Source of the DNA: Bacteroidetes bacterium SB0662_bin_6
GTDB lineage: Bacteria; Bacteroidota; Rhodothermia; Rhodothermales; VXPQ01
Length of the DNA: 64,000 nucleotides
Direction: 5' to 3'
Assembly: GCA_009839485.1 (NCBI GenBank)
Contig: VXPQ01000048.1
Location: 1 to 64,000, forward strand
Made by a program: the position numbers and the translations under genes. Below, in pieces: positions 1 to 64,000 of the stretch; position 1 is the stretch's first letter; each line of letters starts with the position of its first letter. The notes beneath the pieces are model-generated. The model made no database searches and was not told where the DNA came from. It saw only the letters and a list, made by a program, of their open reading frames with translations.

Positions 1-1
1 A

Positions 2-268
2 CCCGAAGAGGTCTCCCTCGGACAGAACTATCCGAACCCGTTCAATCCGGAGACGGCGATACGTTACGCATTGCCTAAAACGGGAGAGGTGCGCCTGACA
101 GTCTACGACCTGCTTGGGCACGAGGTAGCGATGCTGGTTGACGGGTTGCAGTCCGCAGGGTTTCATACGGTGCGCTTCGACGGAAGCGGTCTGCCAAGCG
201 GTCCGTACGTCTACCGCTTGCAGGCCGGGAACAGGATTTTTACCCGTACCATGATCCTCCTCAAGTAA
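2..268 (+). CDS. C-terminal end of a T9SS-secreted protein (5' truncated by window)
   Basis: Only the last 88 residues are inside the window; the reading frame is open to the left edge. They contain the complete T9SS type A sorting domain: the signature NYPNPFNPETAIRYALP, then a beta-sandwich pattern with LLGHEVAMLVDG, LPSGPYVYRL and the terminal TRTMILLK. In this family the domain directs export through the type IX secretion system and is removed or used for surface anchoring. The passenger domain is outside the window, so the protein's own function is unknown. The domain is very similar to the end of the subtilase gene at 23.6-25.3 kb, which supports the two sharing an export route. Confidence 0.9.
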   Translation, partial: PEEVSLGQNYPNPFNPETAIRYALPKTGEVRLTVYDLLGHEVAMLVDGLQSAGFHTVRFDGSGLPSGPYVYRLQAGNRIFTRTMILLK

Positions 269-298
269 ACCTGTCTTTATGGGAAGGATGTGCAGGTT
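268..298 (+). terminator. possible weak terminator hairpin
   Basis: AACCTG (268-273) and CAGGTT (293-298) form a perfect 6-bp inverted repeat just after the stop codon, followed by GTTTG. The loop is long (19 nt) and the T-tract is poor, so this is a weak candidate. Confidence 0.25.
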
Positions 299-587
299 GT
301 TTGGGGCGCGATGCTCCATTAGAGAGATTAGGGATAATTGTGAATAATTGGATTTCTCACATAAAAAACACTATCCCCTTTCCATCATCATGAAATCTAC
401 ACACTGCATTGTGTATCATTTTTCAGTGGTGTTCGATTTTATCAACCATACATGCCCGGAGCCGCAAGGAGCAAGCGAACTCGCACATTCTCATCCACTC
501 CTCTGCGTCCCACAGCCAAGCCGGGACGCACTCCGGGCGCCTTTTGAGAGGCCAGCACAATAATCAGCCGGGGTTATCCAACGGTGA

Positions 588-679
588 GGCCCGACATCGA
601 CAGGCTGGATGCCTCAGAAGAGGGTTTCTGTGAGGCCCGGTGTCGATCATAGCTCCTTGCTAATCCAGCCGCTCGGGCC
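588..679 (+). promoter_or_regulatory. candidate structured leader RNA upstream of the barrel gene
   Basis: The 422-base gap 269-690 has no convincing gene, but its last part folds tightly. GGCCCGA (588-594) pairs with TCGGGCC (673-679). GGCTGGAT (603-610) pairs with ATCCAGCC (663-670). A hairpin pairs GCCTCA (611-616) with TGAGGC (631-636) and extends by GAA/TTC across a 2-nt bulge. ATCGACA (596-602) is also a perfect 7-bp partner of TGTCGAT (641-647); this helix crosses the 603-610/663-670 helix, so it must be either an alternative fold or a pseudoknot. The element ends 11 nt before the ATG at 691. Mutually exclusive or pseudoknotted helices next to a start codon are typical of cis-acting regulatory RNAs. 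I recognise no known riboswitch class in it. Confidence 0.45.
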
Positions 680-690
680 ACGCTAAAACC

Positions 691-1674
691 ATGTCGGAGA
701 AGATACAGGAAACTGTACTGAATGCACTGGGCAGGCTGTCCGACTGCTCGATGGGCTGGGCAGCGCTCGCGCTGATGCTGTTCGTGCTTCCCGGCCGAGC
801 GTGGGCGCAGGACGGCTGGTACATAGAGATGCAGCTGGGAGTCGCGGCCGCCCCGGAAATGAACGTGAAGACCGGAGGGCTGGATGATTGGTCATCGTCC
901 GATGTGTCATCGGTCCGGTGTGACGTGACCCTGAACCCCGACCGCGTTCAGGTCGAGCCGGGAGTGTGCAGCGATGTCCCCTTACCCTGGGGGCCTCTGG
1001 AGGAGTCGTTCGATGGAGGTGCGGGTATCCTGGCCGGGATGGTCCTGGGGTATCGCTTGCGCAGCTTGAGCGTCGAAGGCGAGTACGTGTACCGCAGCAC
1101 CGCCCACGACGACACGGCGGTGCCCTATGGCCCCGCGACGAGCTACGATCCCGCCAGGGATGCGGCGTTCGACACGGTCCGGGATGCCCTTGACGACGTG
1201 ATGTCGCACAGCGCCTTTGCCAACCTGTACTACCACTTCCGCTCCGGCTCGAAGGTTGCCCCGTACCTTGGAGTGGGAGTTGGCTTTTCGGACGTATCGG
1301 TCGAGTACCGGACGCTATGGCACCGAACCCGGACCATCGAGAACATCAGTATCTTCGATCCGGCAGGCGAACGGGGAGAGGAAATGAACAGGAGGCTCCT
1401 GGGCACGAATACCATTGACCGGGCGAAACTATCGGACTTGCTGCTCGGCTATCAGGTCGTCGCCGGTCTGGATTATCGGATCGGCGCCCGGGTCACCCTT
1501 GGCTTCAAGCTTCGATGGGCGGGCTTCGGCCAATTCGATGACGAATCGGAGTATGACTCCCTGCGCGGCCATGCGTCCGTGGCCGGTAATCCGCCGGCGC
1601 CTGTTACGTACTATGTAAGGACGGAGGACATCGGGTTCCTGGCTTTCAGCCTCGGCATGAAGTCCCGCTTCTGA
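691..1674 (+). CDS. outer-membrane beta-barrel protein
   Basis: A 327-residue protein with an N-terminal hydrophobic stretch ending in GRAWA-QD, a plausible signal peptidase I site at about residue 39. The rest is rich in alternating amphipathic strands (for example LGYRLRSLSVEGEYVYRS, NLYYHFRSGSKVAPYLGVGV, GYQVVAGLDYRIGARVTLGF) and ends in a terminal phenylalanine (LGMKSRF), the usual recognition signal for barrel insertion by the Bam complex. It resembles small OmpA/OmpW-like or P44-type barrels, but the exact family is uncertain. A second in-frame ATG at 751 would give a tighter signal peptide (MGWAALALMLFVLPGRAWA) and cannot be excluded; neither start has a clear Shine-Dalgarno site. The structured region at 588-679 lies immediately upstream. 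Confidence 0.75.
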   Translation: MSEKIQETVLNALGRLSDCSMGWAALALMLFVLPGRAWAQDGWYIEMQLGVAAAPEMNVKTGGLDDWSSSDVSSVRCDVTLNPDRVQVEPGVCSDVPLPWGPLEESFDGGAGILAGMVLGYRLRSLSVEGEYVYRSTAHDDTAVPYGPATSYDPARDAAFDTVRDALDDVMSHSAFANLYYHFRSGSKVAPYLGVGVGFSDVSVEYRTLWHRTRTIENISIFDPAGERGEEMNRRLLGTNTIDRAKLSDLLLGYQVVAGLDYRIGARVTLGFKLRWAGFGQFDDESEYDSLRGHASVAGNPPAPVTYYVRTEDIGFLAFSLGMKSRF

Positions 1675-1695
1675 CCGGTAGACGGAGGCCGGTCA
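1672..1695 (+). terminator. hairpin at the 3' end of the barrel gene
   Basis: TGACCGG (1672-1678) and CCGGTCA (1689-1695) form a perfect 7-bp stem with a 10-nt loop. The stop codon lies in the 5' arm. There is no T-tract, so it may act as a transcript-end stabiliser rather than a classic terminator. The next gene, gltX, converges from the other strand. Confidence 0.35.
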
Positions 1696-1720
1696 TACGC
1701 TGAACCGTGGACCGATCACG

Positions 1721-3256
1721 TCAAGGCGAGTCGTTGCCCCCCTGCTCCAGCACCTCCACCGCCTTCCGCATCCTCCGCACACAGACTTCCCTCCCCAGCA
1801 CTTCCATCATCTCGAAAAGGCTCGGACCGCCGGAAACGCCGCTCACCGCAAGACGGACCGGATGAATGATGCGCCCCGCCCCGACGCCCCGCTCCCCGGC
1901 AAGCGCCCGCAGCATCTCCTCCGCCTGCTCCGCATCGAAAACGGAGGCGGCCTCCAGCCCGTCCGCATAGGCGCTCAAAAGCGCTGCCGAATCCTCCTTC
2001 CACCGCTTTTTGACAGCCCCTTCGTCATACGCGGTCGGATCTTCGAAGAAATACCCTCCCGTGTCCGCAAGGTCCTTCGCAAACGTGAGCCGGGGCTGCA
2101 TGAGCGCCGCGATCCGGCGCTGGCGCGCCTGGTCCTCGAATAAACCGGCCGTCGAATCGCTGCGAAGGTCCAGGAGATAGGGGTGCGCGCGCTCCAGCAA
2201 TTCATCGACGGAAAATCCCCGAATGTACTGCTGGTTGAACCAGTTGAGCTTGTTCACATCGAATTGCACGCCCCCGCCGTTGATCCGATCGGGCGAAAAC
2301 AGCTCCGCCATCTCATCGAGCGAAAAAATCTCCCTGTCATCACCGGGATTCCACCCCAGAAGCCCCAGGAAGTTGACGACCGCCTCCGGTTCGTACCCGC
2401 CCCACCAGCATTGCTCTACGGTTACCGGCAAGCCCTGCTTTTCGGCATGCCGCTTGGACAGTTTGCCCTTGCCGCCCGGGTTCATGATGAGCGGCATATG
2501 CGCCATTTCAGGCGGCTCCCAGCCGAAGGCCCGGTACAGCAGGATGTGCTTCGGCGTCGAGGAAAGCCATTCCTCCCCGCGAATCACGTGCGTAATCCGC
2601 ATCTCGTGATCGTCCACGACATTGGCAAGGTGATACGTCGGCATGCCGTCGGACTTGATCAGCACCTGGTCGTCGATGCCCCCGGTCGAAAAAGAAACCT
2701 TCCCCCGGATGAGGTCCTGGAACGTGATGCGCTCTCCGGGATCCACCTTCAGGCGCACGACATGCGCGTCCCCCCGCTCGAGGCGCCGGCGCACCTCTTC
2801 GCCGGAAAGCCCGAGCGAATTCGTCATCTCCCCTCTTGTGGCCGCATCGTACTGCGGCGAGGGGTTCTCTTCCGTGGCGAACCGCTTGCGCATGGCCTCG
2901 ATTTCTTCCGGCGTATCGAAGGCGTAATAGGCATGCCCCCCCTCGATCAGTCGTTGCGCATACAGGGCGTACATAACTTGTCGCTCCGACTGGCGGTAGG
3001 GGCCGAAGGCGCCCCCCTGTTCCGGCCCCTCGTCCGGCTGGATACCGGCCCATTCGAGACTCGACAGGATGTCCCGTTCGGCTTCCGGCACGAACCGCGC
3101 CCGGTCGGTATCCTCTATGCGCAGCACGAAGGTACCGCCGCGGCTGCATGCAAAGAAGTAATTGAAGAGCGCCGTGCGGAGCCCGCCAATGTGAAGAGAC
3201 CCCGTGGGGCTGGGTGCAAAACGGACCCGGACTTTCGACGTAGAAGGTGCAGTCAT
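1721..3256 (-). CDS. gltX: glutamyl-tRNA synthetase
   Basis: Charges tRNA-Glu with glutamate in the cytoplasm (class I aminoacyl-tRNA synthetase). The 511-residue protein begins MTAPSTSKVRVRFAPSPTG. It carries the HIGH-type signature as HIGG (residues 22-25) within APSPTGSLHIGG, and the second class I signature as KLSKR (265-269). The length is normal for the family. I chose the ATG at 3256 over the longer open frame to 3301 because the family N-terminus begins just before VRVRFAPSPTG. It is divergent from the chaperone gene at 3535; the 278 bases between carry both promoters, but I see no clear motif there. Confidence 0.96.
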   Translation of the reverse strand: MTAPSTSKVRVRFAPSPTGSLHIGGLRTALFNYFFACSRGGTFVLRIEDTDRARFVPEAERDILSSLEWAGIQPDEGPEQGGAFGPYRQSERQVMYALYAQRLIEGGHAYYAFDTPEEIEAMRKRFATEENPSPQYDAATRGEMTNSLGLSGEEVRRRLERGDAHVVRLKVDPGERITFQDLIRGKVSFSTGGIDDQVLIKSDGMPTYHLANVVDDHEMRITHVIRGEEWLSSTPKHILLYRAFGWEPPEMAHMPLIMNPGGKGKLSKRHAEKQGLPVTVEQCWWGGYEPEAVVNFLGLLGWNPGDDREIFSLDEMAELFSPDRINGGGVQFDVNKLNWFNQQYIRGFSVDELLERAHPYLLDLRSDSTAGLFEDQARQRRIAALMQPRLTFAKDLADTGGYFFEDPTAYDEGAVKKRWKEDSAALLSAYADGLEAASVFDAEQAEEMLRALAGERGVGAGRIIHPVRLAVSGVSGGPSLFEMMEVLGREVCVRRMRKAVEVLEQGGNDSP

Positions 3257-3534
3257 ATCAGAACGTGCAGGGCACATAGGGAGACCATGTGCGGCAAGCA
3301 ATAATTAGCGGAGAAGATCGTTTTCAACAGAATTTTGATCGGGTAAGAAAAGGAACCGTATCCGCCTGTGTGCGTCCACGTCGGTTCGAATCCGAACGGT
3401 CAGCGGAACGGAAAAAACGAACCGGGCCCGGTTGCGCAAGATACACGGATAAAACCCCCGAAAAAAACGCGACACAGCCCCTGCTCGTATACGAAAGAAA
3501 ACACAGGAAGATACGCACGCCACAGCGCCACAGC

Positions 3535-5607
3535 ATGTTTAGTCGATCAAAACCGATTTCCCGGGCCGTTTCGGCCGCATTATTCATTGGACTTTCTTTT
3601 GCCGCAGGATGCGGATTACTGTCCCGCACGGCGCCCGTTCCCGGCGCAGACAACCCTGAGGTCGTAGCCTCCTTTGACGGAGAATTGTTTACGCTCGAGG
3701 ATTTCGAGGCCAATTACGCCCCTCATTCAGGCAGCGACGCCGACCCCGCTGCCGATTCGCTGGCCTCCTACCGCGATTTTCTCGAGCGGTACGTCGATTT
3801 CCGCCTGAAAGTGGCTGCCGCCAGGGAAGCGGGCATGGATACGCGGGCGGACATCCTCGAAGAAATCCAGTCCTACCGGTTGCGGCTCGCCCGCCCCTTC
3901 CTGATGGAAAAGGAAATCATCGATCCGATCATCCGCACCCTGCACGAACGACGGCAGGAAATGATCGACGTAAGTCACATTCTACTTTCCATACAGGAAA
4001 ACGCCCCTGCGGAGGATACGCTCGCAGCATACCTCCGGATGCAGGCCCTGCGCGATTCGGTGCTTCAGGGAGTCGATTTTGGCGAGCTTGCGTTCCGCCA
4101 CTCGCAGGATCCCTCCGCGCAAGGCCCTCCGGACGCGCGGGGCGCCCGGGGCCGGCTCGGATTCTTCACGGGAGGAGACCTCGTCGAGCCTTTCGAATCG
4201 TTCACCTACGACACACCCGTCGGGGGGCTTTCCCCGGTGTTCCGGACCCGCTTCGGATACCACATGCTGATGGTGCACGAACGCAGACCCGCCGAACCGG
4301 GTATCCGGATTGCGCACATCATGATTCGCCATGCGGGGCCGCCCGGAGATTCCACGAATGCCCTTGTACGGGCGGAAGCGCTTAAAATACAACTCGACGA
4401 AGGGGCCGATTTCGCGGAGCTCGCAGTGGAGCATTCCGAAGACATGATGTCCGCCGGCCGCGGAGGAGACATCGGGTCCATCAACTATTCCACGCCGGTC
4501 CCCGAAACCTTCAAGGAAGCCGCTTACTCGCTTGCGGAACCCGGTGACATAACCGGCCCGGTAGAGACCTCTTTCGGGATCCACATTATTCAGTTGACGG
4601 AACGCGGGGAACTGCCTTCTTTCGAGGAAGCCTACGAGGATCTGAAAACCCTGGCGGGCCAGTTGCCGCGCACGGGCCTGGCCGAAGAAGCGCTTGCGCA
4701 AGACATTATCCAGACGAGACAGGGACATATCGACACCACACTCGTCCTGAATGCTTTCGCCGGCCTTCCCCCCGATTCGATTCTGATTCTGCCGAACGGC
4801 GGCCTCGACGAATCGGCCCTCGCCGATACGTTCTTCGTGCTCGGCGACTCGACCTGGACGCTCGGACATCTTGCCGAAACGGCGGGCAGCCTTGGCAACC
4901 GCTCCGGATCCGACACCGAGAGCACCGTGCGTGAACTCGTTTCGTCGTTCGTTACCGAGGCAACGCTGGATGCGGAAGCGGCCCGGCTCGAGGAACGCGA
5001 CGCCGAATTCGGCAGAATCATGCAGGAGTTTCGCGACGGGCTCGTGCTGTTTGCGCTGATGGAAGACTCGGTATGGACAGCCGCCGACCAGGATTCGGCC
5101 GCCCTGCGCGCCCACTACGCCATACAGCCGGAAGCATACCAATGGCCGGACCGCATCCGGGCCATCTCCCTGCAAAGCGCTTCGGATTCTCTTCTGCAGG
5201 ACGCCGCCGCGCGTTTCGACGCAGGCGCCTCGATAGCGGACATCCATGCCCTCTACGCCGCCGATACGCTGTATACGCTGCACGCGGATACGACACTGAT
5301 CGCCGATTCGTCCGGCTCCGTCTACGATCGCATACTGGACTTGAGCGAAGGCGAACGCACGGAAATTCTTGCCCTGCGGAGCCGGCGCATCATTCTTGTG
5401 CATGACGGAATAGAATCCGCCCGTCCGAAAACCTTCGAGGAAGCCCGAACCGAGATCGTAAGCGAGCACCAGAACGTACTGGAAGAACGCCTGCTTGCGC
5501 GCCTCAGGGAGCGCTACAATGCGCATACCTTCCCGGACAGGCTCGTGCGGGCTTTCAGAGAGGAATCGCCCCCCATGGAGCATTCCGACACGCCCACAGC
5601 CCCTTAG
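3535..5607 (+). CDS. PpiC/parvulin-type peptidyl-prolyl isomerase lipoprotein
   Basis: A predicted envelope chaperone of 690 residues. Residues 1-26 are a lipoprotein signal with lipobox SFAAGC (Cys26). Two consecutive parvulin domains follow: about 145-255 (starting VSHILLSI) and about 258-360 (starting IRIAHIMIRH), each with the family's GG-x-LG or GGDIG strand and a terminal GYHM or GIHII motif. The C-terminal 330 residues are SurA/PpiD-like helical substrate-binding sequence. Parvulin-type foldases assist outer-membrane and secreted proteins. The start at 3535 is preferred over an open frame from 3289, because only this start gives a lipoprotein signal. The stop codon lies inside an interspersed repeat (5604-5647). 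It is first in a run of three related chaperone genes. Confidence 0.88.
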   Translation: MFSRSKPISRAVSAALFIGLSFAAGCGLLSRTAPVPGADNPEVVASFDGELFTLEDFEANYAPHSGSDADPAADSLASYRDFLERYVDFRLKVAAAREAGMDTRADILEEIQSYRLRLARPFLMEKEIIDPIIRTLHERRQEMIDVSHILLSIQENAPAEDTLAAYLRMQALRDSVLQGVDFGELAFRHSQDPSAQGPPDARGARGRLGFFTGGDLVEPFESFTYDTPVGGLSPVFRTRFGYHMLMVHERRPAEPGIRIAHIMIRHAGPPGDSTNALVRAEALKIQLDEGADFAELAVEHSEDMMSAGRGGDIGSINYSTPVPETFKEAAYSLAEPGDITGPVETSFGIHIIQLTERGELPSFEEAYEDLKTLAGQLPRTGLAEEALAQDIIQTRQGHIDTTLVLNAFAGLPPDSILILPNGGLDESALADTFFVLGDSTWTLGHLAETAGSLGNRSGSDTESTVRELVSSFVTEATLDAEAARLEERDAEFGRIMQEFRDGLVLFALMEDSVWTAADQDSAALRAHYAIQPEAYQWPDRIRAISLQSASDSLLQDAAARFDAGASIADIHALYAADTLYTLHADTTLIADSSGSVYDRILDLSEGERTEILALRSRRIILVHDGIESARPKTFEEARTEIVSEHQNVLEERLLARLRERYNAHTFPDRLVRAFREESPPMEHSDTPTAP

Positions 5608-5647
5608 GGCCTGTTAACACTATGCAGCGGCGCGCTGCGGGGCCTAA
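5604..5647 (+). repeat. interspersed hairpin repeat, copy A
   Basis: This 44-nt sequence starts TTAGGGCCTGTTAACACTAT and matches copy B (47331-47372, minus strand) at 36 of its first 38 positions. It has an outer stem (TTAGG/CCTAA plus CC/GG) and an inner stem (GCAGC/GCTGC). It overlaps the end of the preceding gene and provides its TAG stop (5605-5607). The in-frame ATG at 5622 also lies inside the repeat, which argues against that codon being the true start of the next gene. Confidence 0.7.
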
Positions 5648-5651
5648 AAGC

Positions 5652-6548
5652 ATGGGAAATCTTTCCCCTTACAAACGCTGGCTGTTTCTCGCCGGGCTAT
5701 GTGCAGGAGCGGCGGCGCCGTTTCTTTACGGCTGTGTGGAAAAAACGGAGCCGCGGGAATACGTGGCTCGCGTCGAGGACCGGTATCTTTTCGAGGAAGA
5801 TATCGAACGCACCATGGGAAGCATCGCCATGATCGGGGACCCCTCGGAAATGCGGATGCAGATCATCGACCAGTGGCTCGCCACGGAAGTGCTGTACCGG
5901 GAAGCGCTCCGGCGGGGACTTGCGGAAAACGCCGAAGTACAGCGCCGCCTGGACGAAAGCGAGCGATCCGTGCTGGTGAACTCGTTTATCGAATCCTTCT
6001 ATCAGGAAAATTCCCCGGCTCCCTCCGCGGAAGAAACCCTGACATACTTCGAGCAGCACAAGGAACAGCTCCGGTTGCGCGAACCCTTCGTGCGGGTCCG
6101 GCATCTTCGCGCCGGGACGTTCGAGGAGGCAAGAGAAGCCCAACTCGCGCTCCGGAACGCCCCTGTAGCGGAACGGGATTCGGTATGGACCCTCTGGGCC
6201 GACACGCTCGGAACCGGCCCGTCCGCGTCGGACACGCTGTTTGCCCCTCCCGTTTCCGCGCACGATCACTACCCCGAAAGCCGCCTTTTCGGGAACCGGC
6301 CGCAGCTGCGGCAAACGCTGGCGAACCTGAGCAATGAACAAACCGCGGCCGTCATCGAAAGCGATTCCGCATACCATGTCCTCCAGTTGGCGGAGCGCAT
6401 ACCGGCGGGAAGCATCCCCGAACAGGAGTGGATCCAGCCCGAACTCGAGCGCCAGCTCATCCTGCAGAACCGGAAACAGTTGTATGCGCGTCTGGTTCAA
6501 CGTTTAAGAAATGAGGCCCTTGCACGCGAAGAGCTCGATAGTCCATAA
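5652..6548 (+). CDS. second PpiC-type lipoprotein chaperone
   Basis: A 298-residue protein, beginning MGNLSPYKRW, with a lipoprotein signal ending in FLYGC (Cys28). After the anchor it has a SurA_N-like helical region (YVARVEDRYLFEEDIERT, then IIDQWLATEVLYREAL) and a degenerate parvulin-like region (FVRVRHLRAGTFEEAREA... AYHVLQLAERIP). The GG-x-LG core of active isomerases is not evident, so it may be chaperone-only. An upstream ATG at 5622 lies within the repeat element and was rejected. It sits 44 bases after the larger PpiC lipoprotein and 67 before the SurA homologue, consistent with one operon. Confidence 0.78.
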   Translation: MGNLSPYKRWLFLAGLCAGAAAPFLYGCVEKTEPREYVARVEDRYLFEEDIERTMGSIAMIGDPSEMRMQIIDQWLATEVLYREALRRGLAENAEVQRRLDESERSVLVNSFIESFYQENSPAPSAEETLTYFEQHKEQLRLREPFVRVRHLRAGTFEEAREAQLALRNAPVAERDSVWTLWADTLGTGPSASDTLFAPPVSAHDHYPESRLFGNRPQLRQTLANLSNEQTAAVIESDSAYHVLQLAERIPAGSIPEQEWIQPELERQLILQNRKQLYARLVQRLRNEALAREELDSP

Positions 6549-6615
6549 TATCTCGCGATAATATTTCGTGCGGCGTGGCGTTTCTTCGTTGTTCCAATTC
6601 CTGCCTGGCGCATTC

Positions 6616-8007
6616 ATGTCCTTGCACCCGATGAAACCCGCCGCGTGCGCATGCACGGCCTTTCTTCTTGTATGCGTTCTTTTATGCGCGGCGCTGACTC
6701 CCTTCGCGGTTTCGCCGGCCCATGCGCAGGAAGGCGATGTGATCGACGAGATCGTCGCCGTGGTCAGTGACCAGATTGTGCTCAAATCCGAGGTAGACGC
6801 CATAGTGGCCAACTATCTCCAGCAGCAGCGCGTCCCCTACTCCGAAGCCCTCTGGATGGATGCCCTGAATGAACTGATCGGACAGGAGATCCTGAAGGTG
6901 GCCGCCCGCCGCGACACCAACATCACCGTACAGGAAGAGCAGGTCGATCAGGCGCTCAATCAGCGTATCGAGCTCATGGCGTCCCAGGTGGGCGGCGAGC
7001 AGATGCTGGAAGAATTGTACGGGCGGAGCATTGTGCGTATCCGGGCGGACCTGCGGGACGAATTGCGCGACCAGTTACTGGCGGATCAGCTTCGTCAGTC
7101 CAAAATCCAGAACGTGCGCATTACGCCCACGGAGGCGGAGGAATGGTTCGATCAGTTTCCCGCCGATTCCCTGCCGGTCATCCCCCATGTGGTGCGGCTG
7201 AACCATATCGTGCGCTTTCCCGAACTGACGGAAGAAGCCCGTGAGGAGGCCCGGGAGATCATCACCGCGATTCGCGATTCCATCGTAACGGGCGGCGGAT
7301 CGTTCGAAGAAATGGCGCAGCAGTTTTCGGAAGACCCCGGCTCGGCAAGCCTGGGGGGACGCATAGAAGACACGAGCCTGGGCGATCTCGTGCCGGAGTT
7401 CGGCGCGGTCGCCTCCCGGATTCCGGTTGGAGACGTTTCGCAGGTCTTCGAATCCCCGTTCGGATACCACATTGTGCGCGTGAACGACCGGCGGGGGGAA
7501 ATCGTCGATTTCAATCACATCCTGATCCGCATCGACGACAGCGAAATCGATCCCTCGGAAACCATCGCGTTTCTTACGGCCGTGCGCGATTCGGCGCTTC
7601 AACTCGACGTGCCCTTCGAGCGCCTCGCCAAACTGCATTCGCAGGAAGAATCGTCGGCGCAGCTGGGAGGGCGCGTGGTGGACCCGCGCAGCGGGGAACG
7701 CGACCTCGTCCGGGAAAACCTCGGGCCGCTCTGGCTGGCGACGCTGGACACGCTGGAAATCGGAGAAATCAGCCGGCCCACGCCCGTACAACTGGAAAAT
7801 CCCCGGCAGGCCTACCATATTGTACAACTTGTTCTCTCTCAGGAGGAACATATCGTCAGCCTGGAAACGGACTACGATCGCATCGAACAGTTTGCGCTGC
7901 AGGAAAAACGCGCGCTATGGATGCAGGACTACATCGAAACCCTGCGTGAGGAGATCTATGTAGACCTGCGCGGCAAAGCGAGATCGGTCGGGATGGTCGA
8001 GCTTTAG
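6616..8007 (+). CDS. surA: SurA-type periplasmic chaperone / peptidyl-prolyl isomerase
   Basis: A 463-residue protein with a cleavable signal ending SPAHA-QEG. The SurA N-domain follows directly (IDEIVAVVSDQIVLKSEVD, the hallmark opening of SurA). The first parvulin domain (about LNHIVRF to YHIVRVNDR) has SLGGRIEDTSLGDLVPEF. A second, more divergent parvulin domain (FNHILIRIDD to AYHIVQLV) follows. SurA escorts unfolded outer-membrane proteins to the Bam complex. Starts at 6568 (GTG), 6616 and 6631 are all possible; 6616 and 6631 give plausible signal peptides and no Shine-Dalgarno site decides between them. It is third in the chaperone run, upstream of outer-membrane electron-transfer genes. 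Confidence 0.88.
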   Translation: MSLHPMKPAACACTAFLLVCVLLCAALTPFAVSPAHAQEGDVIDEIVAVVSDQIVLKSEVDAIVANYLQQQRVPYSEALWMDALNELIGQEILKVAARRDTNITVQEEQVDQALNQRIELMASQVGGEQMLEELYGRSIVRIRADLRDELRDQLLADQLRQSKIQNVRITPTEAEEWFDQFPADSLPVIPHVVRLNHIVRFPELTEEAREEAREIITAIRDSIVTGGGSFEEMAQQFSEDPGSASLGGRIEDTSLGDLVPEFGAVASRIPVGDVSQVFESPFGYHIVRVNDRRGEIVDFNHILIRIDDSEIDPSETIAFLTAVRDSALQLDVPFERLAKLHSQEESSAQLGGRVVDPRSGERDLVRENLGPLWLATLDTLEIGEISRPTPVQLENPRQAYHIVQLVLSQEEHIVSLETDYDRIEQFALQEKRALWMQDYIETLREEIYVDLRGKARSVGMVEL

Positions 8008-8063
8008 CGCTGCCGCCGGAAGGGCGATTTTCCGTATTATTTACCCGATCCTGACCTTTTTTT

Positions 8064-9107
8064 ATGCTGCACGTTCAGCAGGATATGCAAGTTCCTGAAG
8101 TACTCGAAGCGCTTCATGCGTCCTACGATCGCCTCCGTGCGGAGATCGCAAAGGTCATCGTGGGGCAGGACGAGATTATCCGCCACCTGTTCGTGGGCTT
8201 TCTGTCCCAGGGGCATGTCCTGCTGATTGGCGTTCCGGGCCTGGCGAAGACACTGCTTATACGGACGATTTCCCAGGCCACGAACCTGAAATTCAGCCGC
8301 ATCCAGTTTACGCCCGACCTGATGCCGGGCGACATCACGGGCACGGAAATCATCGAAGAAGATGTCTCGACGGGCCGGCGGTCGTTCAAGTTCGTGCGGG
8401 GGCCCATCTTCGCCAATGTCGTGCTGGCGGACGAGATCAATCGAACGCCTCCGAAAACCCAGGCGGCCCTGCTGGAAGCCATGCAGGAGCACCATGTGAC
8501 CGCCGCCGGGGAAACGTACATACTCGACGAACCTTTCTTCGTGCTCGCCACGCAGAACCCGATCGAGCAGGAAGGCACCTACCCCCTGCCGGAGGCCCAA
8601 CTCGACCGGTTCATGCTTAATCTGTGGCTCGACTACCCGGCTTTCGACGAAGAGGTCGCCGTGGTCCGCAGTACGACCAGTGCGCGCGTCGCCGACGTAA
8701 AGCCGGTGATGCATGCGCAGGAAATCCAGGATTTTCAGCATTTCATCCGGCAGATCCCCGTAGCCGACAACGTAATCGAATATGCGGTCCGCCTCACAGG
8801 GCGTACACGACCCGGAAGAGAAGGCGCCCCCGACTTCGTCACGAAATACCTGAGTTACGGAGCAGGTCCGCGGGCGTCGCAGTATCTTATCCTTGGGGCC
8901 AAAGCACTGGCCGCCCTCGACGGACGCCTGTCCCCGCTCATAGACGACGTGCGCCGCATCGCGGTGCCGGTGCTGCGGCACCGGATCGTCCCGAATTTCA
9001 ATGCGGAAGCGGACGAAATCACGCCCGTGGACATTATAGAGCGGCTGCTCGACAGCGCAGGCGATTCCGGACACAGAGAAAAAGGGAAACCACCCGACAG
9101 CTCATGA
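8064..9107 (+). CDS. MoxR-family AAA+ ATPase
   Basis: A 347-residue cytoplasmic AAA+ ATPase of the MoxR group, with Walker A GVPGLAKT (56-63), Walker B VVLADE (119-124), sensor 1 in ATQNPIEQEG, and the MoxR family strings RIQFTPDLMPGDITG and LPEAQLDRF. MoxR proteins are thought to assist maturation or metal/cofactor insertion of partner proteins and usually precede genes for DUF58 and VWA proteins. Here that set is missing: the stop codon overlaps the start of a cytochrome c/barrel fusion by four bases (ATGA at 9104-9107), implying translational coupling. A role in assembling that cytochrome is an inference from this arrangement. Confidence 0.93.
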   Translation: MLHVQQDMQVPEVLEALHASYDRLRAEIAKVIVGQDEIIRHLFVGFLSQGHVLLIGVPGLAKTLLIRTISQATNLKFSRIQFTPDLMPGDITGTEIIEEDVSTGRRSFKFVRGPIFANVVLADEINRTPPKTQAALLEAMQEHHVTAAGETYILDEPFFVLATQNPIEQEGTYPLPEAQLDRFMLNLWLDYPAFDEEVAVVRSTTSARVADVKPVMHAQEIQDFQHFIRQIPVADNVIEYAVRLTGRTRPGREGAPDFVTKYLSYGAGPRASQYLILGAKALAALDGRLSPLIDDVRRIAVPVLRHRIVPNFNAEADEITPVDIIERLLDSAGDSGHREKGKPPDSS

Positions 9108-10396
9108 AAGATCCCCGTTCGCACGTTCGTCGATCCACGCACGCACTGGCCCTGCTTGTGCTTTGGTGCGGCATGGGATCGACCGGTGCGCTGGGGGCTT
9201 ACGAGCCGGAAATCCGCCACGTTTCGGGACTCGTCCATGCCGGCGATACGGACGATGTACGCAAGGCCGGGGCGCCTCCCGCAACCTGCCGGGGGCCAAT
9301 AATACAACCCGGACCCGGGCGTACGCACGAGGTGTTGCGGCGCGGCGGCGCAGAACACATCCGCCCCGGACCTGCGCGGGCGAACGATACGGGCGAGGAA
9401 CTCTACGGAAAAGCCTGCGCAACCTGCCACGGCGCGGACGGCAGGGGCGCTCCCGCCGCCTTGCTGGGGTTCGATATTCCGCTTCCCGATTTCACCGACT
9501 GCAACTTCGCCACCCGCGAACCCGACGCCGACTGGCTTGCGGTAGCCCATCAGGGAGGACCCGTGCGCGGGTTCGCCCGGGAAATGCCGGCCTTCGGCGA
9601 TGCGCTGACGCAGGACGAACTGCAAAAGATACTGGATCACATTCGCACCCTGTGCCCGGACGACGAATGGCCCAGAGGCGAATTGAATACGCCGCGCCCC
9701 CTGGTGACCGAAAAAGCGTTTCCGGAAGACGAAGCGGTACTGACGACCACGGTCGATATCGTAACCGGCAGGAGCGCTATTCTCCATGAACTGCTCTATG
9801 AAAAACGATTCGGGGCGCGTAATCAGTTCGAGGTGGTCGTACCGTTCGGCTTCGAGGAGCACAGGCAAGGCGGTCAGCTCGGGGATGTAGCGCTCGGTTT
9901 GAAACGCGTTATGCTCCAGAGTTTGTCGCATGGCAGCATACTTAGCCTCGGAGGCGAAGTGATTCTACCCACGGGACGCAAAAACACGGGCATAGGAAAA
10001 GGCCTGACACGCATCGAACCCTTTGTTTCGTACGGACAGATTCTGCCTGCGGATGTTTTTCTGCAATTTCAGGGCGGGTTCGACATCCCCCTGGACTGGA
10101 ATGCAGCGGCGGACGAAGCGTTTTTTCGCGGCGTGGCGGGCAAAAGCTTCACGCAGGGAGACTGGGGGCGCACCTGGTCGCCCATGCTGGAAGTACTCGG
10201 AACCCGTTCTCTGGGAGTGGAGGGCGTTTTGCATTGGGATATCGTGCCCCAGGCGCAAATCAGCCTGAACCGGCGGCAGCACGTGATGCTCAACATCGGA
10301 CTCCGTATTCCCGCGGATCAGTACGCCCGCGATGCGCAATTTATAGTCTATCTGTTGTGGGAATGGTTCGACGGAGGTTTCTTCGAGGGCTGGTAA
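9104..10396 (+). CDS. cytochrome c domain fused to an outer-membrane beta-barrel
   Basis: A 430-residue exported protein. Residues 1 to about 32 form a signal peptide (ALALLVLWCGMG...ALGA). A low-complexity linker follows to about 95. A class I cytochrome c domain has the haem motif CATCH (105-109) and a likely axial methionine in REMPAFGD (Met161). After about residue 210, alternating hydrophobic strands resemble transporter-type outer-membrane barrels of the phenol-degradation MetA kind: EVVVPFGFEE, GDVALGLKRVML, LSLGGEVILPTGRKNTGIG, RIEPFVSYGQIL, VFLQFQGGFDIPL, VMLNIGLRIP, ending in an aromatic residue (FFEGW). Start ATG 9104 overlaps the moxR stop; GGG at 9094-9096 is a possible ribosome site. 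The long in-frame extension back to 8624 lies within moxR and is not real. A periplasm-facing haem attached to a membrane barrel is the simplest topology. Confidence 0.8.
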   Translation: MKDPRSHVRRSTHALALLVLWCGMGSTGALGAYEPEIRHVSGLVHAGDTDDVRKAGAPPATCRGPIIQPGPGRTHEVLRRGGAEHIRPGPARANDTGEELYGKACATCHGADGRGAPAALLGFDIPLPDFTDCNFATREPDADWLAVAHQGGPVRGFAREMPAFGDALTQDELQKILDHIRTLCPDDEWPRGELNTPRPLVTEKAFPEDEAVLTTTVDIVTGRSAILHELLYEKRFGARNQFEVVVPFGFEEHRQGGQLGDVALGLKRVMLQSLSHGSILSLGGEVILPTGRKNTGIGKGLTRIEPFVSYGQILPADVFLQFQGGFDIPLDWNAAADEAFFRGVAGKSFTQGDWGRTWSPMLEVLGTRSLGVEGVLHWDIVPQAQISLNRRQHVMLNIGLRIPADQYARDAQFIVYLLWEWFDGGFFEGW

Positions 10397-10422
10397 CCTG
10401 TACCTGACCGGAAAATGTACCC

Positions 10423-12078
10423 ATGAGCGGAAAGCTGTTTCTGGTAGTTCTTATTGCTTCGGCAGGATTGACCCTCGTCCATCCGCTGTTCTTCTCCGTG
10501 CCTCCGAAAGCGCCGGACACGGCTTCTTCCGAAACGGATCCGCACCTGTTCGCGACCGGCGCCGCGTGCATAAGTTGTCATAGCAATCTGATCACCCCTT
10601 CCGGCGAAGACATCTCGATCGGCACGGACTGGCGCGCTTCCATGATGGCCAATTCGGCCCGCGATCCGTACTGGCAGGCCGCGGTCAGGCGGGAAACGAT
10701 GGATCATCCGGAGGCGCAGGCCCTCATCGAGGACGAATGCGCCGCTTGCCATATGCCCATGTCCCGATTCGAGGCAAAGGCTGCGGACCGGAAAGGGCAG
10801 GTCTTTTCCCACTTGCCGGTTGGCGAAAATACACACCGCACCGACGATTTGGCCGCCGATGGCGTTTCCTGCACCGTATGCCACCAGATTACCGCCGAGA
10901 ACCTGGGCACCGGAGAAAGCTTCACGGCCGGGTTCGTGATCGACACGGAGACGCCGATGGAACAACGCGCCATTTTCGGGCCCTATGAGGTGGACACGGG
11001 CCGCCGGACCGTGATGCATTCCGCGTCGGGATTCCGGCAAGTGGAATCGCGCCATATTCAGAAGTCCGAACTATGCGCGACATGCCATACCCTGTTCACG
11101 GAAGCGATCGGGCCTACGGGAGAGATTGCAGGGGAACTGCCCGAGCAAGTCCCCTATCTGGAATGGCTGCACAGCGCCTACCCGGAAGAAAAAAGTTGCC
11201 AGTCCTGCCACATGCCCGTCGTGGAGGATACCACGGCCATCTCTTCGGTATTAGGCGAGGGGCGCACCGGGGTCTCCCGGCATGTGTTTCAGGGGGGCAA
11301 CTTCTTTATGCTCCGCATGCTCAACCGGTACCGGGCCGAACTGGGCGTAGAAGCGCTCCCGAACGAACTGGAGGCCACGGCGCGGCAAACCGAGCATCAT
11401 TTACAGACAAACACCGCGCGCATCTCGATAGAAAACGCGGAACGGGTAGACGATGCGCTGCATGTCGAGGTGCGCCTTGAAAATCTGGCCGGGCATAAAC
11501 TTCCGACGGGCTATCCCTCGCGCAGGAGCTGGATCCGTTTTACGGTGCACGACCGGAACGGGACCCCCGTTTTCGAATCCGGCGGCATCCGGTCTACGGG
11601 TGAAATCCCCGGAAACGACAACGACACGGATCCGGCTCGCTACGAGCCCCATTATCAGGAAATCACGCAAAGCGATCAGGTGCAGATCTACGAATCCGTG
11701 ATGGTCGATACACAGGATCAGGTGACGACGGGGCTTTTGCAGGCAGTGCGGTACATCAAGGACAACCGGCTGCTGCCGCGGGGATTCGACAAGGCGACCG
11801 CATCCGAGGATATAGCGGTGCATGGACGGGCAAGGGAGGACGCCGATTTTACCGGCGGAAGCGACACCGTACGCTACATCATCCATTTGGGCGGACAGCA
11901 GGGACCCTTTACCGTGCAGGCCTCGCTCTGGTATCAGCCGATCGGCTACCGTTGGGCCCATAACCTGAAGGACTACGACGCTCCCGAAACCAATCGATTC
12001 GTCGAATTCTACGATTCCATGTCGGAGATATCCGGCATATCGCTCGCCACGGCGGAAATCGTCGTATTCGGGCCCTGA
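10423..12078 (+). CDS. pentaheme c-type cytochrome, c554-like
   Basis: A 551-residue protein with an N-terminal hydrophobic signal or anchor (LFLVVLIASAGLTLVHPLFF) and five CXXCH haem sites: CISCH (49-53), CAACH (106-110), CTVCH (150-154), CATCH (218-222) and CQSCH (259-263). The spacing and the string VPYLEWLHSAYPEEKSCQSC resemble cytochrome c554 / octahaem-type multihaem domains. The C-terminal half (about 300-551) has no haem sites and looks like a beta-sandwich, including HKLPTGYPSRRSW, a motif common in such environmental multihaem proteins. It probably acts in the periplasm or on the outer surface in electron transfer. It lies 26 bases after the cytochrome-barrel fusion on the same strand and probably shares its transcript. 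Confidence 0.85.
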   Translation: MSGKLFLVVLIASAGLTLVHPLFFSVPPKAPDTASSETDPHLFATGAACISCHSNLITPSGEDISIGTDWRASMMANSARDPYWQAAVRRETMDHPEAQALIEDECAACHMPMSRFEAKAADRKGQVFSHLPVGENTHRTDDLAADGVSCTVCHQITAENLGTGESFTAGFVIDTETPMEQRAIFGPYEVDTGRRTVMHSASGFRQVESRHIQKSELCATCHTLFTEAIGPTGEIAGELPEQVPYLEWLHSAYPEEKSCQSCHMPVVEDTTAISSVLGEGRTGVSRHVFQGGNFFMLRMLNRYRAELGVEALPNELEATARQTEHHLQTNTARISIENAERVDDALHVEVRLENLAGHKLPTGYPSRRSWIRFTVHDRNGTPVFESGGIRSTGEIPGNDNDTDPARYEPHYQEITQSDQVQIYESVMVDTQDQVTTGLLQAVRYIKDNRLLPRGFDKATASEDIAVHGRAREDADFTGGSDTVRYIIHLGGQQGPFTVQASLWYQPIGYRWAHNLKDYDAPETNRFVEFYDSMSEISGISLATAEIVVFGP

Positions 12079-12092
12079 AACGTCTATATCCA

Positions 12093-12105
12093 GCCGGGGT
12101 CCGGC
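12093..12105. terminator. short GC hairpin between convergent genes
   Basis: GCCGG (12093-12097) and CCGGC (12101-12105) form a 5-bp stem with a 3-nt loop, exactly between the stops of two convergent genes. There is no T-tract on either side, so a terminator role is only plausible. Confidence 0.3.
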
Positions 12106-12753
12106 CTAAGGCTGAATCTCCACATAGCGTTCCAGGCGCGCAACCTCGTCGTCATCGACATACTTGCCTATCTCCCGGCGAAACTGTTCGATCCGGCTGT
12201 ACGGCCGGTATTCCTTGAATTCATGAAGCATCCGGTTGCCCAGGTTCGGGATCGTAAGGATGTCTTCGTCGCTGGCCGTATTCAGATCGATCGGCACGAA
12301 AACGAACTGCTCCAGCCGCGCAACCTCCTCGTCGTCCACATACTTGCCTATTTCCCGGCGGAATTCTGCGATGTGGGCGTACGGTTTGTATTCGTCGAAC
12401 TCATGGGCCATCCGGTTACCGACCCCGGGAACCAGAAGAATTTCTTCTTCGGATGTGTCATTCAGATTCAGCGGCAGGAAAAGCCGGGCGTACAATTCGT
12501 CTTGCCGGGCTTCATCCAGGGATTCGCCGACCAGCGCGTTGACCTCGAGCATATCCGTAAACGGACGCCCTGCAAGGATCGAATCCGCCTTCGCTGCATC
12601 CATATGGGGCAGCGCTGCGAGCTCGGATTCGGTGGCCGTGTTCGGATTGAGCACGCCCATATTCTGCCCCACCTGGGCCTCGGAAACAGTGGCGGGAATC
12701 AGAGTGAGCGCCGCAAGCAGTACGAACAGTCGGGTCGGGATGCGTTGTATCAT
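12106..12753 (-). CDS. exported triple helix-hairpin-helix (HhH) protein
   Basis: A 215-residue protein with a signal peptide (MIQRIPTRLFVLLAALTLIP...SEA-Q), then three tandem 60-residue units (35-94, 95-154, 155-214). Each begins with an N-T/D-A/T-S motif (LNPNTATESELAALP, LNLNDTSEEEILLVPG, IDLNTASDEDILTIPN), the helix-hairpin-helix pattern of ComEA-like proteins. Units 2 and 3 share REIGKYVDD(E/D)EVARLE almost exactly. HhH domains bind DNA non-specifically; an exported HhH protein suggests DNA handling in the periplasm, as with ComEA in natural transformation, but no other competence gene is in the window. Its start overlaps the stop of the upstream membrane protein by four bases (ATGA). 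Confidence 0.8.
   Translation of the reverse strand: MIQRIPTRLFVLLAALTLIPATVSEAQVGQNMGVLNPNTATESELAALPHMDAAKADSILAGRPFTDMLEVNALVGESLDEARQDELYARLFLPLNLNDTSEEEILLVPGVGNRMAHEFDEYKPYAHIAEFRREIGKYVDDEEVARLEQFVFVPIDLNTASDEDILTIPNLGNRMLHEFKEYRPYSRIEQFRREIGKYVDDDEVARLERYVEIQP
12112..12651 (-). repeat. three 180-bp tandem coding repeats in the HhH gene
   Basis: The three 60-residue units correspond to exactly 180 bp each. The two downstream units (12112-12471) are still similar at DNA level, for example sharing ACATACTTGCCTAT at 12158 and again 180 bp later. The first unit has diverged. This indicates internal duplication with a recent or homogenised second event. Confidence 0.75.
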
Positions 12754-13220
12754 TGTTTTTCCTCGTGTGATGGGTTTGCCGCGTTTATCTCCACGGATGC
12801 ATCGGATCTGTTCCGGGAGGCGGAGAATATCGGATGCCGCCAGGTGTAAAGGAGCCCGATGAGTCCGAGATACACCATGGTTCCGGGCGCCAGGGCCGGC
12901 ATCGCCCCGGTGAGGGATTCCCGAATCAGCTCCCATCCCGCAGCCGCGGGATTCATTTCCAGCTCGAATTCCACATTGCTTTGGTAATGCAGATAAACGC
13001 CCAGAACGCCTGCGGCGACAAACAGAAGCATGCATACCTGAAAAATGCGCAGGACGCATGCATCGTTGCGAAAAAGCCGGACGAAGAGAATCGCCAGGCT
13101 CAGTACCATCATTCCCAGCGGCACGAGTTGCCACGGGTCTTCATAGTGACTCAGCAGGATCAACTCGCTGCCGGCGCCCAGAACCCCGAAAAGAAATAAT
13201 ACCAATAGCAGTGCGCGCAT
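12750..13220 (-). CDS. small membrane protein of unknown function
   Basis: 156 residues with about four hydrophobic segments: 1-22, 31-48, 58-78 and roughly 114-128. The C-terminal tail is polar and probably cytoplasmic. I do not recognise the family. It begins 2 bases after the PgpH gene ends and overlaps the HhH gene start by four bases, so it is co-translated with both. The tight coupling suggests that it acts with the exported HhH protein, but no function can be read from its sequence. Confidence 0.7.
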   Translation of the reverse strand: MRALLLVLFLFGVLGAGSELILLSHYEDPWQLVPLGMMVLSLAILFVRLFRNDACVLRIFQVCMLLFVAAGVLGVYLHYQSNVEFELEMNPAAAGWELIRESLTGAMPALAPGTMVYLGLIGLLYTWRHPIFSASRNRSDASVEINAANPSHEEKQ

Positions 13221-13222
13221 CC

Positions 13223-15634
13223 CTACCCTCCATCCGGTACGATAGGCTCCTCTACGGTATGGGCGGCGTCTCCGGACATGCTTTCTTCTTCCACGGCAGC
13301 CACCCCCGCATCTTCTTCCTCCTCCTGGCCCGGATACCGGATGCGTATGTGGTAAATACCCAACAGCATGGACAAAAAGGTCCGCTTTATTTGCGCCAGA
13401 TCGCGGAACGTCAGATCCGAATCGTCGAGCTGCCCGTCGGCAAGGCGATCCGCAACGATATCATCGATGAGCGTTTCAAGACGCCGGTGCGTAGGATCGG
13501 CAAGACTGCGGCTTGCCGCCTCTACGGAATCGGCAAGCATCAGGATTCCCGTCTCTTTCGTGGCGGGACGCGGGCCGTCGTACCGGAACTCGGATTCGAG
13601 GACCTCCGGATCGCCCTTCCTGCGCTGACTGAGCGCCTGCCGGTAGAAAAATTCGATCCGGGAGGTGCCGTGATGCATGGCGATGAAATCCAGCACGCGC
13701 TGCGGCACATTGTATTCTCTGGCCTTTTCCAGGCCCTCCTTCACGTGCGACGCGATAATCAGGGCGCTCATTCGCGGCTTCAGATCGTCGTGCGGATTGG
13801 GGCCCGACCGCTGGTTTTCCACGAAGTAATTCGGCTTGGCGATCTTGCCTATATCGTGGTAAAGCGCCCCGACACGCATCAACAGGGTGTTCGCTCCGAT
13901 CGCATCCGCAGCGGCTTCGGAAAGATTGGCCACCTGGAGGGTATGGTTGAACGTACCGGACGCCTCCAGCGACAATTGCTTGAGAAGCGGATTATTCATA
14001 TCGGAAAGTTCGACCAGCGTCAGGTCGGTGGTAATGCCGAATGCGCGCTCGGCAATCCACAGCAACGGATAGGCGAGCAGCAGCAGAAATGCGCTGATGC
14101 TTGCGGGCAGCATGTCGGCGAAAAACACACGGAAGGGTTCCCCGAAAAAGGTGGCCGATGCCGCAAGCACCAGCAGGTATCCGAGGAAAACCATGCCGGC
14201 GCTGATGAAGAATTGCCGCCGGTTGCGGATGTCCCGCACGCTGAACACGCCGAGGGCGGACGCCAGGAAGGTCGCAAAGGTAAATTCGAAATTATAATAC
14301 AATAACTGGCCGCCCAGCAGAGCCAGAGTCAATGCGGCGAAAATGCCGACGCGGGAATCGAAAATCACCGTGATCAGCACCGGAGCAATGGCTACCGGCA
14401 CGAGATACATGCGCAAAGACTCCGTGTGAAGCGGAATGGCGAAGAGCCCGACCACAATGGCGAACAGAATGGCCAGGAGTAACATACTCCGTCTACTCGC
14501 GAAAATGGGCCGCCGCAGCAGATACAGATACAGAAAGAAGAGAAAGTATGCCGCAAGAATGACGAGAAACTGTCCGAGAAGCACTCTCCAGAGAATATTT
14601 TCGCCGCCCCGCTCCTGCCATGCGCGTTCGAACGAAGTAAGATGCGCATAAATATCCTCCGTAACCCGTACCCCGTCCTCGATGATCGTTTCGCCCTCGG
14701 CCACCCGACCCCGCACCGGAGAAATGCGTTGTTCGAGGCGCTGGAACTCGCGTATGGTTTCCGCGCGAAGGTAGCTGAGGGAAGGCGTAAAAATCGCCCG
14801 AAAGAAGGCGCCTCCCAGTGCGGCGGAAAGGCTGTCTTCACTCTGCTGGAATTGTCGTTCGGCGAAGGCGTACGCTTCGTCCAGACCGTAGGTGTTGTCC
14901 TTGTTCCGAATCGTTTCGGTCCGGTCCACGTCGTCCCGAACCACGATCTGATCGGACAGGACACTATCCTGCGGTACATCCAGCACGCCTACGACAAGGA
15001 GTTGCGAGGCGACGCTCCAGGCCTCGTTCAGCAGGCGTTCGTCCGGTCGGGATGCATTGGATGGAGGTTCCTCACCCGACAGTTCGGGCATACGCAGCGC
15101 ATAGGCCTCGGCCAGCAACCGCCATTGCCCAGAGGTGATCGTAAGACGAGCCGCCCGGCGCAGGTCGAGATATCGGAGCGAATCGGCCTCCCCTTCCTCC
15201 GTTTCGCCGAGCAGGCGGTGTACACGATACGCGGCCCAGGCATCAAAAACCTCGTCAAGCTGCTGGATCAGCGTGTCCCGATTCGCCTCCATGACCCCTT
15301 GCGCATCGTCCGAGACCTGGAAATAAGGCGGCGTATTTTCCCGAATCGCCGTCCGCTCCGCTTCCAGTTGCGCCTCCGACTTGTAGATGGAGAAATCGAA
15401 AGGGGCCACCAGCGACTCCCCATGCCATTCGTCCCCGATCTCCACCGTGTACTGGTACACATTGCTTCTCGGAAAAGCGGCCACCGTCAGTAATACGAGC
15501 GCGAAGAAAATACCCCCGGTGTACATCCAGTGGATTTGCCCGGACTTGTCCCGGGAGGCAAGCCCCTTTTCGAGATTGTTCCCGACAGGCTGCGGTTTCT
15601 TCTTCCGGAGGCCGATGGCTCTCAACACTCTCAT
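13223..15634 (-). CDS. pgpH: 7TM-HD family phosphohydrolase (PgpH/YqfF type)
   Basis: An 803-residue membrane protein with the PgpH architecture: one N-terminal membrane helix (about 37-54), a long extracytoplasmic 7TMR-HDED domain containing EIGDEWHGESLVAPFDFSI and PVRGRVAEGETII, seven membrane helices in the middle, and a C-terminal HD domain. The HD domain has the metal-binding pattern FNHTLQVANLSEAAA, ALYHDIGK and MHHGTSRIEFFY. In Listeria and relatives this enzyme hydrolyses cyclic di-AMP, so that activity is likely. The start at 15634 is preferred to the longer frame from 15745, because the family begins shortly before the first membrane helix. The end is acidic (EEEEDAGVAAVEEE). Confidence 0.9.
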   Translation of the reverse strand: MRVLRAIGLRKKKPQPVGNNLEKGLASRDKSGQIHWMYTGGIFFALVLLTVAAFPRSNVYQYTVEIGDEWHGESLVAPFDFSIYKSEAQLEAERTAIRENTPPYFQVSDDAQGVMEANRDTLIQQLDEVFDAWAAYRVHRLLGETEEGEADSLRYLDLRRAARLTITSGQWRLLAEAYALRMPELSGEEPPSNASRPDERLLNEAWSVASQLLVVGVLDVPQDSVLSDQIVVRDDVDRTETIRNKDNTYGLDEAYAFAERQFQQSEDSLSAALGGAFFRAIFTPSLSYLRAETIREFQRLEQRISPVRGRVAEGETIIEDGVRVTEDIYAHLTSFERAWQERGGENILWRVLLGQFLVILAAYFLFFLYLYLLRRPIFASRRSMLLLAILFAIVVGLFAIPLHTESLRMYLVPVAIAPVLITVIFDSRVGIFAALTLALLGGQLLYYNFEFTFATFLASALGVFSVRDIRNRRQFFISAGMVFLGYLLVLAASATFFGEPFRVFFADMLPASISAFLLLLAYPLLWIAERAFGITTDLTLVELSDMNNPLLKQLSLEASGTFNHTLQVANLSEAAADAIGANTLLMRVGALYHDIGKIAKPNYFVENQRSGPNPHDDLKPRMSALIIASHVKEGLEKAREYNVPQRVLDFIAMHHGTSRIEFFYRQALSQRRKGDPEVLESEFRYDGPRPATKETGILMLADSVEAASRSLADPTHRRLETLIDDIVADRLADGQLDDSDLTFRDLAQIKRTFLSMLLGIYHIRIRYPGQEEEEDAGVAAVEEESMSGDAAHTVEEPIVPDGG

Positions 15635-15751
15635 AGGGGGACTCGTCCGGGAACGAAACGCGGGATGGGATCGCAGGAGGAGGGCCTCCCGATCAAAGCC
15701 GTATGGGGCCGCGCAATGCGCTGCCTCTCCGGCTCGGGCATGCAACAGTCC

Positions 15752-17299
15752 CTATCTATGCCGCAGGGCAAACAGGGATCCCAAAACCAGATGAAGGCCC
15801 GCCCCGATAGCCGTATACCAGGGCCAGGCTATGGCGCGGAGCCCCTCCCGAGCCACCACCTCGTCGCCGGGCATAAACCGGATAATCCACCCCTCCTGAG
15901 GATGATGCCAGACAGAGAAGATCACCCAGATCATGACGATCACCGTAGTCACAAACGAAAACACGGCATCCGTCTGGTTCGTGGCCTTGTTGAAAAGGCC
16001 CAGCAGAAAAACCCCAAGGAGCCCCCCATACGTGAACGAGGCTATGGCGAGCCCCAGTTCGACCACGGGGTTATCGCGATCCTCGAAAAGCGTGGCGAAG
16101 AAAATGAATACAATGCCCCAGAATACGGTAAACAGGCGGGATACAAGGAGGGATCGCGCGGCCGGAAGCCCCTTGCCCCGGATACGCGCAAACCACGGGA
16201 TGCGCTCGAAAAGATCGAACACGGAGGATGAGGCCAGCGAATTGAGCGACGACGATAACGTACTCATTGCCGCCGCCACAATACCGGCCAGCAGCAAGCC
16301 GGATACGCCCGGTGGCAACCCCTCGATGATGAACTTCGGAAAGATTTCGTCGCCCCGGGCAAGACCCAGATCGGCTATGGAAACCCCTCCGTAGTAGCTC
16401 CAGAGCAGCAATCCCACCCCCAGAAAGAGCGCAAACTGGAAGATGGCCACCACGGCGGAACCGATGAGCGCCTTTTTGCTGTCCTGCTCGTCCCGACAGG
16501 TGAGCAGGCGCTGCACAATGAGTTGATCCGTACCGTGCGAAGCCATGGAAAACACCGCCCCGCCCACCACGGCGGTTACAAAGGCATACGGAGACGTGAT
16601 CCATGTCGAGAGGGACTCGTTTGTCGCCAGATACAGCACCTGCGTCTTGCCGGCTTCCGCTGCCTGCGCCCACCAGTCGCCGGGTACCTGCCCCAACAAT
16701 ACAAACACCGCCACCACGGCCCCGCCAAGGTACACGGCCATCTGGACGACATCCATCCACACCACGGCCTTGATGCCCCCTATCAGCGTGTAGACAATGG
16801 TGAACAGGGCGATAACGGAAATGATAAATGCGTAGGATATATCCAGCCCCGCCGAGTCCGCAATCACCTTCAGGGGAATGGCCGTAGCGAAGAGGCGTAC
16901 CCCGTCGGCGAGCAGGCGGGTGACAAGAAACGTCACCGAAGCCGTGCTCCGCATGGCGTCCCCGTACCGGTCGCCGAGCAAGGCATAGGCAGTAACCAGT
17001 TCTCCCTGAAAATACCTGGGAAGAAAAAACATCGATACGACGATTCTGCCCAGCAGGTAGCCGAAGGTCAGTTGCAGAAAAGTCAGGCTGCCGCCGTACG
17101 CCACCGCCGGAATCCCGATCACCGTCAGCGTGCTCGTTTCGGTGGCCACCACGGAAAAGCACACTGCCCACCAGGGCATATCCCTGTTGCCGAGAAAATA
17201 ATCCGCGGTGCTTTTCTGCCGCCCCCCGGCTTTGATGCCGAATGCGGCCACGCCGGCCAGGTACAGGACGATAACGACGTAATCGAGGGTGGTCAGCAT
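15752..17299 (-). CDS. sodium:solute symporter family protein
   Basis: A 515-residue inner-membrane transporter with about 13 hydrophobic helices. Family signatures are present: the opening LDYVVIVLYLAGVAAFGIKAG, STADYFLGNRDMPWW, the Na+-site helix region SVVATETSTLTVIGIPAVAY, and the later segment GLLLAGIVAAAMSTLSSSLN, a hallmark of the SSS family. It couples Na+ influx to uptake of a small solute (sugar, amino acid, proline-like or pantothenate-like); the substrate cannot be told from sequence alone. It lies 13 bases downstream of ligA in the same operon-like run. Confidence 0.92.
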   Translation of the reverse strand: MLTTLDYVVIVLYLAGVAAFGIKAGGRQKSTADYFLGNRDMPWWAVCFSVVATETSTLTVIGIPAVAYGGSLTFLQLTFGYLLGRIVVSMFFLPRYFQGELVTAYALLGDRYGDAMRSTASVTFLVTRLLADGVRLFATAIPLKVIADSAGLDISYAFIISVIALFTIVYTLIGGIKAVVWMDVVQMAVYLGGAVVAVFVLLGQVPGDWWAQAAEAGKTQVLYLATNESLSTWITSPYAFVTAVVGGAVFSMASHGTDQLIVQRLLTCRDEQDSKKALIGSAVVAIFQFALFLGVGLLLWSYYGGVSIADLGLARGDEIFPKFIIEGLPPGVSGLLLAGIVAAAMSTLSSSLNSLASSSVFDLFERIPWFARIRGKGLPAARSLLVSRLFTVFWGIVFIFFATLFEDRDNPVVELGLAIASFTYGGLLGVFLLGLFNKATNQTDAVFSFVTTVIVMIWVIFSVWHHPQEGWIIRFMPGDEVVAREGLRAIAWPWYTAIGAGLHLVLGSLFALRHR

Positions 17300-17312
17300 G
17301 GCAATGAGCGGA

Positions 17313-19472
<2,160 letters not shown>

Positions 19473-20720
19473 CTATGGTTGGATGGAGGAGAACCAGGAG
19501 CGAACCGCGTCACGAGTCAGGGTTGCCCTGTCTTCGCCGGCCGCTCGGGATACCGGATAGGGCATGCCTTCCACTTGCACGGTAACGCTATCGAGCTGCT
19601 GCTCCAGTATAATGCTGTCCGCCATACGGAATGTCATAGAACCTCCCCGATCTATCCAGTACGGGCGCCGCAGATCGTTATCCACCGTCACCCTGATCGG
19701 AGCCACACTGCCCTTGTCCGCCACGATCGTGATGTTCAGCGTGTCGGGAAGAAATTGTATGGGGATATCGTTCGCCGGGGATGTGGCATCGGTCATACCG
19801 TTTGCCGGTTCGGCCAACTCCGTAACAGAAGACGATTCCTGCGCAGACCCGTCCGAACCGGATCCCATCCTCGTCAGACCCCAGATGCCCAACCCGACCA
19901 CCACGACGCACACACCAACAAATATCCATCGGGGGTCCGCCCCGCTGCCGCTGGCAGGCCCCCGCGCGCTTGCGCCTTTTGAGGACCTGGCGGTGGTAAC
20001 CCCGGAGAAAGAGAAGGAGGGAACTCTGGCGAAAGGGCTTCGATCAGGAGTTGCGCCGGGCGATGTGTCTTCCCGGGCAGCAGATGTCTTCGCCGCCGAG
20101 GCTTCCCGGGCAGGGGGCTGTTCAGCAGGCGAAGTTTCGGGAGCGGTCGTTTCGGGAGCGGTCGTTTCGGGAGCGGTCGTTTCGGGAGCGGTCGTTTCGG
20201 GGTCGGGTGTTTCGGAAGCAGGCGTTTCGGAAGCGGGCGGCCCGGAATCGTCCTTCCCGTCCGATGCGGCGGGCTTCTCAGAAGGAGTTTCAGCGGATTC
20301 CGGTTCGGTCCGCCTGGATGGAACTGCCTCCTTTACCTGATCCGATTCGGAGGAGGCAGGTTTTGCGCGGCTTGTCTTCTTCTCTTGTTTCGGGGGTTCT
20401 TCCCCGGTCTTTTTCCCGGATTCGCCCAGATACTCTTTGGCCAGCGAACCGGCATATCGCCCCTTGATCGCCAACTCGAGCGCTTGCAGCGTCATCTCCA
20501 CATCCATATCCAGATGCTCGGCGTATCCACGCACGAAGAGCCGGAGATATACCCTGTTGAACTGGGGATGATTGATAAGCGCATCGTGTTCGAAGCGCTT
20601 GATCATATCGTACGCCATCTTGGTGGCGTCGTGTATGTCGGCCAAAGAGACGCCGCGGGCCCTGCGGATACGGCGCAGGTCGCGGGCAAATCGTGTTCCG
20701 CGTTCGGCTTCGCCAGACAT
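19473..20720 (-). CDS. RodZ-like helix-turn-helix membrane protein
   Basis: A 415-residue protein with RodZ-type order. A cytoplasmic HTH_25 domain (about 10-80: LRRIRRARGVSLADIHDATK, IKRFEHD) comes first. A long polar, proline/threonine/glutamate-rich linker (about 100-260) contains tandem PETTA units. A single membrane helix (264-284, RWIFVGVCVVVVGLGIWGL) follows, then a C-terminal DUF4115-like periplasmic beta domain (about 305-400). RodZ links the MreB cytoskeleton to cell-wall synthesis in rod-shaped cells; whether this homologue does so here is an inference. It leads an operon-like run with ligA 24 bases downstream. Confidence 0.82.
   Translation of the reverse strand: MSGEAERGTRFARDLRRIRRARGVSLADIHDATKMAYDMIKRFEHDALINHPQFNRVYLRLFVRGYAEHLDMDVEMTLQALELAIKGRYAGSLAKEYLGESGKKTGEEPPKQEKKTSRAKPASSESDQVKEAVPSRRTEPESAETPSEKPAASDGKDDSGPPASETPASETPDPETTAPETTAPETTAPETTAPETSPAEQPPAREASAAKTSAAREDTSPGATPDRSPFARVPSFSFSGVTTARSSKGASARGPASGSGADPRWIFVGVCVVVVGLGIWGLTRMGSGSDGSAQESSSVTELAEPANGMTDATSPANDIPIQFLPDTLNITIVADKGSVAPIRVTVDNDLRRPYWIDRGGSMTFRMADSIILEQQLDSVTVQVEGMPYPVSRAAGEDRATLTRDAVRSWFSSIQP
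20135..20239 (-). repeat. 15-bp tandem repeat (7 units) inside the rodZ-like gene
   Basis: On the plus strand the unit TTTCGGGAGCGGTCG occurs four times identically (20135-20194), then three times with changes up to 20239. In the protein it encodes PETTA-type pentapeptides. Since 15 is a multiple of 3, unit gain or loss would keep the frame, making this a likely length-variable site. Confidence 0.9.
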
Positions 20721-21075
20721 GTATGAAATATGCTCTGCTTGAATGCGGTGTACAATATCCGCCGGAAATCCGGCAGACCAGCCTCCGGCATGGAAGAAAT
20801 TGAAATACCTGCCGGGAGATATTCCGGGGGACTGCTACCACGCACGAATCGCAAAGATAAAAAAGCCGGGGTGCATGAAAAAGCGAAACCGGTACGAAGA
20901 CGCGAATTATTTGAGGGACAGGGGGCATGAACCGGTATTTCAACCGTCATGCCTGTCAAGGCAAGCACTGCTGCACATGCCCGCGATCGACATCATTGTT
21001 ACTGAACCAATCCCCCCCCTGTGCGTAGAGATGTGCCTTGGACGGCTTTACCGGAATGCAACGCAAGCCGCACCC
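20721..21075. other. intergenic region between rodZ-like gene and tRNA-Lys
   Basis: These 355 bases hold no convincing gene. The only sign I can support is a Bacteroidota-type promoter element for the leftward rodZ-like operon (separate entry). I could not identify a promoter for the tRNA. Confidence 0.6.
20852..20859 (-). promoter_or_regulatory. Bacteroidota-type -7 box for the rodZ-like/ligA operon
   Basis: The minus strand reads TATCTTTG, a perfect match to the TAnnTTTG -7 element, about 130 bases before the rodZ-like start. The -33 element is imperfect (TTTC at 17-nt spacing). Confidence 0.45.
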
Positions 21076-21149
21076 AGGCCCGTAGCTCAATTTGGCAGAG
21101 CAACTGACTCTTAATCAGTGGGTTGGGGGTTCGAGTCCCCCCGGGCCTA
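21076..21149 (+). tRNA. tRNA-Lys (anticodon CTT)
   Basis: A full cloverleaf is visible. The acceptor stem is AGGCCCG/CGGGCCT, the D stem GCTC/GAGC, the anticodon stem ACTGA/TCAGT with loop CTCTTAA (anticodon CTT, lysine AAG codon), and the T stem GGGGG/CCCCC with loop TTCGAGT. The discriminator base is A. CCA is not encoded and must be added after transcription. Confidence 0.96.
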
Positions 21150-21309
21150 CACGATCCCTCTCCGGCGCGTTTCGCTCGTGCGCGCCCTCGGCTATAGCCT
21201 GCTCCATCTCCTCCAGCGAAACGGCAGGCCCCTTGCGCTTCAGCACCCCGAAAAGCCTGTCAATCGGGCGCGCCGGCACAATACGCACTTTGTTCTGTTC
21301 TTTATCCAT
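21115..21309 (-). CDS. short ORF resembling the tail of an AbrB/VapB-type antitoxin
   Basis: A 64-residue frame starting MDKEQNKVRIVPARPIDRLF. Its middle part (VSLEEMEQAIAEGAHER) closely resembles the C-terminal, toxin-binding end of many VapB/AbrB-family antitoxins, which read like L-K-x(n)-VSLEEM-x-x-AIA-x-GA. The N-terminal swapped-hairpin DNA-binding domain is missing. The ATG overlaps the stop of the K+ channel gene (ATGGATAA), which suggests coupling. The last ~11 residues (VGPGGLEPPTH) are the antisense reading of the tRNA-Lys gene and are probably not selected as protein. No toxin gene is adjacent. It is either a decayed antitoxin or a small protein that happens to share the motif. 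Confidence 0.35.
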   Translation of the reverse strand: MDKEQNKVRIVPARPIDRLFGVLKRKGPAVSLEEMEQAIAEGAHERNAPERDRVGPGGLEPPTH

Positions 21310-22222
21310 TCTTCCCGGTATCATTTGTCCGCAGCGGTTCCCCGCAAAAACCGCAATAGGTAACGTTGGGCGTCCCGCTGCCCCGGCCACAGGCCCCGCA
21401 TACTTTCCATGTGGACTGGCCTCCCCCATAGAACCTTCCCATCTCCACCCCGACAATGCCGGTCGGGACGGCAATAATGGCGTATCCGGTGAACATCAGC
21501 AGCACGGCCAGCATCTGACCGAGCGGCGTCATCGGCGCAATATCCCCGTACCCGACCGTGGTTACCGTCACGATGGCCCAGTATACCCCGCGCGGAATGC
21601 TTGTAAAGCCCGCATCGGCCCCTTCAATGACATACATGAGCGACCCTACAATCACGACGATCGTGGATACGGCCAGCATAAAAACCGTGATTTTGCGCCG
21701 ACCCGCCCTGAGCGCCGTGAAAAGCACATCTTCCGCGACAAGGAACCGCACCAGTTTGAGCACGCGGAACACCCGCAAAACGCGCAGCACCCGGATCGTA
21801 AGAAGAAATCGACCCGGTGGAAATATGACGCTGAGAAACGTCGGCAGAATGGCGAGAAGATCCACCACGCCGAAAAAACTTGTCGCATACTTCCTGGCGT
21901 TCCGGGCGCTGTAGAGCCGCAGCACGTATTCCACCGTAAAAAGAATCGTGAATATCCATTCGAGGAAGGCCAGTTCGGCGCCCCACCGCTCGGATACGGC
22001 AACCATGCTGTCCAGCATGACCGCCACGATACTCAACAGAATCACTATAATGAGCACCACGTCGAAGAGATGCCCCGCCGGGGTGTCGTTCCCGAAAATG
22101 ATGATTTCCACACGCTCACGGAGCGGCGAACGCCGGGACGCACCGGACTCAGTAGACACGTCGGATGCAGAAGATGAGTCGGAAGTATCGGACATATCGG
22201 TTGCGTTGCCTGTATCGGACAT
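21302..22222 (-). CDS. voltage-gated-type potassium channel with C-terminal zinc ribbon
   Basis: A 306-residue inner-membrane ion channel with six membrane segments of the Kv plan. S4 carries regularly spaced arginines (R144, R147, R150, R153 in IRVLRVLRVFRVLKLVRF), and the pore loop has the K+ selectivity filter TVGYGD (222-227). After S6 the chain ends in a four-cysteine ribbon, CGAC (275-278) and CGFC (290-293), which probably binds zinc. The N-terminus is serine- and aspartate-rich. ATGs at 22282 and 22333 are alternative starts; 22222 was chosen because the upstream residues look non-coding. It transports K+ down its gradient; the physiological role is unknown. Confidence 0.9.
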   Translation of the reverse strand: MSDTGNATDMSDTSDSSSASDVSTESGASRRSPLRERVEIIIFGNDTPAGHLFDVVLIIVILLSIVAVMLDSMVAVSERWGAELAFLEWIFTILFTVEYVLRLYSARNARKYATSFFGVVDLLAILPTFLSVIFPPGRFLLTIRVLRVLRVFRVLKLVRFLVAEDVLFTALRAGRRKITVFMLAVSTIVVIVGSLMYVIEGADAGFTSIPRGVYWAIVTVTTVGYGDIAPMTPLGQMLAVLLMFTGYAIIAVPTGIVGVEMGRFYGGGQSTWKVCGACGRGSGTPNVTYCGFCGEPLRTNDTGKNG

Positions 22223-22319
22223 GTCAAAATAGGGGAAATGGGAAAATGACCCGGAATGGGTACAAACATACAGATTTTCCATTAGGAAGCACGCGTTCGC
22301 TCCAAACAATTCAAAACCA

Positions 22320-22350
22320 TTTGCAGAGCGCATTCGGGCGCGGTAGTTTG
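22320..22350 (+). promoter_or_regulatory. possible promoter of the DUF3500 gene
   Basis: TTTG (22320-22323), a 20-base spacer, then TAGTTTG (22344-22350). This is one base short of TAnnTTTG but at the right spacing, 45 bases before the start codon. Confidence 0.35.
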
Positions 22351-22394
22351 CCTTCGGTGTTTATCGCCGGAAAAACCTCATATCTCCCTTATTC

Positions 22395-23453
22395 ATGCAA
22401 CGGTTCTCGTTTCACAGGAAACGGTCCACAGCGTGTCTGGTGCTCGCCGTATTGCCTGTCGTTGCCGCCGCGCTTTGCGTTCCAGTACGGGCCCAGCACG
22501 TTCAGCAACTCTCCACTGCAGAGCGCATGGCCTACGCTGCAAACCAATTCATCGAAACGCTGGACGCCGATCAGCAAGCCATGGCGGTATGGCCGTTTGA
22601 CGACGAGGAACGGTACAATTTTCACTTCGTGCCGCGTGCACGCAACGGGCTGCCGCTCAAGCAAATGACGCGGCCACAGCGCATCGCCGCGCACAGTTTG
22701 CTGCGAAGCGCTCTGAGTTCGCAGGGATACCTCAAAGTCACCAGCGTCATACAACTGGAACGCGTGCTCGAAATCCTCGAGGGAAGCGCTCACCGCGACC
22801 GTGAATTATACTTCGTGACCGTGTTCGGCGAACCCGGCGGAGACGCCCCCTGGGGCTGGCGGTTCGAGGGACACCACCTGTCGCTCAATTACACGTCCGT
22901 CACGGGCGTCACCGTCACTACACCCACGTTCTTCGGGGCCAATCCGGCAGAAGTGCGCTCCGGCCCCGGCACCGGCCTTCGCGTGCTGGCCGCAGAGGAA
23001 GACCTGGGCAGGCAACTGATACGCATACTCCCCTCCGATCGGCGCGAACGGGCCATCATCGCCTCTACGGCGCCTGACGAGATTATCACAGGCGCCGACC
23101 GGGAAGTGCGTCTGGAGCACTTCGAAGGACTTCCCGTCGCGGATATGACCGCAGCAGAACGCAGCCTGCTGCAGCGGCTGATCCTCGAATACCTGCATAA
23201 TATGCCAGAGGATATAGCCGAAAAACAGTTTGCCAGGATCGAGGAGACATTCGACGCCCTGTGGTTCGCCTGGGCCGGCCCGCTCGAACCCGGGGCGGGT
23301 CACTATTATCGCATTCACGGCCCGACGGTGCTTTTCGAATACGATAATACGCAGAACGGGGCCAACCATGTGCACAGCGTATGGCGGGACCTCGAAAACG
23401 ATTTCGGGGAGGATCTTCTGCGGCGGCACTACGACGAACACGCTCACGACTGA
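22395..23453 (+). CDS. DUF3500 family exported protein
   Basis: A 352-residue protein with a signal peptide (CLVLAVLPVVAAALCVPVRA-Q). The body matches the DUF3500 pattern: an N-terminal helical region (AANQFIETLDADQQAMAVWPF), RYNFHFVPR, GLPLKQMTRPQR, then DRELYFVTVFGEP...WGWRFEGHHLSLNYT and a C-terminal GHYYRIHGPTVLFEYDNTQ-NGANHVHSVWRD. The conserved histidines and aspartates look like a metal or catalytic centre, but the family's biochemical function is not established. It is monocistronic by position, 120 bases ahead of a secreted protease on the same strand. Confidence 0.85.
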   Translation: MQRFSFHRKRSTACLVLAVLPVVAAALCVPVRAQHVQQLSTAERMAYAANQFIETLDADQQAMAVWPFDDEERYNFHFVPRARNGLPLKQMTRPQRIAAHSLLRSALSSQGYLKVTSVIQLERVLEILEGSAHRDRELYFVTVFGEPGGDAPWGWRFEGHHLSLNYTSVTGVTVTTPTFFGANPAEVRSGPGTGLRVLAAEEDLGRQLIRILPSDRRERAIIASTAPDEIITGADREVRLEHFEGLPVADMTAAERSLLQRLILEYLHNMPEDIAEKQFARIEETFDALWFAWAGPLEPGAGHYYRIHGPTVLFEYDNTQNGANHVHSVWRDLENDFGEDLLRRHYDEHAHD

Positions 23454-23503
23454 TCCGTCTCCGCATCCATATCCGCGAACTTCTTCCCCGCCCGATCATA
23501 CCG

Positions 23504-23511
23504 TATCTTTA
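23504..23511 (+). promoter_or_regulatory. possible -7 box for the subtilase gene
   Basis: TATCTTTA matches TAnnTTTG at seven of eight positions and lies 62 bases before the subtilase start. No good -33 element is seen. Confidence 0.3.
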
Positions 23512-23573
23512 GCGAATCCCCCCTTCAGAGAATAATCCGGCCCAAGGCATCGCCATTCAGTACACATCTTCTT

Positions 23574-25292
23574 ATGAAACCTTTTGGCAAGCCCGCCGGC
23601 ATCTCCTTGTGGCTGTTTCTCCTGATCCCGGGGGTCTTTGGCGCCGAGGAGGTTGCAGGGCAGATACCGAAACAATCTTCCGCTAACGCCGCGGTATCGG
23701 ATCGGACTGATTCCATGGCGGAGCCCGCAGGCTATTGGATCTTTCTGGACGGCAAACCGGATACGTCCCCCGTCGAAATAAGCGAGCGGGCCCTGGCGCG
23801 CCGGGCGCGCCGCGGGCAGCCGTATGCCGCGGAACTGGACAGAAACGTCTCCCCGACATATATCCGCGCACTTGAAGAACTCGGGGTAGAAATTCAGGTG
23901 GAAAGCCGCTGGCTGAATGCGGTAAGCGCAGTATTGACGGAGGAATCGCTTGCCCGGGTCCGGCAGATGGATTTTGTGCGGGATGTGCGTCCGCTGGCCC
24001 GGCGAAAAACGACGTTCCCTGAACCGGTTTCGGGAGCGGCGCCCGTGTCGAAGACGGCGGGTGATCGCTATGGCTTGTCCCGAACGCAGCTTGCCTTGAT
24101 GAACGCCATCGCCCCGCTCGAGCGGGGCATCAATGGAAAAGGGGTTCGGATCGGGTTTCTCGACACCCCGTTCTACGAATTTAACCATCCCGTTTTCGAT
24201 TCTCTGAGAAGCGACGGCCGCCTCATTGAAATAAGGAATTTCACAGGAAAAACGGACGATCCCAGCACGCATGGCATGCAGGTAGCTTCCGTGGCCGTAG
24301 GGTACCAGGAGGGCGAACTGATAGGTCCGGCGCATGCAGCCGAAGTGCTTGCAGGCGCCACGGAGTATACACCCACGGAAACGAACCAGGAAGAGCACAA
24401 CCTCGTAGCCGGTCTCGAGTGGATGGAAAGCGAGGGCGTGGATGTGGTCAACATCTCCCTCGGTTATACCGATGCGTTCAATGCGGGGCAAAACCGCTAC
24501 ACCGTGAGCGATCTCGACGGCGACACAGGGATCACGACGATTGCCGTGGATCAGGCGGCAGCGCTCGGCGTGGTCGTGGTGACAAGCGCGGGAAATTCGG
24601 GTGATAAGAGCTGGTACTATATCTCCACACCCGCCGATGCGGATTCTGCGATTACGGTAGGAGCCGTTCGCCGCGATTCGTCCCGCGCTCCGTTCAGTTC
24701 GTTCGGTCCCACGGCCGACGGCCGTATCAAGCCGGATGTTTCCGCCATGGGCGTCGGCGTTTATCTTGCCCGTCCCGGAAACCGGTTTAGCAGGTTCGGG
24801 AACGGTACCTCGTATTCCAGCCCGCTCACAGCAGCGGTCGTCGCGCAAATGTTGCAGGTCAATCCGGACCTTGCCCCCATGGATGTCCTCGACATTTTGC
24901 GCAGCACGGCCCATCAATCGGAATCCCCGGACAATTCGCTGGGCTGGGGTATCGTAAACGCCGACGAGGCAATCAAAATGGCGGAAAGCATGGCCGATCC
25001 GCTGTCCTCATCTGCTGTAGAACTTCCGACAGAAACGGCGCTTCTGGGCAACTATCCGAATCCGTTCAATCCGGAAACCACCATACGGTATATGTTGCCG
25101 CAGACCGGCAAGGTGCATCTTGCGGTGTACAACCTGCTCGGTCACGAAGTGGCGGTGCTTGTCGACGAATCGAAACCCGCAGGCCACCATGCCACGCGCT
25201 TCGAGGCAGGCAATCTGCCCAGCGGAGCGTACCTCTACCGGTTGCAGACGCAAGACAGGATCATGGCCAAAACCATGATTCTCGTCAAGTGA
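23574..25292 (+). CDS. secreted subtilisin-like serine protease with T9SS sorting domain
   Basis: A 572-residue S8 peptidase. A signal peptide (SLWLFLLIPGVFGA) is followed by a propeptide-like region (GYWIFLDGKPDTSPVEISER... up to about 165) and a catalytic domain. The triad is Asp197 in IGFLDTPF, His233 in STHGMQVASV and Ser413 in GTSYSSPLTA, with the oxyanion Asn341 in TSAGNSG. Residues about 490-572 are a T9SS type A sorting domain (NYPNPFNPETTIRYMLP ... SGAYLYRLQ ... KTMILVK). It is expected to be exported to the cell surface or medium and to degrade protein. Aspartate and histidine motifs are slightly divergent from classical subtilisin, but all catalytic residues are present. Confidence 0.92.
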   Translation: MKPFGKPAGISLWLFLLIPGVFGAEEVAGQIPKQSSANAAVSDRTDSMAEPAGYWIFLDGKPDTSPVEISERALARRARRGQPYAAELDRNVSPTYIRALEELGVEIQVESRWLNAVSAVLTEESLARVRQMDFVRDVRPLARRKTTFPEPVSGAAPVSKTAGDRYGLSRTQLALMNAIAPLERGINGKGVRIGFLDTPFYEFNHPVFDSLRSDGRLIEIRNFTGKTDDPSTHGMQVASVAVGYQEGELIGPAHAAEVLAGATEYTPTETNQEEHNLVAGLEWMESEGVDVVNISLGYTDAFNAGQNRYTVSDLDGDTGITTIAVDQAAALGVVVVTSAGNSGDKSWYYISTPADADSAITVGAVRRDSSRAPFSSFGPTADGRIKPDVSAMGVGVYLARPGNRFSRFGNGTSYSSPLTAAVVAQMLQVNPDLAPMDVLDILRSTAHQSESPDNSLGWGIVNADEAIKMAESMADPLSSSAVELPTETALLGNYPNPFNPETTIRYMLPQTGKVHLAVYNLLGHEVAVLVDESKPAGHHATRFEAGNLPSGAYLYRLQTQDRIMAKTMILVK

Positions 25293-25344
25293 ACCGGCTG
25301 AAAGAGCGAGGAGCCCAGCATACAACGGATGCGGGGGCCCGTAT

Positions 25345-26139
25345 CTACACCTGGGAATAGCCCGTCGGGCGAAGCACGTAGCTGCTGATGGCTGATACGG
25401 TTTCAGCGTAATACGGATCGGCGCTGAGCGTCCTCCAGTCCGGATGGGCAATGAACTTCGCCCACGCCTCCTCTCTGGCGGCCATGCTCTCGAAAACCAG
25501 CATGTACGTGAGGTTCGGAAGCAACTCGCCCACGAGCGCTTCTCCGAAAAAGACAGGATGCAGGCCCACTTCGCGGAAGATCGGGATTTCGCCGTTGTCG
25601 AACATCTCGATCTTGCGGATCCCGGCCTCGTCGCTTTGGCTTTCGTAGACGCGCAGTTCGAAGACCCGGCCGTCCGAATCGATCGGCGTCTCCATCACCG
25701 GCATGCCGTCGAACGCCTTGAAAAGCGAACTCTCGTACCGGACATAGGAGGGATCGGCCATGGAGCGCTTCAGAAAGCCCTCCCCGGCCTGCATGTAGGT
25801 CTCGTCCTCTGCAAGGCGCCGGCGCACCGTCGTCGCCGATGCAAGGTCCGCATGCGGAAGAAGCACATACACCGAAGGGCCATTCGGGCCGTGCGCAACC
25901 GTGAATGCGCCTACCGGCTCAATGCCGAGGCGGTTCAGCGCGGGTACCGCCACATCTCCCCAGAAAGCATGAAACGCGCCCTGCTGGGACACGTTGCGCA
26001 AGCGGTACCGGCGCAATTCGTAGTACTGCGGCGAAAGAGCGGTGCTGCGCGTTACGGCGCCGAGGGCGGCATGCGGCGCTGCAAGAGACGCGAGGGCTGC
26101 CGGGGCGGCAGAAGCGAGCAAAGTACGTCTGTTCATCAT
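25345..26139 (-). CDS. NIPSNAP family protein with Tat-type signal
   Basis: A 264-residue protein beginning MMNRRTLLASAAPAALASLAAP, a twin-arginine-like leader with the RR followed by a hydrophobic stretch. Two NIPSNAP-like ferredoxin-fold halves follow: YYELRRYRLRNVSQQGAFHAFWGD and VFELRVYESQSDEAGIRKIEMF, each ending in a conserved aromatic region (YVLLPH, YMLVFES). NIPSNAP domains are small dimeric alpha-beta barrels of unclear function, often next to sugar catabolism genes in marine Bacteroidota and Planctomycetes. It is last in the leftward gene set that includes a sulfatase and an esterase. The open frame extends to 26190, but only the start near 26139 gives a signal. Confidence 0.82.
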   Translation of the reverse strand: MMNRRTLLASAAPAALASLAAPHAALGAVTRSTALSPQYYELRRYRLRNVSQQGAFHAFWGDVAVPALNRLGIEPVGAFTVAHGPNGPSVYVLLPHADLASATTVRRRLAEDETYMQAGEGFLKRSMADPSYVRYESSLFKAFDGMPVMETPIDSDGRVFELRVYESQSDEAGIRKIEMFDNGEIPIFREVGLHPVFFGEALVGELLPNLTYMLVFESMAAREEAWAKFIAHPDWRTLSADPYYAETVSAISSYVLRPTGYSQV

Positions 26140-26239
26140 CTTGAGAAGGGTTTTGTGTCTTTTTTGCCGTACGAACGACCGGCCCTGCAAATCGGGAGCA
26201 GCCGTCCGACGGCATAGCGCCGCAGCAATCGCTCCACGG

Positions 26240-27163
26240 CTACATGGAGACTTTCAGGGCAATGAGTTGGTGGGACATCATCACGGGCACGTACAACATC
26301 TGCGTATCGGCCACGAATTCCACATCGGCGGTACCCTGCCCGGGGGTGAGCAATACGGTCAAGCCTTCTCCATCGCGGAAATGCAGCAGGCTGCCGCCGC
26401 CCCAATCCGACACGAACAGGCCGCCCATGCCGTCCGGCTCGATCGCGTCCAGCGCGCCCTCCGGCTCGGTTCCATGCAGGGCGCGCACACGCTGATCCGC
26501 AAACGAGATCGCTTGCAGGTACCGGGCCCCGCCCGGCTCTTCCGCCGTGGAATCGGCGGCGGCAATGTATAGCTCGTCCCCTATCACATGGACGCCGTTG
26601 GGCACCAGCACGTTATCGTGTTCGAGCCAGACGCCGAAAGCGCCGTCCTGCAGCGCATAGACCTTGCTGTACCGCGAATCGGAGACGTAGACCGCGCCGT
26701 CCTCGCCCACGGTCACATCGTTCAGATAGACCTCGTCCCCTTCGACCACATGCTCGGCCATAATCTCTCCGGAATCGAGATCGATTTCCAGGAGGGCATT
26801 CACATCCGTTACGTACAGGCGATCCCCTCCATGCGCCATACCCTTCGGGTCATTCAGATCGGTCACCCACATGGAGTCCACGGTCGTCCCGTCTGCGGAC
26901 ACTCTGGTTATGGAGCCCGGCCCGTCAAAACTGATATTCGAGACGTACAAGGCGCTGCGTTCCGCATCGTAGATGACCGATTCCGGATGGGTAAGCCCCT
27001 CTTCGAGGAGCCATACTTCCGTGAGAACGACCGGTCCAGGCGGTTCCTCGGCAGGCATTTCCTCTTCGGCGGCCGGCTGGCACCCGATGGAGAACACGGT
27101 CAGCAGGATAAAGGCAAGCACGAAAGAGGCGCCTCGTAAAACAGGATTTTTATGCAATATCAT
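26240..27163 (-). CDS. SMP-30/gluconolactonase-like beta-propeller lipoprotein
   Basis: A 307-residue lipoprotein: signal LAFILLTVFSIGC, acidic linker (AAEEEMPAEEPPG), then a repeated beta-propeller pattern with blades such as HPESVIYDAERSALYVSNI, DPKGMAHGGDRLYVTDV, YLNDVTVGEDGAVYVSDS, VPNGVHVIGDELYIA and DAIEPDGMGGLFVSDW. This is the SMP-30/Gluconolactonase/LRE-like or NHL-like arrangement. It may bind or hydrolyse a sugar lactone in the envelope; catalytic metal ligands cannot be assigned with certainty. The ATG at 27163 is chosen because it gives the lipoprotein signal; the upstream in-frame extension to 27310 does not. Confidence 0.78.
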   Translation of the reverse strand: MILHKNPVLRGASFVLAFILLTVFSIGCQPAAEEEMPAEEPPGPVVLTEVWLLEEGLTHPESVIYDAERSALYVSNISFDGPGSITRVSADGTTVDSMWVTDLNDPKGMAHGGDRLYVTDVNALLEIDLDSGEIMAEHVVEGDEVYLNDVTVGEDGAVYVSDSRYSKVYALQDGAFGVWLEHDNVLVPNGVHVIGDELYIAAADSTAEEPGGARYLQAISFADQRVRALHGTEPEGALDAIEPDGMGGLFVSDWGGGSLLHFRDGEGLTVLLTPGQGTADVEFVADTQMLYVPVMMSHQLIALKVSM

Positions 27164-27287
27164 GTGATTTGCCGCAAACGCGACGGTTTGGTGAAAACAG
27201 GGGTGTGGGACAGGAAAATTATGCAATACACGCAGGACGGCGCGTTCATCGGATATTCGGAAGCGCGCCGGGCGAAAAACTGCGATC

Positions 27288-27295
27288 CAAAGATA
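27288..27295 (-). promoter_or_regulatory. -7 box upstream of the SMP-30-like lipoprotein gene
   Basis: The minus strand reads TATCTTTG, identical to the boxes at 20852 and 31492, in the gap after the sulfatase gene and about 125 bases before the lipoprotein start. The -33 element is not recognisable. Confidence 0.4.
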
Positions 27296-27332
27296 CGACA
27301 GAGGCGACAATCCGACCGCATGCGCTCCGGAA

Positions 27333-28892
27333 TCACTCCGTCATGTCCTGCTGCGCTTCGAGGTACCAATCCGGCGTGCCGAACCAGTCGTGCATTTCCT
27401 GCTCGAACGGCGCCACGACGTATTCCGGCTCGGGATAAATGCCCCGGTCACCCGTATCGGCGATCCAGGCATCCAGCGCCGCCCGCATGGCGGTGAGCGC
27501 CGCCTGATCCTCAGGATTCCCGGAGTCCACGAGGTTTTCGATTTCGTGCGGATCCGCCTGCGTGTCGTACAATTCCTCGTAGGGCACCGGCTCCATCATC
27601 CGGGCGGGCGCCCCGGTGAGCAAGCCTTGTTCATGCAACTGGCGCATAAGGGGTTTCACCAGGAAACACTTCTCTTTGTACCGGTTGAGCGTCGGGAAAC
27701 CGTCGCGGGGGTAGTAATTCCGGATATAGTGGTAGCGGGGGCCGCGCACCGACCTGAGGCGGGCCACCGTTTCGTCGATGCGGTCCCGGGCGCTGAACGC
27801 GTACGTGCGCGCCGGATCGGGACGGTTTCCGAAAAAGTTCAGGCTTTGCATACTCATGGGACGTTCCACGCCGGCCATCCAGAGCGTCGTGGCCGTCAGG
27901 TCGAGCAGGCTGACCACCCCGTCGTACACGCCACCGGGGCTGTATTGAGACGGAGCCGGAAAGCCGTCCGGCCAGTGGATGATCATCGGCACATGGATGC
28001 CCACGTCCCACACCCAATGAATGCCCCGCGCCGTAAGCCGTCCGTTATCCCCGAAAAACACGATAATGGTATTGTCCGCCATCCCCTCTTCCCGCAACGC
28101 CTCAAGAATCCACCCTACCCGTACATCCATTCCCGAAATCGAGTTGAGATAGCGGGCCCATTCCTCGCGCACGATCGGATGATCCGGGTAATACGGGGGC
28201 GGGTTGACGTTCTCAGGCGTAGCGATCTGCGGATGCCAGTCTTCCCCGACCCACGGCACGCGCTCCTTCTCCGCGGATTTGCGATCGTAAATGTCGTACT
28301 CCGCCTCCGGCGTGTTGATCATCGCGAAGAACGGCTGGTTCGATTGCAGTTTGGACCAGTCGGAGGTGTCGTACAGAGGACCTTCGTTCACGAAATTCAG
28401 ATCGAGCTTGCCGGTGCCGACTTCGCGGTCTCCGATGTGCGTAATGTTGGCCGTGTAATACCCCACGTCCGCAAGGCGATGGGTCAGCGGACGGACCCCG
28501 TCCGGCAAACGATAGTCGTCGTCCCGGTGCGACCGCATATGGTGCGTGTCGATCGTGGTCTGGTACATACCGGTCATGAACGCGGAGCGGCTCGGCGCGC
28601 ATACCGGCGAAGTCGAGTATACGTTCGTGAAACGCAGCCCTTCGCGCGCCAGACCGTCCAGGTTCGGCGTAGCCACATTCTCCATCCCGTAGATCCCCAG
28701 ATCGAGCGCCATATTCTCACCCACGATCCAGAGGATATTCGGGCGGTCCGGCTGCGCGGAGGCGTGCCCGTCCCGGTCGATATCTCCCGGCCCTCCTGTT
28801 CCGGCAGCGAATGTCCTTCCGGCAGCGAACAGGATGGTTAAAAGTGTTGCCGCACAAGCAGTTTTAGAGGGGTATTTAAACAATAATGTCAT
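27333..28892 (-). CDS. exported sulfatase (heparan N-sulfatase-like)
   Basis: A 519-residue enzyme with a signal peptide (ACAATLLTILFAAGRTFAA). It has the sulfatase signature CAPSRSAFMTG; Cys98 is the residue converted to formylglycine by the maturase. The N-terminus has PNILWIVGENMALDLGIYG, the EN variant of the first metal-binding motif typical of the sulfamidase (SGSH-like) branch. FFGDNGRLTARG supplies the later metal ligands. It should remove sulfate from a sulfated glycan or amino sugar in the periplasm. No anaerobic or formylglycine-generating maturase gene is in the window. Neighbours (esterase, sugar isomerase-like, Gfo/Idh dehydrogenase) support a role in breakdown of a modified glycan. 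Confidence 0.92.
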   Translation of the reverse strand: MTLLFKYPSKTACAATLLTILFAAGRTFAAGTGGPGDIDRDGHASAQPDRPNILWIVGENMALDLGIYGMENVATPNLDGLAREGLRFTNVYSTSPVCAPSRSAFMTGMYQTTIDTHHMRSHRDDDYRLPDGVRPLTHRLADVGYYTANITHIGDREVGTGKLDLNFVNEGPLYDTSDWSKLQSNQPFFAMINTPEAEYDIYDRKSAEKERVPWVGEDWHPQIATPENVNPPPYYPDHPIVREEWARYLNSISGMDVRVGWILEALREEGMADNTIIVFFGDNGRLTARGIHWVWDVGIHVPMIIHWPDGFPAPSQYSPGGVYDGVVSLLDLTATTLWMAGVERPMSMQSLNFFGNRPDPARTYAFSARDRIDETVARLRSVRGPRYHYIRNYYPRDGFPTLNRYKEKCFLVKPLMRQLHEQGLLTGAPARMMEPVPYEELYDTQADPHEIENLVDSGNPEDQAALTAMRAALDAWIADTGDRGIYPEPEYVVAPFEQEMHDWFGTPDWYLEAQQDMTE

Positions 28893-28999
28893 GGCAGAAA
28901 AATTTCGGGGGTGGACAGTTTCGGGCCAAACGGTTTCAGGACTGACTTACTTTGGAGAAAGACAGCAGCACTGTTCAGAAACGGCGCATACCGGAAGCT

Positions 29000-29902
29000 T
29001 TACCGGTGAAAGGCCTGGGACACGAAACCCAGCACTTCCGGAAGCGATTCTCTCCAATACGACCACGAATGGCCTCCATCCCGGATCCGGAATTCGTGGG
29101 GAATCTCCCGGCGGCTCATCTCGATGTGAATCAGCGAATTCCCCTCGTAGAGAAAATCGTCGTCCCCGCAGTCGATGTACCAGCGTACGCTCCCGATATC
29201 CTCTGCGGGAAGCGTTTTGACCAGTTCGACGGCATTGTGCCGGGCTATCCAGGCCATGATCTCCTCGTCGGACAGCGCCGCTGCCTGGGGATCTCTAAAA
29301 CGATTGAATTCCTCCACGGAGGACGGCCCCACATACGCGCTGAGCGGCGCTGCCGAGGAAAACAGATCGGGGCGGTGCAAAGCATACATGAAGCTGCCCC
29401 CGCCCCCCATCGAAAGACCCGCTACGGCGCGGTATTGCTTCTCTGTTCTGATCCGGTACGTCGATTCCACATGCGGCATCAGCTCCTCGAAGAAGAAATC
29501 TTCGTACTGCCAGTCCCCGTCGGCCGTGTTGAAGTAGCCCAGGCGGCCTGTAAAGGCATCCGGCATGATAATGACCATAGGGGTCGCTTTCCCCTTCGAA
29601 ATCGCATGATCGGCGATATGCCGCACCTCGCCGAACTGTATCCAGCCGGTCTGGTCGTCTCCGGCTCCGTGCAGGAGATACAGTACGGGATAGCTTCGCT
29701 CGGAAATGTGGTAATCCGGCGGCAGATACACAGCATACTTCCGCTCGCCGCCGAGAATATCGCTGTGCATGGACAGGTTGTCGTAGACTGTGCCTCGTTC
29801 GACCCCCTGGGAAAAAACAGGCAGGGAAAACGCCGCCGACATAAGCGCCGTCACGCAATATAATGCCGCGTGGACAGCGTATCGTTTTACAGGAAAAAGC
29901 AT
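29000..29902 (-). CDS. exported alpha/beta-hydrolase esterase (enterochelin/feruloyl esterase-like)
   Basis: A 300-residue protein with a signal peptide (ALYCVTALMSAAFSLPVFS-Q) and an esterase-D-like hydrolase fold. Opening strands are RKYAVYLPPDYH and YPVLYLLHGAGDDQTGW. The nucleophile elbow is GLSMGGGGS (Ser164), the acid is in DCGDDDFLY, and the catalytic histidine is His278 in GGHSWSYWRESL. The family includes feruloyl, acetyl-xylan and enterochelin esterases, and putative ester-removing enzymes in glycan loci. The start at 29902 gives the signal peptide; the longer frame to 30034 overlaps the upstream gene. Thirteen bases separate it from the sugar isomerase-like gene. Confidence 0.88.
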   Translation of the reverse strand: MLFPVKRYAVHAALYCVTALMSAAFSLPVFSQGVERGTVYDNLSMHSDILGGERKYAVYLPPDYHISERSYPVLYLLHGAGDDQTGWIQFGEVRHIADHAISKGKATPMVIIMPDAFTGRLGYFNTADGDWQYEDFFFEELMPHVESTYRIRTEKQYRAVAGLSMGGGGSFMYALHRPDLFSSAAPLSAYVGPSSVEEFNRFRDPQAAALSDEEIMAWIARHNAVELVKTLPAEDIGSVRWYIDCGDDDFLYEGNSLIHIEMSRREIPHEFRIRDGGHSWSYWRESLPEVLGFVSQAFHR

Positions 29903-29915
29903 GGTAAAAGGGGGA

Positions 29916-30893
29916 TTAGCCTTTGATTGAGGACAGATAGTCGTAGCTGGTTTGCAGCATATCCACGGGGTCGGGGGCCAGATCCCGCTCGACATAGAAG
30001 TGCTCGACGCCGGCAGCGCTCGCCTCGGCGACAATAGCGGAAATGTCCAGCACGCCCGCGCCTACCGAAGCCATGAACGGAAAGAGTTCCATCCACTCCT
30101 GCGGATTGTCCCCGTTGCCCTCGAAGCGCACGAGTTCGGTCATGTCCTTGATATGCAAGAGGCGGTAATGATCGGGCCAGTTCTGCAGGTACTCGATGGG
30201 ATCGGCCCCACCGGCCACGGTCCAGTAGATGTCCATTTCAAGAGACACGACGGACGGGTCGATGCGCTCCAGCATGACATTCATCGGGATAGACCCTTCC
30301 ATCTCCGTCAATCCGTAACCGTGGTTGTGGTACAGGAACCGGAATCCGCGTTCGACGCCGCGCCGCCCGATTTCGTTGAATTCGTCTGCAAGGCGGCGGT
30401 AATCATCCAGCGTGGTGCGCTCCTCTTCCGGGATTGCCGCAATCCCGGCATAGCCGGCGCCGAGCATCTGAACTGCTTCGCCCGTTTCGTCGATCCGTTC
30501 GCGCAGTGTACCCAGATCGACATGCAGCGACGGCACGGAGATACCGACCTCATCGAGCAGACTTCGCAGGGCCTCCGGCTCCATGCCGTAATAGCCGCTG
30601 GTGCTGAATCCCAGTTGCGGCGTGATTCCCGCCCACATTTCATGCGCGGCGGGCACGCTGAACGGGTACGGCCCGTAGACTTCTATTTCCTTGTAGCCTA
30701 TGTCGGCCAAAAGACGCATCGTTCCCTCAAAATCCTCCTCCAGAAGATGAGGAATGGAAAACAGGCCAAGGCCCACGCGCTCTATGAGTGTCGTTTCCAC
30801 AGGGGCATCTTCAGGGGTTGGGGAGCATCCTGTTACGTACAAGCCGGCGGCGCCGGCGCCCAGCAGGCTGAAAAAAGAACGACGATCGATCAT
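29916..30893 (-). CDS. exported sugar phosphate isomerase/epimerase-like TIM-barrel lipoprotein
   Basis: A 325-residue protein whose leader combines a twin-arginine motif (DRRSFFSLLGAGAAG) and a lipobox (YVTGC, Cys23). The body is a xylose-isomerase-like (AP endonuclease 2 family) TIM barrel: FSIPHLLEEDFEGTMRLLADIGYKEIEVYG, FRFLYHNHGYG, VVSLEMDIYWTVAGG, RLLHIKDM and EHFYVERDLAPDP supply the usual Glu/His/Asp metal ligands. Envelope-located members of this family are common in glycan-degrading Bacteroidota and Planctomycetes; the true substrate is unknown. Confidence 0.87.
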   Translation of the reverse strand: MIDRRSFFSLLGAGAAGLYVTGCSPTPEDAPVETTLIERVGLGLFSIPHLLEEDFEGTMRLLADIGYKEIEVYGPYPFSVPAAHEMWAGITPQLGFSTSGYYGMEPEALRSLLDEVGISVPSLHVDLGTLRERIDETGEAVQMLGAGYAGIAAIPEEERTTLDDYRRLADEFNEIGRRGVERGFRFLYHNHGYGLTEMEGSIPMNVMLERIDPSVVSLEMDIYWTVAGGADPIEYLQNWPDHYRLLHIKDMTELVRFEGNGDNPQEWMELFPFMASVGAGVLDISAIVAEASAAGVEHFYVERDLAPDPVDMLQTSYDYLSSIKG

Positions 30894-30946
30894 GGGTTCG
30901 GGGGATCAGGTGGCAGAATGGCGGTGCATGGAGACAACGCAAGATT

Positions 30947-31459
30947 TCAGCTCTCCTCCAGCGCAAGGGGCGCCGCACCGTACAAGTGGGTAAATCGGAT
31001 ACAATGAATGATAACGGATCGGAACGGGCTGAGATCGAGGTCCGCTTCCAGTTCATAGGTCTGAGCGCCTGATCTCGACTGCAATTCATCCACGACATGG
31101 GCGCCCGTCACCATCACATTATCGTTGTCGGCTTCGGGCGTGCCGGTGGGCGTAAGCACCACATGCAGGTCCGGGCCCCAGTCCGTCCGGAACGCTTCCG
31201 ACAGCACGAGGCGGAGCCCCTCGCCGGTATCCTCGATCCGGTACGCCCCGCTGGTCTCCTGACCGCCCTTGTCCGTAAACGATCCGGAGGCAATGATATC
31301 CGCTGCCGACTCCGAAACAACGGAAGCGGCCTGTTCCATGTTCACAGCATTCACAGCATCGCCACGAAGAACCCAGATAACAATCAGGATGATGACCAAA
31401 GCATTGGCCATACATATCCAAAACAGTGTACCCGGGCGCTTCCTGAATAAATGCCGCAT
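30947..31459 (-). CDS. DM13 domain membrane-anchored protein
   Basis: A 170-residue protein with one N-terminal membrane helix (13-31) and a DM13 domain: ASGSFTDKGGQETSGAYRI, FRTDWGPDLHVVLTP and the ending YELEADLDLSPF...IIHCIRFTHLYGAAPL. The DM13 fold has a near-invariant cysteine, here Cys153, and has been proposed to act in redox or electron-transfer reactions. It is inserted between a Gfo/Idh dehydrogenase and a sugar isomerase-like gene, all leftward, with ~50-base gaps. A TATCTTTG box lies 33 bases before its start. Confidence 0.88.
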   Translation of the reverse strand: MRHLFRKRPGTLFWICMANALVIILIVIWVLRGDAVNAVNMEQAASVVSESAADIIASGSFTDKGGQETSGAYRIEDTGEGLRLVLSEAFRTDWGPDLHVVLTPTGTPEADNDNVMVTGAHVVDELQSRSGAQTYELEADLDLSPFRSVIIHCIRFTHLYGAAPLALEES

Positions 31460-31491
31460 AGCGAATGCCTCTTATGTTTCGTTTATGGAAG

Positions 31492-31499
31492 CAAAGATA
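31492..31499 (-). promoter_or_regulatory. -7 box for the DM13 gene
   Basis: The minus strand reads TATCTTTG in the 50-base gap between the Gfo/Idh stop and the DM13 start. It is a perfect TAnnTTTG match, giving the DM13 gene and those after it an internal promoter. No -33 match is evident. Confidence 0.4.
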
Positions 31500-31509
31500 C
31501 GGAACATGA

Positions 31510-32823
31510 CTACAACGCCCATCCTTCCCTGTACGTCCGATCAAGGAGAATATTCGCTTCCTTGTCGTTCGTGATCCGCATCTCTGCGGCGTCCCAGCGC
31601 AATGTCTTGCCGGGAGACAGGATAGCGATGTTACCGAGCAGCACGGCTTCCGTGATGGGGCCGCCGTAGTCGAAATGGGCGCCGGCCTGCGGACCTCCCT
31701 TGCAGGCTTCGATCCATTCCTGGTAATGGCCGATCGAACGCGGGAGCGCCGGCTCGGGCATCTCGTACTCGACATCCGTCATGCCGGAAACGGAAAGCAG
31801 CCGCGGGTTATGCCCTGTTCCGTCGGTGAGCAGAATCCCCTTGTCCCCGACGAAATAGGCGCCGCCGGGATCGGGCACGCCCATCGGTTCGTGGTCGCCA
31901 AGGCCGTCCGGACGCGCAGGTTTCAATCCTCCGTCGTACCAGACAAGGCGAACGGGAGGCATATCGCCCCGCGCAGGGAATCGGTAATGCACGATAGAGG
32001 CATGTGGCCAGGTTTCCCCGTTCACGTCTGTAGAACTGGCATGCACCGTCTCCGGAGCCGTAAGATGCAGGGCGCGAAACACAGGATCGAAGTGGTGACA
32101 TCCCATGTCCCCGAGGGCGCCCGTCCCGAAATCCTGCCAGCCGCGCCAGGTGAACGGCACGTACGCCGGGTGATAGGGACGCACGGGAGCCGGTCCGAGC
32201 CACAGGTCCCAGTCCAGCGTGTCGGGAACCGGCGGCGTTTCGGCAGGACGATCCACCCCTTGCGGCCAGATCGGGCGGTTATCCCAGATATGTACTTCGC
32301 GGACCGGGCCAATGGCGCCGTCCCATATCATCTCGGCGATCTTGCGGTGATCGTCGTGCGCATTCTGCTGCGTGCTCATCTGAGTGGCGACGCCCGCCTT
32401 TCGGGCGGCTTCCGTCATGAGGCGCACTTCGCGAATGGTTCTCGCCAGAGGTTTTGCGCAGTATACGTGCTTGCCCAGAGCAAACGAGGGAAGCGCGGCG
32501 ACGGCATGGGTATGGTCCGGTGTACCGATGACCACTCCGTCGATGTGATTCGCTTCCTTGTCGAGCAGGCGGCGGAAATCCCTGTAGCGGCGGGCGTTCG
32601 GAAAACGCTCGTAGGTCGGCGCCGCGCGCTTGTCGTCCACATCGGCCAGGGCTACGATGTTTTCGCTGCTCAGATTTTGCAAATAGTTGCCGCCCATGCC
32701 GCCCGCACCGATCCCGGCAAGGTTGAGCTTGTCGCTGGGGGGAACAATACCCGGTCCGCCGAGCACATGCCGGGGAAGAATGGCAATGGTCGATGCAGCC
32801 GCCAGAAAATGCCGCCTGTCCAT
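31510..32823 (-). CDS. exported Gfo/Idh/MocA family oxidoreductase
   Basis: A 437-residue NAD(P)-dependent dehydrogenase family member with a twin-arginine leader (MDRRHFLAAASTIAILPR). The Rossmann motif is GIGAGGMGG (37-45). The usual EKP motif of the family appears as AKP (123-125, in HVYCAKPLARTIREV): the lysine is kept and the acidic or amide residue is replaced by alanine. The C-terminal domain has GALGDMGCHHFDPVFRAL, typical of the large exported branch found in Planctomycetes and Bacteroidota, which acts on sugars or sugar derivatives. It is the first gene of the leftward catabolic set. Confidence 0.9.
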   Translation of the reverse strand: MDRRHFLAAASTIAILPRHVLGGPGIVPPSDKLNLAGIGAGGMGGNYLQNLSSENIVALADVDDKRAAPTYERFPNARRYRDFRRLLDKEANHIDGVVIGTPDHTHAVAALPSFALGKHVYCAKPLARTIREVRLMTEAARKAGVATQMSTQQNAHDDHRKIAEMIWDGAIGPVREVHIWDNRPIWPQGVDRPAETPPVPDTLDWDLWLGPAPVRPYHPAYVPFTWRGWQDFGTGALGDMGCHHFDPVFRALHLTAPETVHASSTDVNGETWPHASIVHYRFPARGDMPPVRLVWYDGGLKPARPDGLGDHEPMGVPDPGGAYFVGDKGILLTDGTGHNPRLLSVSGMTDVEYEMPEPALPRSIGHYQEWIEACKGGPQAGAHFDYGGPITEAVLLGNIAILSPGKTLRWDAAEMRITNDKEANILLDRTYREGWAL

Positions 32824-33007
32824 AGTCGTCGTGTGATTGTGAATATATCCTTACGTTGTAAAAACTCCCTGAGCGATTTCGATAATACGGTTTCAGGCGG
32901 TAACAAGCGAACGACACAGAGCATGCCTTAGGGCAACAGGGAGCCTTTTTCCACCCGGTTCGTATTGCCGGTCGTACGCAGGCGACGGCCCCCATGCCTC
33001 ATTCATA

Positions 33008-33027
33008 TTTTATAAAACCTTATAAAA
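33008..33027. promoter_or_regulatory. AT-rich palindrome upstream of the FAH-family gene
   Basis: TTTTATAA (33008-33015) and TTATAAAA (33020-33027) form a perfect 8-bp inverted repeat around a 4-bp spacer; TTATAAAA also occurs as a direct repeat at 10-bp spacing. It lies 12 bases before the ATG in the divergent Gfo/Idh-FAH gap, so it may be an operator or part of the promoter. Confidence 0.4.
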
Positions 33028-33039
33028 AACTTTAGTAAA

Positions 33040-33903
33040 ATGACTGAACCTGTTGCCCAGGAAGGAATTATCAGGTTATATCTGTGTACGGACGGCCCGC
33101 TTGTCGAAGCAAACGGACGCTTCTTTTCTATCCGGGATGCCGGCTGGGATGACCTCTTCAACGATCCTGCGCTGGGCGAGCGGCTCACGCAGTACACGCG
33201 CAATGCTCTGGAAACCGAACCGCCTCGCCCGGATGACCTCCTCGCCCCCATCGGGCATCAGGAAGTCTGGGCCGCCGGGGTAACCTACTGGCGCAGCAGG
33301 ACCGCCCGCATGGCGGAATCCGAAGAGACCGCCGACGCCTATGACCGGGTGTACACCGCAGCGCGCCCTGAGATTTTCTTCAAGGCGACGCCGCACCGGG
33401 TGGCGGGCCCCTGCCAGGCCGTGCGGATCCGCCGGGATACCCGCTGGAGCGTACCGGAGCCGGAACTGGCCGTGGCCGTCAATGCAGCGGGGAAGGCGTT
33501 CGGATACGCCATTGGCAACGACATGAGCGCACGAGACATCGAGGGAGAGAACCCGCTGTACCTGCCACAGGCGAAGGTGTACGACCAGTGCTGCGGACTG
33601 GGACCGTGCATTCTCGTTTCCGAGGAGCCGCCCGGGCCGGATACGTCGATCCGGCTGGTCGTGGAACGCAGCGGCGCCGTCGCCTTCGAGGGCGCCACGA
33701 CGCTCGGGAAACTGCGGCGATCCATCGAGGAACTGGTTTCCTGGCTGCTTCTCGACAATTCCTTCCCGGACGGTTGTTTCCTGCTTACCGGCACCGGCAT
33801 CGTGCCGCCCGACGATTTCACCCTGACATCGGGGGATCGCATCCGGATCGCTATCGACTCCATCGGAGCACTGGAGAATTACGTCGTACAGGACGCGGCA
33901 TAG
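33040..33903 (+). CDS. fumarylacetoacetate hydrolase (FAH) family protein
   Basis: A 287-residue cytoplasmic protein with the FAH C-terminal domain: the metal-binding PEPELAVAV, IGNDMSARDIEGENPLYLPQAK and FLLTGTGIVPPDDFTL. Members hydrolyse or hydrate keto-acid products of sugar or aromatic breakdown, for example 2-keto-3-deoxy sugar acid dehydration. The N-terminal half (VWAAGVTYWRSRTARMAE, FFKATPHRVAGP) is typical of the dehydratase-like branch, which suggests 2-keto-3-deoxy-acid metabolism downstream of the neighbouring sugar oxidoreductase. The ATG is preceded by an A/T-rich leader without a Shine-Dalgarno site. Confidence 0.88.
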   Translation: MTEPVAQEGIIRLYLCTDGPLVEANGRFFSIRDAGWDDLFNDPALGERLTQYTRNALETEPPRPDDLLAPIGHQEVWAAGVTYWRSRTARMAESEETADAYDRVYTAARPEIFFKATPHRVAGPCQAVRIRRDTRWSVPEPELAVAVNAAGKAFGYAIGNDMSARDIEGENPLYLPQAKVYDQCCGLGPCILVSEEPPGPDTSIRLVVERSGAVAFEGATTLGKLRRSIEELVSWLLLDNSFPDGCFLLTGTGIVPPDDFTLTSGDRIRIAIDSIGALENYVVQDAA

Positions 33904-33916
33904 GCCGCGCTACTCG

Positions 33917-35857
33917 TCAGACATCCAGCGCGTCCGCATCCGCGGCGTGGTTCATGATGAAACGGAACCGCGCGGAGGCGTCCTTGCCCATGAGGTCCGA
34001 GATCGTGCGCTCGGTGCCCAGGCGCTCCTCCTCGTTAATGCGCACCTGCAAAAGCATACGTTTCCCGGGGTCCAGAGTCGTTTCCCGGAGCGTGGCGGGC
34101 ATCATCTCCCCGAGCCCCTTGAAGCGCTGCACCATGACGTTGCGGCGGCCTTTCTCTTTCCGCTCGATCTCGCGCAGGATGCGATCCTTATCCGCCTCGT
34201 CAAGCGCCCACCAGGTGTCCTTGCCTGCATCCAGCCTGTACAGCGGGGGCTGCGCGATGTACGCGAACCCCTCCGTGATGAGCGGCCGCATGTACCGGTA
34301 GAAAAACGTCAGGAGCAACGTAGCGATGTGGTGCCCGTCGGAATCCGCGTCCATGAGCAGGATGACCTTGTGATACCGGAGGCGGTCCAGATCGATCTCA
34401 TCCCCCATGCCGCAGCCCAGCGCCTTGACCACGTTCGAGAGTTCCTTGTTTTCCCGCACCTTGTTCGCCGCGTGCTGCTCCGCATTGAGCACCTTGCCGC
34501 GCAGCGGCAGCACGGCCTGAAAGGCGCGGTCCCTCCCCTGCTTGGCCGATCCCCCGGCGGAGTCCCCCTCCACAATGAACAATTCGCTTCTGGACGGATC
34601 CGTCGAGGCGCAGTCCGCCAGTTTGCCGGGCAGATTGAGCCGGTGGCTGATGCTTGTCTTGCGGCGGACATCGCGGGCGGCGGTGCGCGAGGCGTGACGG
34701 GCCTTCGCGGACTGTATGACCCGCGCGGCAATGGCCTCCCCCGTCGTGGGGTGCGCATTCAGAAAGCGCTCCAGTTCGAGGCGCATGGCCCCGGCAACGA
34801 CCGAGCGGGCGCCGGGGTTGTTCAGTTTTTCCTTGGTCTGCCCCTGAAACTGCGGTTCGATCATGAACAGATTCAGGATCGCAACGAGCCCCTCCCGGAT
34901 ATCGTCCGCCGAAATGTCGAGGTTCTTGGGCAGCAGGTCGTGCGTTTCCATGTAGGCGCGCACGGCGCTGCGCACCGCATCGCGGAAGCCCTGCTCATGG
35001 GTGCCTCCTTCCCCGGTGGGAATGCCGTTGACGAAGGAGCGGACATGCTCGCGGGGCGCCTCCGTCCACTGCAGCGCCACCTCCACGCGGGCGCCGTCCG
35101 TCATGCCTTGCTGGCGTACCAGAAACTGTTCCTCATGCACGGACCGCTCGCCCAATCCTTTCACCCGTTCGGTCAGAAATTCCGAAATCCCCCCCTCGTG
35201 GCGGTATTCGCGGCGAACGCCGGTAATTCCGTTCCTGAATACGATGCACAGCGCGGCGTTCAGGTACGTCTTTACTTCAAGGCTTTGGCCGATGGCCTCG
35301 GCGTCGAACGCCACGGATTCGAAAATGTCCGGATCGGGTCGAAAATGGATCGATGTGCCGGTTCCCCTGCCGTTTTCCCGCACCTTGTGTACCGCGCAAA
35401 GCGGGGCGCCGCGCGCGTAGCGCTGCTCCCAGACCGCGCCGTCGCGACGGACCGTCACGGTCATTTCCTCCGACAGGGCATTCACGACCGAGGCGCCTAC
35501 GCCGTGGAGCCCCCCGGACGCGATGTAATTCGTCTGGTCGAACTTGCCGCCCGCATGCAGGGTCGTCATGATGAGCTCGAGGGCGGAGATGTTTTTCGAG
35601 GGATGCGTGTCTACCGGGATGCCCCGCCCGTTGTCCGACACGGTAACGCTGCGCCCGTCCTCGTGGAGCGTCACCTCGATGTGGGATGCGTAGCCGTTGG
35701 TGGCCTCGTCCACTGCGTTGTCCACGATTTCCCACAGCAAATGATGCAGGCCCGCCGTGCCCGTGCCGCCCACGTACATTCCGGGCCGCTTGCGCACCGG
35801 GTCCAGCCCCTCGAGGACCTGGATATCGGCACCTGTATATGTCCGCACTTGCCTCAT
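33917..35857 (-). CDS. parE: DNA topoisomerase IV subunit B
   Basis: ATPase subunit of a type IIA topoisomerase that separates replicated chromosomes. The 646-residue protein has the GHKL ATPase motifs ([39 protein letters not shown]), the transducer, and a TOPRIM domain with EGDSAGG and MDADSDG. The ~650-residue size and the pairing with the next gene fit ParE or short GyrB; I favour ParE because of the adjacent ParC-type subunit. Its ATG overlaps the parC stop by four bases (35854-35857), so the two subunits are co-translated in equal amounts. It converges on the FAH gene. Confidence 0.9.
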
Positions 35858-38172
35858 ACCCGTATCTCCACCGGTTCGGGAACGATGCGGGCCACATGCC
35901 CCCGCTTCATGATGGCTTTGCCCTTGTTGCCGCGCCGGGAAACTTCGAATTTGGTGGTGCGCACCGTCTCGATGCGCCCCCGGCTCGTTTCGATCTTCAG
36001 GCCGTCGCGGGCCGCGCTGGAAAGCGTGCAGCCGAGCACATGATCGTCCGCGCCGAGACGCATGGCGATAACTCCTTTCGCTGCGCTTTTGAACACCGGA
36101 ATCTGGGACACGGGAAAAATCAGCACATACCCGGCCCTGGACGCCATGCAGACGTTTTCGTCCCCCGCCGCCGGTTCGGCGCCGACCACTTCGTCCCCGT
36201 TTTCCAATTTGGCGTACGTCCGGCCTTTTCGGGTCGAGGGCTCCGCAAAACTGTCCATCGGCAGACGCACGGCCTGCCCGCTGACGGTGATCGCCACGAG
36301 AAGCGGATCCGTTTGGGCGGCGGCATGCCCGTTCTTCGGAAACAGTTCCGGATCCGGGTCCGGCACGGCGATCGGCCTGGGAAGCGCCCGCTCGTCGAAC
36401 GAAATGACCCCGACAACGTGCTCCTTATCCGAGAAATCGAAGAATTTCTGGACAGGATCTCCGTACCCGGTCGTGTTCGGCAACGTGTCCGCGCGGAGCG
36501 AATAACACCGCCCGAAATTGGTGAAGAAACCCACCGAGCCGCGGGTTGAGGCGGGCAATATCCACCCCACGCTGTCGCCTTCCCGGACACGGATGCTGTC
36601 GATGTCCGTGTACGTACGCTGCCGCTTGATCCATCCGTCCCGCGTTACGATGGCGTAGCAGTCCTCGGCGACGATATAATCCTCGGCAGCGTATTCGACG
36701 GCCTTGTCCGGGCCCGCAATGTGCGTCTTGCGGTCCGTCCCGAATGCATCGGCCGTCGCCTGGATTTCGGCGCGCACGAGCCCCCACTGCTTGTCCTCGG
36801 ATTCGAGGATGGCGCGCACGTCCGCGGCGCGCGCCAGTTTGTCTTCCAGTTCCCGGAGGATTTCCTCGATTTCCATCCGGGCCAGTCTGTAGAGTTTGAT
36901 TTCGAGGATGGCGTCGGCCTGTTCCTCATCGAGATCGAACCGGTGCATGAGTCGCCCGGCCGCATCCTTCCGGTCTGCAGACGAACGGATAAGCCGGATG
37001 GCTTCGTCGAGGGCGTCGAACAGTTTCTCGAAACCGCGCAGGATGTGAATGCGCCGTTCGAGCCGCTCGAGCGCGTAGCGGAGGCGGCGCACCACCACCT
37101 CCAGGCGGAAGGCCAGAAAGGCCCGTAGCGCCTCGGCGAGATTGACCTTCTTCGGAGCGGGGACCAGCGGGTTCTCCGTGGGCACGAGACACGTCATATC
37201 GACGTGGTAACGCTTTTGCAGGTCGGTGTGGCGGAGCAGGTACGCGATGGCCGCTTCCGGATCGGCGCCCCGCCGAAGCTCCAGCACCACGCGGATGTCT
37301 TCCGTCGATTCGTCGCGTACATCGGAGAGCTGCGGCACCCGCTCGTTGACGATATGCTCGGCGATTTTCTCCACAAGCGCCGCCTTGTTGACCATGTAGG
37401 GAACGGAGGTGATCACGATCCGGCTCTTCCCTTCCATGCCGTAGTCGCCGCGCAATTCCACAGCCCCCTCCCCGTTCCGGTGTATCGCCAGTAACTCGGC
37501 GGGCGTATTCAGAATACGTCCGGCGGTGGGGAAATCCGGCCCCGGCACATGCTGCGCCAGTTCCTCGACAGACGCTTCCGGATGGTCGATCAGATAAACC
37601 AGTGCATCCGCTACTTCCCGCAGGTTATGCGGGGGGATTTTCGTGGCCATGCCCACCGCGATCCCGTCCGCCCCGTTGACGAGGAGATTCGGGACACGCG
37701 ACGGGAGCACCACGGGCTCGTCGTAGCTGCCGTCGAAATTGGGACGGAAATCCACGGTGTCCTGCCGGATCTCCTCCAGCATCTCCACAGCCAGCGCACG
37801 CAGCTTGACTTCGGTATAGCGCATGGCGGCGGGGTTGTCCCCGTCAATGGAGCCGAAATTTCCGTGCCCGTCCACCAGCGGATCGCGCAGGGAGAAATCC
37901 TGGGCCATCCGCACCATGGCGTCGTAAATGGCCGTGTCGCCGTGGGGATGGTACTTGCCCATCACTTCGCCCACCACCGCAGCGCTCTTGCGGTACCGGG
38001 CGTCGGGGGTAAGCCGCAGGTTCGCGTACATGGCATAGAGGATGCGCCGCTGCACGGGTTTGAGGCCGTCGCGGATATCCGGCAGGGCGCGGCTCATGAT
38101 GACGGAGAGCGCGTAGCTCAGATAGCGCTCCCGGGTCGTTTCCTGCAGGGATATGGTTTCGACGATAGGCAT
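35854..38172 (-). CDS. parC: DNA topoisomerase IV subunit A
   Basis: The DNA-cleaving subunit, 772 residues. The catalytic tyrosine is Tyr119 in AAMRYTE. The drug-resistance region is [17 protein letters not shown], with the winged-helix motif RRILYAMYA near residue 45. The C-terminal part (from about 480) forms the beta-pinwheel repeats ([49 protein letters not shown]), but no clear GyrA box is present, in keeping with ParC rather than GyrA. It is first of the parC-parE pair. Confidence 0.9.
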
Positions 38173-38254
38173 TGGGGAATGCTTTACAGGGCGCTGGAGA
38201 GGTGCGGGGCGGGGTTCAGGAAGGGTTCAGGGGGTGTATGGAAGGAAAGAAACA

Positions 38255-38289
38255 TGCCGGGTGGATTCCCGGAGCAGAGACACCCGGCA
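38255..38289. promoter_or_regulatory. 9-bp inverted repeat, possible operator
   Basis: TGCCGGGTG (38255-38263) and CACCCGGCA (38281-38289) match perfectly with a 17-base spacer, about 85 bases before the parC start. It could be a regulator site or an mRNA hairpin in the parC leader. Confidence 0.4.
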
Positions 38290-38330
38290 CAATAACGGAT
38301 ATAAAATGATAAAATATTGCGGGCGTCCGT

Positions 38331-38343
38331 GGTAATCGTTACC
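38331..38343. promoter_or_regulatory. GGTAA-TCG-TTACC palindrome
   Basis: A perfect 5-bp inverted repeat around a 3-base centre, compact enough to be a dimeric repressor site. It lies about 280 bases before the TonB receptor ATG and about 160 from parC. Confidence 0.35.
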
Positions 38344-38375
38344 TTGCAACATAGCGGCGTTCCTCTGCGATGTAG

Positions 38376-38390
38376 CGCCTGTATCAGGCG
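38376..38390 (+). other. CGCCTG-TAT-CAGGCG hairpin
   Basis: A perfect 6-bp stem with a 3-nt loop in the divergent region. It is not followed by a T-tract on either strand, so I do not call it a terminator. Confidence 0.35.
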
Positions 38391-38599
38391 GCAGTCTCGG
38401 CAATAACGGCCCCATATGGTGAAAGGTACGAATCAGGGACGGGAAATTCCAGTGGAAAAAGGCGATTTGCGGCTACCATTTTTTGCACGGTCGGCTCAGG
38501 GTTTCAGGCATCGCCTGGCGCCGAAATGGGCGGGAATCGGAGCATTGCGACTGCTTGCGCCCCCTTTACCTCCTTGTGCAGGGGAATTACATAAAAAAG

Positions 38600-38629
38600 T
38601 TGACTTTGCCATCGGAGTGTCCCTATATG
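38600..38629 (+). promoter_or_regulatory. promoter of the TonB-dependent receptor gene
   Basis: TTGACT (38600-38605), an 18-base spacer and TATATG (38624-38629), a sigma70-like pair. An overlapping TTTG ... TAGTTTAC also resembles the Bacteroidota consensus. It lies 37 bases before the ATG at 38666. Confidence 0.5.
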
Positions 38630-38665
38630 GATAGTTTACGTCAAACGGATCAAAACGGAGAAGCC

Positions 38666-41473
38666 ATGCTGCGCTATCTGCTCGCTACATCCCTGTTCTG
38701 CTTTCTTGCATTCGGTGCGTTCGCGCCCCGATCGGCGCAGGCGCAAGCCGACGTATCGATTCGCGGCGTCGTTACGGACGCATCGTCGGAGACGCCTCTG
38801 CAAGACGCCAATGTGGTGTTGCTGCTGGATGGCGTCGTGATTGCAGGCGCCGCTTCGGGCGCTGACGGATCGTATGAGATTTCCGGGATTCCTCCCGGCA
38901 CGTACATGCTTTCGGTGCGTTTTGTGGGATATGAGGAGGAGCAGAGGCAGGTATCCTTACAGCCCGGCGGAACGCTCACGGCGGATGTGGCTTTGCGCCC
39001 GACGGGCTTCGATCTCAATGCCGTGGTCGTGAGCGCATCGCGCGCCTCCGAGAAGGTGCTGGACGCCCCGGCCTCGATCTCCGTCCTGGATACCAGAGAG
39101 ATCGAGAGCGTGGCCCTGCCCTCCTCCGCCATGTTGCTTCGGAATGTAACCGGGGTGGATGTGGCGCAAACGGGCGTCAACCGGCATGAGATCGTGCTGC
39201 GAGGGTTCAATAACGTCTTTACCGGCGCCACGTATGTCATGACGGATTACCGGCGGGCGGCCGTGGCATCCCTGGGCCTGAACCATTATGGCCTGATGCC
39301 GATCAGCCAGATCGATCTGGAGCGCGTCGAGGTGGTCCGGGGTCCGGGATCGGCGCTCTTCGGCGCCGGGGTCGATGCCGGAGTGATCCACTTCATCAGC
39401 AAGGATCCGTTCACCCATCCGGGCACGACGGTGCGTGTGGGGGGAGGGTTGCGTAATGCATTGACCGCCTCTCTGCGCCATGCAGGGGTTGCGGGCGGCA
39501 AGCTGGGTTACAAGGTCGTCGCCGATTTTCAGCGCGCCAACGACTTTGCCTTCGATCCGGAGGATCCCCTGGATGCCATACAACTCGGCACGTTCAGAGA
39601 GGAGGCGCTTCCCGTCGATTACAATAACCATAACTATACCCTGTCGGGTCTGCTTTCCTGGCAGCCTCGCTCGAACGTCACGCTGACGGCCAATGGCGGA
39701 TTTTCGGCGGTCAAGACCATCGGGCTTTCATCGATCGGTACGATTCAGGGCGAAGGGTTCGGATATACGTACGGGCAGCTTCGCCTCGACGCCGGAAGGT
39801 TTTTCGCCCAGGCCTATGCGAATTTCAACGATGCGGGCGATTCCTTTGTCTATCGGGAGGGATCGGTCCCGGATGTGGTGGACAAGTCGACCCTCGTCAA
39901 TGTACAGGGGCAGTACGACTTCGATCTTCTGGACGAGCGCTTCCGTTTTATAGTTGGCGCGGAATACGAACTTACCAACCCGGTTACGAAGTCCACGATC
40001 TTTGGCCGTAACGACGATCGTGACCGATTCGCCGAGACAGGCGCTTATCTCCAGAGCGTCGTTCGGCTGAGTCCAATGTTGAATGCGACCCTCGCCGTGC
40101 GTGCGGACCGGCACGATTTGTTCGACGGGACGCAGCTTTCTCCCCGGGCCGCCCTCGTTTTCAAACCGGGTCCCGCGCATAGTCTTCGCGCCACGTTCAA
40201 CCGGGCATTCGCTTCGCCCAGCACGACGAACCTTTTTCTGGATATCAATGCGGGCGCGGCCGGACCGCTTACGATCCAGGCCCGGGGATCACTGGACGGA
40301 TTCACTTTCCAGCGCGATGCGCAGGGCGGCCTGATCGCCTCCAGCATAGTACCGGATATTTTCGGGGCCCCCGTGCCCGTAGGCGTCCCCCTCGAATTGC
40401 TCTATAGTCAGATATACGGATTGCTTTCGAGCATTCCGGCATCCGACTTGCAAACGCTGCTGGCCGGGCAAGGCCTGAACCTTCCGGTGCCTGTCATTAA
40501 CCAGTTTATCGGCCTGCTCAGTCCGAACGGGGGCATCACCGTAACGGGCCTGACGCCCTCCTACCTTGGCTATCTGGACCCGAGCACAGGCGGGATTGAC
40601 CCCAATAGCATAACGCGCGACGTGGTGGATGTCCCTTCCCTGGAATACACGTCCAGCGAGATCTTCGAAGTAGGATACAAGGGGTTGTTAGGGGAACGGC
40701 TGCTGTTCGCCGTGGACGGGTATTACGCCCGGCGGAAGAATTTCGTCAGCCCGTTGCGGGTAGAGACGCCCTTCGTGCTGGTGCCCAATCATGACTTGTT
40801 GTTCGGCGACCTGCAAGCGGCGCTCGCCGACGGAATCGCGGGCAATGAGACCCTGCATGCGGCCTTGCAGGCGGTAGGATTCTCGGCAGACGACATATCG
40901 TCGCTCATCGTGGAGCTTGCCCGGCCCGACTTTGCGGCGTTTCTTCCGGAGAATACGCCCATTGCCATCGTGCAGCCTGTGGAAAACATGGTACCCGGCC
41001 AGCTTCTGATGACCTATCGGAGCATGGGGGAGATCGAATACTACGGCATGGACGTGTCCACCGAGTTGCTGCTTGGCGACCGGCTGCGCGTTTTCGGAAA
41101 CCTGTCCTGGGTCAGCGACAATTTTTTTGACGCCGGCGAGCTTGGCGAAGAGGAAGAAACGCTGGAACTGTCCATGAATGCCCCTGCTACGAAGGTCAAG
41201 GGCGGATTTGCCTACGAATCTTCCGGCAACTGGAGCGTCCATGCATCCGTGCGGCATACCGGGGGCTTCGAGGTTCGATCGGGTTTGTACACAGGGCCCG
41301 TGCCGGAGCATACGCTGCTGGATGTCGGCGCCGGATACGATCTCGGCGACTATGTGTCCGGATTGCGCACGAATCTGTCCCTGTTCAATGTGCTGGATCA
41401 ACGGCACCGTGAATTCCCCGGCTCGCCGCAGATAGGCCGCATGGGGATTGTGCAGATGACGCTGGATTTATAA
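38666..41473 (+). CDS. TonB-dependent outer-membrane receptor
   Basis: A 935-residue outer-membrane transporter. A signal peptide (YLLATSLFCFLAFGAF...SAQA-Q) is followed by a carboxypeptidase-regulatory-like domain (about 28-110: IRGVVTDASSETPLQDANV ... GYEEEQRQVSL), then a plug (about 120-235: SASRASEKVLDAPASISVLD ... RVEVVRGPGSALFGAGVDAGVI) and a long barrel ending QMTLDL. It imports a ligand with energy from TonB/ExbBD. No SusD partner gene is next to it, so it resembles a SusC-type N-terminal extension on a stand-alone receptor, or a siderophore/vitamin receptor. The start is fixed by GGAG at 38657-38660, 5 bases before the ATG. The gene ends 2 bases before the gpsA stop. Confidence 0.93.
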   Translation: MLRYLLATSLFCFLAFGAFAPRSAQAQADVSIRGVVTDASSETPLQDANVVLLLDGVVIAGAASGADGSYEISGIPPGTYMLSVRFVGYEEEQRQVSLQPGGTLTADVALRPTGFDLNAVVVSASRASEKVLDAPASISVLDTREIESVALPSSAMLLRNVTGVDVAQTGVNRHEIVLRGFNNVFTGATYVMTDYRRAAVASLGLNHYGLMPISQIDLERVEVVRGPGSALFGAGVDAGVIHFISKDPFTHPGTTVRVGGGLRNALTASLRHAGVAGGKLGYKVVADFQRANDFAFDPEDPLDAIQLGTFREEALPVDYNNHNYTLSGLLSWQPRSNVTLTANGGFSAVKTIGLSSIGTIQGEGFGYTYGQLRLDAGRFFAQAYANFNDAGDSFVYREGSVPDVVDKSTLVNVQGQYDFDLLDERFRFIVGAEYELTNPVTKSTIFGRNDDRDRFAETGAYLQSVVRLSPMLNATLAVRADRHDLFDGTQLSPRAALVFKPGPAHSLRATFNRAFASPSTTNLFLDINAGAAGPLTIQARGSLDGFTFQRDAQGGLIASSIVPDIFGAPVPVGVPLELLYSQIYGLLSSIPASDLQTLLAGQGLNLPVPVINQFIGLLSPNGGITVTGLTPSYLGYLDPSTGGIDPNSITRDVVDVPSLEYTSSEIFEVGYKGLLGERLLFAVDGYYARRKNFVSPLRVETPFVLVPNHDLLFGDLQAALADGIAGNETLHAALQAVGFSADDISSLIVELARPDFAAFLPENTPIAIVQPVENMVPGQLLMTYRSMGEIEYYGMDVSTELLLGDRLRVFGNLSWVSDNFFDAGELGEEEETLELSMNAPATKVKGGFAYESSGNWSVHASVRHTGGFEVRSGLYTGPVPEHTLLDVGAGYDLGDYVSGLRTNLSLFNVLDQRHREFPGSPQIGRMGIVQMTLDL

Positions 41474-41475
41474 CC

Positions 41476-42483
41476 CTACCCCTCTTGCTTCAACCCCCGC
41501 GCCATGAGCCCTTCCACGGCGTCCCGGGGCGCCATCCCCTCGAAAAGGATGTGATAGACCGCTTCGGTAATGGGCATCTCCACATCGTACCGGCCTGCAA
41601 GCCGATACACCGAATCGGCGGTGCTCATCCCTTCCGCCACCATGTTCATTTCCTGCTGAATGGCTTCCGGGCTCGCGCCCTGACCGATGCGCTCGCCGAC
41701 ATACCGGTTGCGGCTGTACCGGCTCATGCAGGTCACCACCAGATCTCCGAGTCCGGCAAGGCCCGCAAAGGTGCTCTCTTTGGCGCCCATCGCAAGACCC
41801 AGCCGCTGGGTTTCAGCCAGCCCACGGGTCAGGATAGCTGACTTGGTGTTGTCGCCGTACCCGAGCCCGTCTCCGATGCCGGCCGCCAGCGCCATGACGT
41901 TCTTCACGGAACCGGCGATCTCGACACCCAGCAGGTCAGAATTGCGGTACACCCTAAAGCGCGGCGCGGCAAATACGGACTGTATCTCGGCGACGGTATC
42001 CTCGGAACGGGCGGCGGCCACCACCGTGGTAGGCTTCTCCTCGGCCACTTCCTCGGCATGGCTGGGACCCGACAGCACTCCCAGCCGCTCCGGCGGCACA
42101 GACTGCAATACATCGGCAAGCACGCCGGTCGTCGTATACAGCGAACCGATTTCGATACCCTTGGCCACCGATACGTAGACCAGATCGTTCCCCGTCTCCT
42201 CCCTCACCTGCATGGCGCAGGCGCGCACCGCCTGTGCGGGCATGGCGAAAACCCACATGTCGCGATCCTGCACGGCTTCGCGGATATCCGACGTAATGGA
42301 AATACTGTCCGGAAGCAGGGCGCTCGTAAGATAGGTAGGATTCCGCCGCGTGCGGCGCATGGCCTCGGCAGCTTCCGGGCGCCGGGCCCAAAGCACGACA
42401 TGGTGGCCCGATTTTGCAAGAAGGATAGCGAGCGCGGTCCCCCAGCTACCCGCTCCCAGCATGGCGATGCGTCTGGTCACCAT
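41476..42483 (-). CDS. gpsA: glycerol-3-phosphate dehydrogenase [NAD(P)+]
   Basis: Reduces dihydroxyacetone phosphate to sn-glycerol-3-phosphate, the backbone for phospholipids. The 335-residue protein has the NAD(P)-binding motif GAGSWGTA (10-17), the conserved GVLSGPSHAEEVAE, the catalytic-lysine region EIAGSVKNVMALAAGIGDG, and AGLGDLVVTC. Its length is normal. It lies 12 bases downstream of plsY, whose product uses the glycerol-3-phosphate made here, so the pair forms a compact phospholipid-initiation operon. Confidence 0.97.
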   Translation of the reverse strand: MVTRRIAMLGAGSWGTALAILLAKSGHHVVLWARRPEAAEAMRRTRRNPTYLTSALLPDSISITSDIREAVQDRDMWVFAMPAQAVRACAMQVREETGNDLVYVSVAKGIEIGSLYTTTGVLADVLQSVPPERLGVLSGPSHAEEVAEEKPTTVVAAARSEDTVAEIQSVFAAPRFRVYRNSDLLGVEIAGSVKNVMALAAGIGDGLGYGDNTKSAILTRGLAETQRLGLAMGAKESTFAGLAGLGDLVVTCMSRYSRNRYVGERIGQGASPEAIQQEMNMVAEGMSTADSVYRLAGRYDVEMPITEAVYHILFEGMAPRDAVEGLMARGLKQEG

Positions 42484-42495
42484 GACGCCCTCTCG

Positions 42496-43179
42496 CTACA
42501 ACTCGCCACGGCCTTTCATGCCCTTCGCCGGGCGGAAGGAACGAATCCGATTCTCCGTTCCCCTGAGCAATCGGCGGATGTTGGTCCGGTGCGTAAGGAC
42601 GATGCCCACCGTGATCGCAATCCCGAAAACGAGCAGGCTCGGGTCGACCCGTTCGATATCGAACACATAGCGCCGAATGGCTACCACGGACGGAAACGCC
42701 GCGGCCGCCGAAATCGACGCTACCGAAACGTACCGCGAGGAAAGGAGCACGATCAGGAAAACGCCCAGCGTAATCCCCATGGTGGCCGGCGTCAGGGCAA
42801 ACAGGACCCCGGCGGCGGTGTTTACGCCCTTGCCTCCGCGAAAACCGGCCCACACCGGATACATATGTCCGATAATGGCCGCTATGCCCGCCAGAAGCCG
42901 CACAACCACTTCCATTTGCCAGACGGCGAACCCCGCAGGAAGCGCATCCAGGCGAAGCGATGCGATCACGCCCGCGGCCAGCAGCCCTTTCCCCAGGTCC
43001 ACGAGCGCGGCAAGCATGCCCGCTTTCCATCCAAGCACCCGGAAAACGTTCGTCGCTCCGGCATTGCGGCTCCCGTACAAACGGATATCCACGCCGTGCA
43101 TCCACTGGCCCACCCAAACACTGCCGGGGATGGAGCCCACCAGATAACTCAGAATCAGAATAACCGCGAGAGACAGCAT
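42496..43179 (-). CDS. plsY: acyl-phosphate:glycerol-3-phosphate acyltransferase
   Basis: A 227-residue integral membrane enzyme that transfers an acyl group from acyl-phosphate to glycerol-3-phosphate to make lysophosphatidate. The three PlsY motifs are visible: GSIPGSVWVGQW near residue 15, GSRNAGATN (36-44), and GHMYPVWAGFRGGKGVNTAAG around 105-125. Five hydrophobic segments are expected. The C-terminal tail (RPAKGMKGRGEL) is basic. It shares the operon with gpsA. The 190-base upstream gap carries twin TTCCGGAA palindromes. Confidence 0.96.
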   Translation of the reverse strand: MLSLAVILILSYLVGSIPGSVWVGQWMHGVDIRLYGSRNAGATNVFRVLGWKAGMLAALVDLGKGLLAAGVIASLRLDALPAGFAVWQMEVVVRLLAGIAAIIGHMYPVWAGFRGGKGVNTAAGVLFALTPATMGITLGVFLIVLLSSRYVSVASISAAAAFPSVVAIRRYVFDIERVDPSLLVFGIAITVGIVLTHRTNIRRLLRGTENRIRSFRPAKGMKGRGEL

Positions 43180-43240
43180 GACGCGAAGAAAGCAAGGAGT
43201 TGCTTCGGGTACTTATGAACACGCCGGACGGCCCGGCAGG

Positions 43241-43250
43241 TTTCCGGAAA
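43241..43250. promoter_or_regulatory. TTTCCGGAAA palindrome upstream of plsY
   Basis: A perfect 10-bp palindrome, paired with a second one (CTTCCGGAAG, 43300-43309) centred 59 bp away in the same gap. Two copies of one core 8-bp palindrome in a short upstream region suggest a possible regulator site. Confidence 0.3.
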
Positions 43251-43299
43251 GCACCGTATGGAGACAATGATTACACGTGCGTAACCACGTCGACTCCGG

Positions 43300-43309
43300 C
43301 TTCCGGAAG
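43300..43309. promoter_or_regulatory. CTTCCGGAAG palindrome upstream of plsY
   Basis: Second copy of the TTCCGGAA core, with symmetric flanking bases. See the copy at 43241-43250. Confidence 0.3.
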
Positions 43310-43369
43310 GGTGTACGGGAGAGACCTAACGGAGCACAAGCTCCTCGTGCAAACGGTGGAGATCGCCCG

Positions 43370-43837
43370 TCACGACGACGGCGAAACGGAGGCGCCTCCA
43401 CCCTCGCAGTACGCCTTCACGGCATCCATATCCGCTGCAATCGCCTTGGCGACGACGCCCTTGATGAGCGGCGCCATCAGGCGCGACAGGATCCTGTACG
43501 GACGCGCGTCCATCACCATGTCGAGCCGGGTGCCGTCACCATCGCCCAATGGGGTCACCGTGAACACCGTGTCCCAGATCGTCCCGCCCTCGTCCGATAC
43601 CATGCGGACTCGCTCGTTCGCCACGAACTCGGTGACCTCGATTTCCGTGGTCGCTTCCCTGCTCCGCATCACACGTGTTTCCCGGAACCGGGCTCCCACG
43701 CCAACCTTTTGGTCAGTCAGGAACTCCACGCGCACCAGATGCGGCACGGCCTCGCTGTAGTTGGAGATGTCGGACACGATAGAAAAGACCACTTCGGGGG
43801 CGGCGTCAATGGTTCGGCTCACTGCGGTTCGGGTCAT
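43370..43837 (-). CDS. SRPBCC (START-like) domain protein
   Basis: A 155-residue cytoplasmic protein of the polyketide cyclase / coenzyme Q-binding COQ10 type. It opens with VSRTIDAAPEVVFSIVSDISNYSEAVPHL, has the central IEVTEFVANERVRMVS and TIWDTVFTVTPLGDGDGTRLDM, and ends in the long helix AKAIAADMDAVKAY. This hydrophobic-pocket fold binds lipids or small hydrophobic ligands; the ligand here is unknown. It lies 41 bases after the trans-sulfuration pair and 190 before plsY. Confidence 0.87.
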   Translation of the reverse strand: MTRTAVSRTIDAAPEVVFSIVSDISNYSEAVPHLVRVEFLTDQKVGVGARFRETRVMRSREATTEIEVTEFVANERVRMVSDEGGTIWDTVFTVTPLGDGDGTRLDMVMDARPYRILSRLMAPLIKGVVAKAIAADMDAVKAYCEGGGASVSPSS

Positions 43838-43878
43838 CGTCGTTGGATTCGTTTAGTACCGCTTCAGGGGATTCTCCT

Positions 43879-45078
43879 TCACACCCGCTCCAGCGCCTGC
43901 ACGAGGTCCGCCGCAATGTCCTCCGGGTCCTCGATACCCACCGAAATCCGCACCAGATTGTCGCCGATACCCAGTCGCTCCCGCCGTTTTTCTCCGATGT
44001 TCTTGTGCGTCGTAGTAGCCGGATGCGTCATCAACGAGTGTACGTCGCCGAGACTCGTTGCCAGAACCACCAGTTGCAGCGCATTGGCGAACCGGAAAAC
44101 GGCCGCCTCGTCGGCATCGCGTATTTCGAAACTCACCATGCCGCCGTACAAGGTATTGCCGTCGGGACCGCGGGCGAACAACCTGTCTGCAACCGCCTTG
44201 TCGGGATGGCTGTCGAGTCCGGGATAATGCACTGCCCCGACCCGGGGATGCTCCTCGAGCACCCGCGCCACATGCAAGGCGTTCCGGGAATGTTCTTCCA
44301 TGCGCAGCGGCAGCGTCTTGATGCCCCGCATGGTCAAAAACGAATGAAAAGGACCCAGATTCGGACCCAGATGGCGGCCCAACTCCTGCATCCAGTCCGC
44401 ATGGGACTCCCGGCAGACCGTCACCCCGCCCAGCACGTCCGCATGACCCGCAAGGTATTTGGTAGCGCTGTGCATGACGATATCGGCGCCGAAATCGAAC
44501 GGACGGCTCAGAATGGGCGTGGTGAAGGTGGCGTCCACCACGACAGGCACGCCATGGCGTTTGCCCATAGCGCAAATGGCGTCCAGCGGCGTGACCCTCA
44601 TAAGCGGGTTCGAGGCGGTCTCCACGAGGATACATCCCGTGTCGCTTTGCGTGAGCGCCGCTTCGAACGCCTCCGGATTGCAGGGGTCCGCATAGCGGGT
44701 AATCACCTCCTGCTGTTCCATGAGTTGCAGGAGCTGGAAGGTCTCTCCGAACAACACCTCTGCGGTCAGAATGGAAGTCGGGCGGTCCCTGAGCGCCGTA
44801 AGCAGCGCGATGTGCAAGGCGGCCATGCCCGAACTGCACGCCAGTGCGCTGTCTCCGCCCTCCAGCAAAGCCACCTGGCGTTGCAGGGCCGCGGCAGTCG
44901 GGTTGCCGTAGCGCTGGTAAACGAAGCCCTCCATTTCCGCGTTGGCGACCGCGGTCATGTCCGCCGCCCGCTGGTAATGGAAACTGGCCGCCAATTCGAT
45001 GGCAGGGGCCGAGGGAGAGTACGGCGCATCTCCGCGCTCCGGCATACACCCGTGAATGGCGAGCGTGCTCTGTTTCAT
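43879..45078 (-). CDS. trans-sulfuration family PLP enzyme, second of a tandem pair
   Basis: A 399-residue Cys/Met metabolism PLP-dependent enzyme (cystathionine gamma-synthase/lyase, methionine gamma-lyase, O-acylhomoserine sulfhydrylase superfamily). The PLP lysine is Lys207 in HSATKYLAGH. Other motifs are CSSGMAALHIAL and VETASNPLMRV, with the C-terminal HPATTTHKNIG typical of the family. The position that is a PLP-stacking tyrosine in many members (L-Y-G) is Phe110 here (VLFGETF), as in some sulfhydrylases. Which reaction it catalyses cannot be settled from sequence. Its ATG (45078) overlaps the stop of the first paralogue by four bases. Confidence 0.88.
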   Translation of the reverse strand: MKQSTLAIHGCMPERGDAPYSPSAPAIELAASFHYQRAADMTAVANAEMEGFVYQRYGNPTAAALQRQVALLEGGDSALACSSGMAALHIALLTALRDRPTSILTAEVLFGETFQLLQLMEQQEVITRYADPCNPEAFEAALTQSDTGCILVETASNPLMRVTPLDAICAMGKRHGVPVVVDATFTTPILSRPFDFGADIVMHSATKYLAGHADVLGGVTVCRESHADWMQELGRHLGPNLGPFHSFLTMRGIKTLPLRMEEHSRNALHVARVLEEHPRVGAVHYPGLDSHPDKAVADRLFARGPDGNTLYGGMVSFEIRDADEAAVFRFANALQLVVLATSLGDVHSLMTHPATTTHKNIGEKRRERLGIGDNLVRISVGIEDPEDIAADLVQALERV

Positions 45079-46253
45079 ACGGCTTCCAGCGCCTGTTCGA
45101 GGTCCGCAAGAATATCGTCGATGTCCTCCGCGCCGATGGACAGGCGAACCAATCCGTCCGTGATGCCCAGTTGCGCCCGCCGCTCGGGCGAAAGCATCCG
45201 GTGCGTGGCGCTGGCCGGGTGCAGCCCCAGCGTAGTCAGATCCCCGATACTGGCCGACGTAGCGGCAAGATGCAAGCGGTCCAGAAAAGCGTAGGCGCCG
45301 TCCTGCCCTCCGCGCACGTCGACCCCCACGGCGCCGCCTGCCTGTCCCTCGGGAAACAGCCTCGCCACGATATCCGCGTCCGGGTGATCCGAACTCCCCG
45401 GGTACAGGATCCGCTCGACAGCCGGATGCCCGGTCAGCCGCTCGGCCACCAGTCGCGCGTTCTCGCAATGCCTCCGCATACGCAGCGGCAGCGTCTTGAT
45501 CCCCCGCATGACCAGAAACGCCTCGAACGGCCCCGGATTGGGACCGAGACACCTGTACACTTGCCCGAGCGCTTCATGGTGTTCTTTCTGGGCAACCACC
45601 GCGCCGGCCAGCACATCTCCATGACCTGCGAGGTACTTGGTGGCACTGTGGATGACCATGTCGGCGCCATGATCTATGGGCTTGATGAGCAGCGGCGTGA
45701 ATGTGTTGTCCACGAGAAAAAGCGCGCCGGCGTCGTGGGCGATGTCTGCAAGGCGGTCCAGATCCGCAACGCGCAGGCACGGATTGGACAACGTTTCCGT
45801 GATGAGCAGCGCGGGACGGGTTTCACGTACGGCTTCGCGCACCGCCTCCAGGTCGCAAAAGTCGCAGAACCGGACATCGATCCCCGACGGCCTCAGTACG
45901 CTTGCAAGCAGTTCGAGGCTGCCCCCGTAGAGTACATCGGCGGCCACAATGGACTGACGGCGATCCAGGAGCGATGTCATGATAGCGAGGTGTACCGCCC
46001 CCATCCCGGAGGATGTGGCGAACGCTCCATCCATGCCTTCGAGCGCGGCGATCTGCTCTTCAAGCGCCCCTGCGCTGGGATTGCTTATCCGCGAGTACAC
46101 CTCGCCGGCGCGTTCCTCTGCAAACACCGCGGCAAGGTCTTCTATGCGTTCATAGAAGAAACTCGACGAAGAATAGACCGGCGTCGCCACCGGGATGTAG
46201 TCGCCGAGCCGCTTGCGATCGCCCGCATGCACCAGCGAAGTCTGGAGCTTCAT
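45075..46253 (-). CDS. trans-sulfuration family PLP enzyme, first of a tandem pair
   Basis: A 392-residue paralogue of the next gene. It has the PLP lysine Lys206 (HSATKYLAGH), ATSSGMGAVHLAIM, VDNTFTPLLIKP, ITETLSNPCLRV and HPASATHRMLSPE. Unlike its partner it keeps the stacking tyrosine (Tyr109 in VLYGGSLEL), as in classical gamma-synthases and lyases. One member may make cystathionine or homocysteine and the other may break it down; this division is an inference. It begins 5 bases after the T9SS gene stop. Confidence 0.88.
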   Translation of the reverse strand: MKLQTSLVHAGDRKRLGDYIPVATPVYSSSSFFYERIEDLAAVFAEERAGEVYSRISNPSAGALEEQIAALEGMDGAFATSSGMGAVHLAIMTSLLDRRQSIVAADVLYGGSLELLASVLRPSGIDVRFCDFCDLEAVREAVRETRPALLITETLSNPCLRVADLDRLADIAHDAGALFLVDNTFTPLLIKPIDHGADMVIHSATKYLAGHGDVLAGAVVAQKEHHEALGQVYRCLGPNPGPFEAFLVMRGIKTLPLRMRRHCENARLVAERLTGHPAVERILYPGSSDHPDADIVARLFPEGQAGGAVGVDVRGGQDGAYAFLDRLHLAATSASIGDLTTLGLHPASATHRMLSPERRAQLGITDGLVRLSIGAEDIDDILADLEQALEAV

Positions 46254-46258
46254 CCGCC

Positions 46259-47080
46259 CTATCTGACAAGCGTCATGGTTTTTGTCAGTGTCTTCGCACC
46301 GCTGCCGATCGTCAAACGGTATACGTAGGCGCCGGTCGGCAATCCCCCGGCGTCGAACCGGGCCCTGTGCTCGCCTTGCGGCAGCACGGCCTCCACAAGG
46401 GTTGCGATACGTTTGCCGGCCATATCGAACACTTCAAGACGTACGGGACCGGACTCGTCCAGATAATAGACGATCTCCGTGGACGGATTGAACGGATTCG
46501 GGTAGTTCTGGGACAGCGTCGAGGTTTCGGGAAGCTCGCCCGCGCGGGTGACGGACGTTACGTCGGTCTCGTCCACAGCGATGAAGGTATAAAGAAGGGG
46601 CCCACTAAGGTCATAGGGCTCAGGCGCGACGAAGTCCTCAATCAAGCTTTCTACCGAGCTCAGAGCGATATTCATTAAAAAGCTATTCAAAGAAAGCGTC
46701 ATCGTGGTGTCGCTTTCGAACGTATATGCGGCAGATATATTGAAAGGGCCAATGCTCGACGGGATGGTTATCGAAAGGCTATCCACGTCCTCGGCTATTG
46801 CATAGGTGCCTTCAGCAGGATCCCCGTCTCCCGCATCGTCGCCTGCCGTTGCAATCAGGAAATCTACTTTCAGCGTATCGTCTTCCTCTGCATGAAACGT
46901 AAGGTTAAACACGTACAAAGCGAGATCCGCGGACCGGTCCCCCGAAGCGTCCTCGATTGCCGACAATTCCCACCTTCCAAGTATCCTTTCCGCATCGGTC
47001 TCGGTCTGCGCCAACGCAGACCACGGCGACAGGAGCATAGCGGATAGTGCGATCAAAAAAGCAAACGATTTCCTGGGCAT
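46259..47080 (-). CDS. secreted protein with T9SS sorting domain, lipocalin-like N-terminus
   Basis: A 273-residue protein with a signal peptide (FAFLIALSAMLLSPWSALA-Q). The first domain (about 26-180) starts ILGRWELSAIED, the kind of opening seen in lipocalin-like domains, and continues with beta strands of unknown ligand. The last ~80 residues are a T9SS type A sorting domain: NYPNPFNPSTEIVYYLD, VFDMAGKRIATLVE, LPTGAYVYRL and the C-terminus KTMTLVR. The ATG at 47080 is supported by GGAG five bases upstream; an upstream frame to 47173 is not needed. A good Bacteroidota promoter lies about 140 bases upstream. Confidence 0.82.
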   Translation of the reverse strand: MPRKSFAFLIALSAMLLSPWSALAQTETDAERILGRWELSAIEDASGDRSADLALYVFNLTFHAEEDDTLKVDFLIATAGDDAGDGDPAEGTYAIAEDVDSLSITIPSSIGPFNISAAYTFESDTTMTLSLNSFLMNIALSSVESLIEDFVAPEPYDLSGPLLYTFIAVDETDVTSVTRAGELPETSTLSQNYPNPFNPSTEIVYYLDESGPVRLEVFDMAGKRIATLVEAVLPQGEHRARFDAGGLPTGAYVYRLTIGSGAKTLTKTMTLVR

Positions 47081-47218
47081 GGTTCTCCGTATCGATGTGT
47101 TGCCGTGTTGCCAAATAGTGGAAGTGCACGGAGTCCTGCGCCGCAATGCGCTGCTCCGGCAAGTGTCGATCATTCAGTGCGGGACATTCACTGTGTGCCC
47201 CATGGTTGGACTATTGCG

Positions 47219-47249
47219 CCAATATAGCGCATCGAAAGAGAATTGCAAA
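47219..47249 (-). promoter_or_regulatory. Bacteroidota-type promoter for the T9SS gene
   Basis: On the minus strand TTTG (47249-47246), an exact 19-base spacer and TATATTGG (47226-47219), matching TTTG-N19-TAnnTTTG at all but one -7 position. This is the best promoter match in the window. Confidence 0.55.
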
Positions 47250-47330
47250 GGAGGAGCGCATGCCGGGCAAGGGGCAACAAGCGCCTCTTAAAAAATAATT
47301 CTTCCCCGGGCAACTCTGTCACAACGAACC

Positions 47331-47372
47331 AGGGCCCGCAGAGCGCCGCTGCATAGTGCTAACAGGCCCTAA
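47331..47372 (-). repeat. interspersed hairpin repeat, copy B
   Basis: On the minus strand it begins TTAGGGCCTGTTAGCACTAT and is 36/38 identical to copy A at 5604-5647. Outer stem AGGGCC/GGCCCT is perfect here, where copy A has TTAGG/CCTAA instead; inner GCAG/CTGC closes a small loop. The element overlaps the end of purM and contains its TAG stop (47361-47359). Confidence 0.7.
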
Positions 47373-48357
47373 TCTCCCCGATCTTCCGGGGTTGTTCGCG
47401 GAGGTTCTCGAGAATGCGCATGGCGCGATCCGCCTCGCTTGCCGGCACGACAGCAAGCAGTCCCATGCCCAGATTGAACGTGCGCCGCAGATCGTCTTCC
47501 GGGACGTTGCCAAGATCCTGAATCAACCGGAAAAGAGGCGGGCGCTCCCAGGCGTCGTAGTCGATGTCGAAGGTCAGGCCGTCCGGGATGATGCGCGGGG
47601 TATTGCCGGGAATGCCACCCCCCGTAACGTGTACGAAGCCCCTGCCCATACCCTGTTCGAGCAGGGCGCGGATGGGTCTGAGGTAGGACCGGTGTACGGC
47701 AAGCAGCGCCTCGCCGACGCTCGCCCCGCCCAGTTCCTCCGGACGATCCCCGGGATCGAAGTGCGAAAACAACACGGCGCGGGCCAGCGAATAGCCGTTC
47801 GTGTGCAAACCGGTCGAGGGCAGGCCCAGTAGTACATCCCCCGCCTCGATGGCCGATCCGTCGACGATCTGCGCCTTTTCCACCACGCCCACGATAGCCC
47901 CGGCGAGATCGTACTCGCCCTCGCCGTAAAGACCCGGCATCTCCGCCGTCTCCCCCCCGATCAGCGCGCATTCGTTCTCCTTGCATGCGATCGCCATGCC
48001 CCGAACCACGTCTTCGGCCACATCCGGATCGAGCTTCCCCGTCGAGAAATAATCCAGAAAAAACAGCGGGCGGGCGCCGCACACGGCAATATCGTTTACG
48101 CAGTGGTTGACCAGATCCTGGCCCACGGTGTCGTGGCGTCCCGTACGGAACGCTACCTTGAGTTTCGTGCCGACCCCGTCCACCGAGGAGACAAGCAGGG
48201 GGCGGTCATACCCGTCACCCAGTTCGAAGAAGGCGCCGAAGGCGCCGATATCCGCGGCTACCCCCCTCGTGAAGGTCTCCCGCACAAGCGGCTTGATACG
48301 GCGCAAGGCTTCTTCGCCTGCGTCGATGTCTACCCCGGCATCGCGATACGTAGTCAT
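47359..48357 (-). CDS. purM: phosphoribosylformylglycinamidine cyclo-ligase
   Basis: Closes the imidazole ring of aminoimidazole ribotide in purine synthesis, using ATP. The 332-residue protein has the family landmarks: TYRDAGVDIDAGEEAL at the start, VSSVDGVGTKLKVAF, NHCVNDIAVCGARPLFFLDY, ALIGGETAEMPGLY, GLPSTGLHTNGYSL and HVTGGGIPGNTPRI. A purine-rich run (AAGGGA) precedes the ATG. The last residues (IRAC-stop) and the stop codon lie inside an interspersed repeat, so the C-terminus was shaped by its insertion or by read-in to it. Confidence 0.96.
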   Translation of the reverse strand: MTTYRDAGVDIDAGEEALRRIKPLVRETFTRGVAADIGAFGAFFELGDGYDRPLLVSSVDGVGTKLKVAFRTGRHDTVGQDLVNHCVNDIAVCGARPLFFLDYFSTGKLDPDVAEDVVRGMAIACKENECALIGGETAEMPGLYGEGEYDLAGAIVGVVEKAQIVDGSAIEAGDVLLGLPSTGLHTNGYSLARAVLFSHFDPGDRPEELGGASVGEALLAVHRSYLRPIRALLEQGMGRGFVHVTGGGIPGNTPRIIPDGLTFDIDYDAWERPPLFRLIQDLGNVPEDDLRRTFNLGMGLLAVVPASEADRAMRILENLREQPRKIGEIRAC

Positions 48358-48372
48358 TCCCTTTTCCTGAAA

Positions 48373-49197
48373 TTATCCGCGTGAACGGAAGGTCGTGCGT
48401 CCGAATCTCGCCTGAATGCGGACCTGCATGCGGCTCCGGCCCGAAAGCACAACAGGTCTGGCCCATACATCGTACTCACGACGGCGGATTTCGTGCAGAA
48501 CTTCCAGCGCGCCGAGCCACCACCGCTTGAACGCGCCTGCCTTGCGGCGCGGCAATTCAAGGGCAAGGGGCTCGGCCAGCGCAAAGGCGTTCTTGGCCCG
48601 AATAGTTTGTTTCCACAAAAGCCGTTTCATGGACTCGTCCACCCGTCCCTCAAGCAGTTGCTCGTGCGAAACACCGTGCTGGGCAAGATCCGTCTCGGGA
48701 ATGAAAAAACGCCCTTCGGACACATCTCGTTTCAGAGCCATAAGACGGCCCGTCCAGAAAAATCCCTGGGCCAATTCATCCACGTAGCTGCGTTGCCACG
48801 ACCCGGAAATACCTGCAAGGTGGGCGAGCAAACGGGCATGCGGGCAAACCCATTGATCCATGAACCCGTTGACCGCGCGATCGTCCGGAAAGCGCGCAGG
48901 CCCCGCCCATACCCGGGCTGCCGATACCTGCTCGGCCAGCAATGCGCGGGGCAATTTCTCCGCCTCGCATGCGGCAAGCGCCTGCTTCGTCACCGTTTCC
49001 GGGACGACACGGAGCAGTTTTCCGACCATAATACGATCGCTTTCCTCGTCGAAAAAAGCGCCGGAAGGGGAGCCGGACGGTACAGCGGACGGCAGAGAAA
49101 GCAACACGGTAGGGCATGTGAGCGCCTGGTGAAAATCCCACAGCGCCTGGGCATGCGGAAGTTGCCTCCGGTTCCAGCCATCGAAGTAGAATGGCAT
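48373..49197 (-). CDS. squalene/phytoene synthase-like protein lacking canonical Asp motifs
   Basis: A 274-residue, mostly helical protein. Its second half follows the trans-isoprenyl-diphosphate (squalene/phytoene) synthase pattern: QGFFWTGRLMALKRDVSEG, then RFFIPETDLAQHGVSHEQLLEG, as in the RG-R-x-YLP-x-EDLARxG region, and a terminal YDVWARPVVLSGRSRM. The first aspartate-rich motif (DxxxD) is not present in the N-terminal half, and the second is reduced to RDVSEG. Active enzymes need both for Mg2+-diphosphate binding, so this may be a divergent or inactive homologue. I chose the ATG at 49197 over a TTG at 49248. It lies between thrC and purM without an obvious pathway link. Confidence 0.55.
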   Translation of the reverse strand: MPFYFDGWNRRQLPHAQALWDFHQALTCPTVLLSLPSAVPSGSPSGAFFDEESDRIMVGKLLRVVPETVTKQALAACEAEKLPRALLAEQVSAARVWAGPARFPDDRAVNGFMDQWVCPHARLLAHLAGISGSWQRSYVDELAQGFFWTGRLMALKRDVSEGRFFIPETDLAQHGVSHEQLLEGRVDESMKRLLWKQTIRAKNAFALAEPLALELPRRKAGAFKRWWLGALEVLHEIRRREYDVWARPVVLSGRSRMQVRIQARFGRTTFRSRG

Positions 49198-49332
49198 GGG
49201 AAGGGGGTCCTGAATATCGGACTGGATATCGGGCGAAGAAACCGGCAAGGAACAGGATGTATTGTTTTCGGTGCTGCCGATCTTACTATCAGGATACTCT
49301 GATTAAGTCCGCAAAACCCGGAGTACCCTATA

Positions 49333-50643
49333 CTATGCCACAAGATACGGACGCAAGGCCTCCATAGAGGGCAGGATTTCCTCGACCGCCGCACCCTGCG
49401 CCCCGATCGCCGCCAGTCGTTCGGGCACATCGGGTTCGAAATCGAGCGCAGCATGCACCGTTTCCGGAAACTTGGCCGGATGCGCCGTAGCAAGTACCAC
49501 AACCGGCCCCTGCAGCGCGCCGAGTGCGCGCTGGCGGCGTACCGCCTCGAGGCCCACGGCAGTGTGCGGATCGGCCACATAGCCGGTAGCTTCATAGACC
49601 CGCTGCATGGACGCAACCGTATCTTCGTCGAGCACGCGCTCCGCACGTATCAATCGCTGCATGGCCGGACGATCCAGCAAGGCCTGGAGCCTTTCGAAAT
49701 TGCTGGGTGCACCGACATCCATCGCATTGGAAAGGGTTCGAATCGTGGGGGCGAATCCGGCGTCTTCTCCGGAGAGAAAGCGGGGGAAAAAGTCGTTGGC
49801 GTTGTGCGCCGCAAGAAAGCCCGCCACCGGCAAGCCGGACAAGTGGGCAAGCACTCCCCCTGTCAGGTTACCGAGGTTGCCGCTCGGTACGCAAAACCAT
49901 GGGTTTTCAGCAGGAAACCGGCTCGCCGCAAGCACATAATACATCATCTGCGGCAGTAAGCGACCGATATTGATGGAGTTGGCGGAAGAAAGGCCTGCTC
50001 CGGCGAACGCCGGATGCACAAACGCTTCTTTCGCCATGCGCTGGCAGTCGTCGAAATCCCCGGCTACGCGGAGCGCCTGTACGCCCGGCCTTGCCGCAAT
50101 CAACTGCTGTTCCTGCACCGGGCTTACCTTGTCCTTCGGATAGAGGAGTACGACCCGGATCCGCTCCTGCCCGGCGAACCCGTCGGCCACGGCGCTGCCC
50201 GTATCGCCCGATGTAGCCACAAGAATCGTCGCTCTCTCGCCGCGCCGCGCCAGAAAATAGCCCATCCAGCGGGCCATGGTCCGCGCCCCGAAATCCTTGA
50301 AGGAGAGCGTGGGACCATGAAACAGTTCCAGCACGAAGGTATCACTCCATGGTCCGCCTCCTGTCGGGGCGAGCGGCACAAGAGGCGCCGGGAAATCGAG
50401 TGCATCCCGGACAATGCGTTCCTGATCGGGAGCGGAAACTTCGTCGCCGATCCAGCCTGCGAACACCCTGCAGGCCATGTCGGGGAGCGTATCTCCCTCG
50501 AAGATGTGTGCAAAAGATATGCGAGGCGGATTTTGGGGCACATACAAGCCCCCGTCGGGCGCCAGACCTCGCAAGAGCGCTTCCCCGAACGATATGCTTT
50601 CCGTATCTGTCGTACTGCGCGTGCTGCGGTAAGGAATCGCCAT
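49333..50643 (-). CDS. thrC: threonine synthase
   Basis: Converts O-phosphohomoserine to threonine with PLP. The 436-residue protein has the N-terminal YRSTRSTTDTESISFGEAL, the PLP lysine Lys116 in LSFKDFGA, the phosphate-binding VATSGDTGSAVA, and NLGNLTGG. This length is the bacterial class. It lies 7 bases downstream of thrB, so the last two steps of threonine synthesis are made together. Confidence 0.96.
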   Translation of the reverse strand: MAIPYRSTRSTTDTESISFGEALLRGLAPDGGLYVPQNPPRISFAHIFEGDTLPDMACRVFAGWIGDEVSAPDQERIVRDALDFPAPLVPLAPTGGGPWSDTFVLELFHGPTLSFKDFGARTMARWMGYFLARRGERATILVATSGDTGSAVADGFAGQERIRVVLLYPKDKVSPVQEQQLIAARPGVQALRVAGDFDDCQRMAKEAFVHPAFAGAGLSSANSINIGRLLPQMMYYVLAASRFPAENPWFCVPSGNLGNLTGGVLAHLSGLPVAGFLAAHNANDFFPRFLSGEDAGFAPTIRTLSNAMDVGAPSNFERLQALLDRPAMQRLIRAERVLDEDTVASMQRVYEATGYVADPHTAVGLEAVRRQRALGALQGPVVVLATAHPAKFPETVHAALDFEPDVPERLAAIGAQGAAVEEILPSMEALRPYLVA

Positions 50644-50650
50644 GAACTCG

Positions 50651-51622
50651 CTATGCGGGCTGCTGCGCGCGCACGCTGTGCTCTACCATATCGACTACGC
50701 CCGTATCGTTCACTTCGGCTATCACTCCTTCGGCTTCGACACGCTCGGATGCGCTTGCCGCCAGCATGGCGTTCCGTATCGAAACGGCCTCATCCGCGGA
50801 AGGCGCAAGAGCAAACATGGCCGGTCCGGAGCCGGTCAGGGCGCATCCGAATGCACCGGCCTCGAGGGCGGCGCTCCGCACGGCATGGTAACAAGGCACC
50901 AGGGAAGCACGCACCGGCTCCACGAGGCGATCCCGCATCATGCATTGCCCAACGGTTTCCCAATCACCGCACCGGTACGCATCCACCAGAAACGCCAGTT
51001 CGGAAGCATTGCCTGCAGCGTCCTTGAGGGACACGCGGTCCGGCAACATGTCACGGGCCTGCTTGGTGAGCACCTGCACGGCAGGAAGAATAAGCGCAAT
51101 ATGAAGCGGGCCGGGCAGTTCGATACGCCTGTAGCGGGCAGCATCGCTCGACGAAACCAGAATAAGTCCCCCCAGCAAGGCGGGAAGCGCATTATCCCCA
51201 TGCCGCCCGCCGGAAGCGATGTCTTCGGCCTCGAGTACGGCCTCGACAAGAGCTTCTTTTGCAAAAGGCCTTCCGAAAAGCATGTTCACGGCCCAGGCGC
51301 CGGCCACTGCACTGGCCGCAGAACCGCCGATGCCGGATCCGAGCGGAATCCCTTTCGTGAGCGTAAGCTCGACCCCTTCGTCCGTGCCAAGCAGATTCAA
51401 TACGCCCTGCGCCGCAATGACTGCGGTGTTCTTTGCGGAATCTTCGAGCACCTCCCAGGGCACGGCGCCCGGCTCATGTTTAAGCCGGATACCCGGGTAT
51501 TCCGTACGGCGCGCCCGGACCACATCCCCGATCCCGGAAATGCACAGGCCAAGCGCGTCGAATCCCGGCCCAAGATTGGACAAGGAAGCCGGACCAAAAA
51601 CATCTACAGGGTGAAGCGACAT
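50651..51622 (-). CDS. thrB: homoserine kinase
   Basis: GHMP-family kinase that phosphorylates homoserine. 323 residues with the substrate-binding opening FGPASLSNLGPGFDALGLCI, the ATP motif IPLGSGIGGSAASAVAGA and the C-terminal GCALTGSGPAMFAL. Its neighbours are thrC downstream and gltD upstream. No aspartate kinase or homoserine dehydrogenase is in the window. Confidence 0.95.
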   Translation of the reverse strand: MSLHPVDVFGPASLSNLGPGFDALGLCISGIGDVVRARRTEYPGIRLKHEPGAVPWEVLEDSAKNTAVIAAQGVLNLLGTDEGVELTLTKGIPLGSGIGGSAASAVAGAWAVNMLFGRPFAKEALVEAVLEAEDIASGGRHGDNALPALLGGLILVSSSDAARYRRIELPGPLHIALILPAVQVLTKQARDMLPDRVSLKDAAGNASELAFLVDAYRCGDWETVGQCMMRDRLVEPVRASLVPCYHAVRSAALEAGAFGCALTGSGPAMFALAPSADEAVSIRNAMLAASASERVEAEGVIAEVNDTGVVDMVEHSVRAQQPA

Positions 51623-51685
51623 ATAAATCTTTACCTTATATCAAGTAGTATAAGATGTTGTTAGAGAATGTGTTAATGTCGTGGA

Positions 51686-53155
51686 TCAGCGTATTATCGG
51701 CAGGTCTTCTCCCCCCTTTGCAGGCAGCATAGTCGCTTCCTCGCGCAGGAAAACATCCACGCCGCGGGCAGCCTCCCGCCCCTCGGCAATAGCCCACACC
51801 ACGAGCGACTGCCCCCGGCGCATATCTCCCGCCGCAAACACGCCGGGACGCGATGACATGTAGTTCTCGTCCGTCCGGACATTCCCCCGGTCGTCCAGCT
51901 CGACGCCGAGTTGGGCAATCACGCCATCCGGCTCCGGCCCGACATAGCCCACCGCAAGAAGCACGAGATCGGCTGGCCACAGGTGCTCGGAATTGGGCTG
52001 CTCCACGAATCGCAGACGCCCGGAAGCATCCTTCTTCGGCCGCACGTTCACCGTACGCAGTTCCTGCACGAGCCCGTCGTCGCCGCAGAATTCCTTCGTC
52101 AGTACGCTCCAATGGCGATCCACCCCCTCTTCGTGCGATGTACTCGTCTGGAAAACCATGGGCATGAAGGGCCAGGGTTGATGAGGCGGGCGGTCTTCGG
52201 GCGGTATGGGAAGCAACTCGAATTGCGTGATGGATTTGGCCCCTTGCCTGTTGGCGGTACCCACACAGTCGCTTCCCGTATCGCCGCCGCCTATCACAAT
52301 GACGTCTTTGCCGGAAGCCGTGATCGGCTCCACATGATCCATGGCGTCGCCCTCATTGATCTTGTTCTGCCGCCAGAGATAATCCCATGCGAAATGAATG
52401 CCGGTCAACTCCCGGCCCGGAACCGGCACATCGCGCGGCTTCGTAGCCCCTCCGGCAAGCACTATGGCGCAAAAATCATCGAGAGCGGTCACAGGGTAAT
52501 CCTTGCCCACTTCGGCATTCGTAATGAACTCGATGCCTTCCTCACACATCACGTCGATCCGGCGATCCACGATCCATTTCTCGAGCTTGAAATCCGGAAT
52601 GCCATAGCGAAGGAGCCCGCCGATGCGGTCGTCCCGTTCAAACACGGTAACCGAGTGACCGGCCCGATTGAGCTGGTCGGCAGCGGCAAGCCCCGCGGGG
52701 CCCGATCCCACCACAGCCACCTTTCGCCCCGTCCTTTCCACCGGCGGGCGCGGTGCATACCAGTTGTTCTTCCAGGCCCTGTCCGAGATGCTTTTTTCGA
52801 TCTGCTCAATCGTTACAGGCGGCTCGTTGATGCCAAGCACGCAGGCCGATTCACAAGGAGCGGGGCATATCCTGCCCGTGAACTCCGGAAAATTGTTCGT
52901 CGCGCGCAACCGCTCGAACGCCCCTTCCCATTCATCCTGGTATACCAGATCGTTCCAGTCCGGAATGATGTTGCCGAGCGGACACCCTGCCTGACAGAAG
53001 GGCACCCCGCAATCCATGCAACGCGCGGCCTGCCGCTTCACCTTTCTGACAGGAAGCTCCAGGTACACATCGCGGTAGTCCCGCTTGCGTTCCTCCACCG
53101 GGCGACGAGGGGCCAACTCCCGGGGATACTCCATAAATCCCGTTATTTTACCCAT
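51686..53155 (-). CDS. gltD: glutamate synthase, small (beta) subunit
   Basis: Feeds electrons from NADPH to the large subunit. The 489-residue protein starts MGKITGFMEYPRE, the conserved family start, at 53155 (a longer frame to 53197 would overlap gltB). Cysteine clusters RCMDCGVPFCQAGCP and CPAPCESACVLG hold two 4Fe-4S centres. The FAD motif is VAVVGSGPAGLAAADQL, the NADPH motif VIVIGGGDTGSDC, and the C-terminal GVFAAGDMRRGQSLVVWAI. The gap to gltB is 28 bases. Confidence 0.97.
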   Translation of the reverse strand: MGKITGFMEYPRELAPRRPVEERKRDYRDVYLELPVRKVKRQAARCMDCGVPFCQAGCPLGNIIPDWNDLVYQDEWEGAFERLRATNNFPEFTGRICPAPCESACVLGINEPPVTIEQIEKSISDRAWKNNWYAPRPPVERTGRKVAVVGSGPAGLAAADQLNRAGHSVTVFERDDRIGGLLRYGIPDFKLEKWIVDRRIDVMCEEGIEFITNAEVGKDYPVTALDDFCAIVLAGGATKPRDVPVPGRELTGIHFAWDYLWRQNKINEGDAMDHVEPITASGKDVIVIGGGDTGSDCVGTANRQGAKSITQFELLPIPPEDRPPHQPWPFMPMVFQTSTSHEEGVDRHWSVLTKEFCGDDGLVQELRTVNVRPKKDASGRLRFVEQPNSEHLWPADLVLLAVGYVGPEPDGVIAQLGVELDDRGNVRTDENYMSSRPGVFAAGDMRRGQSLVVWAIAEGREAARGVDVFLREEATMLPAKGGEDLPIIR

Positions 53156-53183
53156 ATACTTCCGATCCCTTGTAAACCCCTGT

Positions 53184-57716
<4,533 letters not shown>

Positions 57717-57747
57717 AATGCTTCGGTACTGCCTCCTTCTTCAATCT

Positions 57748-59385
57748 TCAATCCTGGCCAACGAGGGCTTCCTTCATGGAACGGACCGGCCTGGCGCCTT
57801 CCCGCATCAGCGCATACCGGATACCATCTGCAATAGCCTGCCAGCTTGCTTCCAGAATGTTGGTGGACACCCCCACCGTATTCCATGTCTCGTTCCCGTT
57901 CTTATGCTCGACAAGCACACGGACATACGCCGCCGTGCCGTCTTCGGGGCTTACCACGCGCACCTTGTAATCGGCAAGATGCACCTGCTCGAGGCTCGGA
58001 TAAAAGGCGGTCAACACGCCGCGCAATGCGTTCGACAGGGCATCTACCGGCCCTACTCCTTCGGCCACGAGTAATTCCCTGCGGCCATCCACGCGAAGAG
58101 CCACCGTTGCCTGGGTGGTATCCGCACCTGCATCGCTGAGTTCACTCTGGACCCGAAGTCGCTCCAGAGAAAAGAACTCCGTTTCCTCGCCCTGAATCTG
58201 CCGGAGCAACAGTTCGAATGAAGCTTCGGCGCCTTCGAATTCATACCCGAGATGCTCGAGATCCTTGATGCGCTTTACGGCGCGGGCCGCCTCGTCCGCT
58301 TCGCCCAGATCAAGGCCCAGTTCCTGCGCCTTGTAGCGTACGTTGCTGCGACCGGATAAATCAGACACGAGCACCCGGCGCTTGTTACCGACCTGTTCGG
58401 GCATGAGATGCTCGTAGGCCGCCGGTTCCTTCATCACCGCCGACACATGGATGCCGCCTTTGTGGGCGAATGCACTCCGACCCACATACGCCGATCGCCC
58501 CACCGGATCGAGGTTCGCCACCTCGTATACGAAATGCGAGAGATCCGTGAGTTCACGCATTCTGTCCGGCGCTACGCACGCGTATCCGAGTTTGAGTTGG
58601 AGTCCCGGGACAATCGCGGTCAGATCCGCGTTGCCGCAGCGTTCTCCGATCCCATTGATCGTCCCCTGCACATGCCGTGCGCCGGCCTGTACCGCTATGA
58701 TCGAATTGGCCGCGGCGCATCCGGCGTCATTGTGTGCATGAATGCCGAGCACCACATCGAAGCGATCCGCCACATCCTGGACGATTCGCCCCAGCGTGTG
58801 TGGCAGCGTACCGCCGTTCGTGTCGCACAGAGCCAACACGTCCGCCCCCGCTGCCACTGCGGCCTCCAGCGTCTCCAGCGCATAGACCCGGTCATTCAGG
58901 TACCCGTCGAAAAAATGCTCTGCATCGTATACCACATGCTTTCCGTGCGCCTTCAGGTATGCTACGGAAGAGCAGATCAGGTCAAGGTTTTCCTCCCTGG
59001 TCACGCCCAGGGCCACTTCCACATGGAGCGTCCAGCTTTTGCCAAAAAGGGAAACCACCGGGGTATCCGCTGCCAGCATGGCCTGCAGGTTGGGATCGTC
59101 CTCCGGCGCGTACTGCGCACGGCGTGTGGAGCCAAAAGCACAGATGCGCGCCTGTTCCCAATCCACATCCCGCGCCAATTCGAAAAATTCCTGATCTTTC
59201 GGATTTGAACCAGGCCATCCCCCTTCTATAATGCCAATGCCAAAGTGGTCAAGACGTTTTGCGATCCGCAACTTGTCGCGAGCCGTCAGTGAAACGTGCT
59301 CGCCTTGCGTACCGTCGCGGAGCGTCGTATCGAAGAGCTCCACAAGGACCGGTTCGTCGGCATGTTCTGGCATGAAGGTATCCAT
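57748..59385 (-). CDS. cimA: citramalate synthase
   Basis: A 545-residue enzyme of the 2-isopropylmalate synthase family: DTTLRDGTQGEHVSLTARDK, HAHNDAGCAAANSI, GTINGIGERCGNADLTAIVP, HKGGIHVSAVMK, and a C-terminal LeuA-type dimerisation/regulatory domain (VGPVDALSNALRGVL, YVRVLVEHKNG). Its length and the GTQGE variant place it in the CimA group rather than LeuA; a separate leuA is present. CimA condenses pyruvate and acetyl-CoA to (R)-citramalate, opening a threonine-independent route to 2-oxobutyrate and isoleucine. Start 59385 is preferred to 59442. Gap to leuD is 72 bases. Confidence 0.87.
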   Translation of the reverse strand: MDTFMPEHADEPVLVELFDTTLRDGTQGEHVSLTARDKLRIAKRLDHFGIGIIEGGWPGSNPKDQEFFELARDVDWEQARICAFGSTRRAQYAPEDDPNLQAMLAADTPVVSLFGKSWTLHVEVALGVTREENLDLICSSVAYLKAHGKHVVYDAEHFFDGYLNDRVYALETLEAAVAAGADVLALCDTNGGTLPHTLGRIVQDVADRFDVVLGIHAHNDAGCAAANSIIAVQAGARHVQGTINGIGERCGNADLTAIVPGLQLKLGYACVAPDRMRELTDLSHFVYEVANLDPVGRSAYVGRSAFAHKGGIHVSAVMKEPAAYEHLMPEQVGNKRRVLVSDLSGRSNVRYKAQELGLDLGEADEAARAVKRIKDLEHLGYEFEGAEASFELLLRQIQGEETEFFSLERLRVQSELSDAGADTTQATVALRVDGRRELLVAEGVGPVDALSNALRGVLTAFYPSLEQVHLADYKVRVVSPEDGTAAYVRVLVEHKNGNETWNTVGVSTNILEASWQAIADGIRYALMREGARPVRSMKEALVGQD

Positions 59386-59457
59386 TTGGCTTCTGATTGC
59401 CCGATGTGGTGTCACCTCTGACAACAACCTGCAACGGGACACACCCTGTTCGATGCG

Positions 59458-60021
59458 TCAGGTCGGCATAAATCCGGCTTGTCTTGCGAATTCGAAAACA
59501 TTGCCCGCTTTCAGTATCTCGGCCACATCCCCAAGCGGTTTGAGCAAAAACTCCTCTCCGGTCGTGCGATTGGCAAGCTTGCCGAGCGTCGTATCTATTT
59601 CAAGGAGATCACCCGTGCGCACGCGCTCGACCAGCCGCTCGATCGACTCGAACGGAACGATAAACCCTCCGTCCACCGCATTGCGGTAAAAGATGCGGGC
59701 GTAACTCTCAGCCACCACAGCGGTGCATCCGGCTTCCTGCAATGCAAACGGGGCATGCTCCCGCGAAGACCCGCACCCGAAATTCGAACCGCCTATCACA
59801 ATCGTATAGGCGCTCTCGAACGCATCTTCCTCGGTAAACGGACGGTTTCCGTAAGGAAGTCCTTGCTGATCCTGCGGTACGCCGCTGAGCGCATAGCGCC
59901 CGTAATACTTGCGCTCCTCCGGATCGGACAGACTGTATACCAGGTGCTCCGCCGGAATAATCTGGTCTGTATCGATGGCGTCGCCCACTACGTAGGCCGT
60001 TCCCGTAATCATCTTTTTCAT
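59458..60021 (-). CDS. leuD: 3-isopropylmalate dehydratase, small subunit
   Basis: A 187-residue swivel domain of isopropylmalate (and possibly citramalate) isomerase. GDAIDTDQIIPAEHLVYS and IGGSNFGCGSSREHAPFAL are the family signatures. The ATG (60021) overlaps the leuC stop by four bases. It pairs with LeuC, the Fe-S subunit. In organisms with CimA the same enzyme often also isomerises citramalate. Confidence 0.95.
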   Translation of the reverse strand: MKKMITGTAYVVGDAIDTDQIIPAEHLVYSLSDPEERKYYGRYALSGVPQDQQGLPYGNRPFTEEDAFESAYTIVIGGSNFGCGSSREHAPFALQEAGCTAVVAESYARIFYRNAVDGGFIVPFESIERLVERVRTGDLLEIDTTLGKLANRTTGEEFLLKPLGDVAEILKAGNVFEFARQAGFMPT

Positions 60022-61310
60022 ACCAGCACCTCGCGAGGATCCGTAATGACTCCGGAAAGCGCCGAGGCCGCCACCGTGTAGGGGGAGGCCAGATATACGG
60101 AAGCGTCCTTGCTGCCCATGCGTCCGGGGAAGTTCCGGTTCGTCGTGGAGATCACGACTTCCGTGCCGTGGGTTCTGCCGAACGTATCCGACGGCCCGCC
60201 GAGGCATGCCGCACAGGAAGCCTGGCCCAGTTTGCAACCGGACCGTTCGAAAATTTCGTACAGCGTGTCGCCTTCGACACGCGTCGTGTGTAACTGCTTT
60301 CCGATCCAGGTCGTCGCCGGCACGATGTAGGTGTCGATGACTACCTCCTGCCCCCGCAGGATGCTCGCCGCCGCCACAAAATCCTCCAGTTTGCCGCCGG
60401 TGCAACTGCCGACGTACGCCCGATCCAGGCGCGTCCCGACCACTTCCGACACCGTCGCCCGGTTGTCCGGGCTGTGCGGCTTCGCCACAAGCGGCTCGAT
60501 GTCCTCGACACGGTAGGTCTTAAGCGTATGATACCGGGCATCGGGATCGCCGTAGACAGGCTCAAACTCCGTATCGGTGCGCGCCCGCACGTACTCGAAG
60601 GTTTTTTCGTCGGGCGGAATGATCCCGTTCTTTCCTCCTGCTTCGATCGCCATGTTCGTCAACGTCATGCGCTCGTGGACCGGCAGATCGTAAACCGCTT
60701 CCCCGTCGAACTCGAGCGCACGGTAGGTGCCCCCGTCCGTTCCGATGTCGCCGATGACCTGCAGGATGAGGTCCTTCGCCATGAGATAAGGAGGGAGAGA
60801 CCCCTCGAACACGAATCGCATCGTTTCGGGGACCTTGAGCCAGATCTTGCCGGTGCCCATGATCAGTGCAGCATCCGTGTTGCCCACTCCGGTCGAAAAC
60901 ATGCCGAACGCACCGGAAGTACACGTGTGACTGTCCGTGCCGATCAGCAGTGAACCCGGCACGTTGAACCCTTCCTCGGCAAGCGCCATGTGGCATACGC
61001 CCTTGTAGCTCGGCGTCCCCGGATCATAGTAATACGGGAGATCGTGCTCCGCGGCAAAGGCCCGAAGCAAATCCACATTCCGGTTCGCGTGGTGGTTCTT
61101 CGTGAAGATGTAGTGATCAGGAATGATCACCAGCTTCTCCTTGTCCCACGGTACCGCATCGGCTCCGAATTCGCGGCGGAAAATATCGATGGTCGGAGGG
61201 CCGCACACATCGTGCGTCATGAGGATGTCCACATCCACCCAGATGTTATCCCCGGGCGCCACCCGATCCCGACCTGCGTGCCGCGCCAGTATTTTTTCCG
61301 TAATCGTCAT
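60018..61310 (-). CDS. leuC: 3-isopropylmalate dehydratase, large subunit
   Basis: A 430-residue aconitase-type enzyme with a 4Fe-4S cluster. The cluster cysteines are Cys303 (GSCTGG), Cys366 and Cys369 (CAACLGG). Substrate motifs include LLIGTDSHTCTSGAFG. Its start overlaps the leuA stop and its stop overlaps leuD (both ATGA), so all three are coupled. The size fits the short archaeal-like leuC group also found in many Bacteroidota. Confidence 0.95.
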   Translation of the reverse strand: MTITEKILARHAGRDRVAPGDNIWVDVDILMTHDVCGPPTIDIFRREFGADAVPWDKEKLVIIPDHYIFTKNHHANRNVDLLRAFAAEHDLPYYYDPGTPSYKGVCHMALAEEGFNVPGSLLIGTDSHTCTSGAFGMFSTGVGNTDAALIMGTGKIWLKVPETMRFVFEGSLPPYLMAKDLILQVIGDIGTDGGTYRALEFDGEAVYDLPVHERMTLTNMAIEAGGKNGIIPPDEKTFEYVRARTDTEFEPVYGDPDARYHTLKTYRVEDIEPLVAKPHSPDNRATVSEVVGTRLDRAYVGSCTGGKLEDFVAAASILRGQEVVIDTYIVPATTWIGKQLHTTRVEGDTLYEIFERSGCKLGQASCAACLGGPSDTFGRTHGTEVVISTTNRNFPGRMGSKDASVYLASPYTVAASALSGVITDPREVLV

Positions 61311-62917
61311 GCTACGCCTCCCTCGAACGAACTCATGATGCCATTGCCCACGAATGTCATGTTTTCCTCGTCGGATCGCCAGGTTTCCAGATTATTGAGC
61401 GCATCGATGTAGGCATCCGCAGATGCCCGAATCACATCCGTGTTTTGCGCCTGCCCTCTGAAAAAGGCTCCGCTTTCCCGGATAAGCACCGTCACTTCGC
61501 CAATGGCTCCGGCCCCCTGGGAAACGGATCGAATAGAATAACTCTCCAGTTTGTGCGAACTGCCAAGCGCATGGTTGATGGCGCGGTACACCGCATCCAC
61601 AGGGCCATCGCCCGTCCCCTGCGCAGTCAACCGCTTCTCGGTAGAAACATTGAATACTTCTACCTCAGCCTTCGGCTGCTTACCGGTAGCGACCTTAACG
61701 GACAGTCTGTCGAGCCGGTAATGCTGTAAAACCGCATGCTCCGCATTCCCCTGAACCAGGTGAATCAGATCCGCATCGTGGATTTCTTTCTTGCGATCCG
61801 CAAGGCGAACAAATAACTGATAGAGCGTGTCCTTCCGGGACTCCTCGACATGCAGGCCCATCCGCTTCAGACGGCTGAAAAAGCCGTGGCGTCCGGAATG
61901 CCGCCCCAAACGGATTTGTTCGCTGGTCTGGCCCACGTCTTCCGCCCGCATGATTTCGTAGGTATCCCGGCGCTTCAGCACGCCATGCTGGTGAATACCT
62001 GCCTCGTGGCTAAAGGCATTGCGCCCCACAATGGCTTTGTTCGGCGGGACCGGAAACCCCGTCGCCACGGACACCATGCGACTTGTTTCGGTAAGGTGCG
62101 TGGCGTCTATGTCCGTGTCGACGCCGAATTGCTCATGCCGGACACGCAACGCCATCACCACTTCTTCCAGCGAGGCATTGCCGGCCCGTTCGCCAATGCC
62201 GTTGACCGTACACTCGACCTGCCGGGCACCCGCACACACGGCCGCAATGGAATTGGCCACAGCAAAACCGAGGTCGTCATGACAGTGGGTCGAGAGCACC
62301 ACATTCTTTGTAGACCGTACGCCTTTGCGAACCGCCTCGAACATGCGTGCATATTCGGTAGGCGTGCAATAGCCGGTCGTATCCGGAATGTTGATAGTGG
62401 TGGCGCCCTCCTCTATCGCGGCAGCAATCACCTCGCACAAAAACCCGTGATCCGTGCGGCCCGCATCCTCCGTGCTGAACTCTATATCATCGGTATACGT
62501 CCGCGCCAGTTGTACAGCTTCACGAGCCATCTGCACGACGTTCCGGCGTTTCTCCGAGAGCGTGCTGCCGTACTTGTCACTGCCGAACTTGGCGTCTATG
62601 TGAATATCGCTGGTGGCGATAAACGTATGAATCCGCGTCCGTTGGCCGCCGGACAATGACTTGCCGGCGGCATGTACATCGTCTTCGAGTGCACGGGCAA
62701 GCGCGCAGATCACGGGGCCCTGTACATCGCGCACGATGCTCGCCACCGCCTCGAACTGGGCCGGCGACGAAATGGGAAAGCCCGCCTCGATCACGTCCAC
62801 GTTCAGCTTCACGAGTTGCCGGGCGATACGGATCTTCTCATTGATCGTCATGGATGCGCCCGGCGCCTGCTCGCCGTCGCGCAACGTCGTATCGAATATG
62901 GTTACTTTGTCTTTCAT
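61307..62917 (-). CDS. leuA: 2-isopropylmalate synthase
   Basis: First committed step of leucine synthesis: 2-ketoisovalerate plus acetyl-CoA. The 536-residue protein has DTTLRDGEQAPGASM at the N-terminus, the metal-binding STHCHDDLGFAVANS, HQHGVLKRRDTYEIM, and a C-terminal LeuA allosteric domain (GDGPVDAVYRAINHALG ... GAGAIGEVTVLIRE), which normally confers leucine feedback inhibition. A GAGG run 10 bases before the ATG may be the ribosome site. The 157-base gap between leuA and leuB holds the three-helix element at 62944-63032. Confidence 0.96.
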   Translation of the reverse strand: MKDKVTIFDTTLRDGEQAPGASMTINEKIRIARQLVKLNVDVIEAGFPISSPAQFEAVASIVRDVQGPVICALARALEDDVHAAGKSLSGGQRTRIHTFIATSDIHIDAKFGSDKYGSTLSEKRRNVVQMAREAVQLARTYTDDIEFSTEDAGRTDHGFLCEVIAAAIEEGATTINIPDTTGYCTPTEYARMFEAVRKGVRSTKNVVLSTHCHDDLGFAVANSIAAVCAGARQVECTVNGIGERAGNASLEEVVMALRVRHEQFGVDTDIDATHLTETSRMVSVATGFPVPPNKAIVGRNAFSHEAGIHQHGVLKRRDTYEIMRAEDVGQTSEQIRLGRHSGRHGFFSRLKRMGLHVEESRKDTLYQLFVRLADRKKEIHDADLIHLVQGNAEHAVLQHYRLDRLSVKVATGKQPKAEVEVFNVSTEKRLTAQGTGDGPVDAVYRAINHALGSSHKLESYSIRSVSQGAGAIGEVTVLIRESGAFFRGQAQNTDVIRASADAYIDALNNLETWRSDEENMTFVGNGIMSSFEGGVA

Positions 62918-62943
62918 TGGAAAAATTCCTCGACGATTCCTTT

Positions 62944-63032
62944 TTACAAGTGGTGCGTAGGGGCTATCGCACGCGCCCGATGCGTCGACGACAGGAAGTC
63001 GTCCCGCCCATATTGCGTCGGGCGCCTTGTAA
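62944..63032. other. perfectly nested three-helix element between leuB and leuA
   Basis: Plus-strand pairings: outer TTACAAG (62944-62950) with CTTGTAA (63026-63032). First inner arm GTGCG (62953-62957) with CGCAC (62968-62972), extended by TAG/CTA across one bulged T and closed by a GGG loop. Second inner arm GCGCCCGA (62973-62980) with TCGGGCGC (63018-63025), topped by GACGAC (62987-62992)/GTCGTC (62998-63003) with an AGGAA loop. The two inner arms directly abut, making a three-way junction with about 29 pairs in 89 nt. Further pairs next to the long arm are G-T wobbles on the plus strand and would be A-C mismatches on the leu-sense strand. It may be an RNA gene, a leu leader, or a palindromic mobile element; I recognise no known family. 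Confidence 0.5.
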
Positions 63033-63074
63033 GTCGAAGAAAATCAACACAGCCAATCCGTACAGTGCAGCGTG

Positions 63075-64000
<926 letters not shown>

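Follow-up and report, generated by a model that had tools for sequence, protein, structure and literature searches.

The enterobacterial leu leader (the LeuL attenuator) carries Leu codons in a leader peptide ahead of the leucine genes, and the position of the ribosome chooses the structure that forms. The classical LeuL attenuator stops transcription at the operon head by means of an intrinsic terminator. In erm-type translational attenuators, a ribosome halted in the leader ORF frees the start of the next cistron, and the inducer is a drug. The LEU element of Actinobacteria lies upstream of leuA. The Leu codons of its leader ORF pair with the leuA Shine-Dalgarno sequence at a base stem, and it also contains a pseudoknot (Seliverstov et al. 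2005, PMC1262725). A run of Leu codons is present in its ORF, as in MNRANLLLLRRGGSQA (PMC5784534) or MRFGLLLLSCRGEGL (PMC8079986). In Corynebacterium, comparative genomics identified a conserved uORF, the ilvB-II uORF motif, in the leader of a branched-chain operon (PMC10272879).

We analyzed an element between leuB and leuA in a Rhodothermales MAG. The window is the whole stretch of DNA that was analyzed, 64,000 nucleotides. The element may work like the LEU element, a likeness seen in arrangement. Both lie upstream of leuA, both set Leu codons against the leuA Shine-Dalgarno sequence in a base stem (here UUCUUCGAC/GUCGAGGAA), and neither has an obvious terminator. The element differs in that it lies mid-operon, in a different phylum, and contains one to a few Leu codons in most families, with a Leu-rich form only in family f4. 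The LEU element has a pseudoknot, whereas the structure here is a hairpin or three-way junction, as predicted by folding tools that do not model pseudoknots. Like the LeuL attenuator, it has Leu codons in a leader peptide before leucine genes, and ribosome position would choose the structure. Unlike LeuL, it lies inside the operon, and a scan found no terminator-like site on either strand at 62850-63150. The ilvB-II uORF motif differs in lying at the head of ilvBNC and not at leuA; the two were set side by side by description, not by sequence. The element resembles erm-type attenuators in that a halted leader-ORF ribosome would free the next start, but the inducer there is a drug and not an amino acid, and there is no homology. 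We found no report of such a leader in Rhodothermales, within incomplete coverage of the literature. The element is absent from Rfam.

Operon setting and fold of the element

The gene order is ilvB-ilvN-ilvC-leuB-[element]-leuA-leuC-leuD-cimA. The names ilvC, ilvN, ilvB, and leuD rest on translations and the order of genes in the operon and not on family searches. The ilvC, ilvN, and ilvB genes precede leuB on the same strand, beyond the window. Since these genes, leuB, leuA, the leuC-type gene, and cimA are all on the minus strand, the mRNA is the minus strand. The element is a sense-strand leader of leuA inside an ilv-leu operon (Table 1). The complete leuB ORF, present in the longer locus L046, encodes 373 aa.

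The head of the operon contains an ilv-type leader peptide, MTQHSRTRITLRRTGQDISRVLRGTACVADGQLASVVLLLGLIIITV*. It is on the minus strand, some 400 nt ahead of ilvB and beyond the window, at about 7902-8045 of L046 (about 67901-68044 of the contig). This ORF is a classical branched-chain leader. It is conserved in all five genus genomes examined, where the peptide ends in VVLLLGLIIITV or close variants (e.g., VVLLLPGLIIITV or VVFVLPGLVIITI in the four other genomes).

The first-pass annotation had described four perfect helices at 62944-63032, and all four are present exactly as described. They are TTACAAG/CTTGTAA (7 bp), GCGCCCGA/TCGGGCGC (8 bp), GACGAC/GTCGTC (6 bp), and GTGCG/CGCAC plus TAG/CTA (5+3 bp). 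The 89-nt element is predicted to form a three-way junction on each strand, at -42.5 kcal/mol (plus) and -42.1 kcal/mol (minus). The pairing is better than chance, as had been claimed; dinucleotide shuffles were as stable in 1 of 200 cases for the plus strand (z -3.2) and 0 of 200 for the minus strand (z -4.2). The true element is longer than 89 nt. On the minus strand, it gains a 9-bp closing stem (63041-63033 with 62934-62926), and the 126-nt form that includes this stem folds at -52.9 kcal/mol (z -4.9, 0 of 200 shuffles). The element is single copy in its own genome. It had been noted to lack known riboswitch or T-box features, and a search of the window against Rfam at the gathering threshold agrees. 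The sole match was a tRNA gene at 21076-21149 on the plus strand. A search of seven loci at a permissive threshold gave two weak matches to sRNA families, below gathering and off the element.

Table 1. Features of the leuB-leuA element and the adjacent genes, in window coordinates
Feature	Position	Strand	Evidence or remark
leuB (3-isopropylmalate dehydrogenase), 3' part, runs out of window	63075..64000	-	NCBIfam TIGR00169, 399.5 bits, above cut-off
Leader ORF (uORF), 44 codons	62944..63078	-	Start ATGA overlaps leuB stop; stop TAA in P1 3' strand
Codons CTT CGA CTT (Leu-Arg-Leu), proposed control codons	63031..63039	-	Second CTT invariant in 27 genomes
Closing stem 5' strand UUCUUCGAC	63033..63041	-	Folds with 62926-62934 or genus equivalent; mismatches in G001/G002
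Helix P1 5' strand UUACAAG	63026..63032	-	Folding; invariant in genus
Helix P2 5' strand GCGCCCGA, core hairpin, within Arg-Arg-Pro codons	63018..63025	-	8/8 pairs in 27/27 genomes
Inner hairpin 5' strand GACGAC	62998..63003	-	5/6 pairs kept in 6/6 genus genomes
Inner hairpin 3' strand GUCGUC	62987..62992	-	Folding, genus comparison
Helix P2 3' strand UCGGGCGC	62973..62980	-	Cross-family pairing
Helix P3 5' strand GUGCG, genus only	62968..62972	-	GUACG/CGUAC with 2-nt slip in G001/G002
Helix P3 3' strand CGCAC, genus only	62953..62957	-	Genus comparison
Helix P1 3' strand CUUGUAA, includes leader-ORF stop UAA	62944..62950	-	Folding
Closing stem 3' strand GUCGAGGAA, includes Shine-Dalgarno-like GAGG of leuA	62926..62934	-	Sequence, folding
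leuA (2-isopropylmalate synthase), proposed controlled gene	61307..62917	-	NCBIfam NF002086, 708 bits; TIGR00973, 652 bits; above cut-offs
leuC-type large subunit, next operon gene	60018..61310	-	NF001614, 478 bits, above cut-off
cimA-type citramalate synthase, last operon gene examined	57748..59442	-	TIGR00977, 684 bits, above cut-off

Core sequence in the genus and in other families

Families are given here by working labels (f1, f3, f4, f8, f12, f14, and so on), and G and L numbers denote genomes and loci. Aligning the leuB-leuA gap in relatives, a check that had been proposed, placed the element in 6 of 6 genus genomes, always between leuB and leuA. TTTTCTTCGACTTACAAGGCGCCCG is invariant in the genus, and the flanks drift. 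All six genomes fold alike on the mRNA strand, closing stem included. In G001 and G002, GUACG/CGUAC replaces GUGCG/CGCAC as helix P3 and is shifted by two bases. A pair count on the genus MAFFT alignment did not show covariation, because MAFFT did not place this 2-nt slip; the cross-family comparison was used instead.

The leuB-leuA gaps of other families, when read directly, contain a shared core, CGACTTAnnnGGCGyCCG, with its complement 21 to 48 nt on. BLAST found nothing in families where reading the gap showed the core. By pattern and model searches, the core was found in 27 genomes from families f1, f3, f8, f12, and f14, in each case as a single copy at leuA, in the leuB-leuA gap. The covariance model added two f14 genera, G074 and G079, both upstream of leuA; these are additional to the 27 tabulated genomes. 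Model searches of 245 class genomes and 394 phylum genomes gave no other convincing core match, and such searches miss diverged forms (f4 was found only by reading). The core was seen in f1, f3, f8, and f12 before any pattern was set. The patterns for f14 required CTTA, so the invariance of CTT in that family is partly by selection. A BLAST match in G037 was rejected as chance (33 bases inside apparent coding sequence). Pattern matches away from leuA (e.g., L072 and L078) were also attributed to chance, as a reversed control pattern gives a similar background.

Only the Leu codon and P2 are common to the families. The three-way junction is a genus feature. P2 starts 8 nt from the first base of the invariant CTT codon and is 100% paired in 20 distinct sequences. 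The pair types seen are C-G/U-G/U-A and A-U/G-U/G-C. Six P2 cells were changed on both sides, compared with 2.2 in shuffles, which is more than in any of 500 shuffles. Slid control pairings were 22 to 49% paired. G074 contains a new compensatory pair, U-A (GCGCUCGG/CCGAGCGC), and the other model-found genus keeps the pair by G-U. These compensatory changes across families support the earlier proposal of a conserved structured RNA.

A closing stem over the leuA start is supported by folding in f1 and by covariation in f3. It is sketchy in f12 and f4 and was not supported in f8 and f14. The f3 stem has up to 15 bp and ends about 8 bases before the leuA ATG. Three of its pairs were changed on both sides, a number reached by 8 of 500 shuffles. 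The duplex energy of the stem was clearly better than that of shuffles for f3 only, and most f1 genomes do not beat shuffles, a result that limits what can be claimed for this stem. In the minimum-energy fold of some f14 genomes, CGAUGAG, which lies at the leuA start codon, is paired to CUUAUCG.

Family f4 encodes a leucine-rich leader (METDPVKTNLPKTSALLLALLGLRLPCASLMPYFFW) in the same gap. It contains seven to nine Leu codons and includes LLGLRLP. A different hairpin is enclosed by the pairing of its CGACUU codons with AAGUCG upstream of leuA. The leucine-rich ORF and this base stem are present at loci L094, L095, and L097, with ALLLALLGLRLPCASLMPYFFW at the end in L097. A T run directly follows the stem in two of the three loci and might also end transcription. 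The terminator scan listed no intrinsic terminator at the f4 leader hairpin.

Proposed control of leuA by leucine

The element is probably a translational leucine leader (attenuator) for leuA that consists of a small ORF, a Leu codon, and a hairpin; the response to leucine we infer from this arrangement. The first-pass annotation had kept a leu leader as a fallback reading without noticing the leader ORF, and this is the reading that the evidence supports. Its position and synteny with leuA, its conservation, its sense-strand structure, and the conservation of the ORF frame were established directly. The ORF would be translated in cells and coupled to leuB, and it would present the conserved Leu codon (often within Leu-Arg-Leu) 8 nt before the 8-bp hairpin. 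The closing stem of the genus would pair the control codons with the leuA ribosome-binding region. With ample charged leucyl-tRNA, ribosomes would pass through the ORF, the junction would re-form in their wake, and leuA initiation would be kept low. Under a shortage of leucyl-tRNA, a ribosome would halt at the CUU codons and cover the 5' strands of the closing stem and P2. The leuA start region would then be free, and more LeuA would be made. Because P2 starts 8 nt on, a ribosome whose A site is occupied by CTT would cover most of the P2 5' strand and the genus closing stem, as estimated by general footprint size.

Three features expected of an attenuator were compared among the families. In the 27 genomes, from 5 families, a short ORF directly precedes leuA, a gene for making leucine. 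At the structure there are codons for leucine, the product (an invariant CTT, a leucine-rich form in f4, and one Leu in most f3 members). A structure that overlaps both the control codons and the expression platform was found for the genus studied; the f3 stem also does so, and f8 and f14 are unsupported.

If this reading is true, the operon has two successive leader ORFs: the one before ilvB is a branched-chain leader, and the one in mid-operon is a leucine leader for adjusting leuA. Leucine synthesis would be separable from valine and isoleucine synthesis on one mRNA. Translation-level leucine leader control, described in Actinobacteria, would then also operate in a Bacteroidota lineage and take a similar form there, with Leu codons set against the leuA start region. 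The recognizable core could be used to annotate a small ORF and an RNA element that are missing from Rfam.

Leader ORF, strand, and alternative explanations

The leader ORF is open in 6 of 6 genus genomes, and 27 genomes from 5 families have an ORF at this site and in this frame. Its start overlaps the leuB stop as RTGA in three families (f1, f12, and most of f14). Among normal-sized gaps with this overlap, the distance from ATG to CTT is a multiple of 3 in 8 of 8 distinct lengths, unlike the distance from CTT to leuA, in which all three frames are represented. The exceptions are two f14 genomes whose gaps are enlarged. In G084, G055, and G090 (f14), the gap has grown to 270 to 537 nt, and the ORF start has moved off the leuB stop. 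The genus contains indels of 9 and 3 nt inside the ORF and of 1 to 2 nt after its stop. The ORF runs up to the leuA start codon and stops on it in f8 and in most genomes of f14, which suggests that leuA may be fed by reinitiation there and that the response could differ, even in sign.

These overlaps are what would be expected of constitutive coupling or expression balancing, which we consider rather unlikely. The ORF would carry ribosomes from leuB to leuA, and the hairpin would set the leuA rate or block a nuclease, with no leucine sensing. ATGA is present at both ends of the ORF in some families, and leader-gene ribosome reinitiation has been proposed for many phyla (PMC4833913). The small number of Leu codons in f1 and f3 also fits. 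Several points count against the leucine leader: the genus has two CTT codons split by CGA, no Leu-codon run, and only two Leu near the hairpin; most f3 members have a single Leu codon before the hairpin; and CTT is not a particularly rare codon (37 of 244 Leu codons). The CGA between the Leu codons is a rare Arg codon (9 of 199 Arg codons in seven operon genes). Coupling leaves unexplained, however, why CTT and the hairpin sequence are held while the remaining ORF drifts, and why f4 has a leucine-rich version.

The compact junction, with its closing stem over the leuA start, could instead be a riboswitch or protein-binding RNA. In that case, the ORF would be incidental, and the RNA would bind a regulator, leucine, or an intermediate of the pathway. 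Some of the invariant genus nucleotides are unpaired (e.g., ATG.GC in the inner loop), and the authors of the LEU element study favored a binding protein for their case (PMC1262725). This explanation is unlikely. The part common to the families is the codon-plus-hairpin core and not P3, the inner loop, or P1. It also leaves the conservation of the ORF frame unexplained, and there is no match in Rfam.

The leader peptide itself was considered in two ways. The conserved core peptide, L-R-L-[IST]-x-R-P, might be a nascent chain that halts the ribosome on leucine itself, an arrest peptide that controls only leuA, apart from the ilv leader. This is quite improbable, because P becomes S in G074 and G079 and both the hairpin and the peptide of f4 differ. 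The ORF might also be a stand-alone small protein gene of the operon, with the RNA fold as a by-product of its codons. The conserved frame would fit this as well as the leucine leader, and so would a third-position excess in f14 in the part of the ORF up to the core (18/25/37 minimum changes, permutation p 0.001). The excess is absent from the f14 part after the core and, a point against the leader reading, from f1, the genus (p 0.75); in f3, it has the same direction and is not significant (p 0.10). Codon positions vary equally in the genus (12/13/13 changes between G000 and G001), so the leader peptide is not conserved over its full length; from the Leu-Arg-Leu codons onward, nearly every base is kept. 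Within the genus, the core does not vary even at synonymous positions, and P2 stays paired despite the P-to-S change in G074 and G079. The C terminus and length of the ORF vary, from just past the hairpin core to the leuA start. A small protein gene is therefore very unlikely. Conservation as protein, named in the first-pass annotation as a point against an RNA element, was found in part: the frame is conserved and the f14 part before the hairpin looks coding, and the rest does not.

The reading that the first-pass annotation preferred was an independent small RNA, transcribed from the plus strand and antisense to the leu operon. The plus strand does fold (z -3.2), and G003 has a P3 pair that is kept by the plus strand only. 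The wobble pairs said to extend the long arm in the plus strand only are present, facing a sense-strand C-A mismatch above the 8-bp helix, and were seen only in this genus. Energy and z are better on the minus strand with the closing stem. Across the 27 genomes, P2 forms 216 of 216 pairs on the sense strand compared with 206 of 216 on the antisense strand. The other 10 cells do not pair in a plus-strand transcript, where a sense G-U pair turns into C-A. No promoter-like site (sigma-70-type only) or terminator-like site was found on either strand at 62850-63150, and both synteny and the closing stem point to the sense strand. An antisense RNA is thus very improbable. A palindromic DNA element or a mobile element insertion, the other alternative named in that annotation, is the least probable of all; inverted repeats are present, but there is only one copy in the genome, searches with models R1 and R2 gave no copies elsewhere in related genomes, and several families share the site, with RNA pairing preserved through their base changes.

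Two further leuB-leuA gaps contain other structures. The gap at L035 (G023, f5) is 389 nt long and contains repeated hairpin-forming units around GTGGAATAACGGCCCATATTCCACTT, and the leader core is absent from it. The gap at L083 (G015, f11) is 48 nt long, and much of it is one strong hairpin, GGGTCGTTCGCGAACGACCC.
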